64,000 nucleotides of DNA, taken from NCBI RefSeq assembly GCF_001593005.1, contig NZ_LQZQ01000002.1, positions 248,001 through 312,000 of the forward strand, in the 5' to 3' direction. The notes below the pieces were generated by a model. That model was given only the letters and a program-made list of their open reading frames with translations, searched no databases and had not been told where the DNA came from. The position numbers and the translations under genes were made by a program. This DNA is from Roseivirga ehrenbergii. Its GTDB lineage: Bacteria; Bacteroidota; Bacteroidia; Cytophagales; Cyclobacteriaceae. Positions 1 to 64,000 of this stretch are shown in pieces; within the stretch, counting starts at the first letter, position 1, and the number at the start of each line of letters is the position of its first letter.

Positions 1-2
1 CA

Positions 3-1097
3 TCACAAAGCGATGTTGATCTAGATGCTGCTGACTTAAAAGGAGAAATCACTTCTAGTATTACTTTGTCAAACGCCCAAGAGTGGGTATTAACTGGCCC
101 TTTGAGTGTAGCTAGCGGTGCTAAATTAACAATCGATGCCGGTACTACTATCAAAGCTCAGGCGGGCGGAACTAACGTTTACATTGCTGTTGAGCAAGGC
201 GCTCAAATCTTTGTGAATGGTACTGCTGCTGCTCCTGTAAAAATGACTTCAGGTGCTGCTAACCCTGCTTCAGGCGACTGGGGCGGCCTTTTAATCATGG
301 GTAATGCTCCAATTTCTGGTGGCGGAACTGCTACTACGGAAGTTGTAGATTACACTTATGGTGGAACTAACGCTACTGACGATTCAGGTGACATCACTTA
401 TCTAATTGTTGAATACACTGGTGCTCGTATTAACGGTGACAAAGAATTTAACGGTGTAACTTTCTACGGTGTTGGTTCTGGAACAACAGTAAGCAACCTT
501 GCTGTTTTATACGGTGACGATGACGCTGTTGAGTGGTTTGGTGGATCTGTTAGTGTAAGCAACCTTTTGGTAGCTAACGCTAAAGACGACATGTTCGACT
601 GGACACAAGGTTATGTTGGTCAAAACAACACTAACTTTTACGGAATCAGACAAGCTGGCTTTGTGGCTGTAACTTCTGACCCACGTGGTATCGAAGCCGA
701 TGGTAACTTAGACGGTAACTCTCCACAAGACGCTGGTCAGTCTAACCCTAAAATTGATGGTATCACTATCATCCACAATGCTGCAGTTGAAATGTCTGAC
801 ATGGTAAAAATCAGAAGAGGTTCAGGAGCGGTTATCACTAACCTTTATGTGGCTTTAGGTGCTGGCGCTACTGCTGGTGACTTGGTTGATTTAACAGATG
901 GAAAAGGTGTTGCAATTGATGCCACTTCAATTACAGGTACTGCTAATCCTGCTAACGGGTTAGATATTACTGATATTAAAAGAACTACTGATGTAGATAA
1001 TGTACCTACTACATCAAACGGTACAGTTACTATTACTTCAGGGACAACTTCTGTTGTAAACACTTCAATCTTTGCTTGGACTGGCTTTAGCTTCTAA
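3..1097 (+). CDS. Beta-helix-like surface protein, 5'-truncated
   Basis: The frame is open to the left edge with no stop, so the start lies outside the window; the first in-window start-like codon (TTG at 66) is internal. The visible 365 or so residues are rich in Gly, Ala, Thr, Asn and Asp, with short alternating strands. An opening segment of the type 'TIDAGTTIKA', followed by 'YIAVEQGAQI', resembles the start of right-handed beta-helix surface proteins that are common and usually unnamed in Bacteroidota. I see no membrane segment and no C-terminal T9SS signal; the protein ends in WTGFSF. Codon choice is strongly biased (GGT, GCT, AAC, GAC), unlike most of the window, which suggests high expression. 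An intrinsic terminator follows 33 bp after the stop. An abundant exported structural protein is my inference; the function is unknown. Confidence 0.8.
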   Translation, partial: SQSDVDLDAADLKGEITSSITLSNAQEWVLTGPLSVASGAKLTIDAGTTIKAQAGGTNVYIAVEQGAQIFVNGTAAAPVKMTSGAANPASGDWGGLLIMGNAPISGGGTATTEVVDYTYGGTNATDDSGDITYLIVEYTGARINGDKEFNGVTFYGVGSGTTVSNLAVLYGDDDAVEWFGGSVSVSNLLVANAKDDMFDWTQGYVGQNNTNFYGIRQAGFVAVTSDPRGIEADGNLDGNSPQDAGQSNPKIDGITIIHNAAVEMSDMVKIRRGSGAVITNLYVALGAGATAGDLVDLTDGKGVAIDATSITGTANPANGLDITDIKRTTDVDNVPTTSNGTVTITSGTTSVVNTSIFAWTGFSF

Positions 1098-1129
1098 TTC
1101 ATTAGAAGGTTAGCATATATTTCACAGAG

Positions 1130-1157
1130 AAGACGCTCAGCAATGGGCGTCTTTTTT
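1130..1157 (+). terminator. Intrinsic terminator after the beta-helix gene
   Basis: A perfect 7-bp stem (AAGACGC / GCGTCTT) with a 10-nt loop runs directly into a T tract, 33 bp after the stop of the upstream gene and on its strand. Confidence 0.85.
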
Positions 1158-1339
1158 GGTTTTGGAGGTATTTGATAATTCGAAACACCATGAACAATCA
1201 AATTAAACCATTGATTTATAATGTAATAGATAATTGTAAATCAAGTGTAAAAGTAGTGGGTAAGTTCTGGGGTTTTTACTTGACAAGAGTAAAATTAAGT
1301 CAGTACATTTATAGCGGGACGCGATTTAAGGTTTTAACA

Positions 1340-1362
1340 GACTGAAAATCAGTCCCTTTTTT
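1340..1362 (+). terminator. Second, orphan intrinsic terminator
   Basis: A 6-bp stem (GACTGA / TCAGTC) with an AAA loop is followed by CC and six T residues. An outer pairing of GGGAC near 1316 with GTCCC at 1352-1356 is also possible. No plus-strand gene lies between this and the previous terminator. Confidence 0.55.
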
Positions 1363-1432
1363 GTTGCTTATTGCTGAGTGCTACTCAAAAGTATACTTGA
1401 AAGGAAATTGAAAACACTTTAAAGCGTAGGCA

Positions 1433-1642
1433 ATGGAATGGATAGTATCAATAGAGATAACAAGTTGGGGTTGGGGTCTGATCATACTTACATTGATTAG
1501 TTGGTTTGGAGCAATTACCCTTTCCAAAATCAATAACAAGCACAAATCGGAGCAGCTTGATAAGGTTTTAAAGTATAAAGGGTCAATTCAAATTGAAGAA
1601 GGCCATCAAAAAGATTCGTTTAAAATTAATAAGCTCAAGTAA
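1433..1642 (+). CDS. Small single-span membrane protein, hypothetical
   Basis: This 69-residue ORF has one clear hydrophobic helix at about residues 10-30, rich in Trp, Ile and Leu, followed by a charged cytoplasmic-type tail rich in Lys, Glu and Gln. A near-consensus promoter (TTG, 18 nt, TATACTTG) sits 34 bp upstream of the ATG. I do not recognise the family. The layout (short N-terminus, one helix, basic tail) fits a small inner-membrane protein, but coding potential at this length rests only on composition and the promoter, and it stands alone between two giant surface-protein regions. It could be spurious. Confidence 0.4.
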   Translation: MEWIVSIEITSWGWGLIILTLISWFGAITLSKINNKHKSEQLDKVLKYKGSIQIEEGHQKDSFKINKLK

Positions 1643-1783
1643 GATGAACTGTTTTAGACATTTTTTCTGGCTCAGGAGGATTTCTGGTTTGATATAACAA
1701 TTGCTAGCCCTCCTTTCACAGCCCAAAAAAGGCCACAATTCTCATTGCAGCCTTTGATGTTTTTCACTCTGATTTATTCTTGC

Positions 1784-4700
1784 TTAACCGGTTACTACGA
1801 TCTTAAACTTATGCAGCTTACCATTGACCATAATGGTAAGAAGATGAACTCCTTGGCTGATTCGGCTTGTCTTAACCTCCAGACGGTTCTCTGTTCTTTC
1901 TATTTCTATTTGTACTTCCGTTCCATTCATTTGGTGTAATCGAACCTCACCCAATTCTGCTTCTTGATCAAGGCTTATGTATAAGGTTTGTCCTTTTTGC
2001 AGAGGGTTAGGATAAGGCTTTATCTCGATATTAGATTCCTTATAATAAGTAACCATTATAATCTCAGACGCATTTTCAACCCCATTATGATCGATATCTA
2101 TCAGGCGATAATAGTTCTTCCCATTGAATGGTTTGTTATCGATAAGAGCGTAATTATTGATGTTTTCTGAAGTTCCAGAACCATCCAAATAACCTAATGC
2201 TTCAAAATCAATTCCGTTAGCCGATTTCTCTACTCTAAAGAGACTGTTTTCAACCTCACTCACTGTTGTCCATTCCAATACAATTTGGTCGGTCTCAGCA
2301 AAAGCTTCAAACGAAAGCAAAGTAATTGGCAAAGCGTATTGTTCACTTGAAGCCAAGGTGAAATAAGCGCCATCAGCTAAATCAACTTGGAAAGTTACAA
2401 AACCGTCTAAATCGACTACAAACGACTGTGTAACGATGCTAGCACCTGCTGAAAAATCTCCATCGGCATCTACCAGCATAACAATTTGTGCTTCATCATT
2501 GGTACCAAGGTTTTCATCAGGACCGAGCAATCCTGATACATCAAAACGAACAGTAACCGTACCTACAGTACCGGTCTCTTGAACTCTCCATTCTCTATTG
2601 AGTCTACTGTTTACTTGAAGTTTATCAAACTCTCTGTTTTCTTGATTATGTAATGGAGCACCATCATGCCCCCAAACCAAAGCCGATAAATCCGCTGAAA
2701 ATGCGCTGCCATTTTGAACATTACTGCTCTCCAGACCATCAACATCGTCATCTAAGCCCATCGCCACAATAGCATCTGGGTTTACACTTTGCGATTGAAG
2801 TTGATTTAAACAGCTTGCGTCATCTCTGGCAATACCTGCTACATTGTTTTGGAAAGCTGTTACTTCAGAAGCATCCCAAAAAATAGTTCCATTAGACGCT
2901 AGATAATCTCCTTCTCCTGCTTCAAAAGCAGTGTCATCTCCATCGGTGTCAGATGAAAGCGTAATGCCGTATTTAATGGCCAAATAACTTTCAATTCGCT
3001 GACGTGTAGCCACTGGGCTTAACAACTGATTGTAAACAATCACTTCTGAAATTAGGCCATTGAATCTCCTCGTTCCATCGCCTTTTGCTCCAATTTGTAA
3101 GTTGTTGGAAGTTTCACCGCCATGGTCTGCGGTAAAACTAATTTCTTTACTCCCATTGATAAACACACTTGACCCATCCACTTCATCTTCATCAAACACA
3201 ACAGTCGAAAGGGTGGTGCTAAGTGTAGAGTAAAAACCCGTAATGTCATCTTCTGTGCTTGTACCATTACTCACCGCATTGTTTTCATTGGTTCCTCCTC
3301 CATCTAACATAAAACGATCGAAGTTACCATTGTCTTCACCCCAAACAGAGCCAGCGTTGTTTTCTGATGGCTGATAGACTACAATAACCGCTAAATCTGC
3401 ATAAGTATCAGAATTTATACTTAGTGTAGTATTATAAAAATCGGTACCATCGAAGTAATTGGATGGATTAAAGTTGATCAATGAACCACTGTTGGGTGTT
3501 CCAAAAGGACTGACCGATACATAGTTATTAGAAACATCTTGCCATGAAGACCCACCATCATTTGCTTTTAACCATAATAAAAAGTTGGTATCAATTCCAC
3601 CTGGTGAACATAGTTCTTCGTTAGTTTCACGCCAATCCCTTTCGGTCGTTTCATCGGCCGTAGTGATGTCTGGGAATGAATTAGCCGTCTCATTGTTATG
3701 AACATTAGTGGTTGAGTTCGGCCCTACAACATTATCAAAATTATCGTTCAATCCATCTTCATCATCATCTTGACCATTTGGAGTAATGTCCGCTTGGTAA
3801 TCGCCATCTTCATCCCAAGCTTCTATTATATCATTCAAACCATCATTGTCTGAATCAATATCCAAGTAATCATCTGTTAAGTCCCCGTCAGTATCCACCG
3901 GATCGGTTGGCACTCCCGTAATACCTCCACAAGGCACACAGTCAACATCGAAAGCATCATCAATACCATCCGCGTCTAGATCAGAGCCCAGTGGAATTAC
4001 CGGAGTTCCTGTGGTAGCTTGAGATTCTATGAGATCTACAATTCCATCACCATCACTGTCCACATCAATCCTATTTTCCAATTCATCACCATCGGTATCT
4101 GGATCAGTTAACGGTGTTCCTGTCGTTTCAATATTGTCATACGTATTCTCCCAACCATTCGCCCCAAATGTTGAACCATCAACTCTTCCATCATTGTTGG
4201 AGTCTACACCTCCTGCTTCTACTATATCTGGAATACCATCATTGTCAGAGTCTAAGTCTAGGTGATCAGGAATACCATCATTATCCGTATCATTTCCGGT
4301 ACATGGAACCGCGAAACTGGCATAACTTACATTATCGACTCGCAAATCGCCCCCTGATCTATTAAAAGTAATCCTAATATGTGTGGCATTAGTAGTTAGC
4401 GTATAAGTTTCGTTTTCATAAGTGTTTTGTGAGGCAAAAGAAAATATTTGGGAATTGGAAAAATTGATGCCATCTGTTGACTCAGTTACAGTCATGGTGT
4501 TGGCTGCATTGTTATTTGTCCTTAGAGCGCGAATTGTTAAATCGGTACCGGCTGTAATTATACTTCCGCCACGAAGAACCACCTGCATTTGAGCACCATC
4601 ATCTCTGAATCGAGCATAGCTTGCATTTACTCCATCTACTCCATCCTCGGGGGTTTCAACCCTCGTGACTATTTCAGTAGCAGATGATGCGTTTGCCCCA

Positions 4701-7700
4701 ACTATTGAAACATCCGTACAGCTTTCATCAACGTCCAAGACTCCGTCATTGTCATCATCAATATCATCGACATCGGCTACTCCATCGGCATCAGTATCTA
4801 GTACATTGGCTTCTCTCCAGTCTCTTTCAGATGTTTCTCCAGAAGTAGTTACATCTGGAAAATCATTGGCGTCTTGATTATTGTAAACATTAGTGGTGCT
4901 ATTAGGACCAACAACATCGTCATAAGCATTATCCAAACCATCTCCATCTGTATCTGTTCCCGTTGGAGTCGTATCGGCTATCCAATCGCCATCAGTATCC
5001 CAGCCTTCTATAGCATCTGAGAAACTATCTCCATCTGAATTGAAATCTAGATAGTCAGGCTTACCATCTCCATCTTTATCTTCTAGGACGGTAGGCGTGC
5101 CTCCATTATCGTCATCAAAGGCATTATCAATACCATCTCCGTCCGTATCTGTTCCTCCAGGAACAACAGGTGAACCAGTTGTGGCTTGGGATTCGATTAA
5201 GTCTACTATACCATCTCCATCACTATCAATATCCAAGTTATTGGCAATTCCATCTCCATCGGTATCAGGGTTGGCCAAGGCAGTTCCGCCATTGTCGCTA
5301 TCGAAAGTGTTGGCCCAACCATCGGTATCGCTGTCAGTTGTTGAGTCTACCACACCATCATCATCTGTGTCTACTCCTCCTGCCTCAATAATGTCTTCGA
5401 TGCCGTCATTGTCTGAATCAAGGTCTAAACGGTCATCAACACCATCATTATCGGTATCAGGGTCTGCCAAGGGGGTTCCTGTTGTTTCTACATTATCAAA
5501 AGTGTCTGCATAACCATTTGAGCCACTTTCAACATAGTTGTCAACTCTACCATCATTATCAGTATCTACACCACCTGCTTCTACAATATCTGGAATACCA
5601 TCATTGTCAGAGTCCAAATCAAGACTATCGTTGATTCCATCTCCATCTGTATCTTGATCACAAACGGTATAAGCCTGAATAGTGGCTTCAACGATTTCGA
5701 TTCGGCCCCCGCTTCTTGAAGTCATTTCAATTTGGATGTATCGAGTATCAGCATCCAATGTATAGGTCAAGCTTGTGACACTGCCACCTCCGGCAATGTC
5801 AGTATCATCGATAGTGATAGGGTTTGTACCCCCTCCTAAGTCAACAGTATTATTCGGCAACTCAGCAAAACGAAGGGTCTTATTGTTGTCGCTACTTTTC
5901 CAAAGTGTAAAGGCTAGATCCACACCTGCTGGAATTACTGAACCTAAATCAACTATAATGTATTCTCCAGCTGCATTTAAAATAACTCCATTATCATTAT
6001 CAAAATTTCCATCATTGATTAGTGTGAGGCTTCCACCCGCACCAGACTGACTATCCACTGGGCCAGAAGGAGATGCCGCATTGTTTACACAGCCTTCATC
6101 AACATCCAGTATACCATCATTATCATCATCAATATCATTGGTGTCAATGATTCCATCGAAGTCGGAATCTGCGGCATTTTCTTCTCTCCAATCTCTTTCA
6201 ATATTTCCACCAGTTGTTACATCTGGAAAATCATAAGCATCTTGATTATTGTACACATTGGTAGTACTGTTAATTCCCGCCACATCATCATAGGCATCAT
6301 CCAGTCCATCACCATCTGTATCGGTACCCGTAGGAACAGTATTGGCCACTAGGTTTCCATCCGTATCCCAGCCTTCTAGTGCATCAGAAAAAGTATCTCC
6401 ATCCGAATTGAAATCTTGAAAATCTGGAATAAGGTCTCCATCGGTATCTTCCCCTGCTCCAGTTGGCACTCCAGTGATAGCGCCACAAGGAGCACAATCG
6501 CCATCAAAGGCATCGTCATAACCATCACCATCGGTATCAACTCCAACGGGAACAACGGGAGTGCCTGTTGTAGCTTGAGACTCAATCAAGTCTACAATTC
6601 CATCGCCATCGGCATCAATATCTAAGTGATCTGAAATACCATCAGAATCTGTATCAATACCTGTACATGGGATTATAAATGCATCATAACTTACCTCATT
6701 TACTCTTAAGTCTCCTCCATTTCTGGAGTATGTAATTCTAATATGAGTAGCATCAGTAGTTAAAGTATATTCTTTGTCTTGGTCTTCTCTACGGACATCA
6801 AATTCATATTCGATCGAATTTATGTATGTTACTCCATCTGTTGATTCACTGATTATCATGAAGTTGTCACCATCATTTCTTTTTTGTGCGTTAACTGTCA
6901 CGACAGTTCCTGCAACCACTATCCCTCCACCTCGGAGTTCCACATCCATGGCTGATTCGTCATCTTTGAATGCGGCAAATGTTCCACCATCGCCATCAAT
7001 GGCATTACCTGGATTCTGAACTTCGGTCACAAATTCTGTTGCTGACGTACCTGTTCCTCCTGCTACAATTGTATCTACGCAACCTTCATCAGCATCCAAA
7101 ATACCATCATTGTCATCATCGATATCATCAATATCAGGTACACCATCAGCATCGGTATCCACTGGTGCTGGAATACCATTACTATCTCTAAAATCGTCCT
7201 CGCCATCTAAATCACTGTCCTGATGAGCCACATTAGAAGAACAGGCTGTAACACCACTGCTAGCATCTATATACAAGACAGGATTCAATTCTGCTCTACG
7301 TTTATTCGAATCGTCAGGGCCAGAGAAAATAATCACGATTGCGTTGCCACTAACCCAGCCCCCTTGTCCAACGATCTCTTCAATAATTGAGGAAATATCA
7401 ACAGTACGTTGGGCTGCGCCAATTTCTCCATCTATGTTCCAATCTGCTGGAGACCAAGACTCGCTTGCCGTTGTTCCTGGAGTCAATCTATCACTAACGT
7501 CATCAGTTGTCGTGGTAAAAGTAGATGGATTGGTACTCAATTCACCTGTTATCGTGATGTTTACAGTCCCCGTTTGAATTCCATCTGCCTGAAATTGAAT
7601 ATAAGCAGAGTTAATGCTTGTGCCTTGCGCCACATTAATATTTGGGAAATAAACACCTACAGTCTGATTTACACCGTCATCCAACAACTCTAAGTCTGAG

Positions 7701-10700
7701 CTTCCTAAATTTACTGAACCATCAGAGTTGTCTTCTTCTGCGTAATCTGAAGAAACGCTGGAAACTCCTCCGTAACATTCCTGATCGAAAGCATCGTCCA
7801 GACCGTTACCATTGGTATCTAAGCCTGTATTAGCCGCATCAGCGATACCGTCTCCGTTAAAGTCATTTCCTTCAATAAAGTCTGAGAGCGAATCATTGTC
7901 AGAGTTGGTGTCCACATAATCATCCAGTCCAGCTGCATCGGTATCTACAGGGTCGATTGGCGAATTTCCTGAGTCTACATCCCAGAAATTGAGAATACCA
8001 TCTCCATCAGAATCGGTGAAGTCTGTAGGGAATTGATAGTCATCTGTACTATACCCTTCTCGCGTATCATCAATGCCATCGGCATCTGAATCTATGTCTA
8101 TGTAGTTCGGAAGGTTAGGCAGAGCATTGGCATTTTCATAAGCCAAATCGGTATTGGGTAGCACATAAACTGAGCCTTCAACACCATCATCATAACCTGT
8201 CCCATTTGCATCTAGGAAGCCATCAATTTCACCATCACCGTTGGCGTCTGTATGATTGGCCTCTATGACATCCAAAATCCCATCATTGTCGGAGTCAAGA
8301 TCCACTCTATTTTTAACACCATCGTTATCAGAGTCAGGGTCGGTTAAGGCGGTTCCTCCATTGTCGGAATCAAAAGTGTTGGCCCAGCCATCATTATCCG
8401 TGTCAGTATCGACATCCACACGCCCATCATTGTCATTGTCAACGCCACCAGCTTCAATGATATCTGGAATTCCATCATTATCTGAATCCAAATCGAGTCT
8501 GTCCACGATCCCGTCACCATCGGTATCGCCTGTTTCGTCTACATCAAGAATCCCGTCATTGTCATCATCAATATCGGTGCCGTCTGGAATTCCGTCAAAA
8601 TCGGCATCAAGTGTATTTTCTTCTCTCCAATCTCTTTCGCTGGTCAAGCCAGAAGTTGAAACATCAGGGAAATCATTTGCATCTTGATCATTATAAGGGT
8701 TGTTGGTGCTGTTCGGTCCTACCACATCGTCATAGGCATCGTCTAAACCATCTCCATCACTATCCAAACCTGCAGGAACCGTATTGGCCACTTGGTCATT
8801 ATCGGTATCCCAACCTTCCAAAGCATCAGAAAAACTATCATTGTCTGAATTGAAATCAATGTAGTCTGGGATGGAATCTCCGTCTGTATCTTCAGGATCG
8901 GTAGGGGTTCCACCGTTGTCATCATCGAAGGCATTGTCGATTCCATCATTATCCGTATCTGTTCCTACAGGAATGATTGGAGTACCTGTTGTTGCCTGAG
9001 ATTCAATGAGGTCTACAATACCATCACCATCGGCATCAATGTCTATATAGTTCTCTAACCCATCACCATCAGTATCTGGGCTAGCCAAGACGGTACCACC
9101 GTTGTCGCTATCAAAAGTATTCGCCCAACCATCGTCATCAGAATCTGTTGCGGAATCAACTACTCCGTCATCATTGGCATCAACCCCTCCTGCTTCAATA
9201 ATATCTTCTATTCCATCATTATCGGAATCCAAATCAATTCGATTTTCAAAACCGTCATTGTCTGAATCTGGGTCCGCTAAAGCGTTTCCTCCATTATCAC
9301 TATCAAAAGTATTGGCCCAACCATCATTATCGGTGTCGGTATCGTCATCTACTCTTCCGTCATTGTTAGTGTCTACACCACCAGCTTCAATGATATCAGG
9401 AATTCCATCATTGTCAGAGTCAAGGTCCAAGCGATCTTCAATTCCGTCTCCATCAGTGTCTCTGCTTATCCCTGAGCCTTCATCAACATCCAATATTCCG
9501 TCATTGTCATCATCAATGTCATCAACATCAGGAATACCATCAAAGTCAGAGTCAACCGCATTTGTTTCTCTCCAGTCTCTTTCGCTATCTCCTGCTGTTG
9601 TCACATCAGGAAAGGCAAATGCAGTTTGGCTATTAGTAGAGTTCGTTGTGCTATTAGGGCCAACCACATCATCATAAGCATCATCGAGACCGTCATCATC
9701 AGAGTCTGTTCCAGATGGCACTGTATTGGCAGTAAGGTCGCCATCAGTATCCCAGCCTTCCTGAGCATCCGAGAATGAATCGTTATCAGAATTCAAATCA
9801 AGATAATCTGGAGTTAAATCACCGTCAGTATCTTCTGGGTCACTAGTTGGACTTCCTCCATGATCCGTATCAAAAGCATCATCTAGGCCATCTAGGTCCG
9901 TATCTGTGCCAGAAGGAACGGTAGGGCCCACCGTAGTTTCTTGTGATTCAATCAGGTCTACAATTCCGTCTCCATCACTATCAATATCTAGGAAGTTCTT
10001 ATTGCCATCTGAATCGGTATCAGGGTTAACCAAAGGAGTTCCTGTCTGACCAACACCTACATTATCAAAAGTATCTGCCCAGCCGTCATTGTCCCCATCG
10101 GTATCATCGTCTACTCTACCATCATCATCTGTATCGACACCGCCAGCTTCAATGATATCTGGAATACCATCATTATCAGAGTCTAAATCAAGGTTATTGG
10201 AAATACCATCATTATCGAAGTCTTCTATTCCCTCATCTACGTCTAGAATACCATCATTATCGTCATCAATATCTTCCGAGTTAATGTACCCGTCACCATC
10301 TGAATCAACTTCATTATCCTCTCGCCAATCTCTTTCAGCGGTCATCCCCGAAGTGGTGACATTAGGGAAATCAAGCGCATCTTCATTGTTATAGATATTC
10401 GTAGTGCTGTTAGGACCAAATACATTATCGAAAGCATTATCAAGACCATCTAAATCAGAATCAATACCAGTAGGTACTGTATTGGCAATTCCATTTCCAT
10501 CAGTGTCCCAAGCTTCGAGAATATCGAGGAACCCATCATTGTCTGAATCGGTATCTATATAGTCTGGTGTTCCGTCAGACTCTGTGTCTTCAGGGTCAGT
10601 TGATGTGCCACCATTGTCATCATCAAAGGCATCGTCAATTCCATCACCATCGGTATCAGTACCCACAGGAATAATTGGAGTACCTGTAGTGGCTTGTGAT

Positions 10701-13700
10701 TCAATTAAGTCTACTATTCCGTCATTATCACTATCTAAATCGAGGAAGTTCCGGATGCCATCTCCATCGGTATCAGGATTGGCTAAGGCTGTTCCTCCAT
10801 TATCAGAATCGAATGTATTAGCCCAACCATCACCATCGCCATCGGTATCATCATCTACTCTTCCATCTTCATCAGTATCTACACCACCTGCTTCGATAAT
10901 ATCAAAGATTCCATCATTATCGGAGTCAAGGTCAAGGCTATTGGGAATTCCATCTCCATCTGTATCGGTTGCTTCGCCCTCATCTACATCCTTAATTCCA
11001 TCATTATCATCATCTATGTCTATAGAATCCGGCACGCCATCTCCATCAGTATCTAATGCTACTCCTTCAAAATCTCTAAAATCAAATTCAGTATCAGCAT
11101 CTGTATCTGGGAGCGCCACATTTGATGAGCAAACAACTACGGAACCTTCTACATTAATGACCAATAATGGATCTACTTCCGCAATTCTTGTGTTCCCCGA
11201 TGGACCGGTAAAAATGATGACGATTGAGTTTCCGCTAGACCAACCACCTTGGTTTATTATTTCTTGAATAATTGAAGAGATATCAACCGTCTTTTGCGCT
11301 GCCCCAATTTCACCCCCTGAATTCCAGTTGGCAGGGCTCCAAGATTCATCAGCAATTGTGCGATCTCGCGAACTTACATTGTTCACAGCCGTAGTGAAGG
11401 TAGTTGCATTGGCGATAAGTTCTCCTTCAATAGTGATTGTGATCGATCCAGTTGACGTTTCATCAGTTTCAAATTGCACGAAGGCAGAGCTTACGGTTGC
11501 TCCTTGAGCAACTACAATGTTTGGAAAATAAACCCCTACAGTCTGATTTTCTGTTTCATTCACCAATTCTAAATCACCACTCGACAAATCAACCGTTCCA
11601 TCTGAATTGTCTTCTTCCGCGTGGTCAGTGGCTATGGAATTGATCTCAGAAGTATTTAGACAGTCACCATCGAAGGCATCGTCCAATCCATTTCCATTGG
11701 CATCTAAGCCTGAGTTTGCAACATCGGCAAGACCATTATTGTCGGCATCATTGCCTTCAATAAAATCGGATTCAGGGTCGTTATCTGAGTTAGTGTCCAC
11801 ATAATCTGGATTTCCATCTGAGTCAGTATCAACAGGTATTATTGGGTTGTTGCCATTTGACACATCCCAGAAATCTAGAATTCCGTCTTCATCATCATCT
11901 CCAAAAAGTGTTGGAAATCTATACCCAACTGTGCTTAATCCTTCTCTTGTGTCATCTATACCATCAGCGTCTGAATCAATATCAATGTAGTTTGGTCGTT
12001 GTGTCTGACCATTGCTATTCTCGTAAAAAAGGTCTGTATTGGTCACAGGCAATGGACTGCTTTCTAGTGCATCTGCATAGCCATTGTTGTTGGCATCCAC
12101 AATTCCATCGACCTGACCATCGCCATCAGCATCTACTGTAGCCCCTGCTTCGCGAATGTCAAGAATACCGTCATTGTCAGAATCTAAGTCGAGAATGTCT
12201 TTAAATCCGTCATTATCTGAATCAGGATTTGTTGCCAACATTACTCCGCTTTCAGCAGAAGTTTCTCTTGTATCTACAATTCCATTCGCTCCTACAGCAC
12301 CAGATAAGTTACCTTGTGAAGCAACATATTCCGCTGGTCTTATTCCTCCATTGGCCTCGATAGCATCAGGAATACCATCGTCATCTGAGTCCCTGTCTCT
12401 ATAATTAGGGATTCCATCATCGTCATAATCTTCGGTGCCTTCAACATCATCTCTAATGCCGTCATTATCTGAATCAAGATCACATTTATCCAAAATACCA
12501 TCTCCATCCGAATCGAGCTCTCCTTCAAAGAAGTCCGTCAAACCATCGCCATCACAATCAGCTCCTGTTCCTAATCCAAAATCATTCCCCGTATCGCTTT
12601 CACCAAAATCTACTCCATCAGTGAAGGTCATGGTCTCTACATTATCTGTAGTTAGCGAGTAACCAGCAGGATAAGAGGCTGACTGTGTGGTAGTTAGTAA
12701 TGTTCCGGTGGTTACATAATAGAAGCTATAATCACCGTTAACGTCTGTTAGAGCACTTTGTATCCTTGTGTCTTCAGGGTCAACTTGCCCATCTCCATTT
12801 TGATCTAGATACAGATAGACACGTACATTTTCTAAGCCCGTTTCTCCACCATCTTTTACTCCATCTAGGTCATCATCTTCATAGACGGTTCCTGTTATTT
12901 CATTGGCATTGGCCACCAATGCGGCTAGTGATTCCACATCTCCACCACCACCAAAAGCCTTAAAGTTGGTCATGGCTCCAGTAGTCTTATTGATCAAACC
13001 TAGGCGGTTATCACCATCGCCTTCAGCACCATAAAGGCCTCCATCATTATTAAAGGCCAAGCCTTCTACATCATCTTCAGCTAGTGTAACAACAAACTCA
13101 AATTCACCGGTGGTTTTATTTACTTTGAATAGTATGTCATTTGACCCATTATCATTTGAAACGCCATAGATTTCACCACTAATTGGGTCTACAGCAATAT
13201 CATCAACATCAACATCAATTCCATCTCCGGTTATTTCTAGATAGTCTATCCCAGATCCAAAAGCACTTGGCACATATCGTCCCGTTGTTAAATTTATTTG
13301 AAACAATAAATCAGGAGCTCCATCATTTCGTTCGACAGCCCACATGATCAAGGTTTGACCATCAAGCATCAGTCCATCAACATCATTTAGTGTTTGAGGG
13401 CCCGCAGAGCCATTTGCTGTACCACCCCCATCAATTTCACCAATCAGTGTGAAAGCGCCTGTGGTTCTATTCAGCGTGCCAAAATCTCCCCCGTCAGCAG
13501 CGTATAAGGTCTTTGAGCCAGGGATAGGGTAATAGGCAATGGCTTCAATATCTGAAACGTTTGTATCTCCAATTAAAGTGACTACACCTGTATTTCTATT
13601 AATTGTATATAGGTTATCATCATCATCTGACACAAAGTAAAATGTATCTGAAATTTGAGCATAAACACTTGTTTTTAACCCAAAGCAAAGGAAAATGAAA

Positions 13701-13804
13701 AGGAGAATCTTAAAACTCACTCTGGAAAGTGACAAATTGAGGGATGAATTTCGGTGGAATGGTGAAAAAATAGAAGCATCAACACTCTTTGTTAAGGTGC
13801 TCAT
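1784..13804 (-). CDS. Giant TSP type-3 repeat surface protein with T9SS type A signal
   Basis: About 4006 residues from the ATG at 13804, which keeps a signal peptide ending in SVYAQ; a GTG at 13720 would give a shorter one, and an in-frame start at 13981 would bury the signal. Order of parts (approximate residues): beta-propeller-like domain with 'INRTTGA' motifs, 51-300; SdrD-B-like calcium-binding domain, 300-385; a very long Asp-rich thrombospondin type-3 array (DxDxDGxxD), 385-3400; a LamG-like domain beginning 'LLWLKAND', 3400-3615; an FN3-like stretch, about 3825-3920; and a C-terminal T9SS type A sorting domain with 'PYPNPL', last 80 residues. Two DNRLRE-like beta-sandwich domains (about 711-895 and 2008-2193) and three discoidin-like inserts (about 2246-2380, 2568-2715, 3030-3166) interrupt the array. 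It is presumably exported, cell-surface attached and calcium-stiffened. An adhesin or matrix role is inference. Confidence 0.9.
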   Translation of the reverse strand: MSTLTKSVDASIFSPFHRNSSLNLSLSRVSFKILLFIFLCFGLKTSVYAQISDTFYFVSDDDDNLYTINRNTGVVTLIGDTNVSDIEAIAYYPIPGSKTLYAADGGDFGTLNRTTGAFTLIGEIDGGGTANGSAGPQTLNDVDGLMLDGQTLIMWAVERNDGAPDLLFQINLTTGRYVPSAFGSGIDYLEITGDGIDVDVDDIAVDPISGEIYGVSNDNGSNDILFKVNKTTGEFEFVVTLAEDDVEGLAFNNDGGLYGAEGDGDNRLGLINKTTGAMTNFKAFGGGGDVESLAALVANANEITGTVYEDDDLDGVKDGGETGLENVRVYLYLDQNGDGQVDPEDTRIQSALTDVNGDYSFYYVTTGTLLTTTQSASYPAGYSLTTDNVETMTFTDGVDFGESDTGNDFGLGTGADCDGDGLTDFFEGELDSDGDGILDKCDLDSDNDGIRDDVEGTEDYDDDGIPNYRDRDSDDDGIPDAIEANGGIRPAEYVASQGNLSGAVGANGIVDTRETSAESGVMLATNPDSDNDGFKDILDLDSDNDGILDIREAGATVDADGDGQVDGIVDANNNGYADALESSPLPVTNTDLFYENSNGQTQRPNYIDIDSDADGIDDTREGLSTVGYRFPTLFGDDDEDGILDFWDVSNGNNPIIPVDTDSDGNPDYVDTNSDNDPESDFIEGNDADNNGLADVANSGLDANGNGLDDAFDGDCLNTSEINSIATDHAEEDNSDGTVDLSSGDLELVNETENQTVGVYFPNIVVAQGATVSSAFVQFETDETSTGSITITIEGELIANATTFTTAVNNVSSRDRTIADESWSPANWNSGGEIGAAQKTVDISSIIQEIINQGGWSSGNSIVIIFTGPSGNTRIAEVDPLLVINVEGSVVVCSSNVALPDTDADTEFDFRDFEGVALDTDGDGVPDSIDIDDDNDGIKDVDEGEATDTDGDGIPNSLDLDSDNDGIFDIIEAGGVDTDEDGRVDDDTDGDGDGWANTFDSDNGGTALANPDTDGDGIRNFLDLDSDNDGIVDLIESQATTGTPIIPVGTDTDGDGIDDAFDDDNGGTSTDPEDTESDGTPDYIDTDSDNDGFLDILEAWDTDGNGIANTVPTGIDSDLDGLDNAFDNVFGPNSTTNIYNNEDALDFPNVTTSGMTAERDWREDNEVDSDGDGYINSEDIDDDNDGILDVDEGIEDFDNDGISNNLDLDSDNDGIPDIIEAGGVDTDDDGRVDDDTDGDNDGWADTFDNVGVGQTGTPLVNPDTDSDGNKNFLDIDSDGDGIVDLIESQETTVGPTVPSGTDTDLDGLDDAFDTDHGGSPTSDPEDTDGDLTPDYLDLNSDNDSFSDAQEGWDTDGDLTANTVPSGTDSDDDGLDDAYDDVVGPNSTTNSTNSQTAFAFPDVTTAGDSERDWRETNAVDSDFDGIPDVDDIDDDNDGILDVDEGSGISRDTDGDGIEDRLDLDSDNDGIPDIIEAGGVDTNNDGRVDDDTDTDNDGWANTFDSDNGGNALADPDSDNDGFENRIDLDSDNDGIEDIIEAGGVDANDDGVVDSATDSDDDGWANTFDSDNGGTVLASPDTDGDGLENYIDIDADGDGIVDLIESQATTGTPIIPVGTDTDNDGIDNAFDDDNGGTPTDPEDTDGDSIPDYIDFNSDNDSFSDALEGWDTDNDQVANTVPAGLDSDGDGLDDAYDDVVGPNSTNNPYNDQDANDFPDVSTSGLTSERDWREENTLDADFDGIPDGTDIDDDNDGILDVDETGDTDGDGIVDRLDLDSDNDGIPDIIEAGGVDNDNDGRVDVDTDTDNDGWANTFDSDNGGTALTDPDSDNDGVKNRVDLDSDNDGILDVIEANHTDANGDGEIDGFLDANGTGYDDGVEGSVYVLPNTDLAYENANALPNLPNYIDIDSDADGIDDTREGYSTDDYQFPTDFTDSDGDGILNFWDVDSGNSPIDPVDTDAAGLDDYVDTNSDNDSLSDFIEGNDFNGDGIADAANTGLDTNGNGLDDAFDQECYGGVSSVSSDYAEEDNSDGSVNLGSSDLELLDDGVNQTVGVYFPNINVAQGTSINSAYIQFQADGIQTGTVNITITGELSTNPSTFTTTTDDVSDRLTPGTTASESWSPADWNIDGEIGAAQRTVDISSIIEEIVGQGGWVSGNAIVIIFSGPDDSNKRRAELNPVLYIDASSGVTACSSNVAHQDSDLDGEDDFRDSNGIPAPVDTDADGVPDIDDIDDDNDGILDADEGCVDTIVAGGTGTSATEFVTEVQNPGNAIDGDGGTFAAFKDDESAMDVELRGGGIVVAGTVVTVNAQKRNDGDNFMIISESTDGVTYINSIEYEFDVRREDQDKEYTLTTDATHIRITYSRNGGDLRVNEVSYDAFIIPCTGIDTDSDGISDHLDIDADGDGIVDLIESQATTGTPVVPVGVDTDGDGYDDAFDGDCAPCGAITGVPTGAGEDTDGDLIPDFQDFNSDGDTFSDALEGWDTDGNLVANTVPTGTDTDGDGLDDAYDDVAGINSTTNVYNNQDAYDFPDVTTGGNIERDWREENAADSDFDGIIDTNDIDDDNDGILDVDEGCVNNAASPSGPVDSQSGAGGSLTLINDGNFDNDNGVILNAAGEYIIVDLGSVIPAGVDLAFTLWKSSDNNKTLRFAELPNNTVDLGGGTNPITIDDTDIAGGGSVTSLTYTLDADTRYIQIEMTSRSGGRIEIVEATIQAYTVCDQDTDGDGINDSLDLDSDNDGIPDIVEAGGVDTDNDGRVDNYVESGSNGYADTFDNVETTGTPLADPDTDNDGVDDRLDLDSDNDGIEDIIEAGGVDTDDDGVVDSTTDSDTDGWANTFDSDNGGTALANPDTDGDGIANNLDIDSDGDGIVDLIESQATTGSPVVPGGTDTDGDGIDNAFDDDNGGTPTVLEDKDGDGKPDYLDFNSDGDSFSDAIEGWDTDGDWIADTTPTGTDTDGDGLDNAYDDVVGPNSTTNVYNNQDANDFPDVTTSGETSERDWREANVLDTDADGVADVDDIDDDNDGVLDVDESCTDVSIVGANASSATEIVTRVETPEDGVDGVNASYARFRDDGAQMQVVLRGGSIITAGTDLTIRALRTNNNAANTMTVTESTDGINFSNSQIFSFASQNTYENETYTLTTNATHIRITFNRSGGDLRVDNVSYASFAVPCTGNDTDNDGIPDHLDLDSDNDGIPDIVEAGGVDSNNDGRVDGSTFGANGWENTYDNIETTGTPLTDPDTDGDELENRIDVDSDGDGIVDLIESQATTGTPVIPLGSDLDADGIDDAFDVDCVPCGGITGVPTDPVDTDGDLTDDYLDIDSDNDGLNDIIEAWDEDGDYQADITPNGQDDDEDGLNDNFDNVVGPNSTTNVHNNETANSFPDITTADETTERDWRETNEELCSPGGIDTNFLLWLKANDGGSSWQDVSNNYVSVSPFGTPNSGSLINFNPSNYFDGTDFYNTTLSINSDTYADLAVIVVYQPSENNAGSVWGEDNGNFDRFMLDGGGTNENNAVSNGTSTEDDITGFYSTLSTTLSTVVFDEDEVDGSSVFINGSKEISFTADHGGETSNNLQIGAKGDGTRRFNGLISEVIVYNQLLSPVATRQRIESYLAIKYGITLSSDTDGDDTAFEAGEGDYLASNGTIFWDASEVTAFQNNVAGIARDDASCLNQLQSQSVNPDAIVAMGLDDDVDGLESSNVQNGSAFSADLSALVWGHDGAPLHNQENREFDKLQVNSRLNREWRVQETGTVGTVTVRFDVSGLLGPDENLGTNDEAQIVMLVDADGDFSAGASIVTQSFVVDLDGFVTFQVDLADGAYFTLASSEQYALPITLLSFEAFAETDQIVLEWTTVSEVENSLFRVEKSANGIDFEALGYLDGSGTSENINNYALIDNKPFNGKNYYRLIDIDHNGVENASEIIMVTYYKESNIEIKPYPNPLQKGQTLYISLDQEAELGEVRLHQMNGTEVQIEIERTENRLEVKTSRISQGVHLLTIMVNGKLHKFKIVVTG
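3600..11000 (-). repeat. Six-fold higher-order repeat inside the giant TSP3 gene
   Basis: Beyond the short DxDxDG repeats, a module of about 150 residues recurs six times. Each copy runs from 'GIVDLIESQ' through a 'DGLDDAYDDVVGPNSTTN'-like stretch to 'ERDWRE'. The ERDWRE anchors lie near 3640, 4815, 6190, 8630, 9575 and 10330. Spacing is uneven (about 750 to 2440 bp) because other domains are inserted between copies. The copies differ at many positions, so they are not recent duplicates. Confidence 0.85.
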
Positions 13805-14207
13805 TTTGAACCAATAAAATTTAGATTTGAAAAAAGAACAGACAGCACCAGTTAAAGAATCAGGGTCAGGGCGAATTCCCGATCTGTCCGAATGGGTAAC
13901 CTCATTTATTTTTCCTGACCGTTTCTGGTCATGAACAATAGTTTTCAACTTAGCCCAGTGTTTAGGTGAATACCACTCCAATCGAATAATTCGACTGTAT
14001 ATGTGGTGGCTTTGGGTGAGGCAAATAAAACTCTAAAAAATCTTATTTATGGATCAAAGATAATAAAAGCGTTACGAGGAACAAAAAAACGCATGCTATC
14101 CTTCTATTCCTCGCCAAATATGCAGTAATCTAGAGAGAATACTCCTCTCTAATTTCTCACTGAATTTTGGGTAATAATTGCCTTCAAGGCAAGACCTTTT
14201 TTATAGA
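13805..14207. other. Gap between giant gene and moxR-like gene
   Basis: It holds the promoter at 14055-14089 and two short hairpins near the moxR end: 14131-14151 (7-bp stem TAGAGAG / CTCTCTA) and 14178-14192 (TTGCCTT / AAGGCAA). The second is followed by a T tract on the plus strand only, so neither is a textbook terminator for the minus-strand moxR-like gene. Nothing else was recognised. Confidence 0.5.
14055..14089 (-). promoter_or_regulatory. Bacteroidota promoter for the giant TSP3 gene
   Basis: On the minus strand a -7 element TATCTTTG (14062 to 14055) matches TAnnTTTG exactly. A T-rich -33 element ending in TTG (14084-14082) lies 19 nt upstream. This places the transcript start near 14048 and a leader of about 245 nt before the ATG at 13804. 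Confidence 0.65.
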
Positions 14208-15194
14208 TTAATGATTAATAGGAATCTTCTTTAAAAGCTTACCTATAATGTGCTCGGTAGTAATACCATCAGCTTCAGCCTCATAGTTCAGGATAATCCT
14301 GTGGTTCAATACATCCATCGCAATCGCTTTGATGTCTTCTGGTAACACGTAATCTCGGCCATTCATAAAGGCATGTGCTTTGGAAGCTAGGTTCAAGTTA
14401 ATACTTGCCCTTGGCGAAGCCCCAAATTGCATGTAGTAGGCTTCTTCATTCAAGCCGAAATCCTTAGGGTTTCTAGTAGCAAATACCAGCTCGATAATGT
14501 ACTTCTCAAGTGATTCAGAAATAGAAACTTGGTTTACCTCATTTCTAATACTGAAAATATCTTCTTTGGTCAAAAGCGTTTCAAGCTCAGGCTTAAATGC
14601 CATATTGGCCATTCTACGCATTACTTCTAACTCTTCTTCTTTAGTTGGGTAATCTACTTTTACCTTTAGCATAAAACGGTCAATTTGCGCTTCTGGCAAA
14701 CTGTAAGTTCCTTCTTGGTCTACTGGGTTTTGAGTGGCTAATACCAAGAACGGTCTGTCCAGCTTAAAGCTTGTTTCACCAATGGTTACCGTTTTTTCCT
14801 GCATGGCCTCAAGCAATGCCGACTGTACCTTGGCTGGTGCACGGTTAATTTCATCGGCCAAAACTACGTTAGTAAAAATAGGCCCCTTTTTTACTTCAAA
14901 TTCAGCCTTCTTCTGATTGTAAATCATAGTACCGATCAAATCGGCAGGAAGAAGATCTGGTGTAAACTGAACTCTTTGGAAATCCAAATGAAGTACTTCT
15001 GCAAGTGTATTTACAGTGAGCGTTTTCGCAATACCCGGAACACCCTCTAAAAGAATGTGTCCGTTGGTAAATAAGCCAATCATCAGTCGGTTTACCATGT
15101 ATTCCTGACCTACAACGATTTTACTTACTTCCGATGCTACTCTGCTTATTTTTTCTTGGTGGATTTTAGCCAATTCTGCTGATACCGCTTCCAT
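14208..15194 (-). CDS. MoxR-family AAA+ ATPase
   Basis: 328 residues from the ATG at 15194; a TTG two codons upstream (15200) is a weaker alternative. Numbered from the ATG: Walker A GVPGIAKT at 51-58, Walker B VVLADEIN at 110-117, sensor-1 ATQNP at 153-157, and the C-terminal lid region. Length is normal for the family. MoxR ATPases are cytoplasmic chaperone-like proteins that activate or assemble partner complexes, often with VWA-domain proteins encoded next door. Here no VWA or DUF58 partner is adjacent: the neighbours are two giant secreted proteins, and the gene stands alone on the minus strand. Its client is therefore unknown. A link to surface-protein maturation rests on position only. 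Confidence 0.9.
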   Translation of the reverse strand: MEAVSAELAKIHQEKISRVASEVSKIVVGQEYMVNRLMIGLFTNGHILLEGVPGIAKTLTVNTLAEVLHLDFQRVQFTPDLLPADLIGTMIYNQKKAEFEVKKGPIFTNVVLADEINRAPAKVQSALLEAMQEKTVTIGETSFKLDRPFLVLATQNPVDQEGTYSLPEAQIDRFMLKVKVDYPTKEEELEVMRRMANMAFKPELETLLTKEDIFSIRNEVNQVSISESLEKYIIELVFATRNPKDFGLNEEAYYMQFGASPRASINLNLASKAHAFMNGRDYVLPEDIKAIAMDVLNHRIILNYEAEADGITTEHIIGKLLKKIPINH

Positions 15195-15643
15195 TGTCAA
15201 CTTATTTGTTAAAGGGCTCTAAATTAGAAATTTTGATCAATTACTGGGGTCAATACTTGAACGAGATGTTAAAGTTTTCCAGTGTTGGTAGAATAAGGCG
15301 AATATCGGTCTTTTCTCACTTTATAAAAGGGATTTCCATTTCCTTTTAACAATAATTAACCTGAGCGAAAAAAAAGTTTTGGTTCAAAACTAATTTCTAT
15401 CCAAAAACACACTCGTTTTTTAATAGGCCATTGAAATACGGCTTTCTGTAGCTGACATTTCCTCAAACGCTAGTCATCTTTGCATAATTATATTTTATCG
15501 AAATTACTAAGACGATCAACAAGTCTAAAACTTGTGTTATTCTAAGTTGCCATAATTTTTAAAAAGTTGCTTTTTGGCAATTATACGCATACTTTAGCCA
15601 TAGTTAGACTCGATTTCACCTATCACCTTGGACACCAACTATT
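15195..15643. other. Divergent intergenic region, moxR-like / SprB-repeat genes
   Basis: About 450 bp, AT-rich. Near the right end a near-consensus promoter points toward the SprB-repeat gene: TTG at 15567-15569, 20 nt, TACTTTAG at 15590-15597, about 45 bp before the ATG. I found no clear TAnnTTTG element for the moxR-like gene and no ORF or hairpin worth naming. Confidence 0.4.
15567..15597 (+). promoter_or_regulatory. Probable promoter of the SprB-repeat gene
   Basis: TTG at 15567-15569 and TACTTTAG at 15590-15597 (one mismatch to TAnnTTTG) are separated by 20 nt. The predicted transcript start is near 15604, giving a leader of about 40 nt. Confidence 0.45.
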
Positions 15644-18600
15644 ATGCTGATTACTCACAGTAAAATGTGGTTCATTAGAATAATTATATTATTTACATCC
15701 CTTATGGGGCTGTCGAATAGTGTCTTTTCACAGGGGCCAGTTATCTCAAGCGTTACCATTAATAGCTGTGTAGGGGAAATTAGGATTAGCGTTACCAATG
15801 GTGTTTTGCCTTACACTTTCGCTTGGGAAGATTCAGGCGGAAACCCCGTAGGTGGAAACTCATTTTTGCTAAACGGTATAGGTGCTGACGACTACCGCGT
15901 TACGGTTACCGATGGGAATGGTGACATGACCACCGCAGTTTATACAGTCACAGACCCGCCCGATTTGGTTGGCTCAGTAGTAGTCAACGATGTAAGTTGT
16001 AAGGGTGGTGCAGATGCCCAAGTGGTGGTAACTATGGCCAACGGAAACCCAGATTATGCTTGGGTGCTCACCAACAGCGCAAGCAATATTGTAGGCACTG
16101 GAAATGTAGGCGGAACCATAATCACCATTGGTGGGCTGGGAGTAGATAATTACCAACTGATAGTGACAGATGAAGACGGTTGTGCGGGAGCTATCAACTT
16201 TTCTGTAACAGAACCAGTTGATTTCTTAGGCGCTAATTTAGTTTCTCAAACCGATGCTACTTGCAGCGATTTGGCCAACGGAAGCCTTGAAGTTGTTGGA
16301 ACCGGTGGTTGGGGAAATTACACTTACCAATGGTATACCGAACCAGGTGGTGCTTTCCTAGGAAACGGAGCCTCAATCAACAGTTTACTTCCTGGAACTT
16401 ACCGAGTTTACATTACCGATGACAACGGATGTGTAGTCAACAGAACCTACACCATTGGTTCTCCAGATGCCATTGCCATTACTCCTTCAATTACTGATGC
16501 CTCTTGTAATTCAGGAAACGATGGCGCTATTGCCATTACAGTAACTGGAGGAAACGGAGGATATTCTTATAGCTGGAGCAATGGAGCCCCTTCAAAAGAC
16601 ATTTCAGGTTTAACCGCAGGTGATTACACCGTCACTATTACCGATAATCTAGGCTGTAATTATACGGAAACCTTTACAGTGGGTGAACCAATCGTCTTGG
16701 CCATAAACCCAACCATTACCGATGTTAAATGCTTTGGCGATAACTCAGGTAGAATTCGAACAAACCCTTCAGGCGGAACCGCTCCTTATACATACTTATG
16801 GTCTACAGGAAATACAGGGAAAAACCTAAATAACAGGGTTGCCGGTAATTATACGGTAACCGTTACCGATGCCAACGGCTGTACTGTTTCTGGCTCTTAT
16901 ACCATCAATGAGCCAGCAGCTGCGCTTTCAGTTCAGTCTGTTACAAATAATTCTCCTTCATGCTTCGGAGAAAATGACGGAAGTTTAAACATCGCAATGC
17001 AAGGCGGAACTGCCCCGTATAGTTACTCTTGGTCCAACGGAGCCAGCACTGCCAACCCGACTGGCTTAACTTCTGGAACTTATACGTTAACCGTAACAGA
17101 TAATAATGGCTGTACATTCACCAACAGCTACACGGTAACTGACCCACCACAAATTATGGTTACACCTACAGTGCTCACCGAACCCACTTGTAATGGAGGC
17201 GCAAACGGAAGCATCACTGTACTCGCTAGCAACGGAACTGGCCCATATACCTACGATTGGGGCGGAGGAAATACCGGGCCCACATTAAGTAATGTACCTG
17301 CTGGAACATATACTGTAACGGTTACAGACAATGGCACCACCTGTTCTACAACCCAAAATGTAACCCTAGGCGAACCAGACCTGATTGTTGCGAATGCCAT
17401 AGTGGAAGACATTAGCTGTAATGGCCAAGTAGATGGAAGCATAACTTTGACTCCAACTGGCGGAACAGGAGCTTATACCTACCTGTGGAACACAGGGGCA
17501 ACAACCGACAATATTTCAGGACTAACGGTTGGCAGTTATTCGGTAACCATCACCGATGCCAGCTTATGTTCCGTTTTCGAATCTTTCACCATCGTAGAAC
17601 CCGATCCGCTCACCTCTACCGTGATAAAACAAGATGTTTTGTGCAAAGGCCAATCTACAGGGTCAATTGACCTTAGCCCTGCCGATGGAACAGCACCTTA
17701 CTCTTTCCTTTGGTCGAATGGGGCTACTTCTGAAGACTTAACAAATGTGCCAGCAGGGAATTATTCTGTCACCATTACCGATGCTTCAGGCTGTTCAATT
17801 GTTAAAGCCATTACCATTGCTGAACCAGCCGAAGTTTTGGTTTTAAGCGGAACAGCCACCAATGTAACCTGCAATGGCTCGGCTAATGGAAGCATTGATT
17901 TTGAGGTAACTGGTGGGGTTGCTCCATATTCTTACTCTTGGAATACTGGAGCCGTTACTCAAGACTTAAGTAATCTTTCTCCGGGAGTTTATACAGTGCA
18001 AGTAACCGATGCCAATGGCTGTATAAAATTCGATTCGTTTACCATCACCCAACCAGCCGCTTTGGCTGTAAATCCATCAAAAACCGACATTACTTGCAAT
18101 GGCGCCAATGATGGAATTATCAATCTGAATGTTAGCGGAGGAACTGCTCCTTACACTTATTTATGGAATGATGGAGATACTGGTCAAAACAGAACAGGAC
18201 TTTCAGCCGCAAATTATACAGTAACCGTAACCGATGCCAATGGCTGCCACAACATTCAAAACATTACTATTTCTGAACCACTTGTTTTGAGTGTTACCAA
18301 CGTAAAGCAAGATGTTTTATGCTTTGGTGATGCTTCAGGAGTAGCCAATATCACCGTTTCTGGCGGAACGTTACCTTATTCTTATTCTTGGTCAAATGGT
18401 GATATTACGGAAGACTTGAATGGCGTAGTAGCCGGTAACTACACAGTTACTATTACCGATGCAAAAGGCTGTATTACCACAGAAACTGTTCAAATTAATC
18501 AACCTGCTTCAGCCCTTTCCTTTACCCCAACAGTAGGGCAAATTACCTGCAATGGTGCAGCGGATGGTGCCATCAGTCTAAACGTATCAGGCGGAACAGC

Positions 18601-21600
18601 GCCTTATACTTATTACTGGTCGAACGGAGCTACGAGCCAGAACCTAAGCGGTCTTTCGCCCGGAACCTATAGCGTCATTATCCGAGATGCTAACAACTGC
18701 CAAGTAACTGGCTCATACGATATCACCGACCCGCCAATTCTTAATCTTTCTGGTACAGAAACCGATGTCACTTGCTTTGGCGCAAATGATGGCGAGATCG
18801 ACATTACTGTAAGCGGTGGCGAAGCACCTTATACTTTCGTTTGGTCGAATGGAGATAATACGGAAGATGTTTCAGGTTTGGCTCCTGGAGCTTACACTGT
18901 TCAAGTAATAGATAATCGTGGTTGTTCTATTTCTAAAAACTTCAACCTAAGTCAGCCCACTGCTCTTAATATTGCCTATACCAAATCAGATGTAAACTGT
19001 TTTGGGGGAAATGACGGCAGCATCGACCTGACCGTTACAGGCGGAACGGCTCCTTATTCCTATAATTGGGATAGCGGCCAGGCGCAGGCAGATATTACTG
19101 ATTTGGTGGCGGGAAATTATACCGTAACCGTAACCGATGGAAATGGCTGTCAATCCATCGAAAGCATTGTTATTGATGAACCCGCAGCCGCTTTGGCCAT
19201 CACCAATACAGTTACCGATCTAAGTTGTTTTGGGTCGAATAATGGGTCGATTGCCTTGGTCACTTCTGGCGGAACAGCACCATACACCTATGCTTGGAGC
19301 AATGGTAAAACCACCCGCGATATTTTTGGACTTACCCCCGGAGCATATCAAGTTACAGTAACCGATGCCAATGGCTGCTCGCTTCAAGAAACCTTCAACA
19401 TCACTATGCCAACAGCCCTTGACGTTACGGCCTCCACCTCAAACCTAAGCTGTAACGGAACGATGAACGGAGCAATTGACTTGACCGTAACGGGTGGAAC
19501 AGCACCTTATACCTACGGCTGGAACAACGGAGAAACCACGGAAGACCTGACCAATATTTCTGGAGGAACTTACCAAGTCTTTATTACCGATGCCAATGGC
19601 TGTTCGCTTACCCGAACTTACACCATCACCGAACCGCTCGTTTTAGTGGCCAGCATTACAAAACAAGATGTGACCTGTTTTGGGCAAGGCGATGGAGATA
19701 TTGATGTAACAATTTCTGGGGGAATTGCCCCATACACTTACTCATGGAGCAATGGCGCCATTACAAAAGATTTGGCTAATATTTCTGGTGGAACTTACAC
19801 CCTAACTGTTACCGATAATAATGGATGCCAAACAGTAGAAACTGTTGTAATTGATGAGCCGCTTTCTGCTTTAGCGGCCAGCGGAACCTCTACAGATGTT
19901 TCTTGTTTTGGGGGAAATGATGGAACGGTAGATTTAACCGTTTCGGGAGGAACAGCGCCCTATACTTACGCTTGGAACAATGGCCGAACCACCGAAGATG
20001 TGGCGGGTCTTACTGCTGGAAATTACCAAGTAGTCGTTACCGATGCCAGGGGATGTACCGTAGCTGTTCCATTTACTATTGGCTCTCCAACTTTGTTACA
20101 AGCCAATGCTTCCATTTCTAACATTACCTGTAACGGTGCTGACGATGGAGTCATAGATTTGACCGTTTCGGGCGGTACAGCACCTTATACTTTCCTATGG
20201 TCGAATGGGGCTACTTCAGAAGACCTTTCAGCACAAACACCTGGCAATTATTCGGTACAAATCACCGATGCTAACGGATGCGTGATTTCTAGAAGTTTCC
20301 AAATTACGGAGCCTGCTGCCATGCAGTTGACCTATACTCAAACCAATGTGCTCTGCTTTGGAAATTCTACGGGTGCAATTGACATTACAGTCACAGGTGG
20401 CGTTGGCGGTTATACTTATACTTGGAGCAATGGTGCTACTTCAGAAGATCTTTCGAACCTAGCAGCAGGAAATTATTCCGTTACCGTAACAGATGTCAAT
20501 GGTTGCTCTGTTTCACAGAACATTCAAATCACACAGCCGCTTGCTGCGCTTGCGGTTTCAGAAACTAAAACTAATCTCACTTGCTTTGGAGCAAATGATG
20601 GAGCCATGGACTTAACCGTAACGGGGGGAACAGCACCTTACACCTATGCTTGGAGCAATGGAAAAACCACAGAAGATAATTTCAATGCAGCGGCAGGAGT
20701 TTATGATGTCACCATTACCGATGCCAACGGTTGTTCAATCCAAAAAAGCTATACCATTACAAGTCCAGATGAACTGACTTTAAGCGGAACCACAACCAAC
20801 ATTAGTTGCTTCGGTGCTGACGATGGTGCCATAAATATTACTGCTACGGGCGGAACCGCTCCTTATACTTTTGTGTGGTCCAATGGCGCTGGAACGGAAG
20901 ATGTTTCTGACTTAGTACCAGGCAATTATTCGGTACAAATTACCGATGCCAATGGCTGCGCTAAAACTGAAAGCTTTACCATTACTCAGCCAGCTCTATT
21001 ACAACTCACTTACATCCAAACCGATGTGCTTTGCTTTGGTAATTCTACTGGTGCAATCGACATCACTGTCACTGGGGGAACTGGCGCATACACTTATGCA
21101 TGGTCGAATGGTGCTACTTCGGAAGACCTTTCGAGCCTAGCCGTTGGAAATTATTCTGTGGTGGTAACGGACGTTAATGGTTGTTCAGTTTCAGAAAGCA
21201 TTCAAATCACTCAACCGCTTGCTGCGCTTTCTGCTACAGAAACCACAACCAATTTAACCTGCTTTGGAGCAAATGATGGAGCCATCGACTTAACCGTAAC
21301 GGGGGGAACAGCGCCATACAACTACAGTTGGAGTAATGGTAAAACCACAGAAGATAATTTCAATGTGGCGGCAGGAGTTTATGATGTCACCATCACCGAT
21401 GCCAACGGTTGTTCTATTCAAAAAAGCTATACCATTACAAGTCCAGATGAACTCACGTTAAGTGGAACGACAACCAATATAAGTTGCTTTGGTGCTGCAG
21501 ATGGCACTATCAATATTACTGCTACGGGTGGAACCGCACCTTATACTTTCGTGTGGTCAAATGGGGCTGGAACTGAAGATATTTCTGGATTAGCAGCAGG

Positions 21601-24600
21601 CAATTATTCAGTACAAATTACCGATGCTAATGGCTGCGCTAAAACTGAAAGCTTTACGATTACGGAGCCAACAGTTCTTGCTTTTTCTCACAGTAAAGTT
21701 AATGTTTCTTGTTTTGGAGGTAGTGATGCTTCTATCAACATCAGCATTGTGGGGGGTACTGCACCTTACACTTACGCTTGGTCAAATGGAGCTACTTCGG
21801 AAGATATTTCGGGATTGAGTGCCGGAGATTATACGGTAGTGGTTACAGATGTTAACGGTTGTCAAATTTCTCAGACCATTAATGTTGTAGAGCCAGTAGC
21901 AGCCTTAACCGTAGTAGAATCAATCACCAACCTTACTTGCTTTGGTGCAAATGATGGCTCAATAGAGCTTTTAGTAACGGGCGGAACTGCGCCTTACACC
22001 TACAATTGGAATAACGGTTTAAACACCGAAGATATTTACGCACTGGCGGCAGGTGCCTATCAAGTTACTATTACCGATGCCAACGGCTGCTCAATTCAAG
22101 GCAATTATAATATCACCACACCGGATCCTCTAACCTCAATCGGCACTTCACAAAACATCAGTTGCTATGGTCTTACTGATGGTTTCATCGATTTAACCGT
22201 CACAGGTGGAACTGCGCCTTATGTTTATTCGTGGAGCAACGGACAGACCACCGAAGACCTTTCCAATTTGGCAGTCGGAAGCTATCAAGTGCAGGTAACC
22301 GATGCACAAGGATGTAGCATTTCGCGAAGCTTTAACATTACCCAGCCTTTGCCTCTGACACTGAATTATGTTTCTAATAACGTGTCCTGTTTTCAAGCTG
22401 GCGATGGTAATATTACCACCCAAGTATCGGGCGGAACAGCACCCTACACTTATGCTTGGAGCAACGGAGCCACTACCAAAGACATTTCAGCCTTAACCGG
22501 AGGAAATTATGAGTTAACCGTCACCGATGCCAATGGTTGCCAAACCACCCAAACCATCACCATAACCGAACCATCTTCGGCACTTAATGCCGCGGCTACC
22601 ATTATCGATGCTGCCTGTAATGGCCTACCAAATGCACGAATTGACTTAACCGTCACGGGAGGCACAGCGCCCTATAATTACCTATGGAGCAATGGTTCGG
22701 TACAAAGAGATTTAGTGAATGTTTTTGCCGGAGATTATCAAGTAACAATTACAGACCATAATGGATGTACTTTCTCCGCTTCATATGCTATTGACCAACC
22801 CAACGCCATCACGGCTGACTTTGCAGTCACCAATACTACCTGTTTTGGAGACACCGATGGAAGCATCATTGTAAGCCCAAATGGCGGAACAGCTCCTTAT
22901 ACATATATATGGAGCAACGGGGCAACAAGCAAAGACCTAATCAATGTTCCTGGGGGAACCTATAACCTCACCATTACCGATGCCAATAACTGCTCAAGCA
23001 CTTCTTCAGTAGAAATTGGTGATTCCAGAAACTTGAATGTAAGCATTCAAAAAACAGACGTGTTGTGTAAAGGAGAGTCTACTGGAGCCATTGTGCTCAA
23101 TGTTACTGGAGGTAGTGGTGCGTACACCTATGTGTGGGACAACGGCTCGGAAGGAAAGGTACTCACCAACCTTTCCGCTGGTGTATATCGTGTGTTAATA
23201 TCCGATGCCGCAGGTTGTGCCACCACTGCTTCTGTTGTTATTTCTGAACCAGCACTTGCTCTTGGGCTTACTGTAGACCGAACCACTGAGTTTGCTTGTT
23301 TTGGTGAAAATTCAGGTTTTGCCAAAGCCATTCCTTCTGGCGGAGTTGCACCATACACTTATTTATGGAGCAATGGCGCTCGTACTCAACAAATCAACAA
23401 CTTAAGCGCAGGCAATTATACCGTAAGCGTTACCGATGCCAATGGCTGTTTGGTTCAACAAAGCTTCAGCATTCAGCAACCAGCAAAACCTATCAATATC
23501 AGCGTTACTGGCGGCCTTCAATTATCATGTGCTGGCGATGGAAACGGTGCCATTGAACTGAATGTAGAAGGAGGCACAGCACCTTATACTTACCTCTGGA
23601 GCACAGGAAGTACAGCTTCTAAAATTGAAAATTTAACTGCCGGAGATTACACCGTTCGAGTTTCAGATGCCAAGGGCTGTATTACTGAAAAAGTATTCTC
23701 AGTAGAAGAACCAAGTCCCTTAGTAATTGCCGATGCTAGGGTAAACGAAAGTCAGTGCTTTGACGATAGAAATGGGTCTATCAGTCTAGATGTTAGCGGT
23801 GGTGCTTTCCCTTATACCTATCAATGGAGCAATGGAGCTACCACCAAAAACCTAGTAGGTATTACGGCCGGAACTTTCACGGTTGAAATCACCGATGCCA
23901 ATGGCTGCTCTGTACAAGGTGTCTACACCCTCAGTACCCCTGAGCGTTTTATTGCTGCACCTTCTATTTCAGAAATAAGCTGTGTGGGAGCGAATGACGC
24001 TTCCATTTCGCTCAATATTGAAGGCGGCATTGATCCAGTTTCCATCCAATGGAACACAGGAGCAAATTCAGAAGTGATTACCGATTTGGCACCTGGTCAA
24101 TACAATGTGCTCATCACCGATAAGAAAGGCTGCACCATCCAAAAGCTGTTCAACATTATTGAACCATTGCCACTTACTTTAGATGCCTATATTGAAGATG
24201 CCACCCGCTGTAACGACCCGAAAAGCGGAAGGATAAATGTGATTGTTTCGGGAGGAAGAGAACCGTACACCTACCGTTGGAACAATGGCGAAATGGGTTC
24301 TGAATTGGTAGATGTTTTGCCAGGAACTTACGTGGTAACCGTATCAGATCGATACGGTTGCGAAGTGCAGGGCACTTATATTGTACAGCAGCCCGAACCT
24401 TTGCGTATTGGGCTTACCTCTGTGCGCGAAGTGGACTGCGAAAACCGAGTGGCAGGCGTAAGGGTTAAAGCCAATGTAACAGGTGGTTTTGGCAATTACA
24501 CCTACAACTGGAGTTTAGGCAGCAGCAGCAATAATGAAATTTTCCTTACCCAACCAGGAAGACTGAACCTAGAAATCTTAGACGACCGCGGTTGTATTCA

Positions 24601-25171
24601 GTCCAAAGCCATAGATATTTCCATTCCTGAATTTGGCGAGGCTGAATTCTCTTACAACGCAGAATCGTTGCGTGAAATGGGTGATTTAGCCGCCAACGAC
24701 CCTGTGAATTTCTATGATGAATCTGTAGGAAATATTATTGACTGGGACTGGGATTTTGGCGATGGTTTCGACTCAGATGAAATTGACCCAATTCATACTT
24801 ATGACGCCCCAGGTACCTACACGGTTACGCTAATTACTACAGACGATATTGGTTGTACTTCTTTTAAAACCACTGTTTTGGAAATAACAGAGGGCTACCG
24901 AATTATGGCACCAACTGCATTTAGCCCTAACGGAGACGGTAATAATGATTTCTTCCGTCCGCAATTCTTAGGCTTGACCACCATACAGTTTTCGGTTTTC
25001 AATACTTGGGGCGAATTGGTTTTCAGTACCAGCGATTTAGAAACCAAAGGTTGGGATGGAGTAGTGAAAGGGCTACCGGCCGAAAATGGAAACTATGTAT
25101 ATAAGATTTCTGGCTTTACCCAAAACGGATTGAAAGTAGAGCGAAACGGAGTTTTCGCGCTGATTAAATAA
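15644..25171 (+). CDS. Giant SprB-repeat adhesin-like protein with PKD and T9SS type B domain
   Basis: 3175 residues. A signal peptide ends at about residue 29 (SVFSQ). I count 39 tandem repeats of about 75 residues (roughly 30-2990), with the consensus pattern CFGxNDGxIDLTVSGG, then TAPYTYxWSNG, then TVTVTDANGC. These match the SprB repeat of gliding-motility adhesins. A PKD domain with WDFGDG follows at about 3000-3085, then a gliding motility-associated C-terminal domain (last 90 residues, 'AFSPNGDGNN'), the type B signal for the type IX secretion system. Each repeat carries paired Cys residues near its start and end that could form disulfides. The gene sits 20 bp ahead of a PorP/SprF-family gene, the usual partner that helps type B cargo reach the surface. 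A role as a surface adhesin is likely; a role in gliding itself is inferred. Overall confidence in the family is high. Confidence 0.95.
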   Translation: MLITHSKMWFIRIIILFTSLMGLSNSVFSQGPVISSVTINSCVGEIRISVTNGVLPYTFAWEDSGGNPVGGNSFLLNGIGADDYRVTVTDGNGDMTTAVYTVTDPPDLVGSVVVNDVSCKGGADAQVVVTMANGNPDYAWVLTNSASNIVGTGNVGGTIITIGGLGVDNYQLIVTDEDGCAGAINFSVTEPVDFLGANLVSQTDATCSDLANGSLEVVGTGGWGNYTYQWYTEPGGAFLGNGASINSLLPGTYRVYITDDNGCVVNRTYTIGSPDAIAITPSITDASCNSGNDGAIAITVTGGNGGYSYSWSNGAPSKDISGLTAGDYTVTITDNLGCNYTETFTVGEPIVLAINPTITDVKCFGDNSGRIRTNPSGGTAPYTYLWSTGNTGKNLNNRVAGNYTVTVTDANGCTVSGSYTINEPAAALSVQSVTNNSPSCFGENDGSLNIAMQGGTAPYSYSWSNGASTANPTGLTSGTYTLTVTDNNGCTFTNSYTVTDPPQIMVTPTVLTEPTCNGGANGSITVLASNGTGPYTYDWGGGNTGPTLSNVPAGTYTVTVTDNGTTCSTTQNVTLGEPDLIVANAIVEDISCNGQVDGSITLTPTGGTGAYTYLWNTGATTDNISGLTVGSYSVTITDASLCSVFESFTIVEPDPLTSTVIKQDVLCKGQSTGSIDLSPADGTAPYSFLWSNGATSEDLTNVPAGNYSVTITDASGCSIVKAITIAEPAEVLVLSGTATNVTCNGSANGSIDFEVTGGVAPYSYSWNTGAVTQDLSNLSPGVYTVQVTDANGCIKFDSFTITQPAALAVNPSKTDITCNGANDGIINLNVSGGTAPYTYLWNDGDTGQNRTGLSAANYTVTVTDANGCHNIQNITISEPLVLSVTNVKQDVLCFGDASGVANITVSGGTLPYSYSWSNGDITEDLNGVVAGNYTVTITDAKGCITTETVQINQPASALSFTPTVGQITCNGAADGAISLNVSGGTAPYTYYWSNGATSQNLSGLSPGTYSVIIRDANNCQVTGSYDITDPPILNLSGTETDVTCFGANDGEIDITVSGGEAPYTFVWSNGDNTEDVSGLAPGAYTVQVIDNRGCSISKNFNLSQPTALNIAYTKSDVNCFGGNDGSIDLTVTGGTAPYSYNWDSGQAQADITDLVAGNYTVTVTDGNGCQSIESIVIDEPAAALAITNTVTDLSCFGSNNGSIALVTSGGTAPYTYAWSNGKTTRDIFGLTPGAYQVTVTDANGCSLQETFNITMPTALDVTASTSNLSCNGTMNGAIDLTVTGGTAPYTYGWNNGETTEDLTNISGGTYQVFITDANGCSLTRTYTITEPLVLVASITKQDVTCFGQGDGDIDVTISGGIAPYTYSWSNGAITKDLANISGGTYTLTVTDNNGCQTVETVVIDEPLSALAASGTSTDVSCFGGNDGTVDLTVSGGTAPYTYAWNNGRTTEDVAGLTAGNYQVVVTDARGCTVAVPFTIGSPTLLQANASISNITCNGADDGVIDLTVSGGTAPYTFLWSNGATSEDLSAQTPGNYSVQITDANGCVISRSFQITEPAAMQLTYTQTNVLCFGNSTGAIDITVTGGVGGYTYTWSNGATSEDLSNLAAGNYSVTVTDVNGCSVSQNIQITQPLAALAVSETKTNLTCFGANDGAMDLTVTGGTAPYTYAWSNGKTTEDNFNAAAGVYDVTITDANGCSIQKSYTITSPDELTLSGTTTNISCFGADDGAINITATGGTAPYTFVWSNGAGTEDVSDLVPGNYSVQITDANGCAKTESFTITQPALLQLTYIQTDVLCFGNSTGAIDITVTGGTGAYTYAWSNGATSEDLSSLAVGNYSVVVTDVNGCSVSESIQITQPLAALSATETTTNLTCFGANDGAIDLTVTGGTAPYNYSWSNGKTTEDNFNVAAGVYDVTITDANGCSIQKSYTITSPDELTLSGTTTNISCFGAADGTINITATGGTAPYTFVWSNGAGTEDISGLAAGNYSVQITDANGCAKTESFTITEPTVLAFSHSKVNVSCFGGSDASINISIVGGTAPYTYAWSNGATSEDISGLSAGDYTVVVTDVNGCQISQTINVVEPVAALTVVESITNLTCFGANDGSIELLVTGGTAPYTYNWNNGLNTEDIYALAAGAYQVTITDANGCSIQGNYNITTPDPLTSIGTSQNISCYGLTDGFIDLTVTGGTAPYVYSWSNGQTTEDLSNLAVGSYQVQVTDAQGCSISRSFNITQPLPLTLNYVSNNVSCFQAGDGNITTQVSGGTAPYTYAWSNGATTKDISALTGGNYELTVTDANGCQTTQTITITEPSSALNAAATIIDAACNGLPNARIDLTVTGGTAPYNYLWSNGSVQRDLVNVFAGDYQVTITDHNGCTFSASYAIDQPNAITADFAVTNTTCFGDTDGSIIVSPNGGTAPYTYIWSNGATSKDLINVPGGTYNLTITDANNCSSTSSVEIGDSRNLNVSIQKTDVLCKGESTGAIVLNVTGGSGAYTYVWDNGSEGKVLTNLSAGVYRVLISDAAGCATTASVVISEPALALGLTVDRTTEFACFGENSGFAKAIPSGGVAPYTYLWSNGARTQQINNLSAGNYTVSVTDANGCLVQQSFSIQQPAKPINISVTGGLQLSCAGDGNGAIELNVEGGTAPYTYLWSTGSTASKIENLTAGDYTVRVSDAKGCITEKVFSVEEPSPLVIADARVNESQCFDDRNGSISLDVSGGAFPYTYQWSNGATTKNLVGITAGTFTVEITDANGCSVQGVYTLSTPERFIAAPSISEISCVGANDASISLNIEGGIDPVSIQWNTGANSEVITDLAPGQYNVLITDKKGCTIQKLFNIIEPLPLTLDAYIEDATRCNDPKSGRINVIVSGGREPYTYRWNNGEMGSELVDVLPGTYVVTVSDRYGCEVQGTYIVQQPEPLRIGLTSVREVDCENRVAGVRVKANVTGGFGNYTYNWSLGSSSNNEIFLTQPGRLNLEILDDRGCIQSKAIDISIPEFGEAEFSYNAESLREMGDLAANDPVNFYDESVGNIIDWDWDFGDGFDSDEIDPIHTYDAPGTYTVTLITTDDIGCTSFKTTVLEITEGYRIMAPTAFSPNGDGNNDFFRPQFLGLTTIQFSVFNTWGELVFSTSDLETKGWDGVVKGLPAENGNYVYKISGFTQNGLKVERNGVFALIK
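20322..21677 (+). repeat. 678-bp tandem duplication of three SprB units
   Basis: Repeat units 21-23 and 24-26 form two nearly identical three-unit blocks offset by exactly 678 bp (226 codons); 'gctgcgct' at 20543 recurs at 21221. The similarity holds at the DNA level over long stretches, unlike between other units, so this looks like a recent in-frame duplication. Block edges are approximate. Confidence 0.85.
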
Positions 25172-25191
25172 ACACTTTAAACACCAACCTT

Positions 25192-26220
25192 ATGAAAAGA
25201 CTTCTACCCCTCGTTTTGTGTTTAATTGGCTTCTTATCGACAGAAAAAGTGCAGGCGCAAGACCCACAGTTTTCGCAGTTTTATGCCTCGCCCATGTACC
25301 TCAACCCTGCGTTGGTGGGTTCCGCAGACCGTGGCAGGGTAGGTGTGAATTACCGTAATCAATGGCCTTCGCTTGCCCATTCTTTCACCACCATTTCGGC
25401 TTATGCCGATTTCTTTTCAAAAGCCATGGAAAGCGGGGTAGGCATTATTGTAAACCAGCACAAGGAGAGTTTTTTAGATTATCAGTCCAACGAAATTGGA
25501 ATGGCCTATTCCTACAAAATGCGAATTTCAGATGGGCTGGTCATGCGTTCAGGCATTCAACTTTCCTACTTTAGTAAAGACCTCAACTTTGAAAAACTGG
25601 TTTTCGGCAATCAAATCGATATTGACAATGGTCAGGTGATTGGACCTTCGGGCGAAACTTTTGATCGTGGCGAAAAAGTAGATTTTATCAGCGCCTCTGC
25701 TGGCGGTTTGTTTTATACCAACGCATTATGGATTGGCGCGGCAGTCCATCACATCAACGAACCTAATCAATCGTTCTTAGGAGAAGAAAGCAGGTTGGCT
25801 AGAAAATTCTCGTTACATGCAGGGTATAAGCTCAATTTAGGAGATGGAAGAAGACTCCGCACCGTGTCTTATCAGTTTCAAGAAAGGTCAGTCACTTTTG
25901 CAGTAAACTATAAAAAACAGGCGGGCTTTAACCAATTAGATGCCGGCATGCAATTCTATTTTCAGCCTTTGGTAATTGGCGGTTGGTACAGAGGAATCCC
26001 TGTGCAAACGGTAGACAAAGTGGTTAAAAACGAATCCATCATTGCCCTTTTAGGTTTAGAAATCACCCCAGACATGTCTATCGGGTATAGCTATGATTTT
26101 ACCGTTTCTAGTCTGGCGGGCTCCACAGGTGGTGCTCATGAATTTTCATTGACCCTCAACTTTGGTCAAATCGTAAAACGCACCCGTAGAGATACGATAC
26201 TGCCTTGTTTTAAGTATTGA
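25192..26220 (+). CDS. PorP/SprF-family type IX secretion membrane protein
   Basis: 342 residues with a signal peptide ending at about residue 23 (KVQAQ), followed by the family hallmark 'DPQFSQFYASPMYLNPAL'. The remainder is rich in alternating strands, consistent with an outer-membrane beta-barrel, and ends in a short tail after 'HEFSLTLNFGQIV'. Length is typical of PorP/SprF proteins. Members are encoded beside T9SS substrates with type B C-terminal domains and are needed for their secretion or surface anchoring; in Flavobacterium, SprF serves SprB. The ATG is 20 bp after the stop of the SprB-repeat gene, so the two are almost certainly co-transcribed and act as a cargo-partner pair. Which of the many PorP/SprF paralogues this is cannot be told from the window. 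Confidence 0.93.
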   Translation: MKRLLPLVLCLIGFLSTEKVQAQDPQFSQFYASPMYLNPALVGSADRGRVGVNYRNQWPSLAHSFTTISAYADFFSKAMESGVGIIVNQHKESFLDYQSNEIGMAYSYKMRISDGLVMRSGIQLSYFSKDLNFEKLVFGNQIDIDNGQVIGPSGETFDRGEKVDFISASAGGLFYTNALWIGAAVHHINEPNQSFLGEESRLARKFSLHAGYKLNLGDGRRLRTVSYQFQERSVTFAVNYKKQAGFNQLDAGMQFYFQPLVIGGWYRGIPVQTVDKVVKNESIIALLGLEITPDMSIGYSYDFTVSSLAGSTGGAHEFSLTLNFGQIVKRTRRDTILPCFKY

Positions 26221-26221
26221 T

Positions 26222-26272
26222 ATCCTCCTGCTCGTTTGCAATGAGTGGGAAATGCTAAAGCATTTTAATGCG
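26222..26272. repeat. Dispersed double-hairpin repeat, copy 1
   Basis: A degenerate first palindrome around CTCGTTTGCAATGAG is followed by GCATTTTAATGC (26260-26271). It has the same two-part layout as the copies near 27908 and 45465. It lies directly after the PorP/SprF-family stop and may help end that transcript. Confidence 0.55.
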
Positions 26273-26340
26273 CTTAATATTTTGCAGTATCTTCGTTACA
26301 AAGAATTGAAACAATATTTGGCTTGACGAATTATTAGAAT

Positions 26341-26562
26341 ATGAGCGAACCAGAAGAAGAGAAAGCGTTTTCGGATTTGATAAGGGAAAAAATTCGGGAG
26401 TGGATGAATCAATATTCTAAATGGCTGAAAATACGTCCTAATCAAAACTTATCTCAGAAATTACTCCACATTTTAACTCGCGTTATTGTAAGCATATTGG
26501 TAATTACCCTTTCGCCTATTGTTTTTATTCTTCTATTGATCTCTTTCGTAGCGGCAGGATGA
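26341..26562 (+). CDS. Small single-span membrane protein, hypothetical
   Basis: 73 residues: an acidic, charged N-terminal half (residues 1-45, likely helical and cytoplasmic) and one strongly hydrophobic helix at about 47-70 ending near the C-terminus. Its stop overlaps the start of the next gene (ATGA at 26559-26562), so the two are translationally coupled. This supports its being real despite its size. No family recognised. With its neighbour it may form a small membrane pair of unknown job. Confidence 0.6.
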   Translation: MSEPEEEKAFSDLIREKIREWMNQYSKWLKIRPNQNLSQKLLHILTRVIVSILVITLSPIVFILLLISFVAAG

Positions 26563-26930
26563 AACGTTTGGCGGTATACTCAAAGCGTTATTGGCTATTT
26601 GTGGGCTTGTTCATCCTTCATCAAATTTTACAATACGGGTTCAAATTAAGTGTTCCAATAGTTGATAGTTATTTAGACCCTCTTTTAGCCCCAATTGTAT
26701 TACTTGGGGCATGGCAGTTTGAGCGTAAATGGCTGTTTGGTAAAAAAATCGCTTTGCTGCTTCACCCAGCAGAAATAATTGCCATGACCATATATGTAGC
26801 CTCCGTAGGTGAGTTTCTTTTCCCTCTACTTTCTGCCAAGTTCCATTTCGATCCTTACGACTTTTTTGCCTATGGCTTAGGTGGGCTTCTTTATCAAGTG
26901 CTACTCAATACACCCAATAATGCGCAGTAA
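26559..26930 (+). CDS. Small multi-span membrane protein, hypothetical
   Basis: 123 residues with about four hydrophobic segments (roughly 10-30, 38-52, 63-85, 100-117) and a basic N-terminus. The ATG overlaps the preceding stop by 4 bp, showing coupling. Similar short Bacteroidota proteins are sometimes labelled as secondary transporters in databases. That label is weak: the protein is far too short for a classical transporter, and I see no transport signature. I leave the function open. Confidence 0.65.
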   Translation: MKRLAVYSKRYWLFVGLFILHQILQYGFKLSVPIVDSYLDPLLAPIVLLGAWQFERKWLFGKKIALLLHPAEIIAMTIYVASVGEFLFPLLSAKFHFDPYDFFAYGLGGLLYQVLLNTPNNAQ

Positions 26931-27031
26931 AAAACACTCATCATCTTCGTTACAAACCAGGGTTAATGGAGCGCCAGTTGGGAAAGAAATCATATATTGA
27001 AATGAACATTTACTTAATGGATTAGTAAGCA

Positions 27032-27574
27032 ATGAAGAGTTTTAGCACTTTCCTTTTTTTAATCGTCATTCTATTTCCTTCATGTCAACAGGAAAGAGCA
27101 AAAACCAATACTTCTATTGTAGAAGAAAAGCCATTAGCGCCAGAGCCAAAAGTCAATAGTCCAGACGACTTTCTAGGGGAATGGAAATTTAGTGATCCCC
27201 ACCCTAGCGAGGAACTCAAGGAGCATCATTATATGATTATTGAGAAAACTAACATCGACCTTGTTGGGTGGTATTTTGGTACTACAGATGACTTTGATCA
27301 GGCTAGAGAAGGGTATTTTCCTGGTTTTTTTGTGGCAAAAATGGAGAACCTATCCTTTGCTGGTGATACAATAAAATTTAGCCTTAAAGTTCAGGAAGAT
27401 CAGTTATACGAAAAACCAATTCCATTAAACAAGAGACCTGAGGATGAGATTAACCTTCCCAAGTGGGAATACGGTGTCCCTTATAGCGAAAGAGAGTATG
27501 TTGGTATTCTAGGTAAGAAGGGTATAGAGTTCGACATATACTTGAGTTATGAGAGGGTCTTTGTTAAACAATAA
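27032..27574 (+). CDS. Lipoprotein, hypothetical
   Basis: 180 residues with a type II signal peptide: hydrophobic stretch at residues 4-16 and lipobox FPSC, with Cys about residue 18. After a Lys/Glu/Pro-rich linker (20-45) there is a compact domain beginning 'DFLGEWKFSDPHP', with many aromatic residues and beta-like alternation, loosely like a lipocalin-type or META-type small beta domain. No catalytic motif is visible. The gene has about 100 bp of upstream space and is followed after 35 bp by a small membrane-protein gene. It is likely anchored in the inner or outer membrane facing the periplasm. Function unknown. Confidence 0.7.
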   Translation: MKSFSTFLFLIVILFPSCQQERAKTNTSIVEEKPLAPEPKVNSPDDFLGEWKFSDPHPSEELKEHHYMIIEKTNIDLVGWYFGTTDDFDQAREGYFPGFFVAKMENLSFAGDTIKFSLKVQEDQLYEKPIPLNKRPEDEINLPKWEYGVPYSEREYVGILGKKGIEFDIYLSYERVFVKQ

Positions 27575-27609
27575 CAATAGATTAGGCACTGAAGCCTGAA
27601 AATTGACGT

Positions 27610-27885
27610 ATGAAAAAGGCCTTTATAAAGTACTTACTACTAATCGTTCTACTGAATGGAGTCGCATTTACAGTCCTTCTTTTTACCGCATGGGACGATG
27701 GAAATCCAGAAGGGGTAAATCCTGTTAATAATGGAATGATTTTTATTCTAAAATATGTTCTTGGCGCACCTACTGGTTTCTTCTTTAAAGGTGATTTCGA
27801 TATGATATTACTGTTGTTAATACCTGTCAATTCAACCCTTCAGTTTTTTGGTTATAGATATTTATTAACGAAAACGCGGAAGTGA
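27610..27885 (+). CDS. Small membrane protein, hypothetical
   Basis: 91 residues: a hydrophobic segment at about 6-26 after a basic start, a short polar loop with several Asn and Gly (28-40), a second hydrophobic stretch (about 42-56) and a third (about 63-78), ending in a basic tail. It lies 35 bp after the lipoprotein gene on the same strand, so shared transcription is likely. No recognised family or motif. A copy of the dispersed double-hairpin repeat follows 20 bp after the stop. Confidence 0.6.
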   Translation: MKKAFIKYLLLIVLLNGVAFTVLLFTAWDDGNPEGVNPVNNGMIFILKYVLGAPTGFFFKGDFDMILLLLIPVNSTLQFFGYRYLLTKTRK

Positions 27886-27907
27886 TTATATGTAGAGTTA
27901 GACTCAA

Positions 27908-27954
27908 TCCTTCTCATTTACAACGAGGAGGAACCACGAAAGCATTTTTAATGC
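27908..27954. repeat. Dispersed double-hairpin repeat, copy 2
   Basis: A first stem, TCCTTCTCATT with AACGAGGAGGA (two mismatched or wobble pairs) around a TAC loop, is followed by GCATTTTTAATGC at 27942-27954. Layout and sequence match the copy at 45465-45511. Confidence 0.65.
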
Positions 27955-28115
27955 GGTTTACACTTTGTAGCACCCCATTGCTGAGTGCCATTTTGTTATG
28001 TACTTTTAATGTAGCTTTAGTAAGGAAAAATTAGCCCAAAGTGCATTGCTAATTATTATACCGTTCAGAGTCAAGCTAACTCTATAGTGCTGAAAAGACT
28101 TTAAATTAGATTATC

Positions 28116-28523
28116 ATGATTGAGTTATCCCTAATGCATTTCTTAACCGAAATATCAGCCAGTAACGAAAAAAATATGCAGCTCGATATCTTTCGAGACA
28201 ATGGTGAAGTTCTCTTGCAGATTTTTAAATCAGAGGATGTTAAAAACTGGAACATCGAGTTTGATGTAACAAAAGAGGCGCTCATATTTCAACTTCTTTT
28301 CAACAAGAACAAAACTGAAAACAGCGCTAATTTAAGTAGATTCTTAAATTCAAGCCTCTCTAAAAATTTTCAAAGAGTCGAGTTTTATAAGCAAGAAACA
28401 TACTTTGCAACCTTTCCATATACCATTGGATTGGAAATAATTCAAAGCACTATAAACCAACTTATTTCGGAAGTTTATAATTTAGAAGTAATGACAACTC
28501 GTGCTACCTTAAAAGCTTACTAA
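28116..28523 (+). CDS. Hypothetical protein, 135 aa
   Basis: A soluble-looking protein with no signal peptide or membrane segment. The N-terminal half has alternating strand-like segments ('LLQIFKSEDV', 'IEFDVTKEALIFQLLF') and the C-terminal half looks helical. Amino-acid composition and codon usage look like those of ordinary neighbours, which supports coding. I recognise no family and no catalytic residues. It stands alone, with 230 bp before it and a degenerate copy of the dispersed hairpin repeat after it (28555-28581), facing the end of coaX. Function unknown. Confidence 0.6.
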   Translation: MIELSLMHFLTEISASNEKNMQLDIFRDNGEVLLQIFKSEDVKNWNIEFDVTKEALIFQLLFNKNKTENSANLSRFLNSSLSKNFQRVEFYKQETYFATFPYTIGLEIIQSTINQLISEVYNLEVMTTRATLKAY

Positions 28524-28554
28524 TAGTCTTCAGTACTTATCATTGCAAACTTTC

Positions 28555-28581
28555 TCCTCCTCGTTATAAACGAAGATGAGT
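28555..28581. repeat. Dispersed hairpin repeat, partial copy 3
   Basis: First stem only: CTCCTCCTCGTT with AACGAAGATGAG around an ATA loop (two mismatches). The second palindrome is degenerate here. It lies between two convergent genes and could weakly end transcription from either side. Confidence 0.5.
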
Positions 28582-28617
28582 GAAGCGTTGAGGATGAAAA
28601 AGTCTACAACATTAATC

Positions 28618-29382
28618 TCACTTCAACCGCTCATGAATCAGCCTTAAACCCTCAAGCGTAAGGTGGCGGTTTACTTCGTCAAAGCGTTCGTGGAGCGGGG
28701 TAAGCACTGAAGAAAGACCTCCCGTAGCGACTACTTTGAAGTTTCTACCCATCTCTTTTTGAATTCGATCAAGCATTCCCTCCACCATACTTACATAACC
28801 CCAAAGCACGCCTGCTTGTATGGCATGCACCGTATTTTTTCCAATCACCGAAGTGGGTAATTCCAAAGGTACGTCTGGCAGCTGTGCCGTATTTCCCACC
28901 AAAGCTTTAATGGCTGTTTTTAAGCCTGGAGCAATATTTACCCCGTGAATATTACCCGAAGCCTCCACCACTGTAAAGGTGAGAGCAGTGCCAAAATCCA
29001 CCACAATACAATCGGTTTTATAAAGGCAATGGGCCGCCATAGCATTGGCCATTAAGTCCGTGCCAATGCTGTGGGGGTTGCTGGTGATAATCGGTAATTG
29101 ATCGTAATATTTCGGCCCAATAAACACATGTTCGCATTCAATTAAATTCGACCAAAACTCAGCCAAAATGCCATTCATTTGTGGCACTACGGATGAAATA
29201 ATGATGCCGTCAACATCGCTCAATTTGAGATCGTTTTCCATAAAATTGAGACGCAAAAACACCTCATATTCGATCTGATTTTTTATCGGGAGCGTATTAA
29301 ATCGCCACTCGTGAATCCACGCATTTCCATCATGAACTCCGAAAACAATATTGGTATTCCCTGCATCAATGGCTAAGAGCAT
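28618..29382 (-). CDS. coaX: Type III pantothenate kinase
   Basis: 254 residues, normal for CoaX. It phosphorylates pantothenate, the first committed step of coenzyme A synthesis, and belongs to the ASKHA fold. Visible motifs are the N-terminal phosphate-binding LLAIDAGNTN (residues 2-11), the middle 'GTDLMANA' and the second phosphate-binding 'VVDFGTALTF'. A late 'VVATGGLSS' is the conserved C-terminal glycine motif. Type III enzymes use a monovalent cation and resist feedback by CoA. The gene starts at an ATG 42 bp downstream of the amidase gene on the same strand, so the two may share a transcript, though no functional link is evident. Confidence 0.95.
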   Translation of the reverse strand: MLLAIDAGNTNIVFGVHDGNAWIHEWRFNTLPIKNQIEYEVFLRLNFMENDLKLSDVDGIIISSVVPQMNGILAEFWSNLIECEHVFIGPKYYDQLPIITSNPHSIGTDLMANAMAAHCLYKTDCIVVDFGTALTFTVVEASGNIHGVNIAPGLKTAIKALVGNTAQLPDVPLELPTSVIGKNTVHAIQAGVLWGYVSMVEGMLDRIQKEMGRNFKVVATGGLSSVLTPLHERFDEVNRHLTLEGLRLIHERLK

Positions 29383-29424
29383 TTTCTCAATTTTTAAGCA
29401 TCAAATTATAAACCCAAAAGACGT

Positions 29425-31125
29425 CTATTTTTTCACAAACAGAGGCGGGTTCTCTTCATCAAAACCCGTGGCTTCTTGATAAGCCCTGGCCACCGCTAAA
29501 ATCGTGGCTTCATCATACAAGTTCCCAATAAACGAAATACTCGTTGGACTACCATTTTGGTTATAGCCATTTTTCATGACCACAGCTGGATGCCCCGTGA
29601 GGTTGGTTGTCGAAAGCTGATTATTCCCTGAACTCGGGCTAATGATTACATCGTAATCTTTCATCAGTTCATTCACCTTCTGCATCACTTCATAGCGCAC
29701 GCGATTGGCGTTGATGTAATCTACCGCGGTAATAAAACGCGCTTCGCGGAAGGAGTTGGGCCAAGCGCCTGAGTTCTGTCGGACCAAAAGACTGTCTCGG
29801 TTAGAGCGCGTCAGTTCATCAAAAGCGGCAGCAGCCTCGGCCGATAGAATGTTCAACATTCCTCCAAAAGGAAGGTCAGAAACCCATTCTACGGGTTTCA
29901 AATCTGCGCCCAACTTTGTCAACTCGTCCAACACCTGCTGATCGTTTTTCTTCTGGGTTTCGTTTCGGGTATTATCGAAATAAGACTTGAGGTAGCCCAC
30001 TCTTAATTTCGATAAATCTACTTTTCCATTATAGTTGAAAGGGGCGTCTTGTACCGAAAGGTCGATCCCATCAGAACCGCGAATGACTTCAAAAACCAAA
30101 GCACAATCGAAGGCATTTCGAGCAATCGGACCAATCTTGTCCATGCTCCAGCTGAGCGCCATCGCACCGGCTTTGCTCACTCGACCAAAAGTAGGTCGAA
30201 GGCCAGTCACCCCGTTTCGTGTAGAAGGCGAAACAATAGAGCCCAAGGTTTCTGTGCCCAAAGCAAAAGGCACCAAACCTGCCGAAGTTGCAGAAGCCGA
30301 ACCGGCTGAAGATCCGCTCGCGCCTTGCTCTAAATTCCATGGGTTTTTGGTAGTTCCGCCATACCAAACATCGCCCATGGCCAAAGCGCCCAAGGTAAGT
30401 TTAGCCACTAAAACTGCTCCAGCATCGTCCAATTTTTTGATTACGGTGGCCAATTCATCACCACGGTCTTGGTCTTTATAAGGTCCAGCTCCCCAAGTAG
30501 TTTTATAACCTGGAACGGCAAGCAAATCTTTAGCTCCATAAGGAATTCCATGCAGCGGCCCCAAATAAGTGCCTTTCGCCAATAAATCATCCGCCTTTTT
30601 GGCCTGCGCTAAAGCGCGGTCTTTGGTAATGGTAATAACGGCCTCTAGCGTTCCCCCATGTTTTTCTAATCTATCGAGAAAGAATTGGGTAAGTTCAACG
30701 GAGCTGATTTTCTTGTTTTTAATAAGGGAAGAAAGTTGCGCCACGGTATAAAAAGCCAAGTCATTTTTATCCTTTGGCATTTCTACCTCATTCGGCAAAA
30801 ACCATTCAATTTTCTTTTGAGCTGGAAAATTCGTTTTCCCAATATTCGGGTTGAACAAAACGGCTGGTGGCGTAGCATTATCTAATGGGTATTCGTGCAG
30901 TTCGCGGACATCTGCCAAACCCCTGTTCAGGTTAGGAAGTAGCTGTTCAATTTCAGCATCAGTCAGTTGCAGGTCAATTATTTTTTGAGCCGATTGCACA
31001 TCGGCCTTTTCGATTTTGATTTCTTGAGCTACTTTGTAGCCCATTACAAAACCAGAAGAAACCAATAGTACCGCCAATAAAGCGGCAATCGGAATTCTGA
31101 ACTTACGGGGATTTGGCTGTTTCAT
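29425..31125 (-). CDS. Membrane-anchored amidase-signature hydrolase
   Basis: 566 residues. After a basic start there is a hydrophobic segment at 11-29, read as an uncleaved anchor or signal, so the enzyme probably acts in the periplasm. The amidase-signature domain spans about 125-560. It contains the catalytic Lys199 in 'GIPYGAKDLL', the Gly/Ser loop GASGSSAGSA with the cis-Ser at 272-273, and the nucleophile in 'GTETLGSIVSPS' (Ser296). This Ser-Ser-Lys triad hydrolyses amide bonds. The extra N-terminal 90 residues, the anchor and the lack of gatB or gatC nearby argue against GatA of the tRNA amidotransferase. The substrate is unknown. Confidence 0.88.
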   Translation of the reverse strand: MKQPNPRKFRIPIAALLAVLLVSSGFVMGYKVAQEIKIEKADVQSAQKIIDLQLTDAEIEQLLPNLNRGLADVRELHEYPLDNATPPAVLFNPNIGKTNFPAQKKIEWFLPNEVEMPKDKNDLAFYTVAQLSSLIKNKKISSVELTQFFLDRLEKHGGTLEAVITITKDRALAQAKKADDLLAKGTYLGPLHGIPYGAKDLLAVPGYKTTWGAGPYKDQDRGDELATVIKKLDDAGAVLVAKLTLGALAMGDVWYGGTTKNPWNLEQGASGSSAGSASATSAGLVPFALGTETLGSIVSPSTRNGVTGLRPTFGRVSKAGAMALSWSMDKIGPIARNAFDCALVFEVIRGSDGIDLSVQDAPFNYNGKVDLSKLRVGYLKSYFDNTRNETQKKNDQQVLDELTKLGADLKPVEWVSDLPFGGMLNILSAEAAAAFDELTRSNRDSLLVRQNSGAWPNSFREARFITAVDYINANRVRYEVMQKVNELMKDYDVIISPSSGNNQLSTTNLTGHPAVVMKNGYNQNGSPTSISFIGNLYDEATILAVARAYQEATGFDEENPPLFVKK

Positions 31126-31198
31126 AGGTTTAATTTAAATGTTTTGCCGTCCTTTGCAGAACAATAACAAAGCTAACAATCTGCTAAAGTTTTAAGTT

Positions 31199-31618
31199 AT
31201 GAAAACGATGAAAACACAACAAACGCTATTTCCTAACTGGATGCGCGGATTCTTACTGATCGCCTGCGTTTATAATATGTTTTGGGGCATTTTCATCGCC
31301 TGGTTTCCCGAAAGCTTTTACCACTGGGTAACCGAAAGCCAAAATTCGACTCCGGAAATTCTTATTTGGCAAGGTAGAGCAGTGTTAATTTTGGGCTTCG
31401 TTTATTTCGCAACAGCACTTCACCCTGGAAGGCTTTGGTACTTAGCACTTGTTGGAGCGCTCACTAAAATCGGGGGTGCCATTTGGTTTTACACGGTGAT
31501 TTTAGAAGGAAAAGTTGGCGACCAAGGCTTGTTTCACCTGATTATGAATGATGGAATTTGGATTCCTTTCCTCATCGCGATTGCTCTAAAAGGTAAGGCC
31601 TACAAGGCCAGTAAATAG
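31199..31618 (+). CDS. Four-helix membrane protein, hypothetical
   Basis: 139 residues with four hydrophobic segments, about 14-34, 54-72, 78-97 and 112-129. It starts at an ATG 73 bp from the divergent amidase gene. Short loops and several Trp and Tyr residues at the membrane borders fit a small integral membrane protein. Proteins with 'MFWGIFIAWFPESFY'-like openings occur in many Bacteroidota without assigned function. It is followed after 44 bp by the DinB-like gene on the same strand, so they may be co-transcribed. Confidence 0.75.
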   Translation: MKTMKTQQTLFPNWMRGFLLIACVYNMFWGIFIAWFPESFYHWVTESQNSTPEILIWQGRAVLILGFVYFATALHPGRLWYLALVGALTKIGGAIWFYTVILEGKVGDQGLFHLIMNDGIWIPFLIAIALKGKAYKASK

Positions 31619-31662
31619 CTGAATTTTAATTGTTTCTGTTGTGAGTTTTAAATTTAAAAAAC

Positions 31663-32112
31663 ATGAAAGAACGTTTTACCAGACTTTTCGAATACAATAT
31701 TTGGGCGAATAACCTATTTGCCGATGTGATCAAATCAAACACCTATAAAAACGATAAAATCACGAAGCTTTTCCATCACATTGGAAACGCCCAGCTGATT
31801 TGGCTTGACAGAATTACGCACACTGAAGAAAACGTTCCAGAAGTTTGGGCTGAAGGAAGCTCAATTGAGGCCATTGAACTGGTAAAAAAAAGCAGCCAAC
31901 GATGGTTAGATTTCATCTATTCTCAAGAAGAATATGAAGATGTAATTGAGTACAAAAACTCAAAAGGTGATACTTACGAAACTCGAATTTCTGATATTCT
32001 GACCCATGTAGCAAACCATGGAACACACCACAGAGGCCAGTTGGCTACTTTGCTTCGTCAAGAAGATATTACACCGCCAGTAAGTGATTTTATTTTTTAC
32101 GTAAGAGCTTAA
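31663..32112 (+). CDS. DinB-like metal-binding protein
   Basis: 149 residues, the size of the DinB/YfiT four-helix-bundle superfamily. The family's three metal-ligand histidines are visible: one in 'LFHHIGNAQLIWLDR' (38 or 39), then His119 and His123 in 'HVANHGTHHRGQL'. Such proteins bind a divalent metal; some are thiol-dependent transferases, but most Bacteroidota copies are uncharacterised. Its stop overlaps the stop of the convergent outer-membrane gene in a shared TTAA (32109-32112). Confidence 0.9.
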   Translation: MKERFTRLFEYNIWANNLFADVIKSNTYKNDKITKLFHHIGNAQLIWLDRITHTEENVPEVWAEGSSIEAIELVKKSSQRWLDFIYSQEEYEDVIEYKNSKGDTYETRISDILTHVANHGTHHRGQLATLLRQEDITPPVSDFIFYVRA

Positions 32113-33605
32113 AAGAAAATCCACTTCTTCCTTTTGTAGATCGGAGTGCGCTTGGTGTTGGTCATTGAAGTTCCGCGAGATGGCCCAAAGCAATAAGGTT
32201 TTTTGGCGTTTGCTTTAAGCTGGCTGATATTGATGCTGAAGAAGAAACTGCCTGTATTAGGCTCACTGCTCAAAAGTGACCCTAAACTTTGAGTACCGAG
32301 TGTAAAAGCCCCATAACGAGCCGCCAAGCCCAAATGAAATGCCCCTTGTTGATTGATGTATAATGGTGCGTAAATGGCTTTCTTTTCCTTTTCCCAACGA
32401 GGGGAAATGGTTAGGCTATGTTGGTAATTAAGTCGGTAATCTGCTTTAGAAAAGCTGGTTAGGTCAATTCTGGCAAAAGCGCCCAAATAATAATCGTTTC
32501 CAAAATTGTAGTCATAACCAAGATTGAGTGTGGTAGGCAAACTCACGGTGTATTCTCCGTTTAGTGAAGAAGTTTGGGCTACAGTTGCCAAGCTATCGGC
32601 AACTCCTCTAAAACTGGCGATTCCGCTAAAAAGCGTGTCTAAATTTTCTGCATTTACATTGCCCAACAAACCTAGGCTTTGGGTTGAAGCGCTTCCATAT
32701 TGAAACTTCATCATTCCAACATCCGTGATGCTTGCGCTGAGTTTAAACTCATAATCAATATCCCTGTTTCGGTTCGTACCATTCTCATCTTTTGACGCTT
32801 CCCAAAATGTTACTCTTTCGTAAACTAGCCCAAAATCAAACCCAAAATGGTTGCCAATTAAGTCAGGCAAGCGATCCAGTTTTTCGGTGCCATCAAATTG
32901 CTCAAAGCTGTTGAGATTAGCAGAATAACCAAAGGCCAATTCGGCATTCGTTAAATCAGTAATTCCAGCGTTATCGGTTGAATAGCTAATGTCTTTAATA
33001 TCCAGAAAAGCACTTCCTCTGGGGTTGATTAGCTTAAAAGTGGCTCCAGCTTTCCAACGATGAAAATCATCATCCTTTAAAATTTTAGCATAGGTAAGAC
33101 CATATTCTCTCCAAAGCGCAGTCGCAAATTTGCCTGATTGATCAGTCGCTCGAGTATTGAAAAACTGAGACTGTGTGAACCTTCCCATTTGGGTGATAAA
33201 CTCCGGACTGAAATCAATGGCACTTCCGTGTGCGCGCATCCGATAGGTAAAACCTATCGACTCGTCACCTCGCAAAGTGGCCATCCCTGAGATTCCCCCT
33301 AAAGCAATATTCGAGTGCAAAAACCTTTGTCCGTCATTCAAATACCTAACAAACCCCCGACTGGTTTCTGTACTTTTTATGTAGGTGATATTATTGGTGA
33401 GGAAGTAATTCGCATTCACCAAACTGATGTCATACTTGTATGGAGAACCCGCCAAGTTTGCTGGCTGAAATTGTGCTCCAATGATCCCAGAAAAATCGGA
33501 ATGTATGTATCCATTAAAACTTTGACCCATAATAAGTTGGGGCAATAAAAGCGTCAGAAAAGAAAGTACAAATCGCAAAATGGAGCCGAAATATCTTTGA
33601 AACAC
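32109..33605 (-). CDS. DUF5723-like outer-membrane protein
   Basis: 498 residues with a signal peptide ending near residue 27 ('LLLPQLIMGQ'). It then has 'FNGYIHSDFSGIIGAQFQPA', the opening typical of Bacteroidota proteins with DUF5723, which is also found in front of OmpA domains. The remainder alternates strands with many Gly, Asn, Tyr and Phe residues, consistent with a beta-barrel. No OmpA peptidoglycan-binding domain follows, so this is the barrel-only form. It probably sits in the outer membrane; its role is unknown. Upstream, a 13-bp perfect hairpin (33641-33670) lies 36 bp before the start and could affect its transcript. Confidence 0.75.
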   Translation of the reverse strand: MFQRYFGSILRFVLSFLTLLLPQLIMGQSFNGYIHSDFSGIIGAQFQPANLAGSPYKYDISLVNANYFLTNNITYIKSTETSRGFVRYLNDGQRFLHSNIALGGISGMATLRGDESIGFTYRMRAHGSAIDFSPEFITQMGRFTQSQFFNTRATDQSGKFATALWREYGLTYAKILKDDDFHRWKAGATFKLINPRGSAFLDIKDISYSTDNAGITDLTNAELAFGYSANLNSFEQFDGTEKLDRLPDLIGNHFGFDFGLVYERVTFWEASKDENGTNRNRDIDYEFKLSASITDVGMMKFQYGSASTQSLGLLGNVNAENLDTLFSGIASFRGVADSLATVAQTSSLNGEYTVSLPTTLNLGYDYNFGNDYYLGAFARIDLTSFSKADYRLNYQHSLTISPRWEKEKKAIYAPLYINQQGAFHLGLAARYGAFTLGTQSLGSLLSSEPNTGSFFFSINISQLKANAKKPYCFGPSRGTSMTNTKRTPIYKRKKWIFF

Positions 33606-33640
33606 TGAAACTACGCTAATTTCTAAGAATTATTTTAACC

Positions 33641-33670
33641 ATTCTGTGCTTTTCGTAAAAAGCACAGAAT
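33641..33670. promoter_or_regulatory. Perfect 13-bp hairpin, not a standard terminator
   Basis: ATTCTGTGCTTTT pairs with AAAAGCACAGAAT around a 4-nt CGTA loop. Neither strand has a T tract after it. It lies between the DUF5723-like start and the promoter of the S41 gene, so an operator or transcript-stabilising role is possible. Confidence 0.55.
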
Positions 33671-33808
33671 CAGTAACATACAAGCATTTATTGAGGTATT
33701 TGCCAAATAATCTATTTCGTATTTCTATTTACTCAAAATAATAATGTGTGTCCGTACATTGTAACTGTTTGTGAAATCCATAAAATTGTATTCAAACAAC
33801 GCCATGAA

Positions 33809-33838
33809 TTGTATGAAAAGCATTTTTCTGTATATTTG
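33809..33838 (+). promoter_or_regulatory. Consensus promoter of the S41 peptidase gene
   Basis: TTG at 33809-33811, 19 nt, then TATATTTG at 33831-33838, an exact TAnnTTTG match. The predicted start is near 33845, giving a 5' leader of about 300 nt. Confidence 0.65.
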
Positions 33839-34141
33839 TATTCCTTTCAGCAAACACCTAGCGGTGATTCTCCGCTTATTGCATTTCCTAGATTACTGAA
33901 CCAAACATCAATCGAACTAACGTAAATACGTTTTTCAATCACTCGTATTTACTCATTTCTATACCCTGCCACACAGGGTGTGCTAGGCGTTACACCTATA
34001 CTCTAGAGGTAATGCCGAAATATTGGAATTAGTAAATCGCTAACAGAGCCACAAGGCCTTAAGCCGATCTTCAATTCGCTGAACATCAAGGTTTACGAAT
34101 TGAATCCAATCATTCACCCTGATGACCAAAACAGGAATAGA

Positions 34142-35680
34142 ATGATTAGAAATACGGCAATAAAGGTTTTAAAAAGTACATTCACGATCATTATGATGAT
34201 GGTTTTGAGTCTGTCTGCCTTTGCCAACAACGGTTTCGATCACTCTCTTTCTAAGCAACAAGCCGCACAAGATCTTTCCTTTTACTTCAAACTAATTGAC
34301 GAGCAACATGGAAATCCATACGCTTACATTTCAAGAGCAGAGTTTAAGCAGCTTGTAGATGCAAACATTAACAGCCTTCCAGAAATCATTAGCTATCAGC
34401 ACTTCTCTAATTTGGTTATTGAGCTAAATCAGAAGTTAAGATGTGGTCATACTGCGGTATCCATAGACACTCAGATTCTGAAAACGGCTACTGAAAAGAG
34501 CGACTTCTTTCCTTATCCGGTTTCGATAATCGACAATGAAGTTTATATCGATTTCGAAGGAGGAACTTTGCCACTAGGCAGTAAAATAGTTTCTATTAAT
34601 GGAATTCCTTCGCAACAACTGTTGAAAGAACTTACTGCCTTGACCATAACTGATGGGTTTATAGAAACCAAAAAATTCAGAGAAGTAGAACAGAAATTCG
34701 GTTACTATTTTTTCCTTAAATACGGTGCTTCGCCTGAATTTAATGTTAATTCTAATTTAAATGGAAAAACAAACACCACCACTATTCAAGGCATTCCTGG
34801 TAATCAAATGATGGCGAACAACTACATGCGCCCAGTTTACCAAACAAACGAAAGATACATCCACTTTACACATGTGGATGCAATTGACTCCCTTCAAACC
34901 TTAGTTCTTACCCTAAACACTTTCCAAGCCAGTCCGGAATGGTTTTTCCAGAAAATTTATGATCAATACTCTGCTGCCTCTAAAGGTGCGGGCGTCAATA
35001 ACTTGGTGCTTGACCTTAGAAATAATGAAGGTGGCGACCGTAGACTTTTGAATTTTCTTTACAAAATGATCGCTGGTACTGACTTGGTAGACCCCTCTTC
35101 AACTTCTACTAGAAGCCTAAAAATTACGCACGAAGACCAGTTAAGAGGCATCAATGGCGCTGTAGGTTCCGAAGAAGTGGTTGCAAATGCAGAGCAGTAT
35201 TTAGAAAAACACTTCTCCGCAAATGCCAAAGGAGAGTTTGTAAATGACACCCAAAATTGGCACGAAGAATTCGAATTAGGCTTCGATTTAAAGGATATGA
35301 AATTCGAAGGCCAAGTGTATGTACTTACCTCAGGAAAGACCTTTTCTGCCGCTGCCGATTTCGCTAGAATTTTAGGCCAATTAGACAATGTGATTCTTGT
35401 TGGTGAAGAAACGGGAGGTGCAAACGCAGGCAGAACAGCCAATATGCTATTGAATTACAGCTTGCCAAATTCAGCCCTAATGGTTCAAGTGCCCGTAATT
35501 TCAGAAACCTTCCAAAATAAAGGAGACAAAAACGAAAAAGGACGTGGTGTGTTTCCTGATTTCACGGTTAAGAAAACCTATGCAGACTTAATCAATAAGC
35601 AAGATGCGGTTTTCAACTTCACGCTCGACCTAATTGCTCATAAACCTAATTTGGTGGCCAGCACTTCTTTAGGTCAGTAA
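34142..35680 (+). CDS. S41-family (C-terminal processing-like) peptidase, exported
   Basis: 512 residues from the ATG at 34142; a TTG at 34100 would add 14 hydrophilic residues before the signal peptide and is less likely. The signal peptide ends at about residue 29 (SAFAN). The C-terminal half carries the S41 fold: 'NNLVLDLRNNEGGD', then 'VYVLTSGKTFSAAADFA' with Ser402 as probable nucleophile, and 'GEETGGANAG'. The N-terminal 250 residues resemble the non-PDZ S41 proteins of Bacteroidota. It probably cleaves periplasmic or extracellular proteins. A consensus promoter lies about 300 bp upstream, leaving a long, possibly structured leader. It is not obviously in an operon, as polA follows with its own short spacer. 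Confidence 0.88.
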   Translation: MIRNTAIKVLKSTFTIIMMMVLSLSAFANNGFDHSLSKQQAAQDLSFYFKLIDEQHGNPYAYISRAEFKQLVDANINSLPEIISYQHFSNLVIELNQKLRCGHTAVSIDTQILKTATEKSDFFPYPVSIIDNEVYIDFEGGTLPLGSKIVSINGIPSQQLLKELTALTITDGFIETKKFREVEQKFGYYFFLKYGASPEFNVNSNLNGKTNTTTIQGIPGNQMMANNYMRPVYQTNERYIHFTHVDAIDSLQTLVLTLNTFQASPEWFFQKIYDQYSAASKGAGVNNLVLDLRNNEGGDRRLLNFLYKMIAGTDLVDPSSTSTRSLKITHEDQLRGINGAVGSEEVVANAEQYLEKHFSANAKGEFVNDTQNWHEEFELGFDLKDMKFEGQVYVLTSGKTFSAAADFARILGQLDNVILVGEETGGANAGRTANMLLNYSLPNSALMVQVPVISETFQNKGDKNEKGRGVFPDFTVKKTYADLINKQDAVFNFTLDLIAHKPNLVASTSLGQ

Positions 35681-35758
35681 ATTGTTCCACCAGCTTTTTA
35701 GCTCATAATTAATCAAAATTCTGTTTCCCTAAGTACTCGGATTACTTACCTTTATTGA

Positions 35759-38572
35759 ATGAGTAAACCCGAAAAAACACTCTTTCTATTGGACGCCATG
35801 GCGCTGATTTATCGTGCCCACTTTGCCTTCAGTAAAAACCCAAGAATTAGTTCAAAAGGATTAAACACAGGTGCCGCTTTTGGTTTCACCAATAGCCTTT
35901 TCGAAATTATAGATAAGAAAAAGCCCTCGCATATTGCAGTAGCTTTCGATACCCCAGCTCCTACTTTTAGGCATGTAGATTATCCCCTTTACAAAGCCAA
36001 CCGCGATGCCCAGCCCGAAGATATCCGTATTGCTATTCCTTTGGTAAAAGACATCGTTCGGGCTTTCAATATTCCTGTTTTGGAACTCGATGGTTATGAA
36101 GCCGATGATGTAATTGGCACTTTTGCCAAAAAAGCTTCTGCCGAAGGATTTGAAGTTTTTATGATGACCCCAGACAAAGATTATGGTCAATTGGTGGAAG
36201 AGCATGTATACCTCTACAAGCCTGCATTTATGGGCAATGGGGTAGATATTATGGGAATTCCAGAAGTGTTGGCCAAATGGGATGTAGAACGAATTGATCA
36301 AGTAGTAGATATGCTCGGGCTGCAGGGGGATGCTGTAGATAACATTCCTGGAATACCAGGTGTGGGTCCAAAAACGGCTTCAAAACTATTGAAGGATTAT
36401 GGCACTGTAGAGGGCATCATTGCACATTCGCATGAACTAAAAGGAAAACTGAAGGAGCGTGTAGAAGAGTTTGGCGCCCAAGGTTTGCAATCGAAAGAAT
36501 TGGCCAGAATTTGCACTACAGTGCCCATCGATTTTGATTCGTCCACGATGGAATACAAAGGGCCAAATAAAGAAAAGCTGACGGAGATTTTTGAAGAGCT
36601 AGAATTCCGCACCACTTTGAAACGGATTTTGGGAGAAGCCGCTGCTACTCCAACGGCATCAAAGCCAAAAGTGGCTGCCAATACTTCACAAATGGGACTT
36701 TTTGGCGATGCTACGCCAACCCTTTCCAACGGACCAGATGAACCTATTACTTCGGAAAAAGGTACATTAGCCAACACCGAGCACGATTACCACTTGATTG
36801 ATACGCCTCAAAAGAGAAAGCGACTGATCAAGTACTTGATGGTGCAGAAAGAGCTTTGCTTCGATACGGAAACTGACAATTTAGAACCGATTGAAGCCAA
36901 TATGGTTGGGCTGGCTTTTTCATACAAAAAAGGCGAAGCTTATTACGTGCCCACCCCGCAAGATCGCGAAGAAGCCCAAGCCATTATTGAGGAATTCAGA
37001 CCTGTTTTCGAAAATGAAGCCATTCTGAAAATTGCTCAAAATGCGAAATACGATATTCAGGTATTGAAAAACTATGGTGTTGAAGTCAAAGGGCCAATCT
37101 TCGATACCATGATTGCCCATTATTTGATCGATCCAGACACGCGCCATAATATGGATGTGCTGGCTGAAAATTACCTCAATTATACGCCAGTTTCGATTAC
37201 TGAACTTATCGGTAAAAAAGGAGTAAAACAAGGCAACATGAAAGATGTCGACATTCACAAAGTAGCGGAATACGCAGGTGAAGATGCCGACATCACCTTT
37301 CAGCTAAAGCAGGTTTTTGCTCCCATGATGGAAGAAAACAAAGTGACCAAGCTTTTTGATGAGGTAGAAATTCCTTTGGTGAACGTATTGGCCGACATTG
37401 AATACAATGGCGTAAAAATCGATACAGATGCCTTAGCCGCTATGTCGAAAGAACTGGAAGAGGAAAGCTTAAAAGCCCAAACTCAAATTTTCGAATTGGC
37501 GGGTGTCGAGTTCAATATTGCATCGCCAAAACAGTTGGGTGAAATACTTTTCGATCAGATGAAACTGATTGAAAAGCCGAAGAAAACTAAAACGGGTCAG
37601 TATGCTACAGGCGAAGATATTCTTTCGAAACTGGCGGTAGAACATGACATTGCCCGTATCATTTTAGAATTCAGGGAATATCAAAAATTAAAGTCTACTT
37701 ATGTAGATGCACTTCCAAAAATGATCAGTCCGATTGATGGTTTGGTGCACACCGATTACCGTCAGGCGGTAGCGGCTACGGGGCGTTTGAGTTCCAATAA
37801 CCCCAACCTCCAAAACATTCCAATCAGAACTGAAAAAGGGCGTGAAATTAGAAAAGCATTTATTCCTCGTTCCGAAGACCACATTCTTTTGGCTGCGGAT
37901 TACTCGCAAATAGAATTGCGCATTGTGGCCGCTTTTGCCGAAGATGAAAGTATGATGGATGCCTTTAAAAATGGGCGAGATATTCACGCTACCACAGCCT
38001 CAAAAGTGTTTGGCGTTCCGTTAGAAGAAGTAGATCGCGACATGCGAAGGAAAGCCAAAGAAGTAAACTTTGGTTTAATCTATGGCATTTCAGCTTTTGG
38101 TTTGGCACAAAACATTGGCATTTCCCGCACCGAAGCCCAGCAAATCATTACGGCTTATTTCAATGAGTTTCCTGGTGTGAAAAAATACATGGATGCCCAA
38201 GTGAACAAAGCGCGCGAGTTTACTTATGTAGAAACCATTTTAGGCCGAAGAAGGTACTTGCGCGACATTCATTCTAAAAATATGGTAGGCAGAGGCCATG
38301 CAGAGCGAAACGCTATTAACGCACCCATTCAGGGTAGCGCTGCCGATATGATTAAAGTGGCCATGATCAGCATTCACGATTGGATGAAGAAAGAAAAGCT
38401 TCAATCAAAAATGATTATGCAGGTACATGATGAACTCGTTTTCGATGTGTACAAACCCGAGCTTGAGATAATGAAAGAACGTATTCCCGCTTTAATGAAA
38501 TCGGCCATTGAGCTTTCCGTTCCTATGGAAGTGGAAGTAGGCGTGGGCGACAACTGGCTGAAAGCGCATTGA
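35759..38572 (+). CDS. polA: DNA polymerase I
   Basis: 937 residues with all three domains. The 5'-3' exonuclease (about 1-300) has 'DGYEADDVIGT' and 'TPDKDYGQLV'. The 3'-5' proofreading exonuclease (about 345-530) keeps Exo I 'CFDTETDNLEP', Exo II 'AQNAKYDIQVL' and Exo III 'YAGEDADITFQ', so it should be active. The polymerase domain (about 560-937) has motif A DYSQIELRI, motif B RRKAKEVNFGLIYG and motif C MQVHDELVFD. It acts in Okazaki-fragment processing and repair synthesis. A sequence TACCTTTA lies 5 nt before the ATG, so the mRNA may have almost no leader. A long-loop inverted repeat follows the gene. Confidence 0.98.
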   Translation: MSKPEKTLFLLDAMALIYRAHFAFSKNPRISSKGLNTGAAFGFTNSLFEIIDKKKPSHIAVAFDTPAPTFRHVDYPLYKANRDAQPEDIRIAIPLVKDIVRAFNIPVLELDGYEADDVIGTFAKKASAEGFEVFMMTPDKDYGQLVEEHVYLYKPAFMGNGVDIMGIPEVLAKWDVERIDQVVDMLGLQGDAVDNIPGIPGVGPKTASKLLKDYGTVEGIIAHSHELKGKLKERVEEFGAQGLQSKELARICTTVPIDFDSSTMEYKGPNKEKLTEIFEELEFRTTLKRILGEAAATPTASKPKVAANTSQMGLFGDATPTLSNGPDEPITSEKGTLANTEHDYHLIDTPQKRKRLIKYLMVQKELCFDTETDNLEPIEANMVGLAFSYKKGEAYYVPTPQDREEAQAIIEEFRPVFENEAILKIAQNAKYDIQVLKNYGVEVKGPIFDTMIAHYLIDPDTRHNMDVLAENYLNYTPVSITELIGKKGVKQGNMKDVDIHKVAEYAGEDADITFQLKQVFAPMMEENKVTKLFDEVEIPLVNVLADIEYNGVKIDTDALAAMSKELEEESLKAQTQIFELAGVEFNIASPKQLGEILFDQMKLIEKPKKTKTGQYATGEDILSKLAVEHDIARIILEFREYQKLKSTYVDALPKMISPIDGLVHTDYRQAVAATGRLSSNNPNLQNIPIRTEKGREIRKAFIPRSEDHILLAADYSQIELRIVAAFAEDESMMDAFKNGRDIHATTASKVFGVPLEEVDRDMRRKAKEVNFGLIYGISAFGLAQNIGISRTEAQQIITAYFNEFPGVKKYMDAQVNKAREFTYVETILGRRRYLRDIHSKNMVGRGHAERNAINAPIQGSAADMIKVAMISIHDWMKKEKLQSKMIMQVHDELVFDVYKPELEIMKERIPALMKSAIELSVPMEVEVGVGDNWLKAH

Positions 38573-38593
38573 TAGTTTGTTTATTTTACTCAA

Positions 38594-38675
38594 CCCTCCA
38601 AAAGTTCAGATACAGAGGTCAGCTGTTTTTAATAAATTCTGAGCATATCAAAGCATCAACTTTTGGAGGGCTTTT
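38594..38675 (+). terminator. Long-loop 13-bp inverted repeat after polA
   Basis: CCCTCCAAAAGTT (38594-38606) pairs perfectly with AACTTTTGGAGGG (38658-38670) across a 51-nt loop and is followed by CTTTT. It may end the polA transcript. It also lies 24 bp before the dehydratase ATG, so an attenuator or 5' regulatory structure for that gene is an alternative. Confidence 0.55.
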
Positions 38676-38693
38676 ACCATATTTAAAACCACT

Positions 38694-39641
38694 ATGGAAC
38701 TACCAATCAGTTTAGCACAGCTTCGCGAAGCACACGAACGCATCAAGCCGTTCATTCATCGCACACCGATTCTTACTTCGGAAAGTATCAATACCATTGT
38801 GGGTTGCGAGGTGTATTTCAAGTGCGAAAACTTACAGAAGATTGGGGCCTTTAAAGCACGCGGAGGTTTAAACGCTGTGCTTTCGCTTTCTGAGGAACAA
38901 AGGGCGAAGGGCGTAGTGACGCACAGTTCGGGAAACCACGCACAGGCCATGGCCATGGCAACCAAAACCTGCGGCATTCCTGCTTACATCGTAATGCCCA
39001 ACACCGCACCTGAGGTAAAGAAAAAAGCCGTAGCGGGTTATGGCGCAGAAATTACTTTTTGCGAACCCACTCAAGCCGCTCGCGAAGCAGCCGCCAATCT
39101 GATTATGGAAGCAACTGGGGCTACTTATGTTTCTCCTTATAACGATTACAAAGTCATCGAAGGGCAGGGCACTGCGGCCATAGAGTTTATGGAAGACCAG
39201 CCTGATTTGGAAGTTTTAATGACGCCCGTGGGTGGGGGTGGCCTCTTGGCTGGAACCGCATTGGCGGCTCACTATTTAAAACCAAAAATCAGAGTTTTTG
39301 CCGGTGAGCCGAAAGGTGCAATGGATACTTTTCTTTCGATGCAGAAAGGTGAAATTGTGCCGAATACAACCACGAACACTATTGCCGATGGCCTTTTGGT
39401 GACCGTGGGTGATAAGAATTTTGCCATTATTCAGAAACTGGTGAAAGAAATTCTGGTAGTAAACGATCAGGAAATAGTTGATGCCATGCGCCTGATTTGG
39501 GAGCGAATGAAAATTGTGGTGGAGCCTTCTGGCGCTGTGCCTTTTGCTTCCCTATTAAAATACAAAGCCCAATTTGCTGGTCAAAAAGTAGGCATCATAA
39601 TTAGCGGTGGTAATGTTGATTTAGGGAAGCTGCCTTTTTAG
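38694..39641 (+). CDS. PLP-dependent threonine/serine dehydratase
   Basis: 315 residues, fold type II PLP enzyme. The cofactor Lys is in 'KIGAFKARGG' (about residue 52). Also visible are 'SSGNHAQAMAMA', which holds the substrate and PLP, the tetraglycine phosphate loop 'PVGGGGLLAG' and the C-terminal 'ISGGNVDL'. It converts threonine or serine to the 2-oxo acid and ammonia. There is no C-terminal ACT regulatory domain, so it is the short catabolic or serine-racemase-like form rather than the long feedback-regulated IlvA. No ilv genes are nearby to argue for isoleucine synthesis. The next gene starts at the very next base after its stop. Confidence 0.9.
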   Translation: MELPISLAQLREAHERIKPFIHRTPILTSESINTIVGCEVYFKCENLQKIGAFKARGGLNAVLSLSEEQRAKGVVTHSSGNHAQAMAMATKTCGIPAYIVMPNTAPEVKKKAVAGYGAEITFCEPTQAAREAAANLIMEATGATYVSPYNDYKVIEGQGTAAIEFMEDQPDLEVLMTPVGGGGLLAGTALAAHYLKPKIRVFAGEPKGAMDTFLSMQKGEIVPNTTTNTIADGLLVTVGDKNFAIIQKLVKEILVVNDQEIVDAMRLIWERMKIVVEPSGAVPFASLLKYKAQFAGQKVGIIISGGNVDLGKLPF

Positions 39642-40181
39642 ATGGTTATTTTGATTTTCAATACTAGCATTAGATTCATAACCTCTTTATTCAAAAAGGT
39701 AAGAATAGGGTCTTTCATTCTCTTCGCTTTTCTATTGATTCATTCCGCTTATGCTCAAAAAAGTGACTTAAAATTAGCAAAACCTCACTTTCAGTACGAT
39801 GGTGACTCAGTCCATTTGAAAAAAATACTGGCATCTCTACAATCTGACTCCATTCAACTGATCGCACAAAACAATCAAATATGTGACTTGAAAATTTCTT
39901 CTCTTGGGTCAACTCCTACCTTGAACATAAGTATTTACAATATTGAATATGGCCTTGGAGAAAGTTGTCGAGGTGTCTTTCTCACAACTTTCTTTAGGAA
40001 TGACGTCTTTTTAGGGCATTACAACTCTGACCTTGCATTACCTAAAGAGGTTGACGGAGATAATCTTGTTTGGCAATTCGAAGGTGGACGGCTGATGTTT
40101 ATGGGATTAAAGACGAAAATTCCGGATGAATATTCCTTTGGAGAGTTTAAAAGAAAATTTATCAGAGCCAAGTTCAAATAA
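39642..40181 (+). CDS. Exported hypothetical protein
   Basis: 179 residues. The first 39 form a signal peptide with a long basic n-region and a core 'SFILFAFLLIHSAYAQ'. The mature part begins KSDLKLAKPHF and has no recognised domain; three Cys residues (in 'QICDL' and 'ESCRGVF') and a C-terminal basic stretch are visible. The start codon follows the dehydratase stop with no gap, so the two are read from one message. A later start within the n-region is possible. Likely periplasmic; function unknown. Confidence 0.65.
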   Translation: MVILIFNTSIRFITSLFKKVRIGSFILFAFLLIHSAYAQKSDLKLAKPHFQYDGDSVHLKKILASLQSDSIQLIAQNNQICDLKISSLGSTPTLNISIYNIEYGLGESCRGVFLTTFFRNDVFLGHYNSDLALPKEVDGDNLVWQFEGGRLMFMGLKTKIPDEYSFGEFKRKFIRAKFK

Positions 40182-40222
40182 GCTGTTGAAAAAGATAACT
40201 ATCCACTTTCCCAATAATTGAT

Positions 40223-40891
40223 TCAAGAAATAGCCTCCACCAACAATTGATAGTAAATGGAGCTAATGGGAATTATCTCGCTACCGATACTTAACTGATG
40301 CTTTTCTATTTTATTGATAAAGGTCTTATTGACTAAAAACGAGCGGTGGGTTTTTAAAAAGCCCTGTGGCAAGAGTAAATCCTCCGCTTGTTGCATTGTC
40401 ATTCGGCTGAGGACTTGTTCGCTTTCCGTCACAAACTTTACATAGTTGCCTTCGGCTTTGGCGTATTTGATTTGCGCTATTTCAAGTCGCATATATTCAT
40501 AACCTGTTTTCAGAAAAAGGTGCTGATCGTTCTTTTGTTCCAATCGTTCGCTGGCCTTGTTTACCGCCTTTAAAAACCTCCCGAAATCGAATGGCTTGAG
40601 TAGGTAATCTACGGTTTGAAAATCGTAACTCTCTAGCGCATACTCCTGATAAGCAGTGGTAAAGATCACCAAAGGTGCTTTCGAAAGGCTTTTCAGAAAA
40701 TCCATTCCAGAGATATCTGGCATTTTTACATCCAAAAACAGCAAGTCAACAGAGTTGGTTTTTAGGAATTCAAGGGCCTGATAGGCATTGGTAAAGCTCG
40801 CTTTCAATTCCAAAAACGGAATTTTATTGGCGTGACTCTCGATAATATCCAGCGCAATCGGTTCGTCATCTATGGCAATGGCTCTGATCAT
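40223..40891 (-). CDS. LytTR-family response regulator
   Basis: 222 residues: a receiver domain (1-120) with acidic pair D8/D9, phospho-acceptor Asp54 in 'DLLFLDVKMP' and Lys in 'LLKPFDF', followed by a LytTR DNA-binding domain (about 128-222) with the typical 'FLKTHRSFLVN' strand. It should bind direct repeats upstream of target genes once phosphorylated. Its ATG overlaps the end of the histidine-kinase gene by 4 bp, so the two form one two-component system. No candidate target with clear LytTR direct repeats was seen nearby. Confidence 0.95.
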   Translation of the reverse strand: MIRAIAIDDEPIALDIIESHANKIPFLELKASFTNAYQALEFLKTNSVDLLFLDVKMPDISGMDFLKSLSKAPLVIFTTAYQEYALESYDFQTVDYLLKPFDFGRFLKAVNKASERLEQKNDQHLFLKTGYEYMRLEIAQIKYAKAEGNYVKFVTESEQVLSRMTMQQAEDLLLPQGFLKTHRSFLVNKTFINKIEKHQLSIGSEIIPISSIYYQLLVEAIS

Positions 40892-42450
40892 ATCAAGGTG
40901 ATTTTAATGTTGGCCTCAAAGCTGTCTTCCGTTTCATAAATTTGAAATAGGTGTTTTTCAGGATAAAGAATGCCCAAACGCTTTCTCACATTCTCCAGTC
41001 CTATTCCCGATTTTCCTTTTTCAGGATCTTCCCCATGTTTGTGAACGCTATTTTGCACATTCAAATGCACCTCTTCCGCATTACAAGTTAATTTTATTTT
41101 TACCCAAGAGGGTTTCTGAAAACTGACCCCATGCTTAAAAGCATTTTCAACAAAAGGAATAAGTACCATAGGCGTAATTTCTCCTTGGCAACCCTCAGCC
41201 ACATCTACTTCCAATTGAAAATGATCCTTCTGTGAAATTCGTAAAGTTTGAAGTTCGATGTAATTACGGAGGTAGTCAATTTCCTTCTGCAAAGGAATTT
41301 TCTCAGCGTGGTTTTCGTGGAGCATAAAACGCATCATCTCACTCAGCTGCTGCACCGCATGAGCCGTTTTTGGGCTTTCCTCTTTCAGCGCCAAGCCATA
41401 CACCGTATTTAAAGAGTTAAACAGAAAGTGCGGATTAATTTGAGATTTGAGCAGGGAGAGTTCGGACTCTGAGCTCGCTATTTGTAATTGAGTTCTTACC
41501 CCTGCCAAATTGAATTTCCAAACTAGTATGGCTACGGTTCCAGATATAATGGCAAAAACTAAAAGCCGAACAAGTATTGAGGGTACTTGATCTAAGGATG
41601 TTAAAAAGGAGGAGTCAAGTCCAAAAGCGATGACCCCTAAAATAAGCACAAAAGAAAAAACTCCAAAAATGGAAACGAAAACAAGAGTTACTCTTTCTGA
41701 TAAATTGTTAAAAGCCCACTTACCGCTCTCCAGAATAGTGGAAAGAACGAGAGAGCCAATAAAAGTAGCTACTAAAGCAGAAATTAAAAGGTTAAGGATT
41801 AAAAAAATAAAGGTTAAGGAAAACACCTGAATTCCAATAGTCGCAAAGTAGGTTACTATTAGTATAAGAAAGTTCAAAAAATAGTTGACTACCCAAAATC
41901 TTGATCCAAAGGACTTTAAGCTAGCACCTATAGGTTTAGTGTTTTGAATCGTTAGTAATGAAAAAGTCATTGAAGAAAATAGTGTGCCTAACCCAATGAT
42001 TGAGTAATAAATGAATGGAGGTAATGCTTTAAAAGTTTGAGAATCATTCAGAGCGCCTCTTAGTAAACTAAACTCATAAAATGGGTTTAAAAACTCATGA
42101 ACCAAAGCACACATCCCACCATAAAGAATAGCAAATAGCATGAACATTAATGGTAAGAATCGAATCCTAGATTTCTCTATTGATTTTTTCGATATAATGC
42201 TTCCAAAGCAAAACAAGGCAACCAGCAGTAACACTGATATACCTTTAGCAATAATTGAGTTAATCAGTATGGACTTGGCTTCCTCTGAATTCTTCCCGGA
42301 TTGAATAGCTTGGTCAACTATGTAGGAGCCTTGATTAAAAAATATAACAACCCCCACCATAACGGCAAAAAGAAACAGGCCAATGACAATGCTCTTAACT
42401 ATATATGTGTTTTTCATCTTTTTTTCTTCAATGATACTGGGCAACATCAT
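40888..42450 (-). CDS. LytS/YehU-type sensor histidine kinase
   Basis: 520 residues from the ATG at 42450; ATGs at 42447 and 42417 are alternatives, and the last is closest to the first membrane helix. About eight hydrophobic segments fill residues 15-310 and presumably form the sensor. The His_kinase domain has the phospho-acceptor His at about 341 in 'SQINPHFLFNSLN', and the ATPase domain has 'VENAFKHG' and 'GIGLENVRKRL'. It autophosphorylates in the inner membrane and passes phosphate to the LytTR regulator encoded 4 bp into its end. The signal sensed is unknown; the large multi-span sensor lacks a recognisable ligand-binding domain. Confidence 0.93.
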   Translation of the reverse strand: MMLPSIIEEKKMKNTYIVKSIVIGLFLFAVMVGVVIFFNQGSYIVDQAIQSGKNSEEAKSILINSIIAKGISVLLLVALFCFGSIISKKSIEKSRIRFLPLMFMLFAILYGGMCALVHEFLNPFYEFSLLRGALNDSQTFKALPPFIYYSIIGLGTLFSSMTFSLLTIQNTKPIGASLKSFGSRFWVVNYFLNFLILIVTYFATIGIQVFSLTFIFLILNLLISALVATFIGSLVLSTILESGKWAFNNLSERVTLVFVSIFGVFSFVLILGVIAFGLDSSFLTSLDQVPSILVRLLVFAIISGTVAILVWKFNLAGVRTQLQIASSESELSLLKSQINPHFLFNSLNTVYGLALKEESPKTAHAVQQLSEMMRFMLHENHAEKIPLQKEIDYLRNYIELQTLRISQKDHFQLEVDVAEGCQGEITPMVLIPFVENAFKHGVSFQKPSWVKIKLTCNAEEVHLNVQNSVHKHGEDPEKGKSGIGLENVRKRLGILYPEKHLFQIYETEDSFEANIKITLI

Positions 42451-42554
42451 CTTCAAAAAATAAATGTGACCAAAGCCCAAAACAATGTGACGGAATATAA
42501 TCTATTCTTGCAAGCCAATAGATAATTAAGCATTTTGCTGTAAATATTAATACT

Positions 42555-42971
42555 ATGAACACTCCTTTTCATTTGGCCTTTCCCGTAAAGGACATCGAAT
42601 CTACCCGATCATTCTTTGGTGACTTGCTAGGTTGCGAAATTGGCCGCTCTACAGAAAAGTGGATCGACTTTAATTTCTTCGGTCATCAATTGAGTGCACA
42701 CGTAAAGCCGGAAGAACTGGCCCAAGCGCATGCCAATATTGTAGATGGCAAAAATGTACCTGTTCGCCATTTCGGAGCCATTTTAGAATGGAACCAATGG
42801 CACACATTAGCCGACAAGCTAAAAGCCCACGGAACCGAGTTTGTGATTGAACCTTACATTCGCTTCGAAGGCCAAGTTGGCGAACAAGCCACTATGTTCT
42901 TTCTCGACCCCAGCGGAAATGCTTTAGAATTCAAAGCCTTTAAAGACACCAGCCAAATTTTTGCTAAATAG
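42555..42971 (+). CDS. VOC (glyoxalase-fold) family protein
   Basis: 138 residues, one vicinal-oxygen-chelate unit pair. It opens with '[18 protein letters not shown]', typical of the family, and contains metal-ligand candidates His6 and a Glu in the late '[10 protein letters not shown]'. The '[13 protein letters not shown]' ending matches dioxygenase and lyase-type members found in many bacteria. The substrate cannot be assigned. The gene lies 104 bp from the divergent histidine kinase and 35 bp before a DJ-1-family lipoprotein gene, so both may share a transcript linked to reactive-carbonyl handling; that link is inference. Confidence 0.88.
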
Positions 42972-43006
42972 TAGAGCATAAATAAGGATTTGAAAAACGA
43001 AAATTA

Positions 43007-43741
43007 ATGAAAAAGCTACTTCCTGTATTCTGTATTCTGCTCATGGTGGCCTGTCAGTCACCACAAGAAAACAAACAAGTTGCACAGACAACTAAACAGG
43101 TTTTCAAGCCAGAAAATAAACCCAGCAAAGAACTGAACGTAGCTTTTTTGGCCATCAACGGAGTATATAATTCAGAGCTAATGGCGCCTTTCGATATTTT
43201 TCAGCATACCATTTTTCATACAGAAAAAGGAATGAAGCCCTTTATTGTCTCTCCCACCAAAGAAGTAATTACGACTTTTGAAGGCATTCGCATTTTACCC
43301 GATTACGATTTTGATGACGTACCGAATATTGACATTCTCGTTGTTCCCAGTGCCGAAAACAACATGGGTTCGGACTTGGAAGACGAACGCCTGATCAACT
43401 TTGTGAAGGAAAAAGGAGGCAGCGCCATGTACATTATGTCTTTATGCGATGGTGCATTTATTCTGGCCAAAGCAGGCCTCTTAAATGAAGTAAAGTCTAC
43501 CACCTTCCCCAGCGACATTGGCCAATTCAGACAGACTTTTCCTGATTTAGATATTTATGAAAACGTAAGCTTTGTGCATGACGGCAAAGCCATCACCTCA
43601 TCGGGTGGCGCCAAGTCTTACGATCCAGCCTTGTACTTAGTAGAATTTTTATACGGAAAAAAAGCAGCCGATGGTGTGGCAGGAGGCTTGGTGATCGATT
43701 GGAATGTAGGCGAAATTAAATCCATTACCCCAGAAAAATGA
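43007..43741 (+). CDS. DJ-1/PfpI-family lipoprotein
   Basis: 244 residues with a lipoprotein signal: lipobox MVAC with Cys16. A DJ-1/PfpI class I amidotransferase-like domain fills about 43-240. The nucleophile-elbow Cys147 is in 'YIMSLCDGAFILAKAGLL', and 'APFDIFQ' near residue 60 is the typical early motif. The resemblance is to the GlxA/AraC-N-terminal-like branch, here without the DNA-binding part. Family members include chaperones, glyoxalases and hydratases; which activity applies is unknown. Being lipid-anchored outside the cytoplasm is unusual for the superfamily. Its stop overlaps the start of the TPR-methyltransferase by 4 bp. Confidence 0.88.
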   Translation: MKKLLPVFCILLMVACQSPQENKQVAQTTKQVFKPENKPSKELNVAFLAINGVYNSELMAPFDIFQHTIFHTEKGMKPFIVSPTKEVITTFEGIRILPDYDFDDVPNIDILVVPSAENNMGSDLEDERLINFVKEKGGSAMYIMSLCDGAFILAKAGLLNEVKSTTFPSDIGQFRQTFPDLDIYENVSFVHDGKAITSSGGAKSYDPALYLVEFLYGKKAADGVAGGLVIDWNVGEIKSITPEK

Positions 43742-45450
43742 ACGAAGCAATTATGGCTCAACAGCGTTTGATGAAGGCCATTCAAAACTATCAAACAGGC
43801 GATTTAAATGCTGCCGAAAAAGATTTACGTGAACTGCAAAGCAAGTTTCCAAAGTCAGATCAGATTTTGAGCCTTTTAGGCACGGTGCTTTATGCCAAAA
43901 AGAAATACAAAGATGCCTTCCGTTCCTATCAGGAAGCTCTTAAAATCAACCCCAATAATGAAGATGCGCTGATTAATATCGGAACGGTAGAAAAAGCACG
44001 AGGCCGAGCCGATAAAGCGATTGAATTGATGAATAACGCCATCAAGCGTCTGCCTAATCGGCCAGATATTCATTTTAATTTGGGCACCATTTATTTAGAA
44101 CAAAAGGATTTAGCCAAAGCCGAAACTGCTTTTAAAAAGTGCGTTGAGATAGACTCGAGTATTTATCAAGCCGAAATTCAACTTGTAAATATTTACAAAG
44201 AACAGAATGAATTGGCGAAAGCCGAAGCGGCCATTAGAAGTATTCTAAGCAAACAGGATTCCCCACAACTTGTAGAGAAACTCAAGGAATTGGTAGCATT
44301 ACAAGGCCGAGAATATATCGCTCCAGAAGTAAATACTGCGGTAGAAACGCCAGTTGTTCCTCAGGCTTCGACAACAGAAGATAACAATACAGACGAAGTA
44401 CTAGGGCTTGATAGCAATGACGTTCGAGGGTTAATGAACATGGGTGGCTATTTGCAAGAGCGCTATAAATTTATCGAAGCCGAGAAGTACTTTCTCCGTG
44501 TTTTAGAGAAAGAACCCGACCATGCCGAAGCACAAAAAAGCCTACGTAAACTACGGTCGTATAAAATTCCGGGTTGGCATTTCGACATGCTGGAAGACAC
44601 AGCCAGAAATGATGCTTACCAAGCCGCCATTGAAAAAGCCTTAAAGAAAAAGCCTAATGCACGTGTGCTCGACATTGGAACTGGCTCGGGCCTGTTGGCC
44701 ATGATGGCCGCACGCGCAGGCGCCTCAGAGGTTATCGCCTGCGAAATGCACAGCGAACTGGCAGGAGTGGCCAAGGAAATCATTAAGGCAAATGGCTATG
44801 AGGATAAAATCAAAGTAATCAATAAAAAGTCAACTGACCTTGACAAAGAGGTAGATTATACCGAGAAATTCGACCTGATTGTTTCCGAAATTCTAGATTG
44901 TGGTGGTTTGGGTGAAGGGGTTGTTCCTTCCCTTCGTCATGCAAAAAAGAACCTTATGAAAACGGGCGGTATCATGCTCCCGGCAGGAATGTCACTATTT
45001 GGGCAGTTGATCGAAATACCAAAGAAGTACTTGGTTAACCCCGTGAAACAAATTTCTGGCTTCGATTTAAGTGCTTTCGATCAGTTTAGACCAGTAGAGG
45101 AATATGGCAGAGTGCTATTAGAAAATGAAGAATACACAGCCCTGAGCGAGCCTTTCTTCATCGCAAAATATGACTTTCAGCAACTACCAGAAATGGGAGA
45201 TACTGAATTTAAAGAAGATGAAAAGGAGGTGAATATTACTGCTAAAGGCTGCATTCAAGCTATCGCGTTTTGGTTTGAACTGAATATGGATGAAGAATCT
45301 ACCTATTCCTCTGGCCCAAATGGAGAAATGGTGCATTGGGGACAAGCCGTTTACTTCTTTGGAGAACAGAAGGCTGTCGACTCAGGTGATGACCAACACT
45401 TAAAAGTGATCACCTCAGACAGTACAATCAAGTTTCAGTTAAAAGATTAA
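43738..45450 (+). CDS. TPR plus PRMT-like (protein arginine methyltransferase) protein
   Basis: 570 residues. TPR repeats fill about 1-175, with another near 230-265; the methyltransferase half covers 278-570. It matches eukaryotic-type PRMTs at several points: 'WHFDMLEDTARNDAY' (280-294), SAM motif I 'VLDIGTGSGLL' (310-320), acidic Glu336 after strand 2, two glutamates placed like the double-E loop (Glu384 in SEILD, Glu393 in GEGV), and a late 'VHWGQAVYFFG' in the position of the THW loop in the C-terminal barrel. TPR followed by PRMT recalls human PRMT9, and motif I recalls PRMT7. Arginine methylation is inferred from these residues. It has no signal peptide, so is cytoplasmic. Translation is coupled to the DJ-1 lipoprotein (ATGA overlap). 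A generic SAM methyltransferase is the alternative. Confidence 0.82.
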   Translation: MNEAIMAQQRLMKAIQNYQTGDLNAAEKDLRELQSKFPKSDQILSLLGTVLYAKKKYKDAFRSYQEALKINPNNEDALINIGTVEKARGRADKAIELMNNAIKRLPNRPDIHFNLGTIYLEQKDLAKAETAFKKCVEIDSSIYQAEIQLVNIYKEQNELAKAEAAIRSILSKQDSPQLVEKLKELVALQGREYIAPEVNTAVETPVVPQASTTEDNNTDEVLGLDSNDVRGLMNMGGYLQERYKFIEAEKYFLRVLEKEPDHAEAQKSLRKLRSYKIPGWHFDMLEDTARNDAYQAAIEKALKKKPNARVLDIGTGSGLLAMMAARAGASEVIACEMHSELAGVAKEIIKANGYEDKIKVINKKSTDLDKEVDYTEKFDLIVSEILDCGGLGEGVVPSLRHAKKNLMKTGGIMLPAGMSLFGQLIEIPKKYLVNPVKQISGFDLSAFDQFRPVEEYGRVLLENEEYTALSEPFFIAKYDFQQLPEMGDTEFKEDEKEVNITAKGCIQAIAFWFELNMDEESTYSSGPNGEMVHWGQAVYFFGEQKAVDSGDDQHLKVITSDSTIKFQLKD

Positions 45451-45464
45451 AGCGGCTCTAATCT

Positions 45465-45516
45465 CATCCTCGTTTATAACGAGGATGTATTCATCAAGCA
45501 TTTTAAAATGCGTTTT
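45465..45516. repeat. Dispersed double-hairpin repeat, best copy
   Basis: First stem: CATCCTCGTT pairs perfectly with AACGAGGATG around a TAT loop (45465-45487). Second: the perfect palindrome GCATTTTAAAATGC (45498-45511), followed by T residues. It lies between the convergent ends of the TPR-PRMT gene and the ABC ATPase gene and probably serves as a two-way terminator. Confidence 0.75.
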
Positions 45517-46211
45517 TAAGCCGTAAAGTAATCCTCCAAATCCTTTAAAGTAGTTTCGCTCGTTTGGATATCTTTCTGAACTTTGCCCCTTTCAAGCAAA
45601 ACAATGCGTTCACAAACTTCCGTTACGTGGTTCAAGTCGTGGCTAGAAATAAGCAAAGTCATATCCTTTTCCTCCTTTAGCTTTTTCAAAATCACCTTCA
45701 AACGAATTTGTGTTGTGGGGTCAAGATTAGCAAAAGGTTCGTCCAACAATATGATTTCAGGATTGCCCATTAAGGCCGCCACAATGCCTACTTTCTTTTG
45801 GTTTCCCTTCGAAAGGTCGCGGATGTACTTTTTCTTCCCTCTGATTTCATCGTTGAACAAATCATCGAACTGATTTAAAAACTCTTGTAAATCGCCTTTT
45901 GAGTAATTGTGCAAAGAAGCGATAAACTCGAAATATTCGTCTGGTGTTAAATAGTCTATAAGGAAAGATTCGTCTAAAAAGGAGCCTGTATAGTATTTCC
46001 AATCTTCGTTATTCTGAACGTTTTCGCCCTTAGAAAGCACCTCGCCTGTCGAGGGTCTAATCAGGTCCAAAATCATTCTGAAGAAGGTGGTTTTTCCCGC
46101 ACCATTATTTCCAACCAAGCCAAAACTTTCGCCTTTGGCAATGTGCATTTCAGGAATATTGACAACCTCAACTCCTTTATAACTTTTCGAAAGTGTTTTT
46201 ACGTCAATCAT
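45516..46211 (-). CDS. ABC transporter ATPase
   Basis: 231 residues. Walker A GNNGAGKTT (about 38-46), signature 'LSKGNQKKVG' (about 133-142), Walker B 'IILLDEPFANLD' (about 154-165) and switch His in 'LLISSHDLNHV' are all intact. It couples ATP hydrolysis to the neighbouring membrane subunit. The permease gene ends 9 bp upstream on the same strand, so the pair forms one ABC-2-type exporter or membrane-remodelling unit. The cargo is unknown. Confidence 0.95.
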   Translation of the reverse strand: MIDVKTLSKSYKGVEVVNIPEMHIAKGESFGLVGNNGAGKTTFFRMILDLIRPSTGEVLSKGENVQNNEDWKYYTGSFLDESFLIDYLTPDEYFEFIASLHNYSKGDLQEFLNQFDDLFNDEIRGKKKYIRDLSKGNQKKVGIVAALMGNPEIILLDEPFANLDPTTQIRLKVILKKLKEEKDMTLLISSHDLNHVTEVCERIVLLERGKVQKDIQTSETTLKDLEDYFTA

Positions 46212-46220
46212 CTTAATGGT

Positions 46221-47693
46221 TTATTGGGATCTAAAACTTGCGGCAAATTTATGTCTTCGGCTAATGAAAAACTGGGTGAGGGCATTCAGCGTTTTATCAC
46301 GGAATAAGAGGCCAATGAGCCCCGCCAAACCTGTTAGAACCAGCCCTAAATTTTCGTAACCGAGTATTAAAAATGGAGCGTAAAGTATGTAGGGCAAAAT
46401 CATCATAGGAATCATAATGAGGAATTGCGCTGCGCCCACGCCTTCATAATTAAAAGCGGCTCCTTTATTTAAATCTATCTTTTTTGGGTTGAACATGGCC
46501 AGTCGCATTACAGCGAACACGTTCAAGCCAATGTTGAACAAGTAAGCTACCAGGTTAATCAAAACGATCTTCCATCCGAAATAGCCATAGGCCAATGAAA
46601 CTACGAATGCAATGGTAGATGTAGCCACAAACAGCCAGTATTTTGATTCTATAAACTGCCTAGAAGTAACCCTTCTGGTCAGAATAAAATCGAAATAGCC
46701 GCTCTCCCAACTCAACAAAAACTGACCATAATTGATAAAGAAAATACCCGTGATAAATACGCCTGCAAACATGAAGATGAACTGCATCTCTTGGTAGACA
46801 TCATTAGTATAAAAAATCAGTCCATAGAGTAATAATACCCCGCTCATGATCAAAGTATTTCTTGGGCGTTTGTGGCGCAAAATCAATTTCAGTTCAAGCT
46901 GAATCAGCTCACCAATTCTTCCATATTGTTTTAAGAACCCGAAATCTCCTGTTACCTTTTCTTCCTTTTTAATGGCCAATTCCTCTGGGTAAGTATTCTT
47001 CACCAAGAAATTGTAGTTGAGCCTGTAAAACACAAAGGCCAATACTACGGGAATGGCACCCAAGGCTGGCTGTTCCAGAATAAAGCCAAAAGCGGCAGAA
47101 GATAAATCTGAGAAAGAAACCACATTAAAGTAATCAAGCGCTGCCAGAGCTGCCACAAAAACCAGAAGGCCGATAAATAAATTTGGGATGTCATTCATCT
47201 TCTTTTTAAAGAGAATGACCACAAAATGCAGGGTAATTGAAAGGCCAACAATTGAGGCCAACCAGCCTGCAGCACTTACCGCCCCATAATCGGCTCCAAC
47301 TCGCATGATTGAAAAAGGAAGAAACAGCAAAACAGCCAACAGATTGAAAGCACTGAAAAGGCTCTTTCTAAACATAAAGTGAATGATCTTTCCTTTTCTA
47401 ATTGGCAGGTGTAAATAAGGCTGAATTTCTAAAACAGGTACATTCTGCATAAAGAACCTGAGCATAAACTCCACCAGAAAATAGTAGAGAATAAAGCCAT
47501 TCACAAAAACCAGCGGGTCATTATCAGGGAAGAACTCCCTAACAAGTTTGTCCATTGCCACACCAGCAATTAGCACATAGGCCAACATCATTAGGGCCGC
47601 AAAACCTAAGAAAACATTAGTAAGAAGGCTCTTTGCCCAAACAGGCGAGCGAAATTCCTTTTTCCAAATGTGCGTTATAAGCTGGCTAATCAT
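46221..47693 (-). CDS. ABC-2-type permease, DUF5687 family
   Basis: 490 residues with about twelve hydrophobic segments throughout and a cytoplasmic loop near 235-265 ('ELAIKKEEKVTGDFGFLKQY'). The length, the opening 'LITHIWKKEFRSPVW' and the neighbouring ATPase fit the DUF5687 permeases common in Bacteroidota. It is the membrane half of the ABC pair, with 9 bp between the genes. The M28 peptidase gene ends 4 bp before its start, so all three genes may be transcribed together, though transport of peptides is not supported by any visible feature. Confidence 0.88.
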   Translation of the reverse strand: MISQLITHIWKKEFRSPVWAKSLLTNVFLGFAALMMLAYVLIAGVAMDKLVREFFPDNDPLVFVNGFILYYFLVEFMLRFFMQNVPVLEIQPYLHLPIRKGKIIHFMFRKSLFSAFNLLAVLLFLPFSIMRVGADYGAVSAAGWLASIVGLSITLHFVVILFKKKMNDIPNLFIGLLVFVAALAALDYFNVVSFSDLSSAAFGFILEQPALGAIPVVLAFVFYRLNYNFLVKNTYPEELAIKKEEKVTGDFGFLKQYGRIGELIQLELKLILRHKRPRNTLIMSGVLLLYGLIFYTNDVYQEMQFIFMFAGVFITGIFFINYGQFLLSWESGYFDFILTRRVTSRQFIESKYWLFVATSTIAFVVSLAYGYFGWKIVLINLVAYLFNIGLNVFAVMRLAMFNPKKIDLNKGAAFNYEGVGAAQFLIMIPMMILPYILYAPFLILGYENLGLVLTGLAGLIGLLFRDKTLNALTQFFISRRHKFAASFRSQ

Positions 47694-47697
47694 AGGC

Positions 47698-48597
47698 TTA
47701 GTTTAAATTTCTATCCAATTCTATAATAGAGTAAAGAACTGCGTGTGCGGCTTTTATATAAAATGCCTGATTTACATTTTCAAATTCATCAGTGGCTTTG
47801 TGATAATGCTCGTGGTCTTCTACACCAAAATAAAGGAAGGGAATATTGTTCTTGTGAAAAACCCCATGGTCCGACTGCATCGTCCAATCGTCTTTACCTA
47901 AATCTGGAGAATCGTGGCCAAAAAGTAATTTCAATGGCGGCACCTCTACCTTTTCCAAAATAGATTTAAACTTAGGGTAGAAATGGGTTCCTGCTACATA
48001 AAGCTCGTTTTTATCATTAATACTGATCATGTCCATATTAACATTCAGAATTACATTCTCGATAGGAAACTCAGGATCATTAAAAATTGCTTTTGCTCCT
48101 TGAAGGCCCATTTCCTCACCATCTAGTGCCGCAAAATACAAAGCGTGTCTTGGCTTATTACTTTTAAAATATTCCATCATGGCGAGCATGGCCGCTACTC
48201 CAGAAGCGTTATCGTCTGCGCCATTAAATACTTCACCATTTCTCACCCCAACGTGATCGTAATGTGCAGTAATGATAAAAGCAGAATCTGACTCTCCTTG
48301 GATATAGCTTATAATATTTTCGCCCTTAATGGTGTCGCCTCGGCTCACAAAAGAGAATGGGTGGCGGTAGCCCTTCACCAAACTTTTTGGATTAACGGCA
48401 TCCATTTGTTTAATGATAAACTGGCGGGCAGCTTCAGCGCCTTTGGTTCCAGTTTTTCTGCCCTCAGCAGCATCATGTGAAAGTTTTCTTAAATCTTCTA
48501 ACATGATTTCTGTGTCCAGATCGTTTTGTGAATAAGCGCTAATTGGCGCACCAACAAATAATACAATAAGGGCAAGATGGAGGATATGCTTTTTCAT
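47698..48597 (-). CDS. M28-family zinc metallopeptidase, exported
   Basis: 299 residues from the ATG at 48597; starting further upstream would push the signal peptide inward. The signal ends at about residue 24 (SAYSQ). Two-zinc ligands of the M28 family are present: His112 in 'ITAHYDHVG', Asp129 in 'GADDNASG', Glu161/162 in 'DGEEMGL', Asp189 in 'NMDM' and His266 in 'HYHKATD'. It should release N-terminal amino acids from peptides in the periplasm. Length fits the single-domain form without a PA insert. It reads toward the ABC permease gene with 4 bp between them. Confidence 0.93.
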   Translation of the reverse strand: MKKHILHLALIVLFVGAPISAYSQNDLDTEIMLEDLRKLSHDAAEGRKTGTKGAEAARQFIIKQMDAVNPKSLVKGYRHPFSFVSRGDTIKGENIISYIQGESDSAFIITAHYDHVGVRNGEVFNGADDNASGVAAMLAMMEYFKSNKPRHALYFAALDGEEMGLQGAKAIFNDPEFPIENVILNVNMDMISINDKNELYVAGTHFYPKFKSILEKVEVPPLKLLFGHDSPDLGKDDWTMQSDHGVFHKNNIPFLYFGVEDHEHYHKATDEFENVNQAFYIKAAHAVLYSIIELDRNLN

Positions 48598-48687
48598 TTT
48601 TATTTGGTTAAGTTCGAACGAAAATGAATCGAACATTCAATATTTCGGTTCTTTTCAGGTTAAACTTAGTGAATTGAATAGTAAGTT

Positions 48688-49734
48688 TTGAAGGTCATAA
48701 TATATAATTTTCTTTTACTGCTTTTACTCGGCAGCTCACCACTGAACGCTCAGGGAACGAATGCTACGTTGTCTGCCTTACTTCACATGAATGAGGCTTA
48801 CGATCCTCCACAAGATATTCTAAGTACTAAGTCAATTGTATTAATGGATGTACCAAAGGGTATGTCAGTGGAGGAAAGGTTGAAATTAGCGGATGAGTTG
48901 CAAGCCTTTTTTGCCGAGGTGGGTATTGATGCCGCAGCGTATTTCCAAATCAACAGTTTTAGCTCCGTTAGCGGAATGGAAGAGCAAATTCCAGACTTTA
49001 TTTTAAGAAGAGATTTTAAGAACCTTATTTTTCTTACCGTTCTGAACCCAGAAAATGATTTTCTGTTAGGCATGGGCCCATTCAATGGCAAAAACAGCTT
49101 TTATGATAAAGGAGCTATATTTTGGTTAAGAAGAACGAACGATTTAAAAAGTGTTTTCAGTGAATTAACTACAAGGTTAAAGAGTGATGAATTTCCGAAA
49201 GAAAACCTTCTTCTAAGTAATTCAGCAGAATTTTTCGAGCCTACTGTTTCTGGTTTTAAACAAGCCTATATTACCTTACCTAAAGAGTTTGAAGGCAAAA
49301 AAATTGCTATTCCCCAAATAGAAACAGACCCGTTTGCACAACCCAATCCGCAGGCTTTGGGCATTGAAGCCATCACATCGGCAAATGCATTTAAAAAGGA
49401 GCTTTTAAACCGAAAAAACTCCTTCGAAGCCTTAGCTGCCAGTGATTCTACTTTGTTCCAAATTATAAATGTTGAAAACAAAACCGATGCTGATTTAAGA
49501 CGCGCTAGAGTAGATTATGTACTTCATTATATTGAAGCCAACGCCCAAAATGTCTACACCTTTTTACCCTTCGAAAAACGTGAGGAAAACAAAACAGGTG
49601 TATTAGTAAAATTCTTTTTACGCGATACCCGAACCAATATTGCTTTTTTAGGAAGTAGTTGGGATGCCAAAGAAAACTGGAATCAAGCCCTTAATTCATT
49701 TATTACTCAAATCAACAATATGAGGGGTAAATAA
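48688..49734 (+). CDS. Exported hypothetical protein with TTG start
   Basis: 348 residues. The start is a TTG: it is the only one that keeps the signal peptide (hydrophobic 7-15, ending near NAQG at 22-23); the first in-frame ATG falls after it. The mature part has alternating helix and strand segments, including 'LIFLTVLNP' and a late 'KFFLRDTRTNIAFLGSSWDAKENWN'. I recognise no family and no catalytic residues. It is probably periplasmic. It is divergent from the M28 peptidase, sharing a 90-bp upstream region, and is followed by a second M28 peptidase gene that appears to have its own promoter. Confidence 0.7.
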   Translation: MKVIIYNFLLLLLLGSSPLNAQGTNATLSALLHMNEAYDPPQDILSTKSIVLMDVPKGMSVEERLKLADELQAFFAEVGIDAAAYFQINSFSSVSGMEEQIPDFILRRDFKNLIFLTVLNPENDFLLGMGPFNGKNSFYDKGAIFWLRRTNDLKSVFSELTTRLKSDEFPKENLLLSNSAEFFEPTVSGFKQAYITLPKEFEGKKIAIPQIETDPFAQPNPQALGIEAITSANAFKKELLNRKNSFEALAASDSTLFQIINVENKTDADLRRARVDYVLHYIEANAQNVYTFLPFEKREENKTGVLVKFFLRDTRTNIAFLGSSWDAKENWNQALNSFITQINNMRGK

Positions 49735-49739
49735 CCCGA

Positions 49740-49770
49740 TTGAACACATTATTGCCCATCGGTATATTTT
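49740..49770 (+). promoter_or_regulatory. Probable promoter of second M28 peptidase
   Basis: TTG at 49740-49742, 20 nt, TATATTTT at 49763-49770 (one mismatch to TAnnTTTG). The predicted start is about 50 bp before the ATG. Confidence 0.4.
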
Positions 49771-49826
49771 AGAAAGATTTTAAAAGTACGATTAGCTACC
49801 TTCCTCATAAATTAAAACTTAAACAA

Positions 49827-51350
49827 ATGAGGATATCAGCAGTATTAGGGTTTCTATTTTTAGGGCTGCAAGCACTAGCTCAGAACACCCAAGTAGATTA
49901 CGAATCTATCTACAAAATCAAAGATGAAGGATTCAACAACAGTCAGGTAATGGACATTGCTTGGAACTTAACTGACAGAATTGGACCAAGACTTACAGGT
50001 TCTGAAGGTTTGAAAAAAGCCTATGATTGGACCTCTCAAATGTACAAAGATTGGGGTTTAACCAATGTTAAAGTTGAAGCTTGGGGCGATTTTGGTCCAG
50101 GATGGGAAGTAGACAAAAACTACCTTGCCATGACTGTTCCTTATTATCAAGCCATGATTGCTATTCCAAAAGCATGGACACCTGGTACTGGTAAAGAAAT
50201 TACAGCAGAAGTGGTTTATGTTGAGGTTAATACTGAAGAAGACCTAGCCAAATACAAAGGTAACCTTAAAGGCAAAGTAGTTTTAATGCCTACTACAATC
50301 AATGCTGAAAACGGTTATGAAGCCGATGCACGGAGATATACCGAAGAAGAATTAGAAGGCCTTACTAAAGTTACTGTAAGAGGTGGCGGAGGTGGTGGTA
50401 ACTTCAGTGCCAGCAGAATGTCTGAGTTCAGAAGAGCTTCTAACCTAAGAAGAGCCGCCTATACCATGTTAAAAGAAGAAGGCGTTGCAATGATTTTGAA
50501 TACTAGCCGAGGTGGAGGACAAGGAACATTCTTTACTTCAAACGGATCGAGAAATGATGACAGCGCTCTTCCAGAAATGGAAATGGCTCCTGAGCATTAT
50601 AACAGAATGGTTCGTTTGCTACAGAAAGGCGAAAAAGTAATGGTTGAAGCAGAAACTAAAACTCGCTTCTTGAAGAATGATACCAAAGGATATAACGTAT
50701 TAGGAGAAATTCAAGGTTCTGATGCTAAATTGAAAAATGAAGTAGTTATGTTAGGTGCTCACCTCGATTCTTGGTTTGCAGGAACAGGCGCTACAGATAA
50801 CGCTGCCGGATCAGCTGTAATGATGGAAGCGATGAGAATCTTAAAAGAATCAGGCGTAAAGCTAAGAAGAACAGTAAGAATTGCTCTTTGGAGTGGTGAA
50901 GAGCAAGGTATTTTTGGGTCAAGAAATTATGCTCAAAACACATTCATGACAGACAAAAAGCCTAACGCTGCTCACCAGAACTTCTCTGCTTATTATAACA
51001 TGGACAACGGAACAGGAGCCATTAGAGGAATTTACTTACAAGGTAACGAGGCTACAAAAGGTCTTTTCGAAGAATGGTTCAAGCCTTTCCACGATATAGG
51101 AGCAAGCACAATTACAGTAAACAACACAGGCGGTACCGATCACCTTGCGTTTGACGGTATTGGCTTACCTGGCTTCCAATTTATTCAAGATCCAATTGCT
51201 TATAGCACAAGAACACACCATACCAATATGGATGTATTTGAAGCTTTAGAAGAAGTGGATTTGAAAAAGAACGCAGTAATCATTGCCGCTTTAGTAATGC
51301 AAACTGCTAACATGGATGCTAAAATGCCTAGAAAACCGAAAGAGTTTTAA
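49827..51350 (+). CDS. M28-family peptidase with inserted PA-like domain
   Basis: 507 residues with a signal peptide ending at about residue 19 (ALAQN). A PA-like insert spans about 120-280 and holds an unusual run of glycines (186-191). The zinc core follows: His312 in 'LGAHLDSW', Asp324 in 'GATDNAAG', Glu358/359 in 'WSGEEQG', Asp393 in 'NMDNG' and His464/465 before 'TNMD'. The layout resembles carboxypeptidase Q-like proteins. Codon use is strongly biased (GGT, AAC, AAA), suggesting high expression. It probably digests peptides outside the cytoplasm. A strong terminator follows. Confidence 0.93.
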   Translation: MRISAVLGFLFLGLQALAQNTQVDYESIYKIKDEGFNNSQVMDIAWNLTDRIGPRLTGSEGLKKAYDWTSQMYKDWGLTNVKVEAWGDFGPGWEVDKNYLAMTVPYYQAMIAIPKAWTPGTGKEITAEVVYVEVNTEEDLAKYKGNLKGKVVLMPTTINAENGYEADARRYTEEELEGLTKVTVRGGGGGGNFSASRMSEFRRASNLRRAAYTMLKEEGVAMILNTSRGGGQGTFFTSNGSRNDDSALPEMEMAPEHYNRMVRLLQKGEKVMVEAETKTRFLKNDTKGYNVLGEIQGSDAKLKNEVVMLGAHLDSWFAGTGATDNAAGSAVMMEAMRILKESGVKLRRTVRIALWSGEEQGIFGSRNYAQNTFMTDKKPNAAHQNFSAYYNMDNGTGAIRGIYLQGNEATKGLFEEWFKPFHDIGASTITVNNTGGTDHLAFDGIGLPGFQFIQDPIAYSTRTHHTNMDVFEALEEVDLKKNAVIIAALVMQTANMDAKMPRKPKEF

Positions 51351-51377
51351 TAAGTAGTATTAGATTTAGAAATAGCG

Positions 51378-51413
51378 AAAGGCCTTGTCTGTAAAAGATA
51401 AGGCCTTTTTCTT
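51378..51413 (+). terminator. Intrinsic terminator after M28 peptidase
   Basis: AAAGGCCTT and AAGGCCTTT form the base of a stem of about 13 bp, extended inward by TCT/AGA with one wobble pair, and followed by TTCTTT. It lies 28 bp after the stop, on the same strand, and before a convergent gene. Confidence 0.8.
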
Positions 51414-51424
51414 TGATAGCTTCG

Positions 51425-51955
51425 TCAATAAAGCTCTGGGTTGATAAAAGGAATTAGCGCCAATACAATGGCTGGCCTGTAGTATTCCGATCTGTCTATC
51501 AAATCATGAGTTAGAATACCCACCGCGCCATTAGACTGTTTAGAGTTAGATCGCTTAAACACCATATCATCTGCCAGACCCAATTCTATTCCTTGATGTA
51601 TTAGTTCTACAATTTTTGGTGGAAGAGTAAAGGTGGCGGTTCTAGATTCGCCCTTTTGGTCATTAGAAATTATGCTTATCCATGCAAAAGCTAACATTTC
51701 GCCTGCTTCTGTTTCAGAAATTCCTCCTTCTATTCCAACCCAATAGTCTGCTTTGGGCTCAGCAGACTGCGCATTCTTTGCTCTGTTTCTTGCTCCTTCG
51801 AGCGTCTCCAAATCACTCATTGGTTGGTCTGCCACATTGGAGGGAACATTTATTCCTGAAAAAATAAATGATTCATTTTTGAATACTTCCTGAAAAGCCC
51901 TTTCGGTACATTTAATTTTTACCGGGTTTTGAGAGGCTATAACTACCTTAATCAT
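51425..51955 (-). CDS. yjjX: Inosine/xanthosine triphosphatase
   Basis: 176 residues, the normal size for the YjjX/DUF84 family. It opens with 'VVIASQNPVKIKCTERAF', the family's nucleotide-binding start, followed by 'GARNRAKNAQ' and 'WVGIEGGI'. It hydrolyses ITP and XTP (deaminated purine nucleotides) to diphosphates, keeping them out of DNA and RNA. A later 'SRTATFTLPP' fits the core. It follows the TPR gene after 6 bp on the same strand, so they are likely co-transcribed. Confidence 0.9.
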   Translation of the reverse strand: MIKVVIASQNPVKIKCTERAFQEVFKNESFIFSGINVPSNVADQPMSDLETLEGARNRAKNAQSAEPKADYWVGIEGGISETEAGEMLAFAWISIISNDQKGESRTATFTLPPKIVELIHQGIELGLADDMVFKRSNSKQSNGAVGILTHDLIDRSEYYRPAIVLALIPFINPELY

Positions 51956-51961
51956 TTTTAA

Positions 51962-53158
51962 TTATCCCTTTCCATTCAGTTCTGCAAGCTTATCTGTCAT
52001 TTTCAGACGTTCGTAGAAAACCTTGAGTGCGCGGATTGTTCCGGGGTCATCCGGCTTAATTTTTCTACACATTTCCATATAAGGCAATGCCTTTCTCGTC
52101 CAGTTATGGCCTACTTCTTCTGTATTTTTCCCACTAATAACGTATTCTTCCTCGCTCATTAAATTAATTCGGTCATATACTCGATTGGCCTGTTCGTTAA
52201 TCATTACCGCGTAATTGTAATTGGCGGTAAAATCTTTGGGATACTTATCAAGGTAGATTTCATAATCTTCAGAAGCCATCTCGAAATACTTTTCGGAACG
52301 CTCTGGCAACCCATTAGCGTAAGCGTCTTTAAAAATGCGATCGAAAAGGTCTGCACGCCTTAATCTCAATTCATAATTATTCGGAATGCGGTTGAGAACG
52401 GTATTTAATCGAGATTCAGCCTCTTCAAATTTATTCAACCTAATTAGCGCTCTTACTTCTTCGGCAATGTAAGGCAAGTGATCGGGGTATTCAAAAAGCG
52501 CTTCTTCAATCATATCTAGCCTTTCTTCTAACGGAACGTTTAAAGCTTGATTACAAGTAATCAGGCTGTTATAAACTGTTTTGCTTAATCTAGTAAAAGA
52601 CTTCATCGCCAGATAATACTTAATGGCTTGCTGATAATTTTGAGCGTTTTGTGCACTGAGCCCTGCATATAAATAGGCCGTAGTATCTTGTGGCTTAACG
52701 GCCTGTGCCATCTCAAAATACTTTGCGGCTGATTCGAATTTCAGTTCTTGATAATCTTTATACCCCTTATTAATCCCATCGGCCCATAGGATTTCTAATT
52801 GATTGTCTGCAAGGCGATAAAGATTGTCTGTCGGCTCGGTAAGTATTTTGGTTTTATTATAGCACAAGGCTACTTCACCAGCAAAATCTTTAAGGTCTGG
52901 TTTTAATTTGCGAAACTCAGGAGCATCGCTATTGAGAATTTCATGATAAATGCGGCCTTTGGTATACCAAGCTCTGGCACTTTTATCTCCATCGGGGCTT
53001 TCAAAAACCTCATCTATAGTTTCTTTAGCCTCTACATACTTGTTGTCATTCAAAAAAGTACTTGCCACAGTCACCAAGTCCTGAGAATAACTAGGACCGG
53101 TAAGCAGCGCAAATAGTATGGTAATAGTTAGCCTCAAATCGGTTAAATGGAACGACAC
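51962..53158 (-). CDS. Exported TPR-repeat protein
   Basis: 398 residues from a GTG at 53158; a TTG at 53137 would give a shorter, more typical signal peptide (hydrophobic core then PSYSQ). The mature protein is built of TPR-like helix pairs, e.g. 'ESAAKYFEMAQAVKPQDTTAYLYAGL' region and a late 'YNYAVMINEQANRV' region, forming a superhelical scaffold for protein binding. There are no membrane segments. It is probably periplasmic and part of a larger complex; the partner is unknown. A TATATTTG element exists upstream (53446 to 53439, minus strand) without a clear -33 partner. Confidence 0.82.
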   Translation of the reverse strand: MSFHLTDLRLTITILFALLTGPSYSQDLVTVASTFLNDNKYVEAKETIDEVFESPDGDKSARAWYTKGRIYHEILNSDAPEFRKLKPDLKDFAGEVALCYNKTKILTEPTDNLYRLADNQLEILWADGINKGYKDYQELKFESAAKYFEMAQAVKPQDTTAYLYAGLSAQNAQNYQQAIKYYLAMKSFTRLSKTVYNSLITCNQALNVPLEERLDMIEEALFEYPDHLPYIAEEVRALIRLNKFEEAESRLNTVLNRIPNNYELRLRRADLFDRIFKDAYANGLPERSEKYFEMASEDYEIYLDKYPKDFTANYNYAVMINEQANRVYDRINLMSEEEYVISGKNTEEVGHNWTRKALPYMEMCRKIKPDDPGTIRALKVFYERLKMTDKLAELNGKG

Positions 53159-53497
53159 GTGAAAATATGAAATATTGTAATAGTGGGCATTATATTTTCA
53201 ACAAGTATATAAAATCAAACAATGAATAAATTTACATTCAAGCCACAATAGCTGTTGATGGAATACAGAAATAAGCATTTTATAGCTAAACATCAAAATT
53301 CCAGATCAGACTTATTGCATTCCGCTAGCCATAGGGTTCAGTGCTGAACTTGACCAAAAACAGTCAAAGTCCATTTAAAAACAAATGTTATTGGAGAGGG
53401 TGTGAGGTAAAGGATCGGTTCTAAAAAAACAGAACAGTCAAATATATGAAATTTAATATTGAGGGACATATTTAATATGTCCCTCATGGTATTTTAG
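53159..53497. other. Gap between TPR and BNR-repeat genes
   Basis: About 340 bp. It holds a hairpin at 53461-53485 just after the BNR-repeat gene, an exact minus-strand TATATTTG (53446 to 53439) that may drive the TPR gene from a leader of about 275 nt, and a short hairpin GTTCAG/CTGAAC near 53337-53350. I see no convincing ORF. Confidence 0.45.
53461..53485 (-). terminator. Hairpin after the BNR-repeat gene
   Basis: GAGGGACATAT pairs perfectly with ATATGTCCCTC (11 bp) around a TTA loop, 13 bp after the minus-strand stop. The following minus-strand sequence is AT-rich rather than a clean T tract, so it is a probable but not classic terminator. Confidence 0.55.
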
Positions 53498-56400
53498 CTA
53501 TTGTTTTTTCCAGTTGGGGAGTCTACCTGATGTAAGTGGTGCTCCTAGTTGATCCAACTTTCCATCCATTCTAGTAAATTCACTCACCAAAGCTTTCACT
53601 TTTGGCAAAATTGGAGCAAACTCATTGGCAGCAATATCATAATTGGTCTTGGCTGTTCCCGTAACATTAGAGGTAGAACCAAAAATATCATACACTGCAT
53701 TTTGCGCCCGCTGGCTTGTAGCGTACTCACCATCCATATCTAATTGGCCGTAGTCAGAATCTCCATTGAGTTCAATATTTAGGGCTTTTACCTTGTTCTC
53801 TAAAACTAGAATTTCCTTCATCAGCTCATTGCTTTCTCTAGCAGAAAAACCCTTGGCAGCTGCTTTATAGCTAGCAATTTTTCCATTCATTTCGCCCAAT
53901 ACGGAACGAGTTGAGTTAACAGCTTGCATTAAAGCCATTGCCTTCTTTTTGAAATTTGCCATAGCAAGCCAATCATCTGCTGGAATGGTCTTATTGTCGA
54001 TATCTTTCACTATAAAGCTTACCGGCTCAGCCAATTCACTGATTTCACCTTTTATATTTTGCGATAAGCTCACTGTATAGTTACCTGGAACAACATATAC
54101 ATTGGAAGAAGGCAAACTACTAGTGACAGACGCTTGTCGTTCATTCACTGGACCAAAGCCCGCATAAGTCATATCCCATGTAATTTCACTAATGCCCTTT
54201 CTCAACGGACTTCTCAATTCACTTACAATATCACCCGTTTGATCTTTTATGGTGAAAATTAAGAAGGAAGGAAGTTCACTTTCTTCTGCTTTGAGTTCTT
54301 CTAGAGTGGGGTAAGGAATCGCTTGCCCATTCTTAAAGGCTTCCGCATCTCTTTTCGACCTTTCTGCTTTCAAAGAACTTACGCCCTCTTTCACATAGTA
54401 AGTAAAGGTTGCTCCTCTGGTTGGGTTGTCTGCCGCAAAAAACATTTCGCCTTGAAAACCTTTGTCTGAACTACCCAAACTGCCCAGCGGCTGCCAAGTG
54501 TTGTACATCAAACCATCCTTAATTTTGAAAATATGACCGTCCTTGGCCAGCAGGTCTTGTGTCATTTCTCGAAGTGGCGCATAATTATCCAACACATAAA
54601 AACCTCTTCCGAAAGTAGCCAGTACCAAATCATTTTCTCTTTCTTGAATGGCAATATCGCGTACATTCACAGCCGCAGGTAGCCCAGCGGATAACTTCGT
54701 CCAGCTTCCACCTTCATTCATCGAAACAAAAACACCATATTCAGTTCCAGCAAATAGGATATTCGCATTCACGTGGTCTTGTTCTAAAGCATAAACAGCG
54801 CCTTTGGGTAAGTTGGAAGAAATACTTGACCACGTTTTTCCCTTATCGTTACTTTTGTACACATAAGGGGTGAAATCGCCACTTTTATGGTTATTAAAAG
54901 CTGCGTAAACCGTATTTACATCGTGCTTCGAAGCAATTAAATCATACACATAGGTGTTTTCAGGAACGCCAGCAAAACGAGTGACATATCTCCAAATGTT
55001 GCCTCCATCTTCAGTGATGTTGATTCGGCCATCGTCAGTTCCTACATAAAGTAAACCCTCTTGCAAACGTGATTCATCCAGAGAAACCGCAGCACCATAT
55101 CGTGAAGTAGATCCGTTTTTCGCAACGGCATCCATAGGCCAAATTTTGCCCATAATCGGCAATAAATTTCTGTCAATGTTCTGGTCAAGTTCACCACTTA
55201 TTACTTCCCAAGAATCACCACGGTCTGTACTTTTGAATAGCTTATTTCCCCCAAAATATACCGTTTTGTGATCGTGTGGGCTGATCATTAATGGAGAATC
55301 CCAGTTAAAATTATACTGCCTTTCGTCTTTTCTTGGCTTAGGCTGAATGCTCACCGCTTCGCCACTTTTTCTATCGAAACGAACGATTCCGCCATTTTGC
55401 GATTGAGAATATATAATGTTCGGGTCTTCAGGGTCTGGAACCGATTCGAAACCGTCTCCACCTTGAGTTACAATCCAATCGGAACTTACAATGCCATGAC
55501 GACTTAGCGTCTGTGAAGGGCCGTGCAAGCTGTAGTTATCTTGGGTTCCGCCCATAATATTATAGAAAGGATATTCATTGTCTACTGAAACTTTATAGAA
55601 CTGAGTAACTGGTAAATTGCTAAAGAACTTCCAGTTTTCGCCCCTGTCAAACGATTCGTAAACACCACCATCAGAGCCTTGCAATAAGTGATTTGTATTG
55701 TTTGGGTCAATCCACAGGGCGTGGTTATCCCAGTGCTTACTTTTCTCTCCTAGCCCAGAAAATGTCTTTCCACCGTCTTCTGTAATTTGTGTAAACGTAT
55801 CCAAAAGGTAAACACGGCCTACATGTACTGGGTCGGCCACAATTTCTTGATAGTAATTTCCGCTAGAAGAAGTACTACTCATTTTCTGCCAAGAGGCTCC
55901 TCGGTTGGTACTTCTGAAAAACCCGCCTTGTCCACTTTGCGCTTCAACTACGGCATACAAAACTTCTGGGTCGGCTGGCGAAATGGCCATTCCAATTCGG
56001 CCTTTGTCCACGCCTGGCAATCCACGGTTTATTTTTTCCCAAGATTTACCAGCATCCATCGATCTGTAAATACCCGACTCTGGGCCTCCACCTAAATAAG
56101 TCCATTGTCTTCTTCGTCTTTGGTGGGCTGTGGCATAGAGTATATCTGGGTTTCTCGGGTCGAAGTGTACCTCATTTACTCCCGTGTGTTCACTAATTTC
56201 TAAAACTTTCTCCCAGTTTTCGCCACCATCTGTAGTTTTATAAAGGCCACGATCACCGCCTGCACTCCAAACCGGGCCGTATGCAGCTACATAAACCACA
56301 TCAGAATTTCGAGGGTCAATGGCGATCATTCCAATGTGTTCTGAATTTTTCAAACCCATGTTTTTCCATGAGCTACCCCCGTCTTCTGATTTATAAACCC

Positions 56401-56812
56401 CATCGCCATAAGAAACGGAACGCTGGTTGTTGTTTTCTCCAGTACCTACCCAAACTACATTGTGGTTATTCGGGTCGATTTCTACCGTTCCGATAGAATA
56501 AGAACCTTGTCCATCAAAAATTGGGGTGAAAGTGGTTCCCGCATTGGTGGTTTTCCAAACACCGCCTGCTGCTGCGCCTACATAAAATTCGCTATGGTTT
56601 GAAGGGTTCACGGCTATGTCGGCAATTCTACCAGAAGTAAGCGCTGGCCCAACACTTCTGAATTTAAGTGTACCAAGAGAAATCCCCTTTAAAGGGTCAT
56701 CAACATCGGTCTTGGTTTGTTCTTTTTTATTGCGTTGTGCAAAACTGTTTGCAGAAATAAGAAGGAAGGCCATAGAAAAGCATAAGGCCTTGAAGAAGTT
56801 AAGATGTTTCAT
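53498..56812 (-). CDS. Sortilin-like BNR-repeat exported protein
   Basis: 1104 residues; the signal peptide ends at about residue 26 (NSFAQ). Residues 45-770 carry many BNR/Asp-box motifs of the form S-x-D-x-G-x-x-W ('STDRGDSWE', 'SNDKGKTWS', 'TTDGGENWE'), predicting a large sortilin/Vps10-like beta-propeller. The C-terminal third (about 780-1104) has beta-rich and then helical parts with no T9SS sorting domain. Such proteins are often labelled glycosyl hydrolases, but no catalytic acid pair is evident, so binding of extracellular ligands is as likely. It is probably periplasmic or outer-membrane associated. It forms its own transcription unit. Confidence 0.85.
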   Translation of the reverse strand: MKHLNFFKALCFSMAFLLISANSFAQRNKKEQTKTDVDDPLKGISLGTLKFRSVGPALTSGRIADIAVNPSNHSEFYVGAAAGGVWKTTNAGTTFTPIFDGQGSYSIGTVEIDPNNHNVVWVGTGENNNQRSVSYGDGVYKSEDGGSSWKNMGLKNSEHIGMIAIDPRNSDVVYVAAYGPVWSAGGDRGLYKTTDGGENWEKVLEISEHTGVNEVHFDPRNPDILYATAHQRRRRQWTYLGGGPESGIYRSMDAGKSWEKINRGLPGVDKGRIGMAISPADPEVLYAVVEAQSGQGGFFRSTNRGASWQKMSSTSSSGNYYQEIVADPVHVGRVYLLDTFTQITEDGGKTFSGLGEKSKHWDNHALWIDPNNTNHLLQGSDGGVYESFDRGENWKFFSNLPVTQFYKVSVDNEYPFYNIMGGTQDNYSLHGPSQTLSRHGIVSSDWIVTQGGDGFESVPDPEDPNIIYSQSQNGGIVRFDRKSGEAVSIQPKPRKDERQYNFNWDSPLMISPHDHKTVYFGGNKLFKSTDRGDSWEVISGELDQNIDRNLLPIMGKIWPMDAVAKNGSTSRYGAAVSLDESRLQEGLLYVGTDDGRINITEDGGNIWRYVTRFAGVPENTYVYDLIASKHDVNTVYAAFNNHKSGDFTPYVYKSNDKGKTWSSISSNLPKGAVYALEQDHVNANILFAGTEYGVFVSMNEGGSWTKLSAGLPAAVNVRDIAIQERENDLVLATFGRGFYVLDNYAPLREMTQDLLAKDGHIFKIKDGLMYNTWQPLGSLGSSDKGFQGEMFFAADNPTRGATFTYYVKEGVSSLKAERSKRDAEAFKNGQAIPYPTLEELKAEESELPSFLIFTIKDQTGDIVSELRSPLRKGISEITWDMTYAGFGPVNERQASVTSSLPSSNVYVVPGNYTVSLSQNIKGEISELAEPVSFIVKDIDNKTIPADDWLAMANFKKKAMALMQAVNSTRSVLGEMNGKIASYKAAAKGFSARESNELMKEILVLENKVKALNIELNGDSDYGQLDMDGEYATSQRAQNAVYDIFGSTSNVTGTAKTNYDIAANEFAPILPKVKALVSEFTRMDGKLDQLGAPLTSGRLPNWKKQ

Positions 56813-56900
56813 TCTAGTGTGTTTTGTGGTGGAAGAAATATAGGTTTTATTTCAAACAGTACATAACGCCCACCCTAAATTGCCACTTCTGAGAGTGCAA

Positions 56901-56937
56901 CAAAAAAGGTCTGACTTTCAAAATGAAAATCAGACCT
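56901..56937 (-). terminator. Intrinsic terminator of glyS
   Basis: On the minus strand AGGTCTGA and TCAGACCT form an 8-bp stem, extended inward by TTTC/GAAA, followed by six T residues. It lies 31 bp after the glyS stop. Confidence 0.85.
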
Positions 56938-56967
56938 AAATAAATTCAACTAGTAAAGAAACTATAC

Positions 56968-58518
56968 TTACAGCTTTCTAAGTAAGTTATTGATAGAGGT
57001 AACTTCAGTAAGTTTAGACTTTAGCTCCTCTACAGAAATTCTGATTTGACTTAAATCATCTCTATCACGAATTGTAACTGTATTGTCTTCCAAAGTTTGA
57101 TGATCGACAGTTACACAATATGGTGTTCCAATAGCGTCTTGTCTTCTATAACGTTTACCAATGGCGTCTTTTTCATCGTATTGGCAATTGAAATCAAACT
57201 GAAGATCAGCCAAAACTTCTCTCGCTTTTTGTGGAAGTCCTGAATCTTCCTTTTTCAATAATGGCAAAATTGCCACTTGATAAGGGGCCAACGCTGCTGG
57301 TATTTTCAATACTGTTCTTTCGCTGCCATCCTCTAATGTTTCTTCGGTATAAGCAGCACTCAATACCGCCAAAAACATTCTGTCTAAACCAATTGAGGTT
57401 TCAACTACATAAGGCACAAATGATTCATTATCGACCGTATCGAAAAACTGAAGTTTCTTTCCTGAATATTCTTCGTGTGCTTTTAAATCAAAGTCGGTTC
57501 TAGAATGAATTCCTTCCAGCTCTTTAAAGCCCATCGGGAAATTGAACTGAATATCGGCTGCGGCATTAGCGTAGTGCGCTAAGTTAATATGATCGTGGAA
57601 ACGGTAGTTTTCATCACCCAAGCTAAGGGTTTTGTGCCATTTCATTCGTTTTTCTTTCCAGGTTTCATACCAAGTCAATTCTTCGCCTGGCTTTACAAAA
57701 AACTGCATTTCCATTTGTTCGAACTCACGCATTCTGAAAATGAATTGACGCGCAATAATTTCGTTTCTGAATGCTTTTCCAATTTGGGCAATACCAAAAG
57801 GCACCTTCATTCTACCAGATTTTTGAACGTTCAAGAAGTTGACGAAAATTCCTTGGGCTGTTTCTGGTCGTAAATAGATTTTGCTTGCGCCTTCGGCCAC
57901 AGAGCCCATTTCTGTAGAGAACATTAGGTTGAACTGACGAACGTCTGTCCAGTTTTTTGAGCCCGAAACTGGGTCGGCAATTCCTAACTCTTCAATAAGG
58001 GCTTTAACATCGGCCAAGTTTTCTGTTTCTAAGCTATTGCCTAAACGCTGGCTGATTTCGTCTATTTTTTCTTGATTTCTGAGTACGTTAGGGTTAGTAG
58101 CCATAAACTGCTCCTTATCGAAAGCATCACCAAAACGCTTCTCAGCCTTTTCAACTTCTTTGGTAATTTTTGCTTCAATTTTATCGAGGTATTCCTCTAC
58201 CAAAACATCCGCACGGTATCTTTTTTTCGAATCCTTGTTATCAATCATCGGATCGTTAAAGGCATCTACATGGCCTGAGGCTTTCCAAGTGGTAGGGTGC
58301 ATGAAAATCGAGGAGTCAATTCCTACAATGTTTTCATTCATTTGCACCATGGCTTTCCACCAATACTGCTTGATGTTGTTCTTTAGTTCAACCCCGTTTT
58401 GACCGTAGTCGTAAGCGGCAGAAAGTCCATCATAGATTTCGCTCGATTGAAAAATAAAACCGTATTCCTTCGCATGCCCAGCGATTTTTTTCAGCTGATT
58501 ATCGTCATTTTGTGCCAT
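56968..58518 (-). CDS. glyS: Glycine--tRNA ligase, dimeric (alpha2) type
   Basis: 516 residues; single-chain class II synthetase of the eukaryote/archaeal/Bacteroidota type, not the alpha-beta tetramer. Class II motif 2 is seen in 'KAFRNEIIARQFIFRMREFEQ', with 'RPETAQGIFVNF' just before it and the late 'ASIGLDRMF'-like motif 3 in 'VETSIGLDRMFLAVL'. An anticodon-binding domain fills about 395-516. It charges tRNA-Gly. A TATCTTTG element (58530 to 58523, minus strand) ends 4 nt before the ATG, so the mRNA probably has no leader or an extremely short one. Confidence 0.97.
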   Translation of the reverse strand: MAQNDDNQLKKIAGHAKEYGFIFQSSEIYDGLSAAYDYGQNGVELKNNIKQYWWKAMVQMNENIVGIDSSIFMHPTTWKASGHVDAFNDPMIDNKDSKKRYRADVLVEEYLDKIEAKITKEVEKAEKRFGDAFDKEQFMATNPNVLRNQEKIDEISQRLGNSLETENLADVKALIEELGIADPVSGSKNWTDVRQFNLMFSTEMGSVAEGASKIYLRPETAQGIFVNFLNVQKSGRMKVPFGIAQIGKAFRNEIIARQFIFRMREFEQMEMQFFVKPGEELTWYETWKEKRMKWHKTLSLGDENYRFHDHINLAHYANAAADIQFNFPMGFKELEGIHSRTDFDLKAHEEYSGKKLQFFDTVDNESFVPYVVETSIGLDRMFLAVLSAAYTEETLEDGSERTVLKIPAALAPYQVAILPLLKKEDSGLPQKAREVLADLQFDFNCQYDEKDAIGKRYRRQDAIGTPYCVTVDHQTLEDNTVTIRDRDDLSQIRISVEELKSKLTEVTSINNLLRKL

Positions 58519-58522
58519 GCGG

Positions 58523-58530
58523 CAAAGATA
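58523..58530 (-). promoter_or_regulatory. -7 element of glyS
   Basis: TATCTTTG on the minus strand matches TAnnTTTG exactly and ends 4 nt before the glyS ATG. A TTG 22 nt upstream (58555-58553) is a possible -33 element. This implies a leaderless or nearly leaderless transcript. Confidence 0.5.
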
Positions 58531-58614
58531 TAGAAAAGGCTTTCAACATGTGCAATGCATTACCGAAAAAGGAAACTTCCGTTCATCAAGTCTCGGCATA
58601 ATCCTTGAGGCTTT

Positions 58615-58648
58615 TTGCGAGTCTTAGAAGTCAGAATCCTTATATTTG
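58615..58648 (+). promoter_or_regulatory. Promoter of the DUF2911 gene
   Basis: TTG at 58615-58617 in a T-rich run, 23 nt, then TATATTTG at 58641-58648 (exact match). It ends 6 nt before the ATG at 58655, again leaving almost no leader. Confidence 0.55.
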
Positions 58649-58654
58649 TTTGGT

Positions 58655-59194
58655 ATGAAAAGAAAGCTTTCCACAGCAGTACTTATTTTGGCCGTCATTG
58701 TTGGTGGTATTGTTGGCGTTCAACAGTATCAGCTTTATCAAACAAAACAGTACAGTCCCGCTGAAATCGCATCATATAGTAATAATGCCATAAATATTGA
58801 GGTTACTTACAGTAGGCCATTTAAGAAAGATCGTGAGATCTTTGGCAAGCTTGTTCCCTATGGCAAATGGTGGAGAACTGGTGCTAATGAAGCTACCACT
58901 ATTCAGCTTTCTAGAGATGTTTCCTTTTCTGGAAAAACCCTAAAGGCAGGTTTATATTCTTTAGTAACTATTCCTGGAGAAACAGAATGGCAAATCATTT
59001 TCAATAATCAGATTCATGATTGGGGTACTGTTTATACTCCTGAAGATGATGAGCTAAGGGTAGCAGCAAAAGTAGAAGAGTTGCCCGAAGTGGTTGAACA
59101 GTTTACCATTGATTTTTCTGAAGAAAACGGAGGGCCCGTGCTTATTATGGCATGGGATAAGACTAAAGTTTCAACTCCGTTTAAAGTACTTTAA
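58655..59194 (+). CDS. DUF2911-family exported protein
   Basis: 179 residues from the ATG at 58655; a TTG at 58646 overlaps the -7 element and is not used here. An N-terminal hydrophobic segment (6-22) serves as signal or anchor. The family's signature follows: 'YSRPFKKDREIFGKLVPYG', 'WWRTGANEATTI' and 'AGLYSLVTIPGE'. The fold is a small beta-rich domain of unknown function, common as a secreted or periplasmic protein in Bacteroidota. It has its own promoter, divergent from glyS across about 125 bp. Confidence 0.9.
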   Translation: MKRKLSTAVLILAVIVGGIVGVQQYQLYQTKQYSPAEIASYSNNAINIEVTYSRPFKKDREIFGKLVPYGKWWRTGANEATTIQLSRDVSFSGKTLKAGLYSLVTIPGETEWQIIFNNQIHDWGTVYTPEDDELRVAAKVEELPEVVEQFTIDFSEENGGPVLIMAWDKTKVSTPFKVL

Positions 59195-59343
59195 ATTCCC
59201 CTTAAATTTTATTCCTTCTTTTTACAGGCCTGATAAGTAGAAATAATTACTGCTTCAAGATTGGTCTATTTCTACATTTTTCTGGGCTCATTAAACCTTG
59301 CTCTGCCTTTTCCATCAAAGAGTCACAACAAACGAAAAAGGAA

Positions 59344-59859
59344 ATGAGGTCGATAATTAAAATCTTGATGGTAAGCTTAATTGGCATATCAGCAAACCAA
59401 ATGTTAGCTCAGAACACTAACAAAACTTTGTTGCAAACGGAGCAAATGGCTGCTAAGCTCGGCTTAAATGAGCAACAGAAATTAGCGCTGGATAAGGAAC
59501 TGAAAGCAGCGCAAACGGAGCGTAAAGCCTCTATGGAAAAAATGAGGGCTTTAAGAGAAGAAATGAAACGCGATGCTTTTGTAGAAAGGCAAGCCAAAGA
59601 AGAAAGACTTAAGGAAATTCTAACCGAAGAGCAATACACAAAATTAAAAGAGGCTTCGAAAAATGGTCAAAGAAGCCGAATTCAAGATCAAAGAAACGAA
59701 GGAGAAATTAGAGGAAGGGCAAATAGAAATGAGAGTCGCTTTTCACCACAGAATAACAGAAGAAATATAGGCAGGCGTATGATAATTAAAAAACGCGTTG
59801 CCGAAATGAAAGAAAGGGCCAAAGAAAAAAACGAGCCTAAAAAAGACGGAGGAAACTAA
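59344..59859 (+). CDS. Periplasmic Spy-like coiled-coil protein, hypothetical
   Basis: 171 residues. The signal peptide ends near residue 22 (MLAQN). Residues 30-105 form a long charged helix region with the pattern 'LGLNEQQKLALDKELKAA' then 'ILTEEQYTKLKE', reminiscent of Spy/CpxP-type LTxxQ helices that bind unfolded or metal-exposed proteins. The C-terminal 65 residues are extremely basic and Asn/Arg-rich, probably disordered. The resemblance to Spy is in pattern only, so a periplasmic chaperone or stress role is inference. A terminator with a GAAA tetraloop follows. Confidence 0.7.
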   Translation: MRSIIKILMVSLIGISANQMLAQNTNKTLLQTEQMAAKLGLNEQQKLALDKELKAAQTERKASMEKMRALREEMKRDAFVERQAKEERLKEILTEEQYTKLKEASKNGQRSRIQDQRNEGEIRGRANRNESRFSPQNNRRNIGRRMIIKKRVAEMKERAKEKNEPKKDGGN

Positions 59860-59898
59860 AGATTTGTATAAGTGTAATATGTGGTTGTTTTGTAAAGA

Positions 59899-59927
59899 GG
59901 GGTCGATCGAAAGGTTGGCTCCTTTTT
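59899..59927 (+). terminator. Intrinsic terminator with GAAA tetraloop
   Basis: GGGGTCGATC pairs with GGTTGGCTCC (10 bp, four wobble pairs) around a GAAA loop and is followed by five T residues, 40 bp after the upstream stop. Confidence 0.75.
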
Positions 59928-59957
59928 CATTTTTCGTCTACACTAAATTTTATAACT

Positions 59958-61181
59958 CTATTTCAGCTGCTTTAATCTGGTATCAATATTTAAGCCTTTA
60001 GTAAGCGTTTTGTGTACTGGACATTTATCTGCAATCTGCAAAATTCGCTCACGTTGTTCTTCACTTAAATTCCCTGTTAGTTCTACTTCTCTGTCTATAA
60101 ACTCCATTTGTGCAGGCGCACCATCTATAGCATCGTCAGCATGGCGCTTATCAAATGTTAGGTGTACTTTCACATCATCGAGCTCCATCTTTTTATGATT
60201 GGCGTAGAGCCTTATGGTCATGGCCGTACAAGCGCCCAGTGCAGAAACAAGCAAGTCATAAGGGGTTCCTCCTAAATTGGTACCGCCTACAGCCTTGGGT
60301 TCATCGGCAATTAAGTAGTGTTTATTGGCCATTATTTCAGAAAAGAGACCATCTTCCTTCTCATTTCTTACCACCACCTGATGTGTAGTTTCTAGCCCTT
60401 CTTCATTCACTTCAAAATCCACGTATCGCTTAGCCCAAGTGGCAATTGTTTCGCCTACATAAAGTGAGTCTGCCTTTTTAGATAGTAAGTGGTCTGCCTG
60501 ATCCAATGATATATAGCTTTTTGGATGATGCGCAGCAACATAAATCTTTTCTGCATTTGTGATGTCCACCGTTTCATCTTGCGGAGAATGGAAAATAAGT
60601 AGAGGCTTTCTTAACTCACTAATGACTGAAGTAAGTTCTGTTTTATCCAGATCCTCTATAAACTGTTGCTTGATCGTAAATGGTCTTCCACCCAATGAAA
60701 CCACCGCCTTACCATTTTCTTCAATTTCTTCTAACGAACTTTTAAAAAGCTTTTTTAGATGAGGTGTATCTGCCGGTGCACCAATAGTAACTACAGATTT
60801 AATGTAGTCCAGCTGGCTGGCGGCCATCAATACCGCTGCACCTCCCAGTGAATGGCCAATTAAAATACTTGGTGCTTCGTAGTTATGGGCCAAATATTCA
60901 GCAGCTACAATAAGGTCTTGAACATTCCCAGAAAAGTTAGTGTCCGCAAAATCACCTTCACTTTCGCCCAAACCCGTAAAATCAAATCTTAACACCGCAA
61001 TTCCTTTCGAGGTTAATGCTCTGCTAATGTTGGTAACAGCAATTAAATTCTTGGAACAGGTAAAGCAATGCGCAAACAAAGCATAGGCCACGGGTTTCCT
61101 ATCTACAGGCTGTTCGAGTTTTGCAGAAAGCAGAAAACCTTCAGCATTTTTGAATTGAAGTTTAATCGTTTTCATGGCCAT
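59958..61181 (-). CDS. Alpha/beta hydrolase fused to OsmC-family domain
   Basis: 407 residues. Residues 1-255 are an alpha/beta hydrolase: nucleophile Ser111 in 'GHSLGG', Asp202 in 'SPQDETVD' and His231 in 'QADHLLS' make a full triad. Residues 268-405 are an OsmC/Ohr-type domain with both redox cysteines, Cys318 in 'GACTAM' and Cys387 in 'KCPVHKTL'. The hydrolase could free or cleave esters while the OsmC part reduces organic peroxides. The fused form is known in several bacterial phyla, but its substrate is not settled. It is cytoplasmic, with no signal. ATGs at 61181 and 61175 are both usable. Confidence 0.93.
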   Translation of the reverse strand: MAMKTIKLQFKNAEGFLLSAKLEQPVDRKPVAYALFAHCFTCSKNLIAVTNISRALTSKGIAVLRFDFTGLGESEGDFADTNFSGNVQDLIVAAEYLAHNYEAPSILIGHSLGGAAVLMAASQLDYIKSVVTIGAPADTPHLKKLFKSSLEEIEENGKAVVSLGGRPFTIKQQFIEDLDKTELTSVISELRKPLLIFHSPQDETVDITNAEKIYVAAHHPKSYISLDQADHLLSKKADSLYVGETIATWAKRYVDFEVNEEGLETTHQVVVRNEKEDGLFSEIMANKHYLIADEPKAVGGTNLGGTPYDLLVSALGACTAMTIRLYANHKKMELDDVKVHLTFDKRHADDAIDGAPAQMEFIDREVELTGNLSEEQRERILQIADKCPVHKTLTKGLNIDTRLKQLK

Positions 61182-61443
61182 TGTAGGTTTGTTTTTTTAA
61201 GGTTAATCTGTAAAACGAAAGCAAGAGTATACACCTATAACCAAAAAGTGTTTGATTCGTTAACAAGTTGTGCTCTTAAGAGCCTCTATTTAAAGATTTA
61301 TTTTTTAGGCATAGGTAAGGGTAAATACCAAAAGCCTTGTTTTCTAATAAATCTACCTATAAAAAAGGTCGCTCAAATAAATTTCTAAAGGAAGAGGAGT
61401 CCGATAGAAGAACAAAACAACAAATTTGAACGATATAGATGAG

Positions 61444-61475
61444 GCACTATCTTAACCGATAGTGCTTTTTTATTT
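61444..61475 (+). terminator. Orphan intrinsic terminator
   Basis: GCACTATC pairs perfectly with GATAGTGC around a 6-nt loop and runs into TTTTTTATTTT. It is directional (no T tract on the other strand) and no plus-strand protein gene lies upstream within the gap. Confidence 0.85.
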
Positions 61476-61492
61476 TCTATTGAAAAGATCAA

Positions 61493-61523
61493 TTGGCCTA
61501 GCCGCTTAAAACAAATATCTTTG
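61493..61523 (+). promoter_or_regulatory. Promoter of hemH
   Basis: TTG at 61493-61495, 20 nt, TATCTTTG at 61516-61523 (exact match). The predicted start is about 25 nt before the ATG. Confidence 0.7.
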
Positions 61524-61553
61524 CAAACGGTTTATCAAGGCTAAATTCCTACC

Positions 61554-62573
61554 ATGCAAAAAGAAAAAATTGGTGTATTACTCGTTAATCTAGGCACACC
61601 AGATAGTCCTTCCACATCAGACGTTCGCAAATACCTACGCCAGTTTTTAATGGATGGAAGAGTAATTGATATTCCTTTTCTTTCTAGATTTCTCTTGGTT
61701 CAGGGCATTATAGCCCCTTTAAGAGCGCCCAAATCGGCAAAAGAATATGACAAGCTTTGGGTTGAAAGAGGAAGCCCTTTGAAATTTTACGGCTACGATG
61801 TTCGCGATTCTCTGCAAGAGTTATTAGGGCCTGGCTATAAAGTGGCTTTGGGCATGCGTTACCAAAACCCAAGTATTGAAGAGGCATTAAACGAATTAAA
61901 AGCAGCCAGCGTAAGTCGAATTATTGTGATTTCACTGTTTCCTCAGTATGCATCGGCCTCCACAGGCTCTGCTGTGCAAGAGGTGAATGACGTGGTTAAT
62001 AAATGGCAAGTGATTCCTTCCATGAGTTATATCAACCAGTTTATGGACCACCCTAAGTTTATTCAGGCTTTTGCGGAAAACGGACTTAAGCTAATGGAAA
62101 CCACTAATTACGATCATGTGGTTTTCAGTTACCACGGCTTACCCGAACGCCAAATCAAAAAAGGTTCAGATGGAAACCAATGCCAACTGGGCAGTTGCTG
62201 TAATAAGTTTCATGAAAAGAACCGTTACTGCTACAGAGCACAGTGTTTTTATACTTCGCGCCTTTTGGCTGAAAAACTGGGTTTAAGCGAAGATCAATAT
62301 ACCATTAGCTTTCAATCAAGACTGGGCAAAGATCCTTGGATTAAGCCTTACACTGATGAAATTTTGAAAGACCTTCCCAAAAAAGGCATAAAGAAAGTGT
62401 TAGCCTATTCCCCTGCTTTTATTGCCGATTGCCTTGAAACTACTGTTGAAGTAGGCGAACAATTTAAAGAAGATTTTATGGAAGCGGGCGGAGAAGTTTG
62501 GGATTTAGTACCAAGCCTTAATAACTCCCCAACTTGGATTGAAGGACTGAAAGAAATGGTAGAAAACGCTTAA
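61554..62573 (+). CDS. hemH: Ferrochelatase
   Basis: 339 residues, normal length. It inserts Fe(II) into protoporphyrin IX, the last step of heme synthesis. Catalytic His194 is in 'SYHGLPERQ' and Glu295 in 'FIADCLETTVE'; the opening 'VLLVNLGTPDSP' is the family start. Five cysteines cluster at 210, 215, 216, 226 and 231 just after the catalytic His. Microbial ferrochelatases with an internal cysteine-rich segment are known to bind a [2Fe-2S] cluster, so this one may too; that is inference. It has its own promoter and no other heme genes beside it. Confidence 0.97.
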   Translation: MQKEKIGVLLVNLGTPDSPSTSDVRKYLRQFLMDGRVIDIPFLSRFLLVQGIIAPLRAPKSAKEYDKLWVERGSPLKFYGYDVRDSLQELLGPGYKVALGMRYQNPSIEEALNELKAASVSRIIVISLFPQYASASTGSAVQEVNDVVNKWQVIPSMSYINQFMDHPKFIQAFAENGLKLMETTNYDHVVFSYHGLPERQIKKGSDGNQCQLGSCCNKFHEKNRYCYRAQCFYTSRLLAEKLGLSEDQYTISFQSRLGKDPWIKPYTDEILKDLPKKGIKKVLAYSPAFIADCLETTVEVGEQFKEDFMEAGGEVWDLVPSLNNSPTWIEGLKEMVENA

Positions 62574-62578
62574 GTCTA

Positions 62579-62920
62579 CTAATTCGCAGTGCTGATTTGC
62601 TCTATTCGGATAAAAGCTCCGTCCCCTGATAGGTTCGCGCAGTCAGAGAGTTCATCGAGAATTTCTCCTTTAATGAATACCAAAGCTCCATTTTGCTTGT
62701 ATTGGGCGGGTAAAAATGTGGGAACATAATATCGGCCACCATCGGTTTGGAAAATATATTCGCAGCTCAAACTAACCGTAGCTCCTTCAACAATGGTACC
62801 TCTGAGTTCAGAAATATAAATGTCCTCGTCAGAGCAACTGAAAAGAAAAAAAGAAAGCAAGGCCAACAGATATATTGGCCTTGTTGTAGTCTTATGTAAT
62901 ATGGAACGAAATTCGTTCAT
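62579..62920 (-). CDS. Small lipoprotein, hypothetical
   Basis: 113 residues from the ATG at 62920. An n-region with several basic residues, a hydrophobic core (about 17-27) and lipobox LFSC place it as a lipoprotein, with Cys near 29. The mature part begins SDEDIYISELRGTIVEG and looks beta-rich; two further Cys residues could pair. No family recognised. It starts 5 bp after the end of the cysteine desulfurase gene on the same strand, so they are co-transcribed. Its stop lies 5 bp from the convergent hemH stop. Confidence 0.65.
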   Translation of the reverse strand: MNEFRSILHKTTTRPIYLLALLSFFLFSCSDEDIYISELRGTIVEGATVSLSCEYIFQTDGGRYYVPTFLPAQYKQNGALVFIKGEILDELSDCANLSGDGAFIRIEQISTAN

Positions 62921-62925
62921 CAATT

Positions 62926-64000
62926 CTATGCGTGTACTGGGTTTAGAATCTCAACGAGTTTTTCCACAGTATAGTCTACTTCGTCTGCGGTAGAATACTT
63001 ACCAAAAGAAAAACGGATACCTTGTCTTTCTGGGTCTGCTTTTATTCCTGTTAGCACATGTGACCCCGTGTTGGCTCCACTAGAGCAGGCGCTTCCACCA
63101 GAAGCAGAAATTCCATTAATATCTAAATTGAAAAGCAGCATATCATTGTCTTCGTGGGCAGGAAAACTTGCGTTCAATACTGTGTAAAGGCTATGCCCTT
63201 CTCTGATGTCGCCATTAAATTCTATTCCAGAAATATTGTTTTTCAAGCCTTCAATCATTCTGGTTTTTAAACCTTGAATATGCTTTTGGTGGCTTTCCAT
63301 ATCGCGATAAGCAATTTCTAGCGCCTTGGCCAAACCAACAATGCCGTAAACATTTTCTGTTCCGCCTCGGTGGTTTCTTTCTTGGCCTCCGCCTTCTACA
63401 AAACGACCAATTTTTTTACTCTTACACACCCTTAAAAAGCCAACACCTTTAGGTCCATTGAATTTGTGCCCTGCACCAACAATAAAGTGACAAGCCAATG
63501 CCTGCAAATCATGTTTGAAATGCCCCATGGTTTGCACCGTATCGGAATGGAAAACGGCATCGTACTCTTTACACATCTCGCCAATTCTGGCAATGTCGTT
63601 TAATGTTCCAATTTCATTATTGGCGTGCATAATAGACACCATTGAGCGAGAATTGTCCTTAAGTAGGCTATTCAAATGGTCATAATCAATGTGGCCTTGG
63701 TGATCGAGATCTACAAAGCTCAACTTCACTTTACCTTGTGCTTCAAGCTTTTCTGCTGTTTGCAAAACCGCCTTGTGCTCAATTTTCGAAGTGATTAAAT
63801 GCTTTAAATCATAGGCTTCTACACTGCAAGTAATGGCAGTATTATCGGCCTCAGTTCCGCCAGAAGTAAAGAAGATTTCAGAAGGAGTTGTATTTAGCAA
63901 CTCGGCTACCGTTTTTCTTGCACGTTCAATCTTCGTTCTTACCTCACGGCCATGGGCATGAGTAGACGATGGATTACCATACATTTCAAGCATCATTGGC
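62926..64000 (-). CDS. Cysteine desulfurase (NifS/IscS type), 5' end outside window
   Basis: The frame continues through the right edge; the ATGs at 63996 and 63993 are internal, since family members have about 25 more N-terminal residues before 'YGNPSSTHAHG'. The visible 358 residues include 'SGGTEADNTA', the PLP Lys in 'GAGHKFNGPKGVG' and the active-site Cys in 'SGGSACSSGAN', followed by 'SHVLTGI'. It removes sulfur from cysteine to supply Fe-S clusters and tRNA thiolation. The Cys loop looks like that of group I (IscS/NifS) enzymes; no iscU or suf genes are visible in the window. A small lipoprotein gene follows in the same unit. Confidence 0.95.
   Translation of the reverse strand, partial: PMMLEMYGNPSSTHAHGREVRTKIERARKTVAELLNTTPSEIFFTSGGTEADNTAITCSVEAYDLKHLITSKIEHKAVLQTAEKLEAQGKVKLSFVDLDHQGHIDYDHLNSLLKDNSRSMVSIMHANNEIGTLNDIARIGEMCKEYDAVFHSDTVQTMGHFKHDLQALACHFIVGAGHKFNGPKGVGFLRVCKSKKIGRFVEGGGQERNHRGGTENVYGIVGLAKALEIAYRDMESHQKHIQGLKTRMIEGLKNNISGIEFNGDIREGHSLYTVLNASFPAHEDNDMLLFNLDINGISASGGSACSSGANTGSHVLTGIKADPERQGIRFSFGKYSTADEVDYTVEKLVEILNPVHA

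Follow-up and report, generated by a model that had tools for sequence, protein, structure and literature searches.

A Roseivirga protein with a TPR array and the predicted fold of a PRMT7/PRMT9-type arginine methyltransferase

The window analysed here (64,000 nucleotides of the Roseivirga ehrenbergii contig NZ_LQZQ01000002.1) encodes a protein which the original prediction described as a TPR array followed by a protein arginine methyltransferase (PRMT) resembling PRMT7 and PRMT9. This raises the questions of whether a bacterium carries an enzyme of that type, what such an enzyme would methylate, and whether the DJ-1/PfpI gene directly upstream belongs to the same process. The abstracts of several reviews treat PRMTs as eukaryotic enzymes, and an excerpt of a further source states that PRMT1-type enzymes occur in prokaryotes too (PMC10418467). 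None of the matches listed from the open PMC literature describes a bacterial TPR-PRMT or PRMT9 homologue (weak evidence, as most subscription papers lie outside it).

The TPR-PRMT protein, its motifs and its relatives

The RNDAY segment, the motif I sequence VLDIGTGSGLL and the two glutamates of a double-E loop all lie at the residues originally predicted (Table 1); the VHW in place of the THW loop, expected at about residues 541-551, is found further upstream. RNDAY is part of a longer motif, W280-H281-F-x-M284-L-x-D-x-x-R290-N291, which a phmmer search of the PDB aligns to PRMT9 WHFIMLNDTKRN; the same search aligns the double-E loop SEILDCGGLGEG to PRMT9 TETVDAGLFGEG. Residues W280, H281, R290, N291, E384, E393, H533 and W534 are invariant in all 14 aligned Roseivirga rows (the window protein included), which were collected by protein search and not by motif patterns. 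The TPR array proposed to precede the PRMT part, as in PRMT9, was confirmed by matches of TPR models to the N-terminal half (TPR_2, 1.8e-24). The Pfam PRMT_C model (PF22528) matches residues 438-562 (7.7e-12, its 45.9 bits exceeding the cut-off of 27), and both Pfam and the predicted structure give a single PRMT module. An NCBIfam model for the TPR-PRMT family was not seen among the 25 listed of 99 window matches, all of them below cut-off, nor was one seen for 19 members with a short N-terminus, where two families matched at 1e-10, in one member each.

Table 1. Features of the TPR-PRMT gene and its surroundings (positions in the window)
Feature	Position	Strand	Basis
Glyoxalase-superfamily gene, head of the same gene row	42555..42971	+	PF00903, 1.9e-10
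Gap where relatives carry an amidohydrolase gene	42972..43006	+	Comparison with relatives
DJ-1/PfpI gene, lipoprotein-type start	43007..43741	+	PF01965, 1.9e-19
TPR-PRMT gene (570 aa)	43738..45450	+	ORF list, Pfam, PDB search, AlphaFold model, fold search
TPR array, residues 1-276	43738..44565	+	TPR models; paired helices in the model
Methyltransferase (SAM-binding) core, residues 277-416	44566..44985	+	PDB search, model, superposition; exact borders chosen by us
RNDAY segment, residues 290-294	44605..44619	+	R290 and N291 invariant in 14 rows
Motif I VLDIGTGSGLL, residues 310-320	44665..44697	+	Translation, PDB alignment, Roseivirga alignment
Double-E loop, E384 to E393, within SEILDCGGLGEG	44887..44916	+	Both Glu invariant in 14 rows
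PRMT beta-barrel and oligomerization part, residues 417-570	44986..45447	+	PF22528; model strands; superposition to residue 570
VHW at the THW-loop position, residues 532-534	45331..45339	+	H533 and W534 invariant in 14 rows
ABC transporter ATPase (by reading of the ORF), conserved downstream border, outside the unit	45516..46211	-	Order kept

When the 296-residue PRMT part was searched against the PDB with phmmer, Bos taurus PRMT9 came first (5.4e-48), with human PRMT9 at 4.5e-46, PRMT7 at 2.6e-38 and yeast Hmt1 at 4e-25; a profile of the 14 Roseivirga sequences scores PRMT7 (4.8e-77) and PRMT9 (3e-76) alike. An AlphaFold2 model of the 570-aa protein, made from 46 sequences, has a pLDDT of 92.8 and a pTM of 0.67, with a low-confidence stretch at residues 199-216 of the TPR array. 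Its best Foldseek match is Bos taurus PRMT9 (8rbk; 3.1e-25, 476 columns), and VIA-align aligns 8rbk over model residues 4-570 with a whole-model rmsd of 13.2 Å, so the angle between the TPR and PRMT parts differs or is uncertain and this alignment does not demonstrate a PRMT9-like arrangement of the two. The PRMT part itself superposes closely: human PRMT9 (9ay9_D) gives Z 32.6 and 2.5 Å over 291 residues, T. brucei PRMT7 gives Z 31.8, mouse PRMT7 30.2, and PRMT1 and PRMT3 about 29, and the 50 VIA-align entries listed are all PRMTs (Z 28-33, about residues 277-570). Since entries within 1 Z are tied, the fold gives no preference for PRMT9 over PRMT7; overlaid on either enzyme, the model contains the PRMT beta-barrel.

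Our main tree, made by a careful method from 70 rows and 295 columns, included as PRMT7/9-type rows 63 bacterial sequences (the window protein among them), animal PRMT7 and PRMT9, and T. brucei PRMT7. These split from PRMT6 and two bacterial PRMT1-like rows with support of 100/98, and the window protein and four other Roseivirga rows of its subtype form a group supported at 99/97. PRMT9 falls outside the bacterial rows and PRMT7 among them, both placements being weakly supported; neither the bacterial rows as one clade (p-AU 0.39) nor animal PRMT7 and PRMT9 as one clade (p-AU 0.498) is rejected. A 25-row tree included PrmA (L021, NCBIfam PrmA at 4e-98, with L018 and L026 chosen by sequence string) and other methyltransferases. 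It sets all PRMT rows apart from these (90/99), with PrmA on a separate long branch; PRMT9 shifted there to beside the PRMT6 group (82/94), with a long-branch warning from the program. The window protein thus stands among PRMTs and apart from PrmA. The PRMT7/PRMT9-type identity originally proposed is borne out by sequence search, predicted structure and the 70-row tree, and we regard the assignment to the PRMT class as secure.

Distribution, proposed function and the SznF-linked branch

Within the genus, 11 of 18 Roseivirga relatives have a match above 200 bits, as does the window's own genome, where the one such match is the window gene. In 18 other genomes of the same family there was one match of 103 bits, to a different, PRMT6-like enzyme, and 22 other genomes of the order gave no match above 35 bits. 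A phylum sample of 395 genomes yielded two genomes with matches above 400 bits, both Roseivirga, and a next-best match of 88 bits which the tree places with PRMT1-like rows. In a pattern scan of 84,980 species, 81 of 332 candidates were confirmed and 80 loci kept (several on the same contigs as the genus relatives, and so not independent); they lie in Bacteroidota, Pseudomonadota, Bdellovibrionota and Actinomycetota, with single loci elsewhere. Phages gave no match to the family at 1e-6.

Conservation across these 80 loci is high for W280 and R290 (78/80 each) and W534 (80/80), with H533 kept in 66/80; E384 and E393 are kept in all 80, one of the two scan patterns having contained both glutamates. 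The N-terminal part is absent in two loci. At least 150 residues precede the PRMT part in 53 of 70 non-actinobacterial loci, and 46 members, picked mostly for length from the 80 loci plus the window, matched PRMT_C without exception and TPR_1 in 44 cases. Eight records of plasmid relatives are annotated as "50S ribosomal protein L11 methyltransferase" (four), TPR protein (one) and methyltransferase domain protein (one), or carry no feature (two). TPR-PRMTs are a patchy bacterial family, often mislabelled as ribosomal-protein methyltransferases.

A second bacterial PRMT class, nearer PRMT6/PRMT1, was also seen at two loci, L014 (PRMT6, 1.3e-35) and L116, which adjoins a formyltransferase-domain gene (PF00551, 3e-15). 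Weak PRMT-like matches occur in very long frames in G031 (L015; 1178 aa) and at G009:C181:67625-68002 (3961 aa).

The predicted fold, motifs and family membership of the window protein lead us to propose that it is probably a cytosolic SAM-dependent protein-arginine N-methyltransferase of the PRMT7/PRMT9 type. SAM would bind the core via motif I and E336 (which, from PRMT biochemistry, we take to be a SAM contact), E384 and E393 would clamp the arginine guanidinium in a pocket lined by H533-W534, and a terminal guanidino nitrogen would receive the methyl group. Dimerization of the single module is probable, a second copy taking the role of the fused second module of animal PRMT7/PRMT9, and the TPR superhelix would present a putative protein substrate. 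A Cys or His at the THW position is linked with PRMT product type; the His of the window protein argues against a PRMT9-like type II enzyme, and our guess at the product is therefore monomethyl- or asymmetric dimethylarginine.

The main rival to this proposal comes from the SznF-adjacent branch of the family. SznE makes N-omega-methyl-L-arginine for SznF, according to an excerpt of PMC11705231, and six actinobacterial members (L082, L090, L101, L102, L104 and L109) have an SznF-like gene upstream, counted as the nearest or next-nearest called ORF; that of L090 matches SznF at 1.4e-85. Five of the six are in our tree and fall among the bacterial rows. Five have 71-84 residues before the PRMT part, a stretch that could be read as a single TPR remnant, and the sixth (L104) has a called start that overlaps SznF; the branch that adjoins SznF is mostly TPR-less. 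On a Pantoea dispersa plasmid (L129, NZ_CP082345.1, 5033-11480) an SznF relative (2e-103) lies with a Rieske protein, a PRMT-like gene labelled L11 methyltransferase, a transporter and an ATP-grasp gene, beside Ada, an arrangement suggestive of a cluster for an N-nitroso natural product with self-protection. Most Bdellovibrionota members are likewise short, and their neighbour ORFs yielded no SznF relative.

Because short-N-terminus relatives adjoin SznF, free arginine is probably the substrate for part of the family; and it is because a bacterial sister branch sits beside SznF, which uses methylated free arginine, that protein methylation by the window protein is put here as an expectation. 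The window protein could itself be a methyltransferase of free arginine or of another small-molecule guanidine, feeding a metabolite or natural product as SznE does, with its TPRs serving assembly only. We consider this unlikely, though a serious alternative: SznF matched in none of 12 genomes (the window's and 11 Roseivirga relatives), while both control genomes were positive; the window ORFs show no evident biosynthetic cluster (by reading, with three searched against Pfam); and, by the counts above, long N-terminal parts are usual in non-actinobacterial loci and TPRs in the members scanned.

Gene order around the PRMT: DJ-1 and tail-collar neighbours

The pairing with a DJ-1 lipoprotein, originally described as translationally coupled and unfamiliar from described systems, is real. 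The PRMT ATG overlaps the DJ-1 TGA by 4 bases, and the DJ-1 protein begins with what reads by eye as a lipoprotein-type signal, MKKLLPVFCILLMVAC. The Roseivirga PRMT locus has two subtypes, and in type A (the window, G001, G002, G007, G009, G010 and G013) DJ-1 lies directly upstream in 7/7 loci. It is not obligatory, however: a DJ-1 orthologue of at least 67% identity occurs in 11 of 19 genus genomes (partial in G017, distant in G016 and G018), and in four of these relatives, G003, G004, G011 and G014, it stands without a PRMT at that place (G011 has a type-B copy elsewhere). In G014, where the flanking DNA shares 84-91% identity with that of the window, 14 bases separate DJ-1 from the ABC gene. 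The absence of the PRMT from beside DJ-1 in four relatives, including the close G014, shows that the PRMT gene is dispensable, and a conserved position from which it is repeatedly missing is most readily taken as a sign of vertical inheritance followed by losses. An amidohydrolase gene adjoins DJ-1 in 8 of the 11 DJ-1 genomes and is absent in the window, G002 and G003; a short stretch at window positions 42972-43006 resembles the 3' end of the amidohydrolase gene in G014.

As to the conservation of the DJ-1 neighbour across Bacteroidota, it holds within Roseivirga, and none of the remaining named loci shows it. When every neighbour ORF of the window and the 80 named loci was searched with phmmer, DJ-1 turned up at the window and four type-A Roseivirga loci and nowhere else; this search and the profile counts below used all 81, whereas our first neighbour clustering had lost 11 of them where no target ORF was called. 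The four relatives that have DJ-1 without the PRMT rule out an obligate partnership, and the link amounts to gene order conserved within the genus rather than to a system.

That gene order, with DJ-1 and a glyoxalase-type gene in the same row, is what would favour a PRMT-fold methyltransferase that, in concert with the two upstream genes, would modify a different nucleophile or else glycated or damaged arginine. We hold this to be improbable, given the DJ-1 loci that lack a PRMT, the retention of both clamp glutamates, and the lipoprotein reading of DJ-1 beside a PRMT without visible signal sequence, which places the two proteins probably in different compartments. An ordinary PrmA-like ribosomal protein methyltransferase, as the database labels of four plasmid relatives and a Pfam PrmA match (3.1e-12) would have it, is rejected as very improbable, since that match is limited to the SAM-binding core (residues 304-413), the PRMT C-terminal domain is present, PrmA keeps to its own long branch, and genuine PrmA is encoded by a separate gene, as relative G006 illustrates (NCBIfam, 4e-98).

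Type B loci, found in seven Roseivirga genomes and joined in the tree by Owenweeksia L059, adjoin phage-tail-collar proteins, as do loci on another branch in Oceanospirillum (L060), Ferrimonas (L088) and an Aliivibrio MAG (L044). By distances that we read from coordinates, the seven type-B genomes together with those of L059, L060 and L088 have 23 collar matches, 16 of them no more than about 10 kb from the PRMT, against 0 of 12 in five type-A-only genomes; G013 has none near its PRMT and G011 one of three. Home-made profiles run over the 81 loci found collar proteins at 11, formyltransferases at 9, periplasmic-binding-type proteins at 7, and 2OG oxygenases and Asp/Arg hydroxylases at 6 each, counts that are not independent since many of the loci are related. 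A Pfam tally of neighbours of diverse loci (113 of 171 ORFs) showed no dominant partner: Asp/Arg hydroxylase 5, acyl-CoA dehydrogenase 4, Methyltransf_25 4, and collar, formyltransferase and 2OG oxygenase 3 each.

Ten loci (L061, L062, L074, L075, L076, L057, L059, L060, L088 and L044) are flanked by varying sets of tail-collar, 2OG-Fe(II) oxygenase, Asp/Arg hydroxylase, formyltransferase and periplasmic-binding-type genes (the last a borderline Pfam match). Such flanks occur in Bacteroidota and Gammaproteobacteria, and the collar-linked PRMT loci are possibly modification islands for collar proteins. For the window a collar link is ruled out, as the one collar gene of its genome is on another contig. 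At 6897-8657 of contig C9 of that genome (L121) a periplasmic-binding-type gene is followed by a tail-collar gene, with no PRMT nearby.

Meaning and comparison with known systems

A bacterial enzyme built like animal PRMT9 suggests that arginine methylation of proteins may proceed in some bacteria much as it does in animals. Such a family would provide simple single-module models for PRMT7/PRMT9 chemistry and a further setting, bacterial proteomes, in which to search for methylarginine; it would also make the origin of the PRMT7/9 branch a question that can be tested, and its proximity to SznF-linked enzymes is relevant to how specificities for protein and for free arginine came to diverge. 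We offer one wider picture as speculation, which as a whole we think rather doubtful: that TPR-PRMTs are an overlooked protein-arginine methylation family, with a single-module TPR-plus-PRMT form ancestral to animal PRMT9/PRMT7 and SznE-like enzymes as a TPR-less offshoot, and that some of them methylate tail-collar proteins together with 2OG hydroxylases.

PrmA (the L11 methyltransferase) shares the SAM-binding core with the window protein and branches separately from it in our tree; it is not known to have either the PRMT C-terminal domain or the double-E loop. SznE/StzE, the arginine-guanidino methyltransferase of streptozotocin biosynthesis, is bacterial like the window protein, and the SznF-adjacent members belong to the same family (SznE itself being known here by description and not by sequence). 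It acts on free arginine with SznF, as the same excerpt states (PMC11705231), whereas SznF finds no match in the genome of the window.

PRMT7 (mouse, C. elegans, T. brucei) shares the tree subgroup of the window protein, equals PRMT9 in profile score and superposes at Z 29-32; in the mouse and C. elegans chains the second module also matches the profile, weakly so in C. elegans. PRMT7 is not known to carry a TPR array. Animal PRMT9 (8rbk, 7rbq, 6pdm, 9ay9) is the best single-sequence and fold match, and like the window protein it has N-terminal TPRs (three, according to an excerpt of PMC10984984), the WHF-x-ML-x-D-x-x-RN motif, a GEG double-E loop and the barrel. It differs in having two tandem PRMT modules where the window protein has one, and CW at the THW position where the window protein has VHW. 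The TPRs would speak for PRMT9 over PRMT7 as the nearer of the two, but the window protein lacks the second PRMT9 module.
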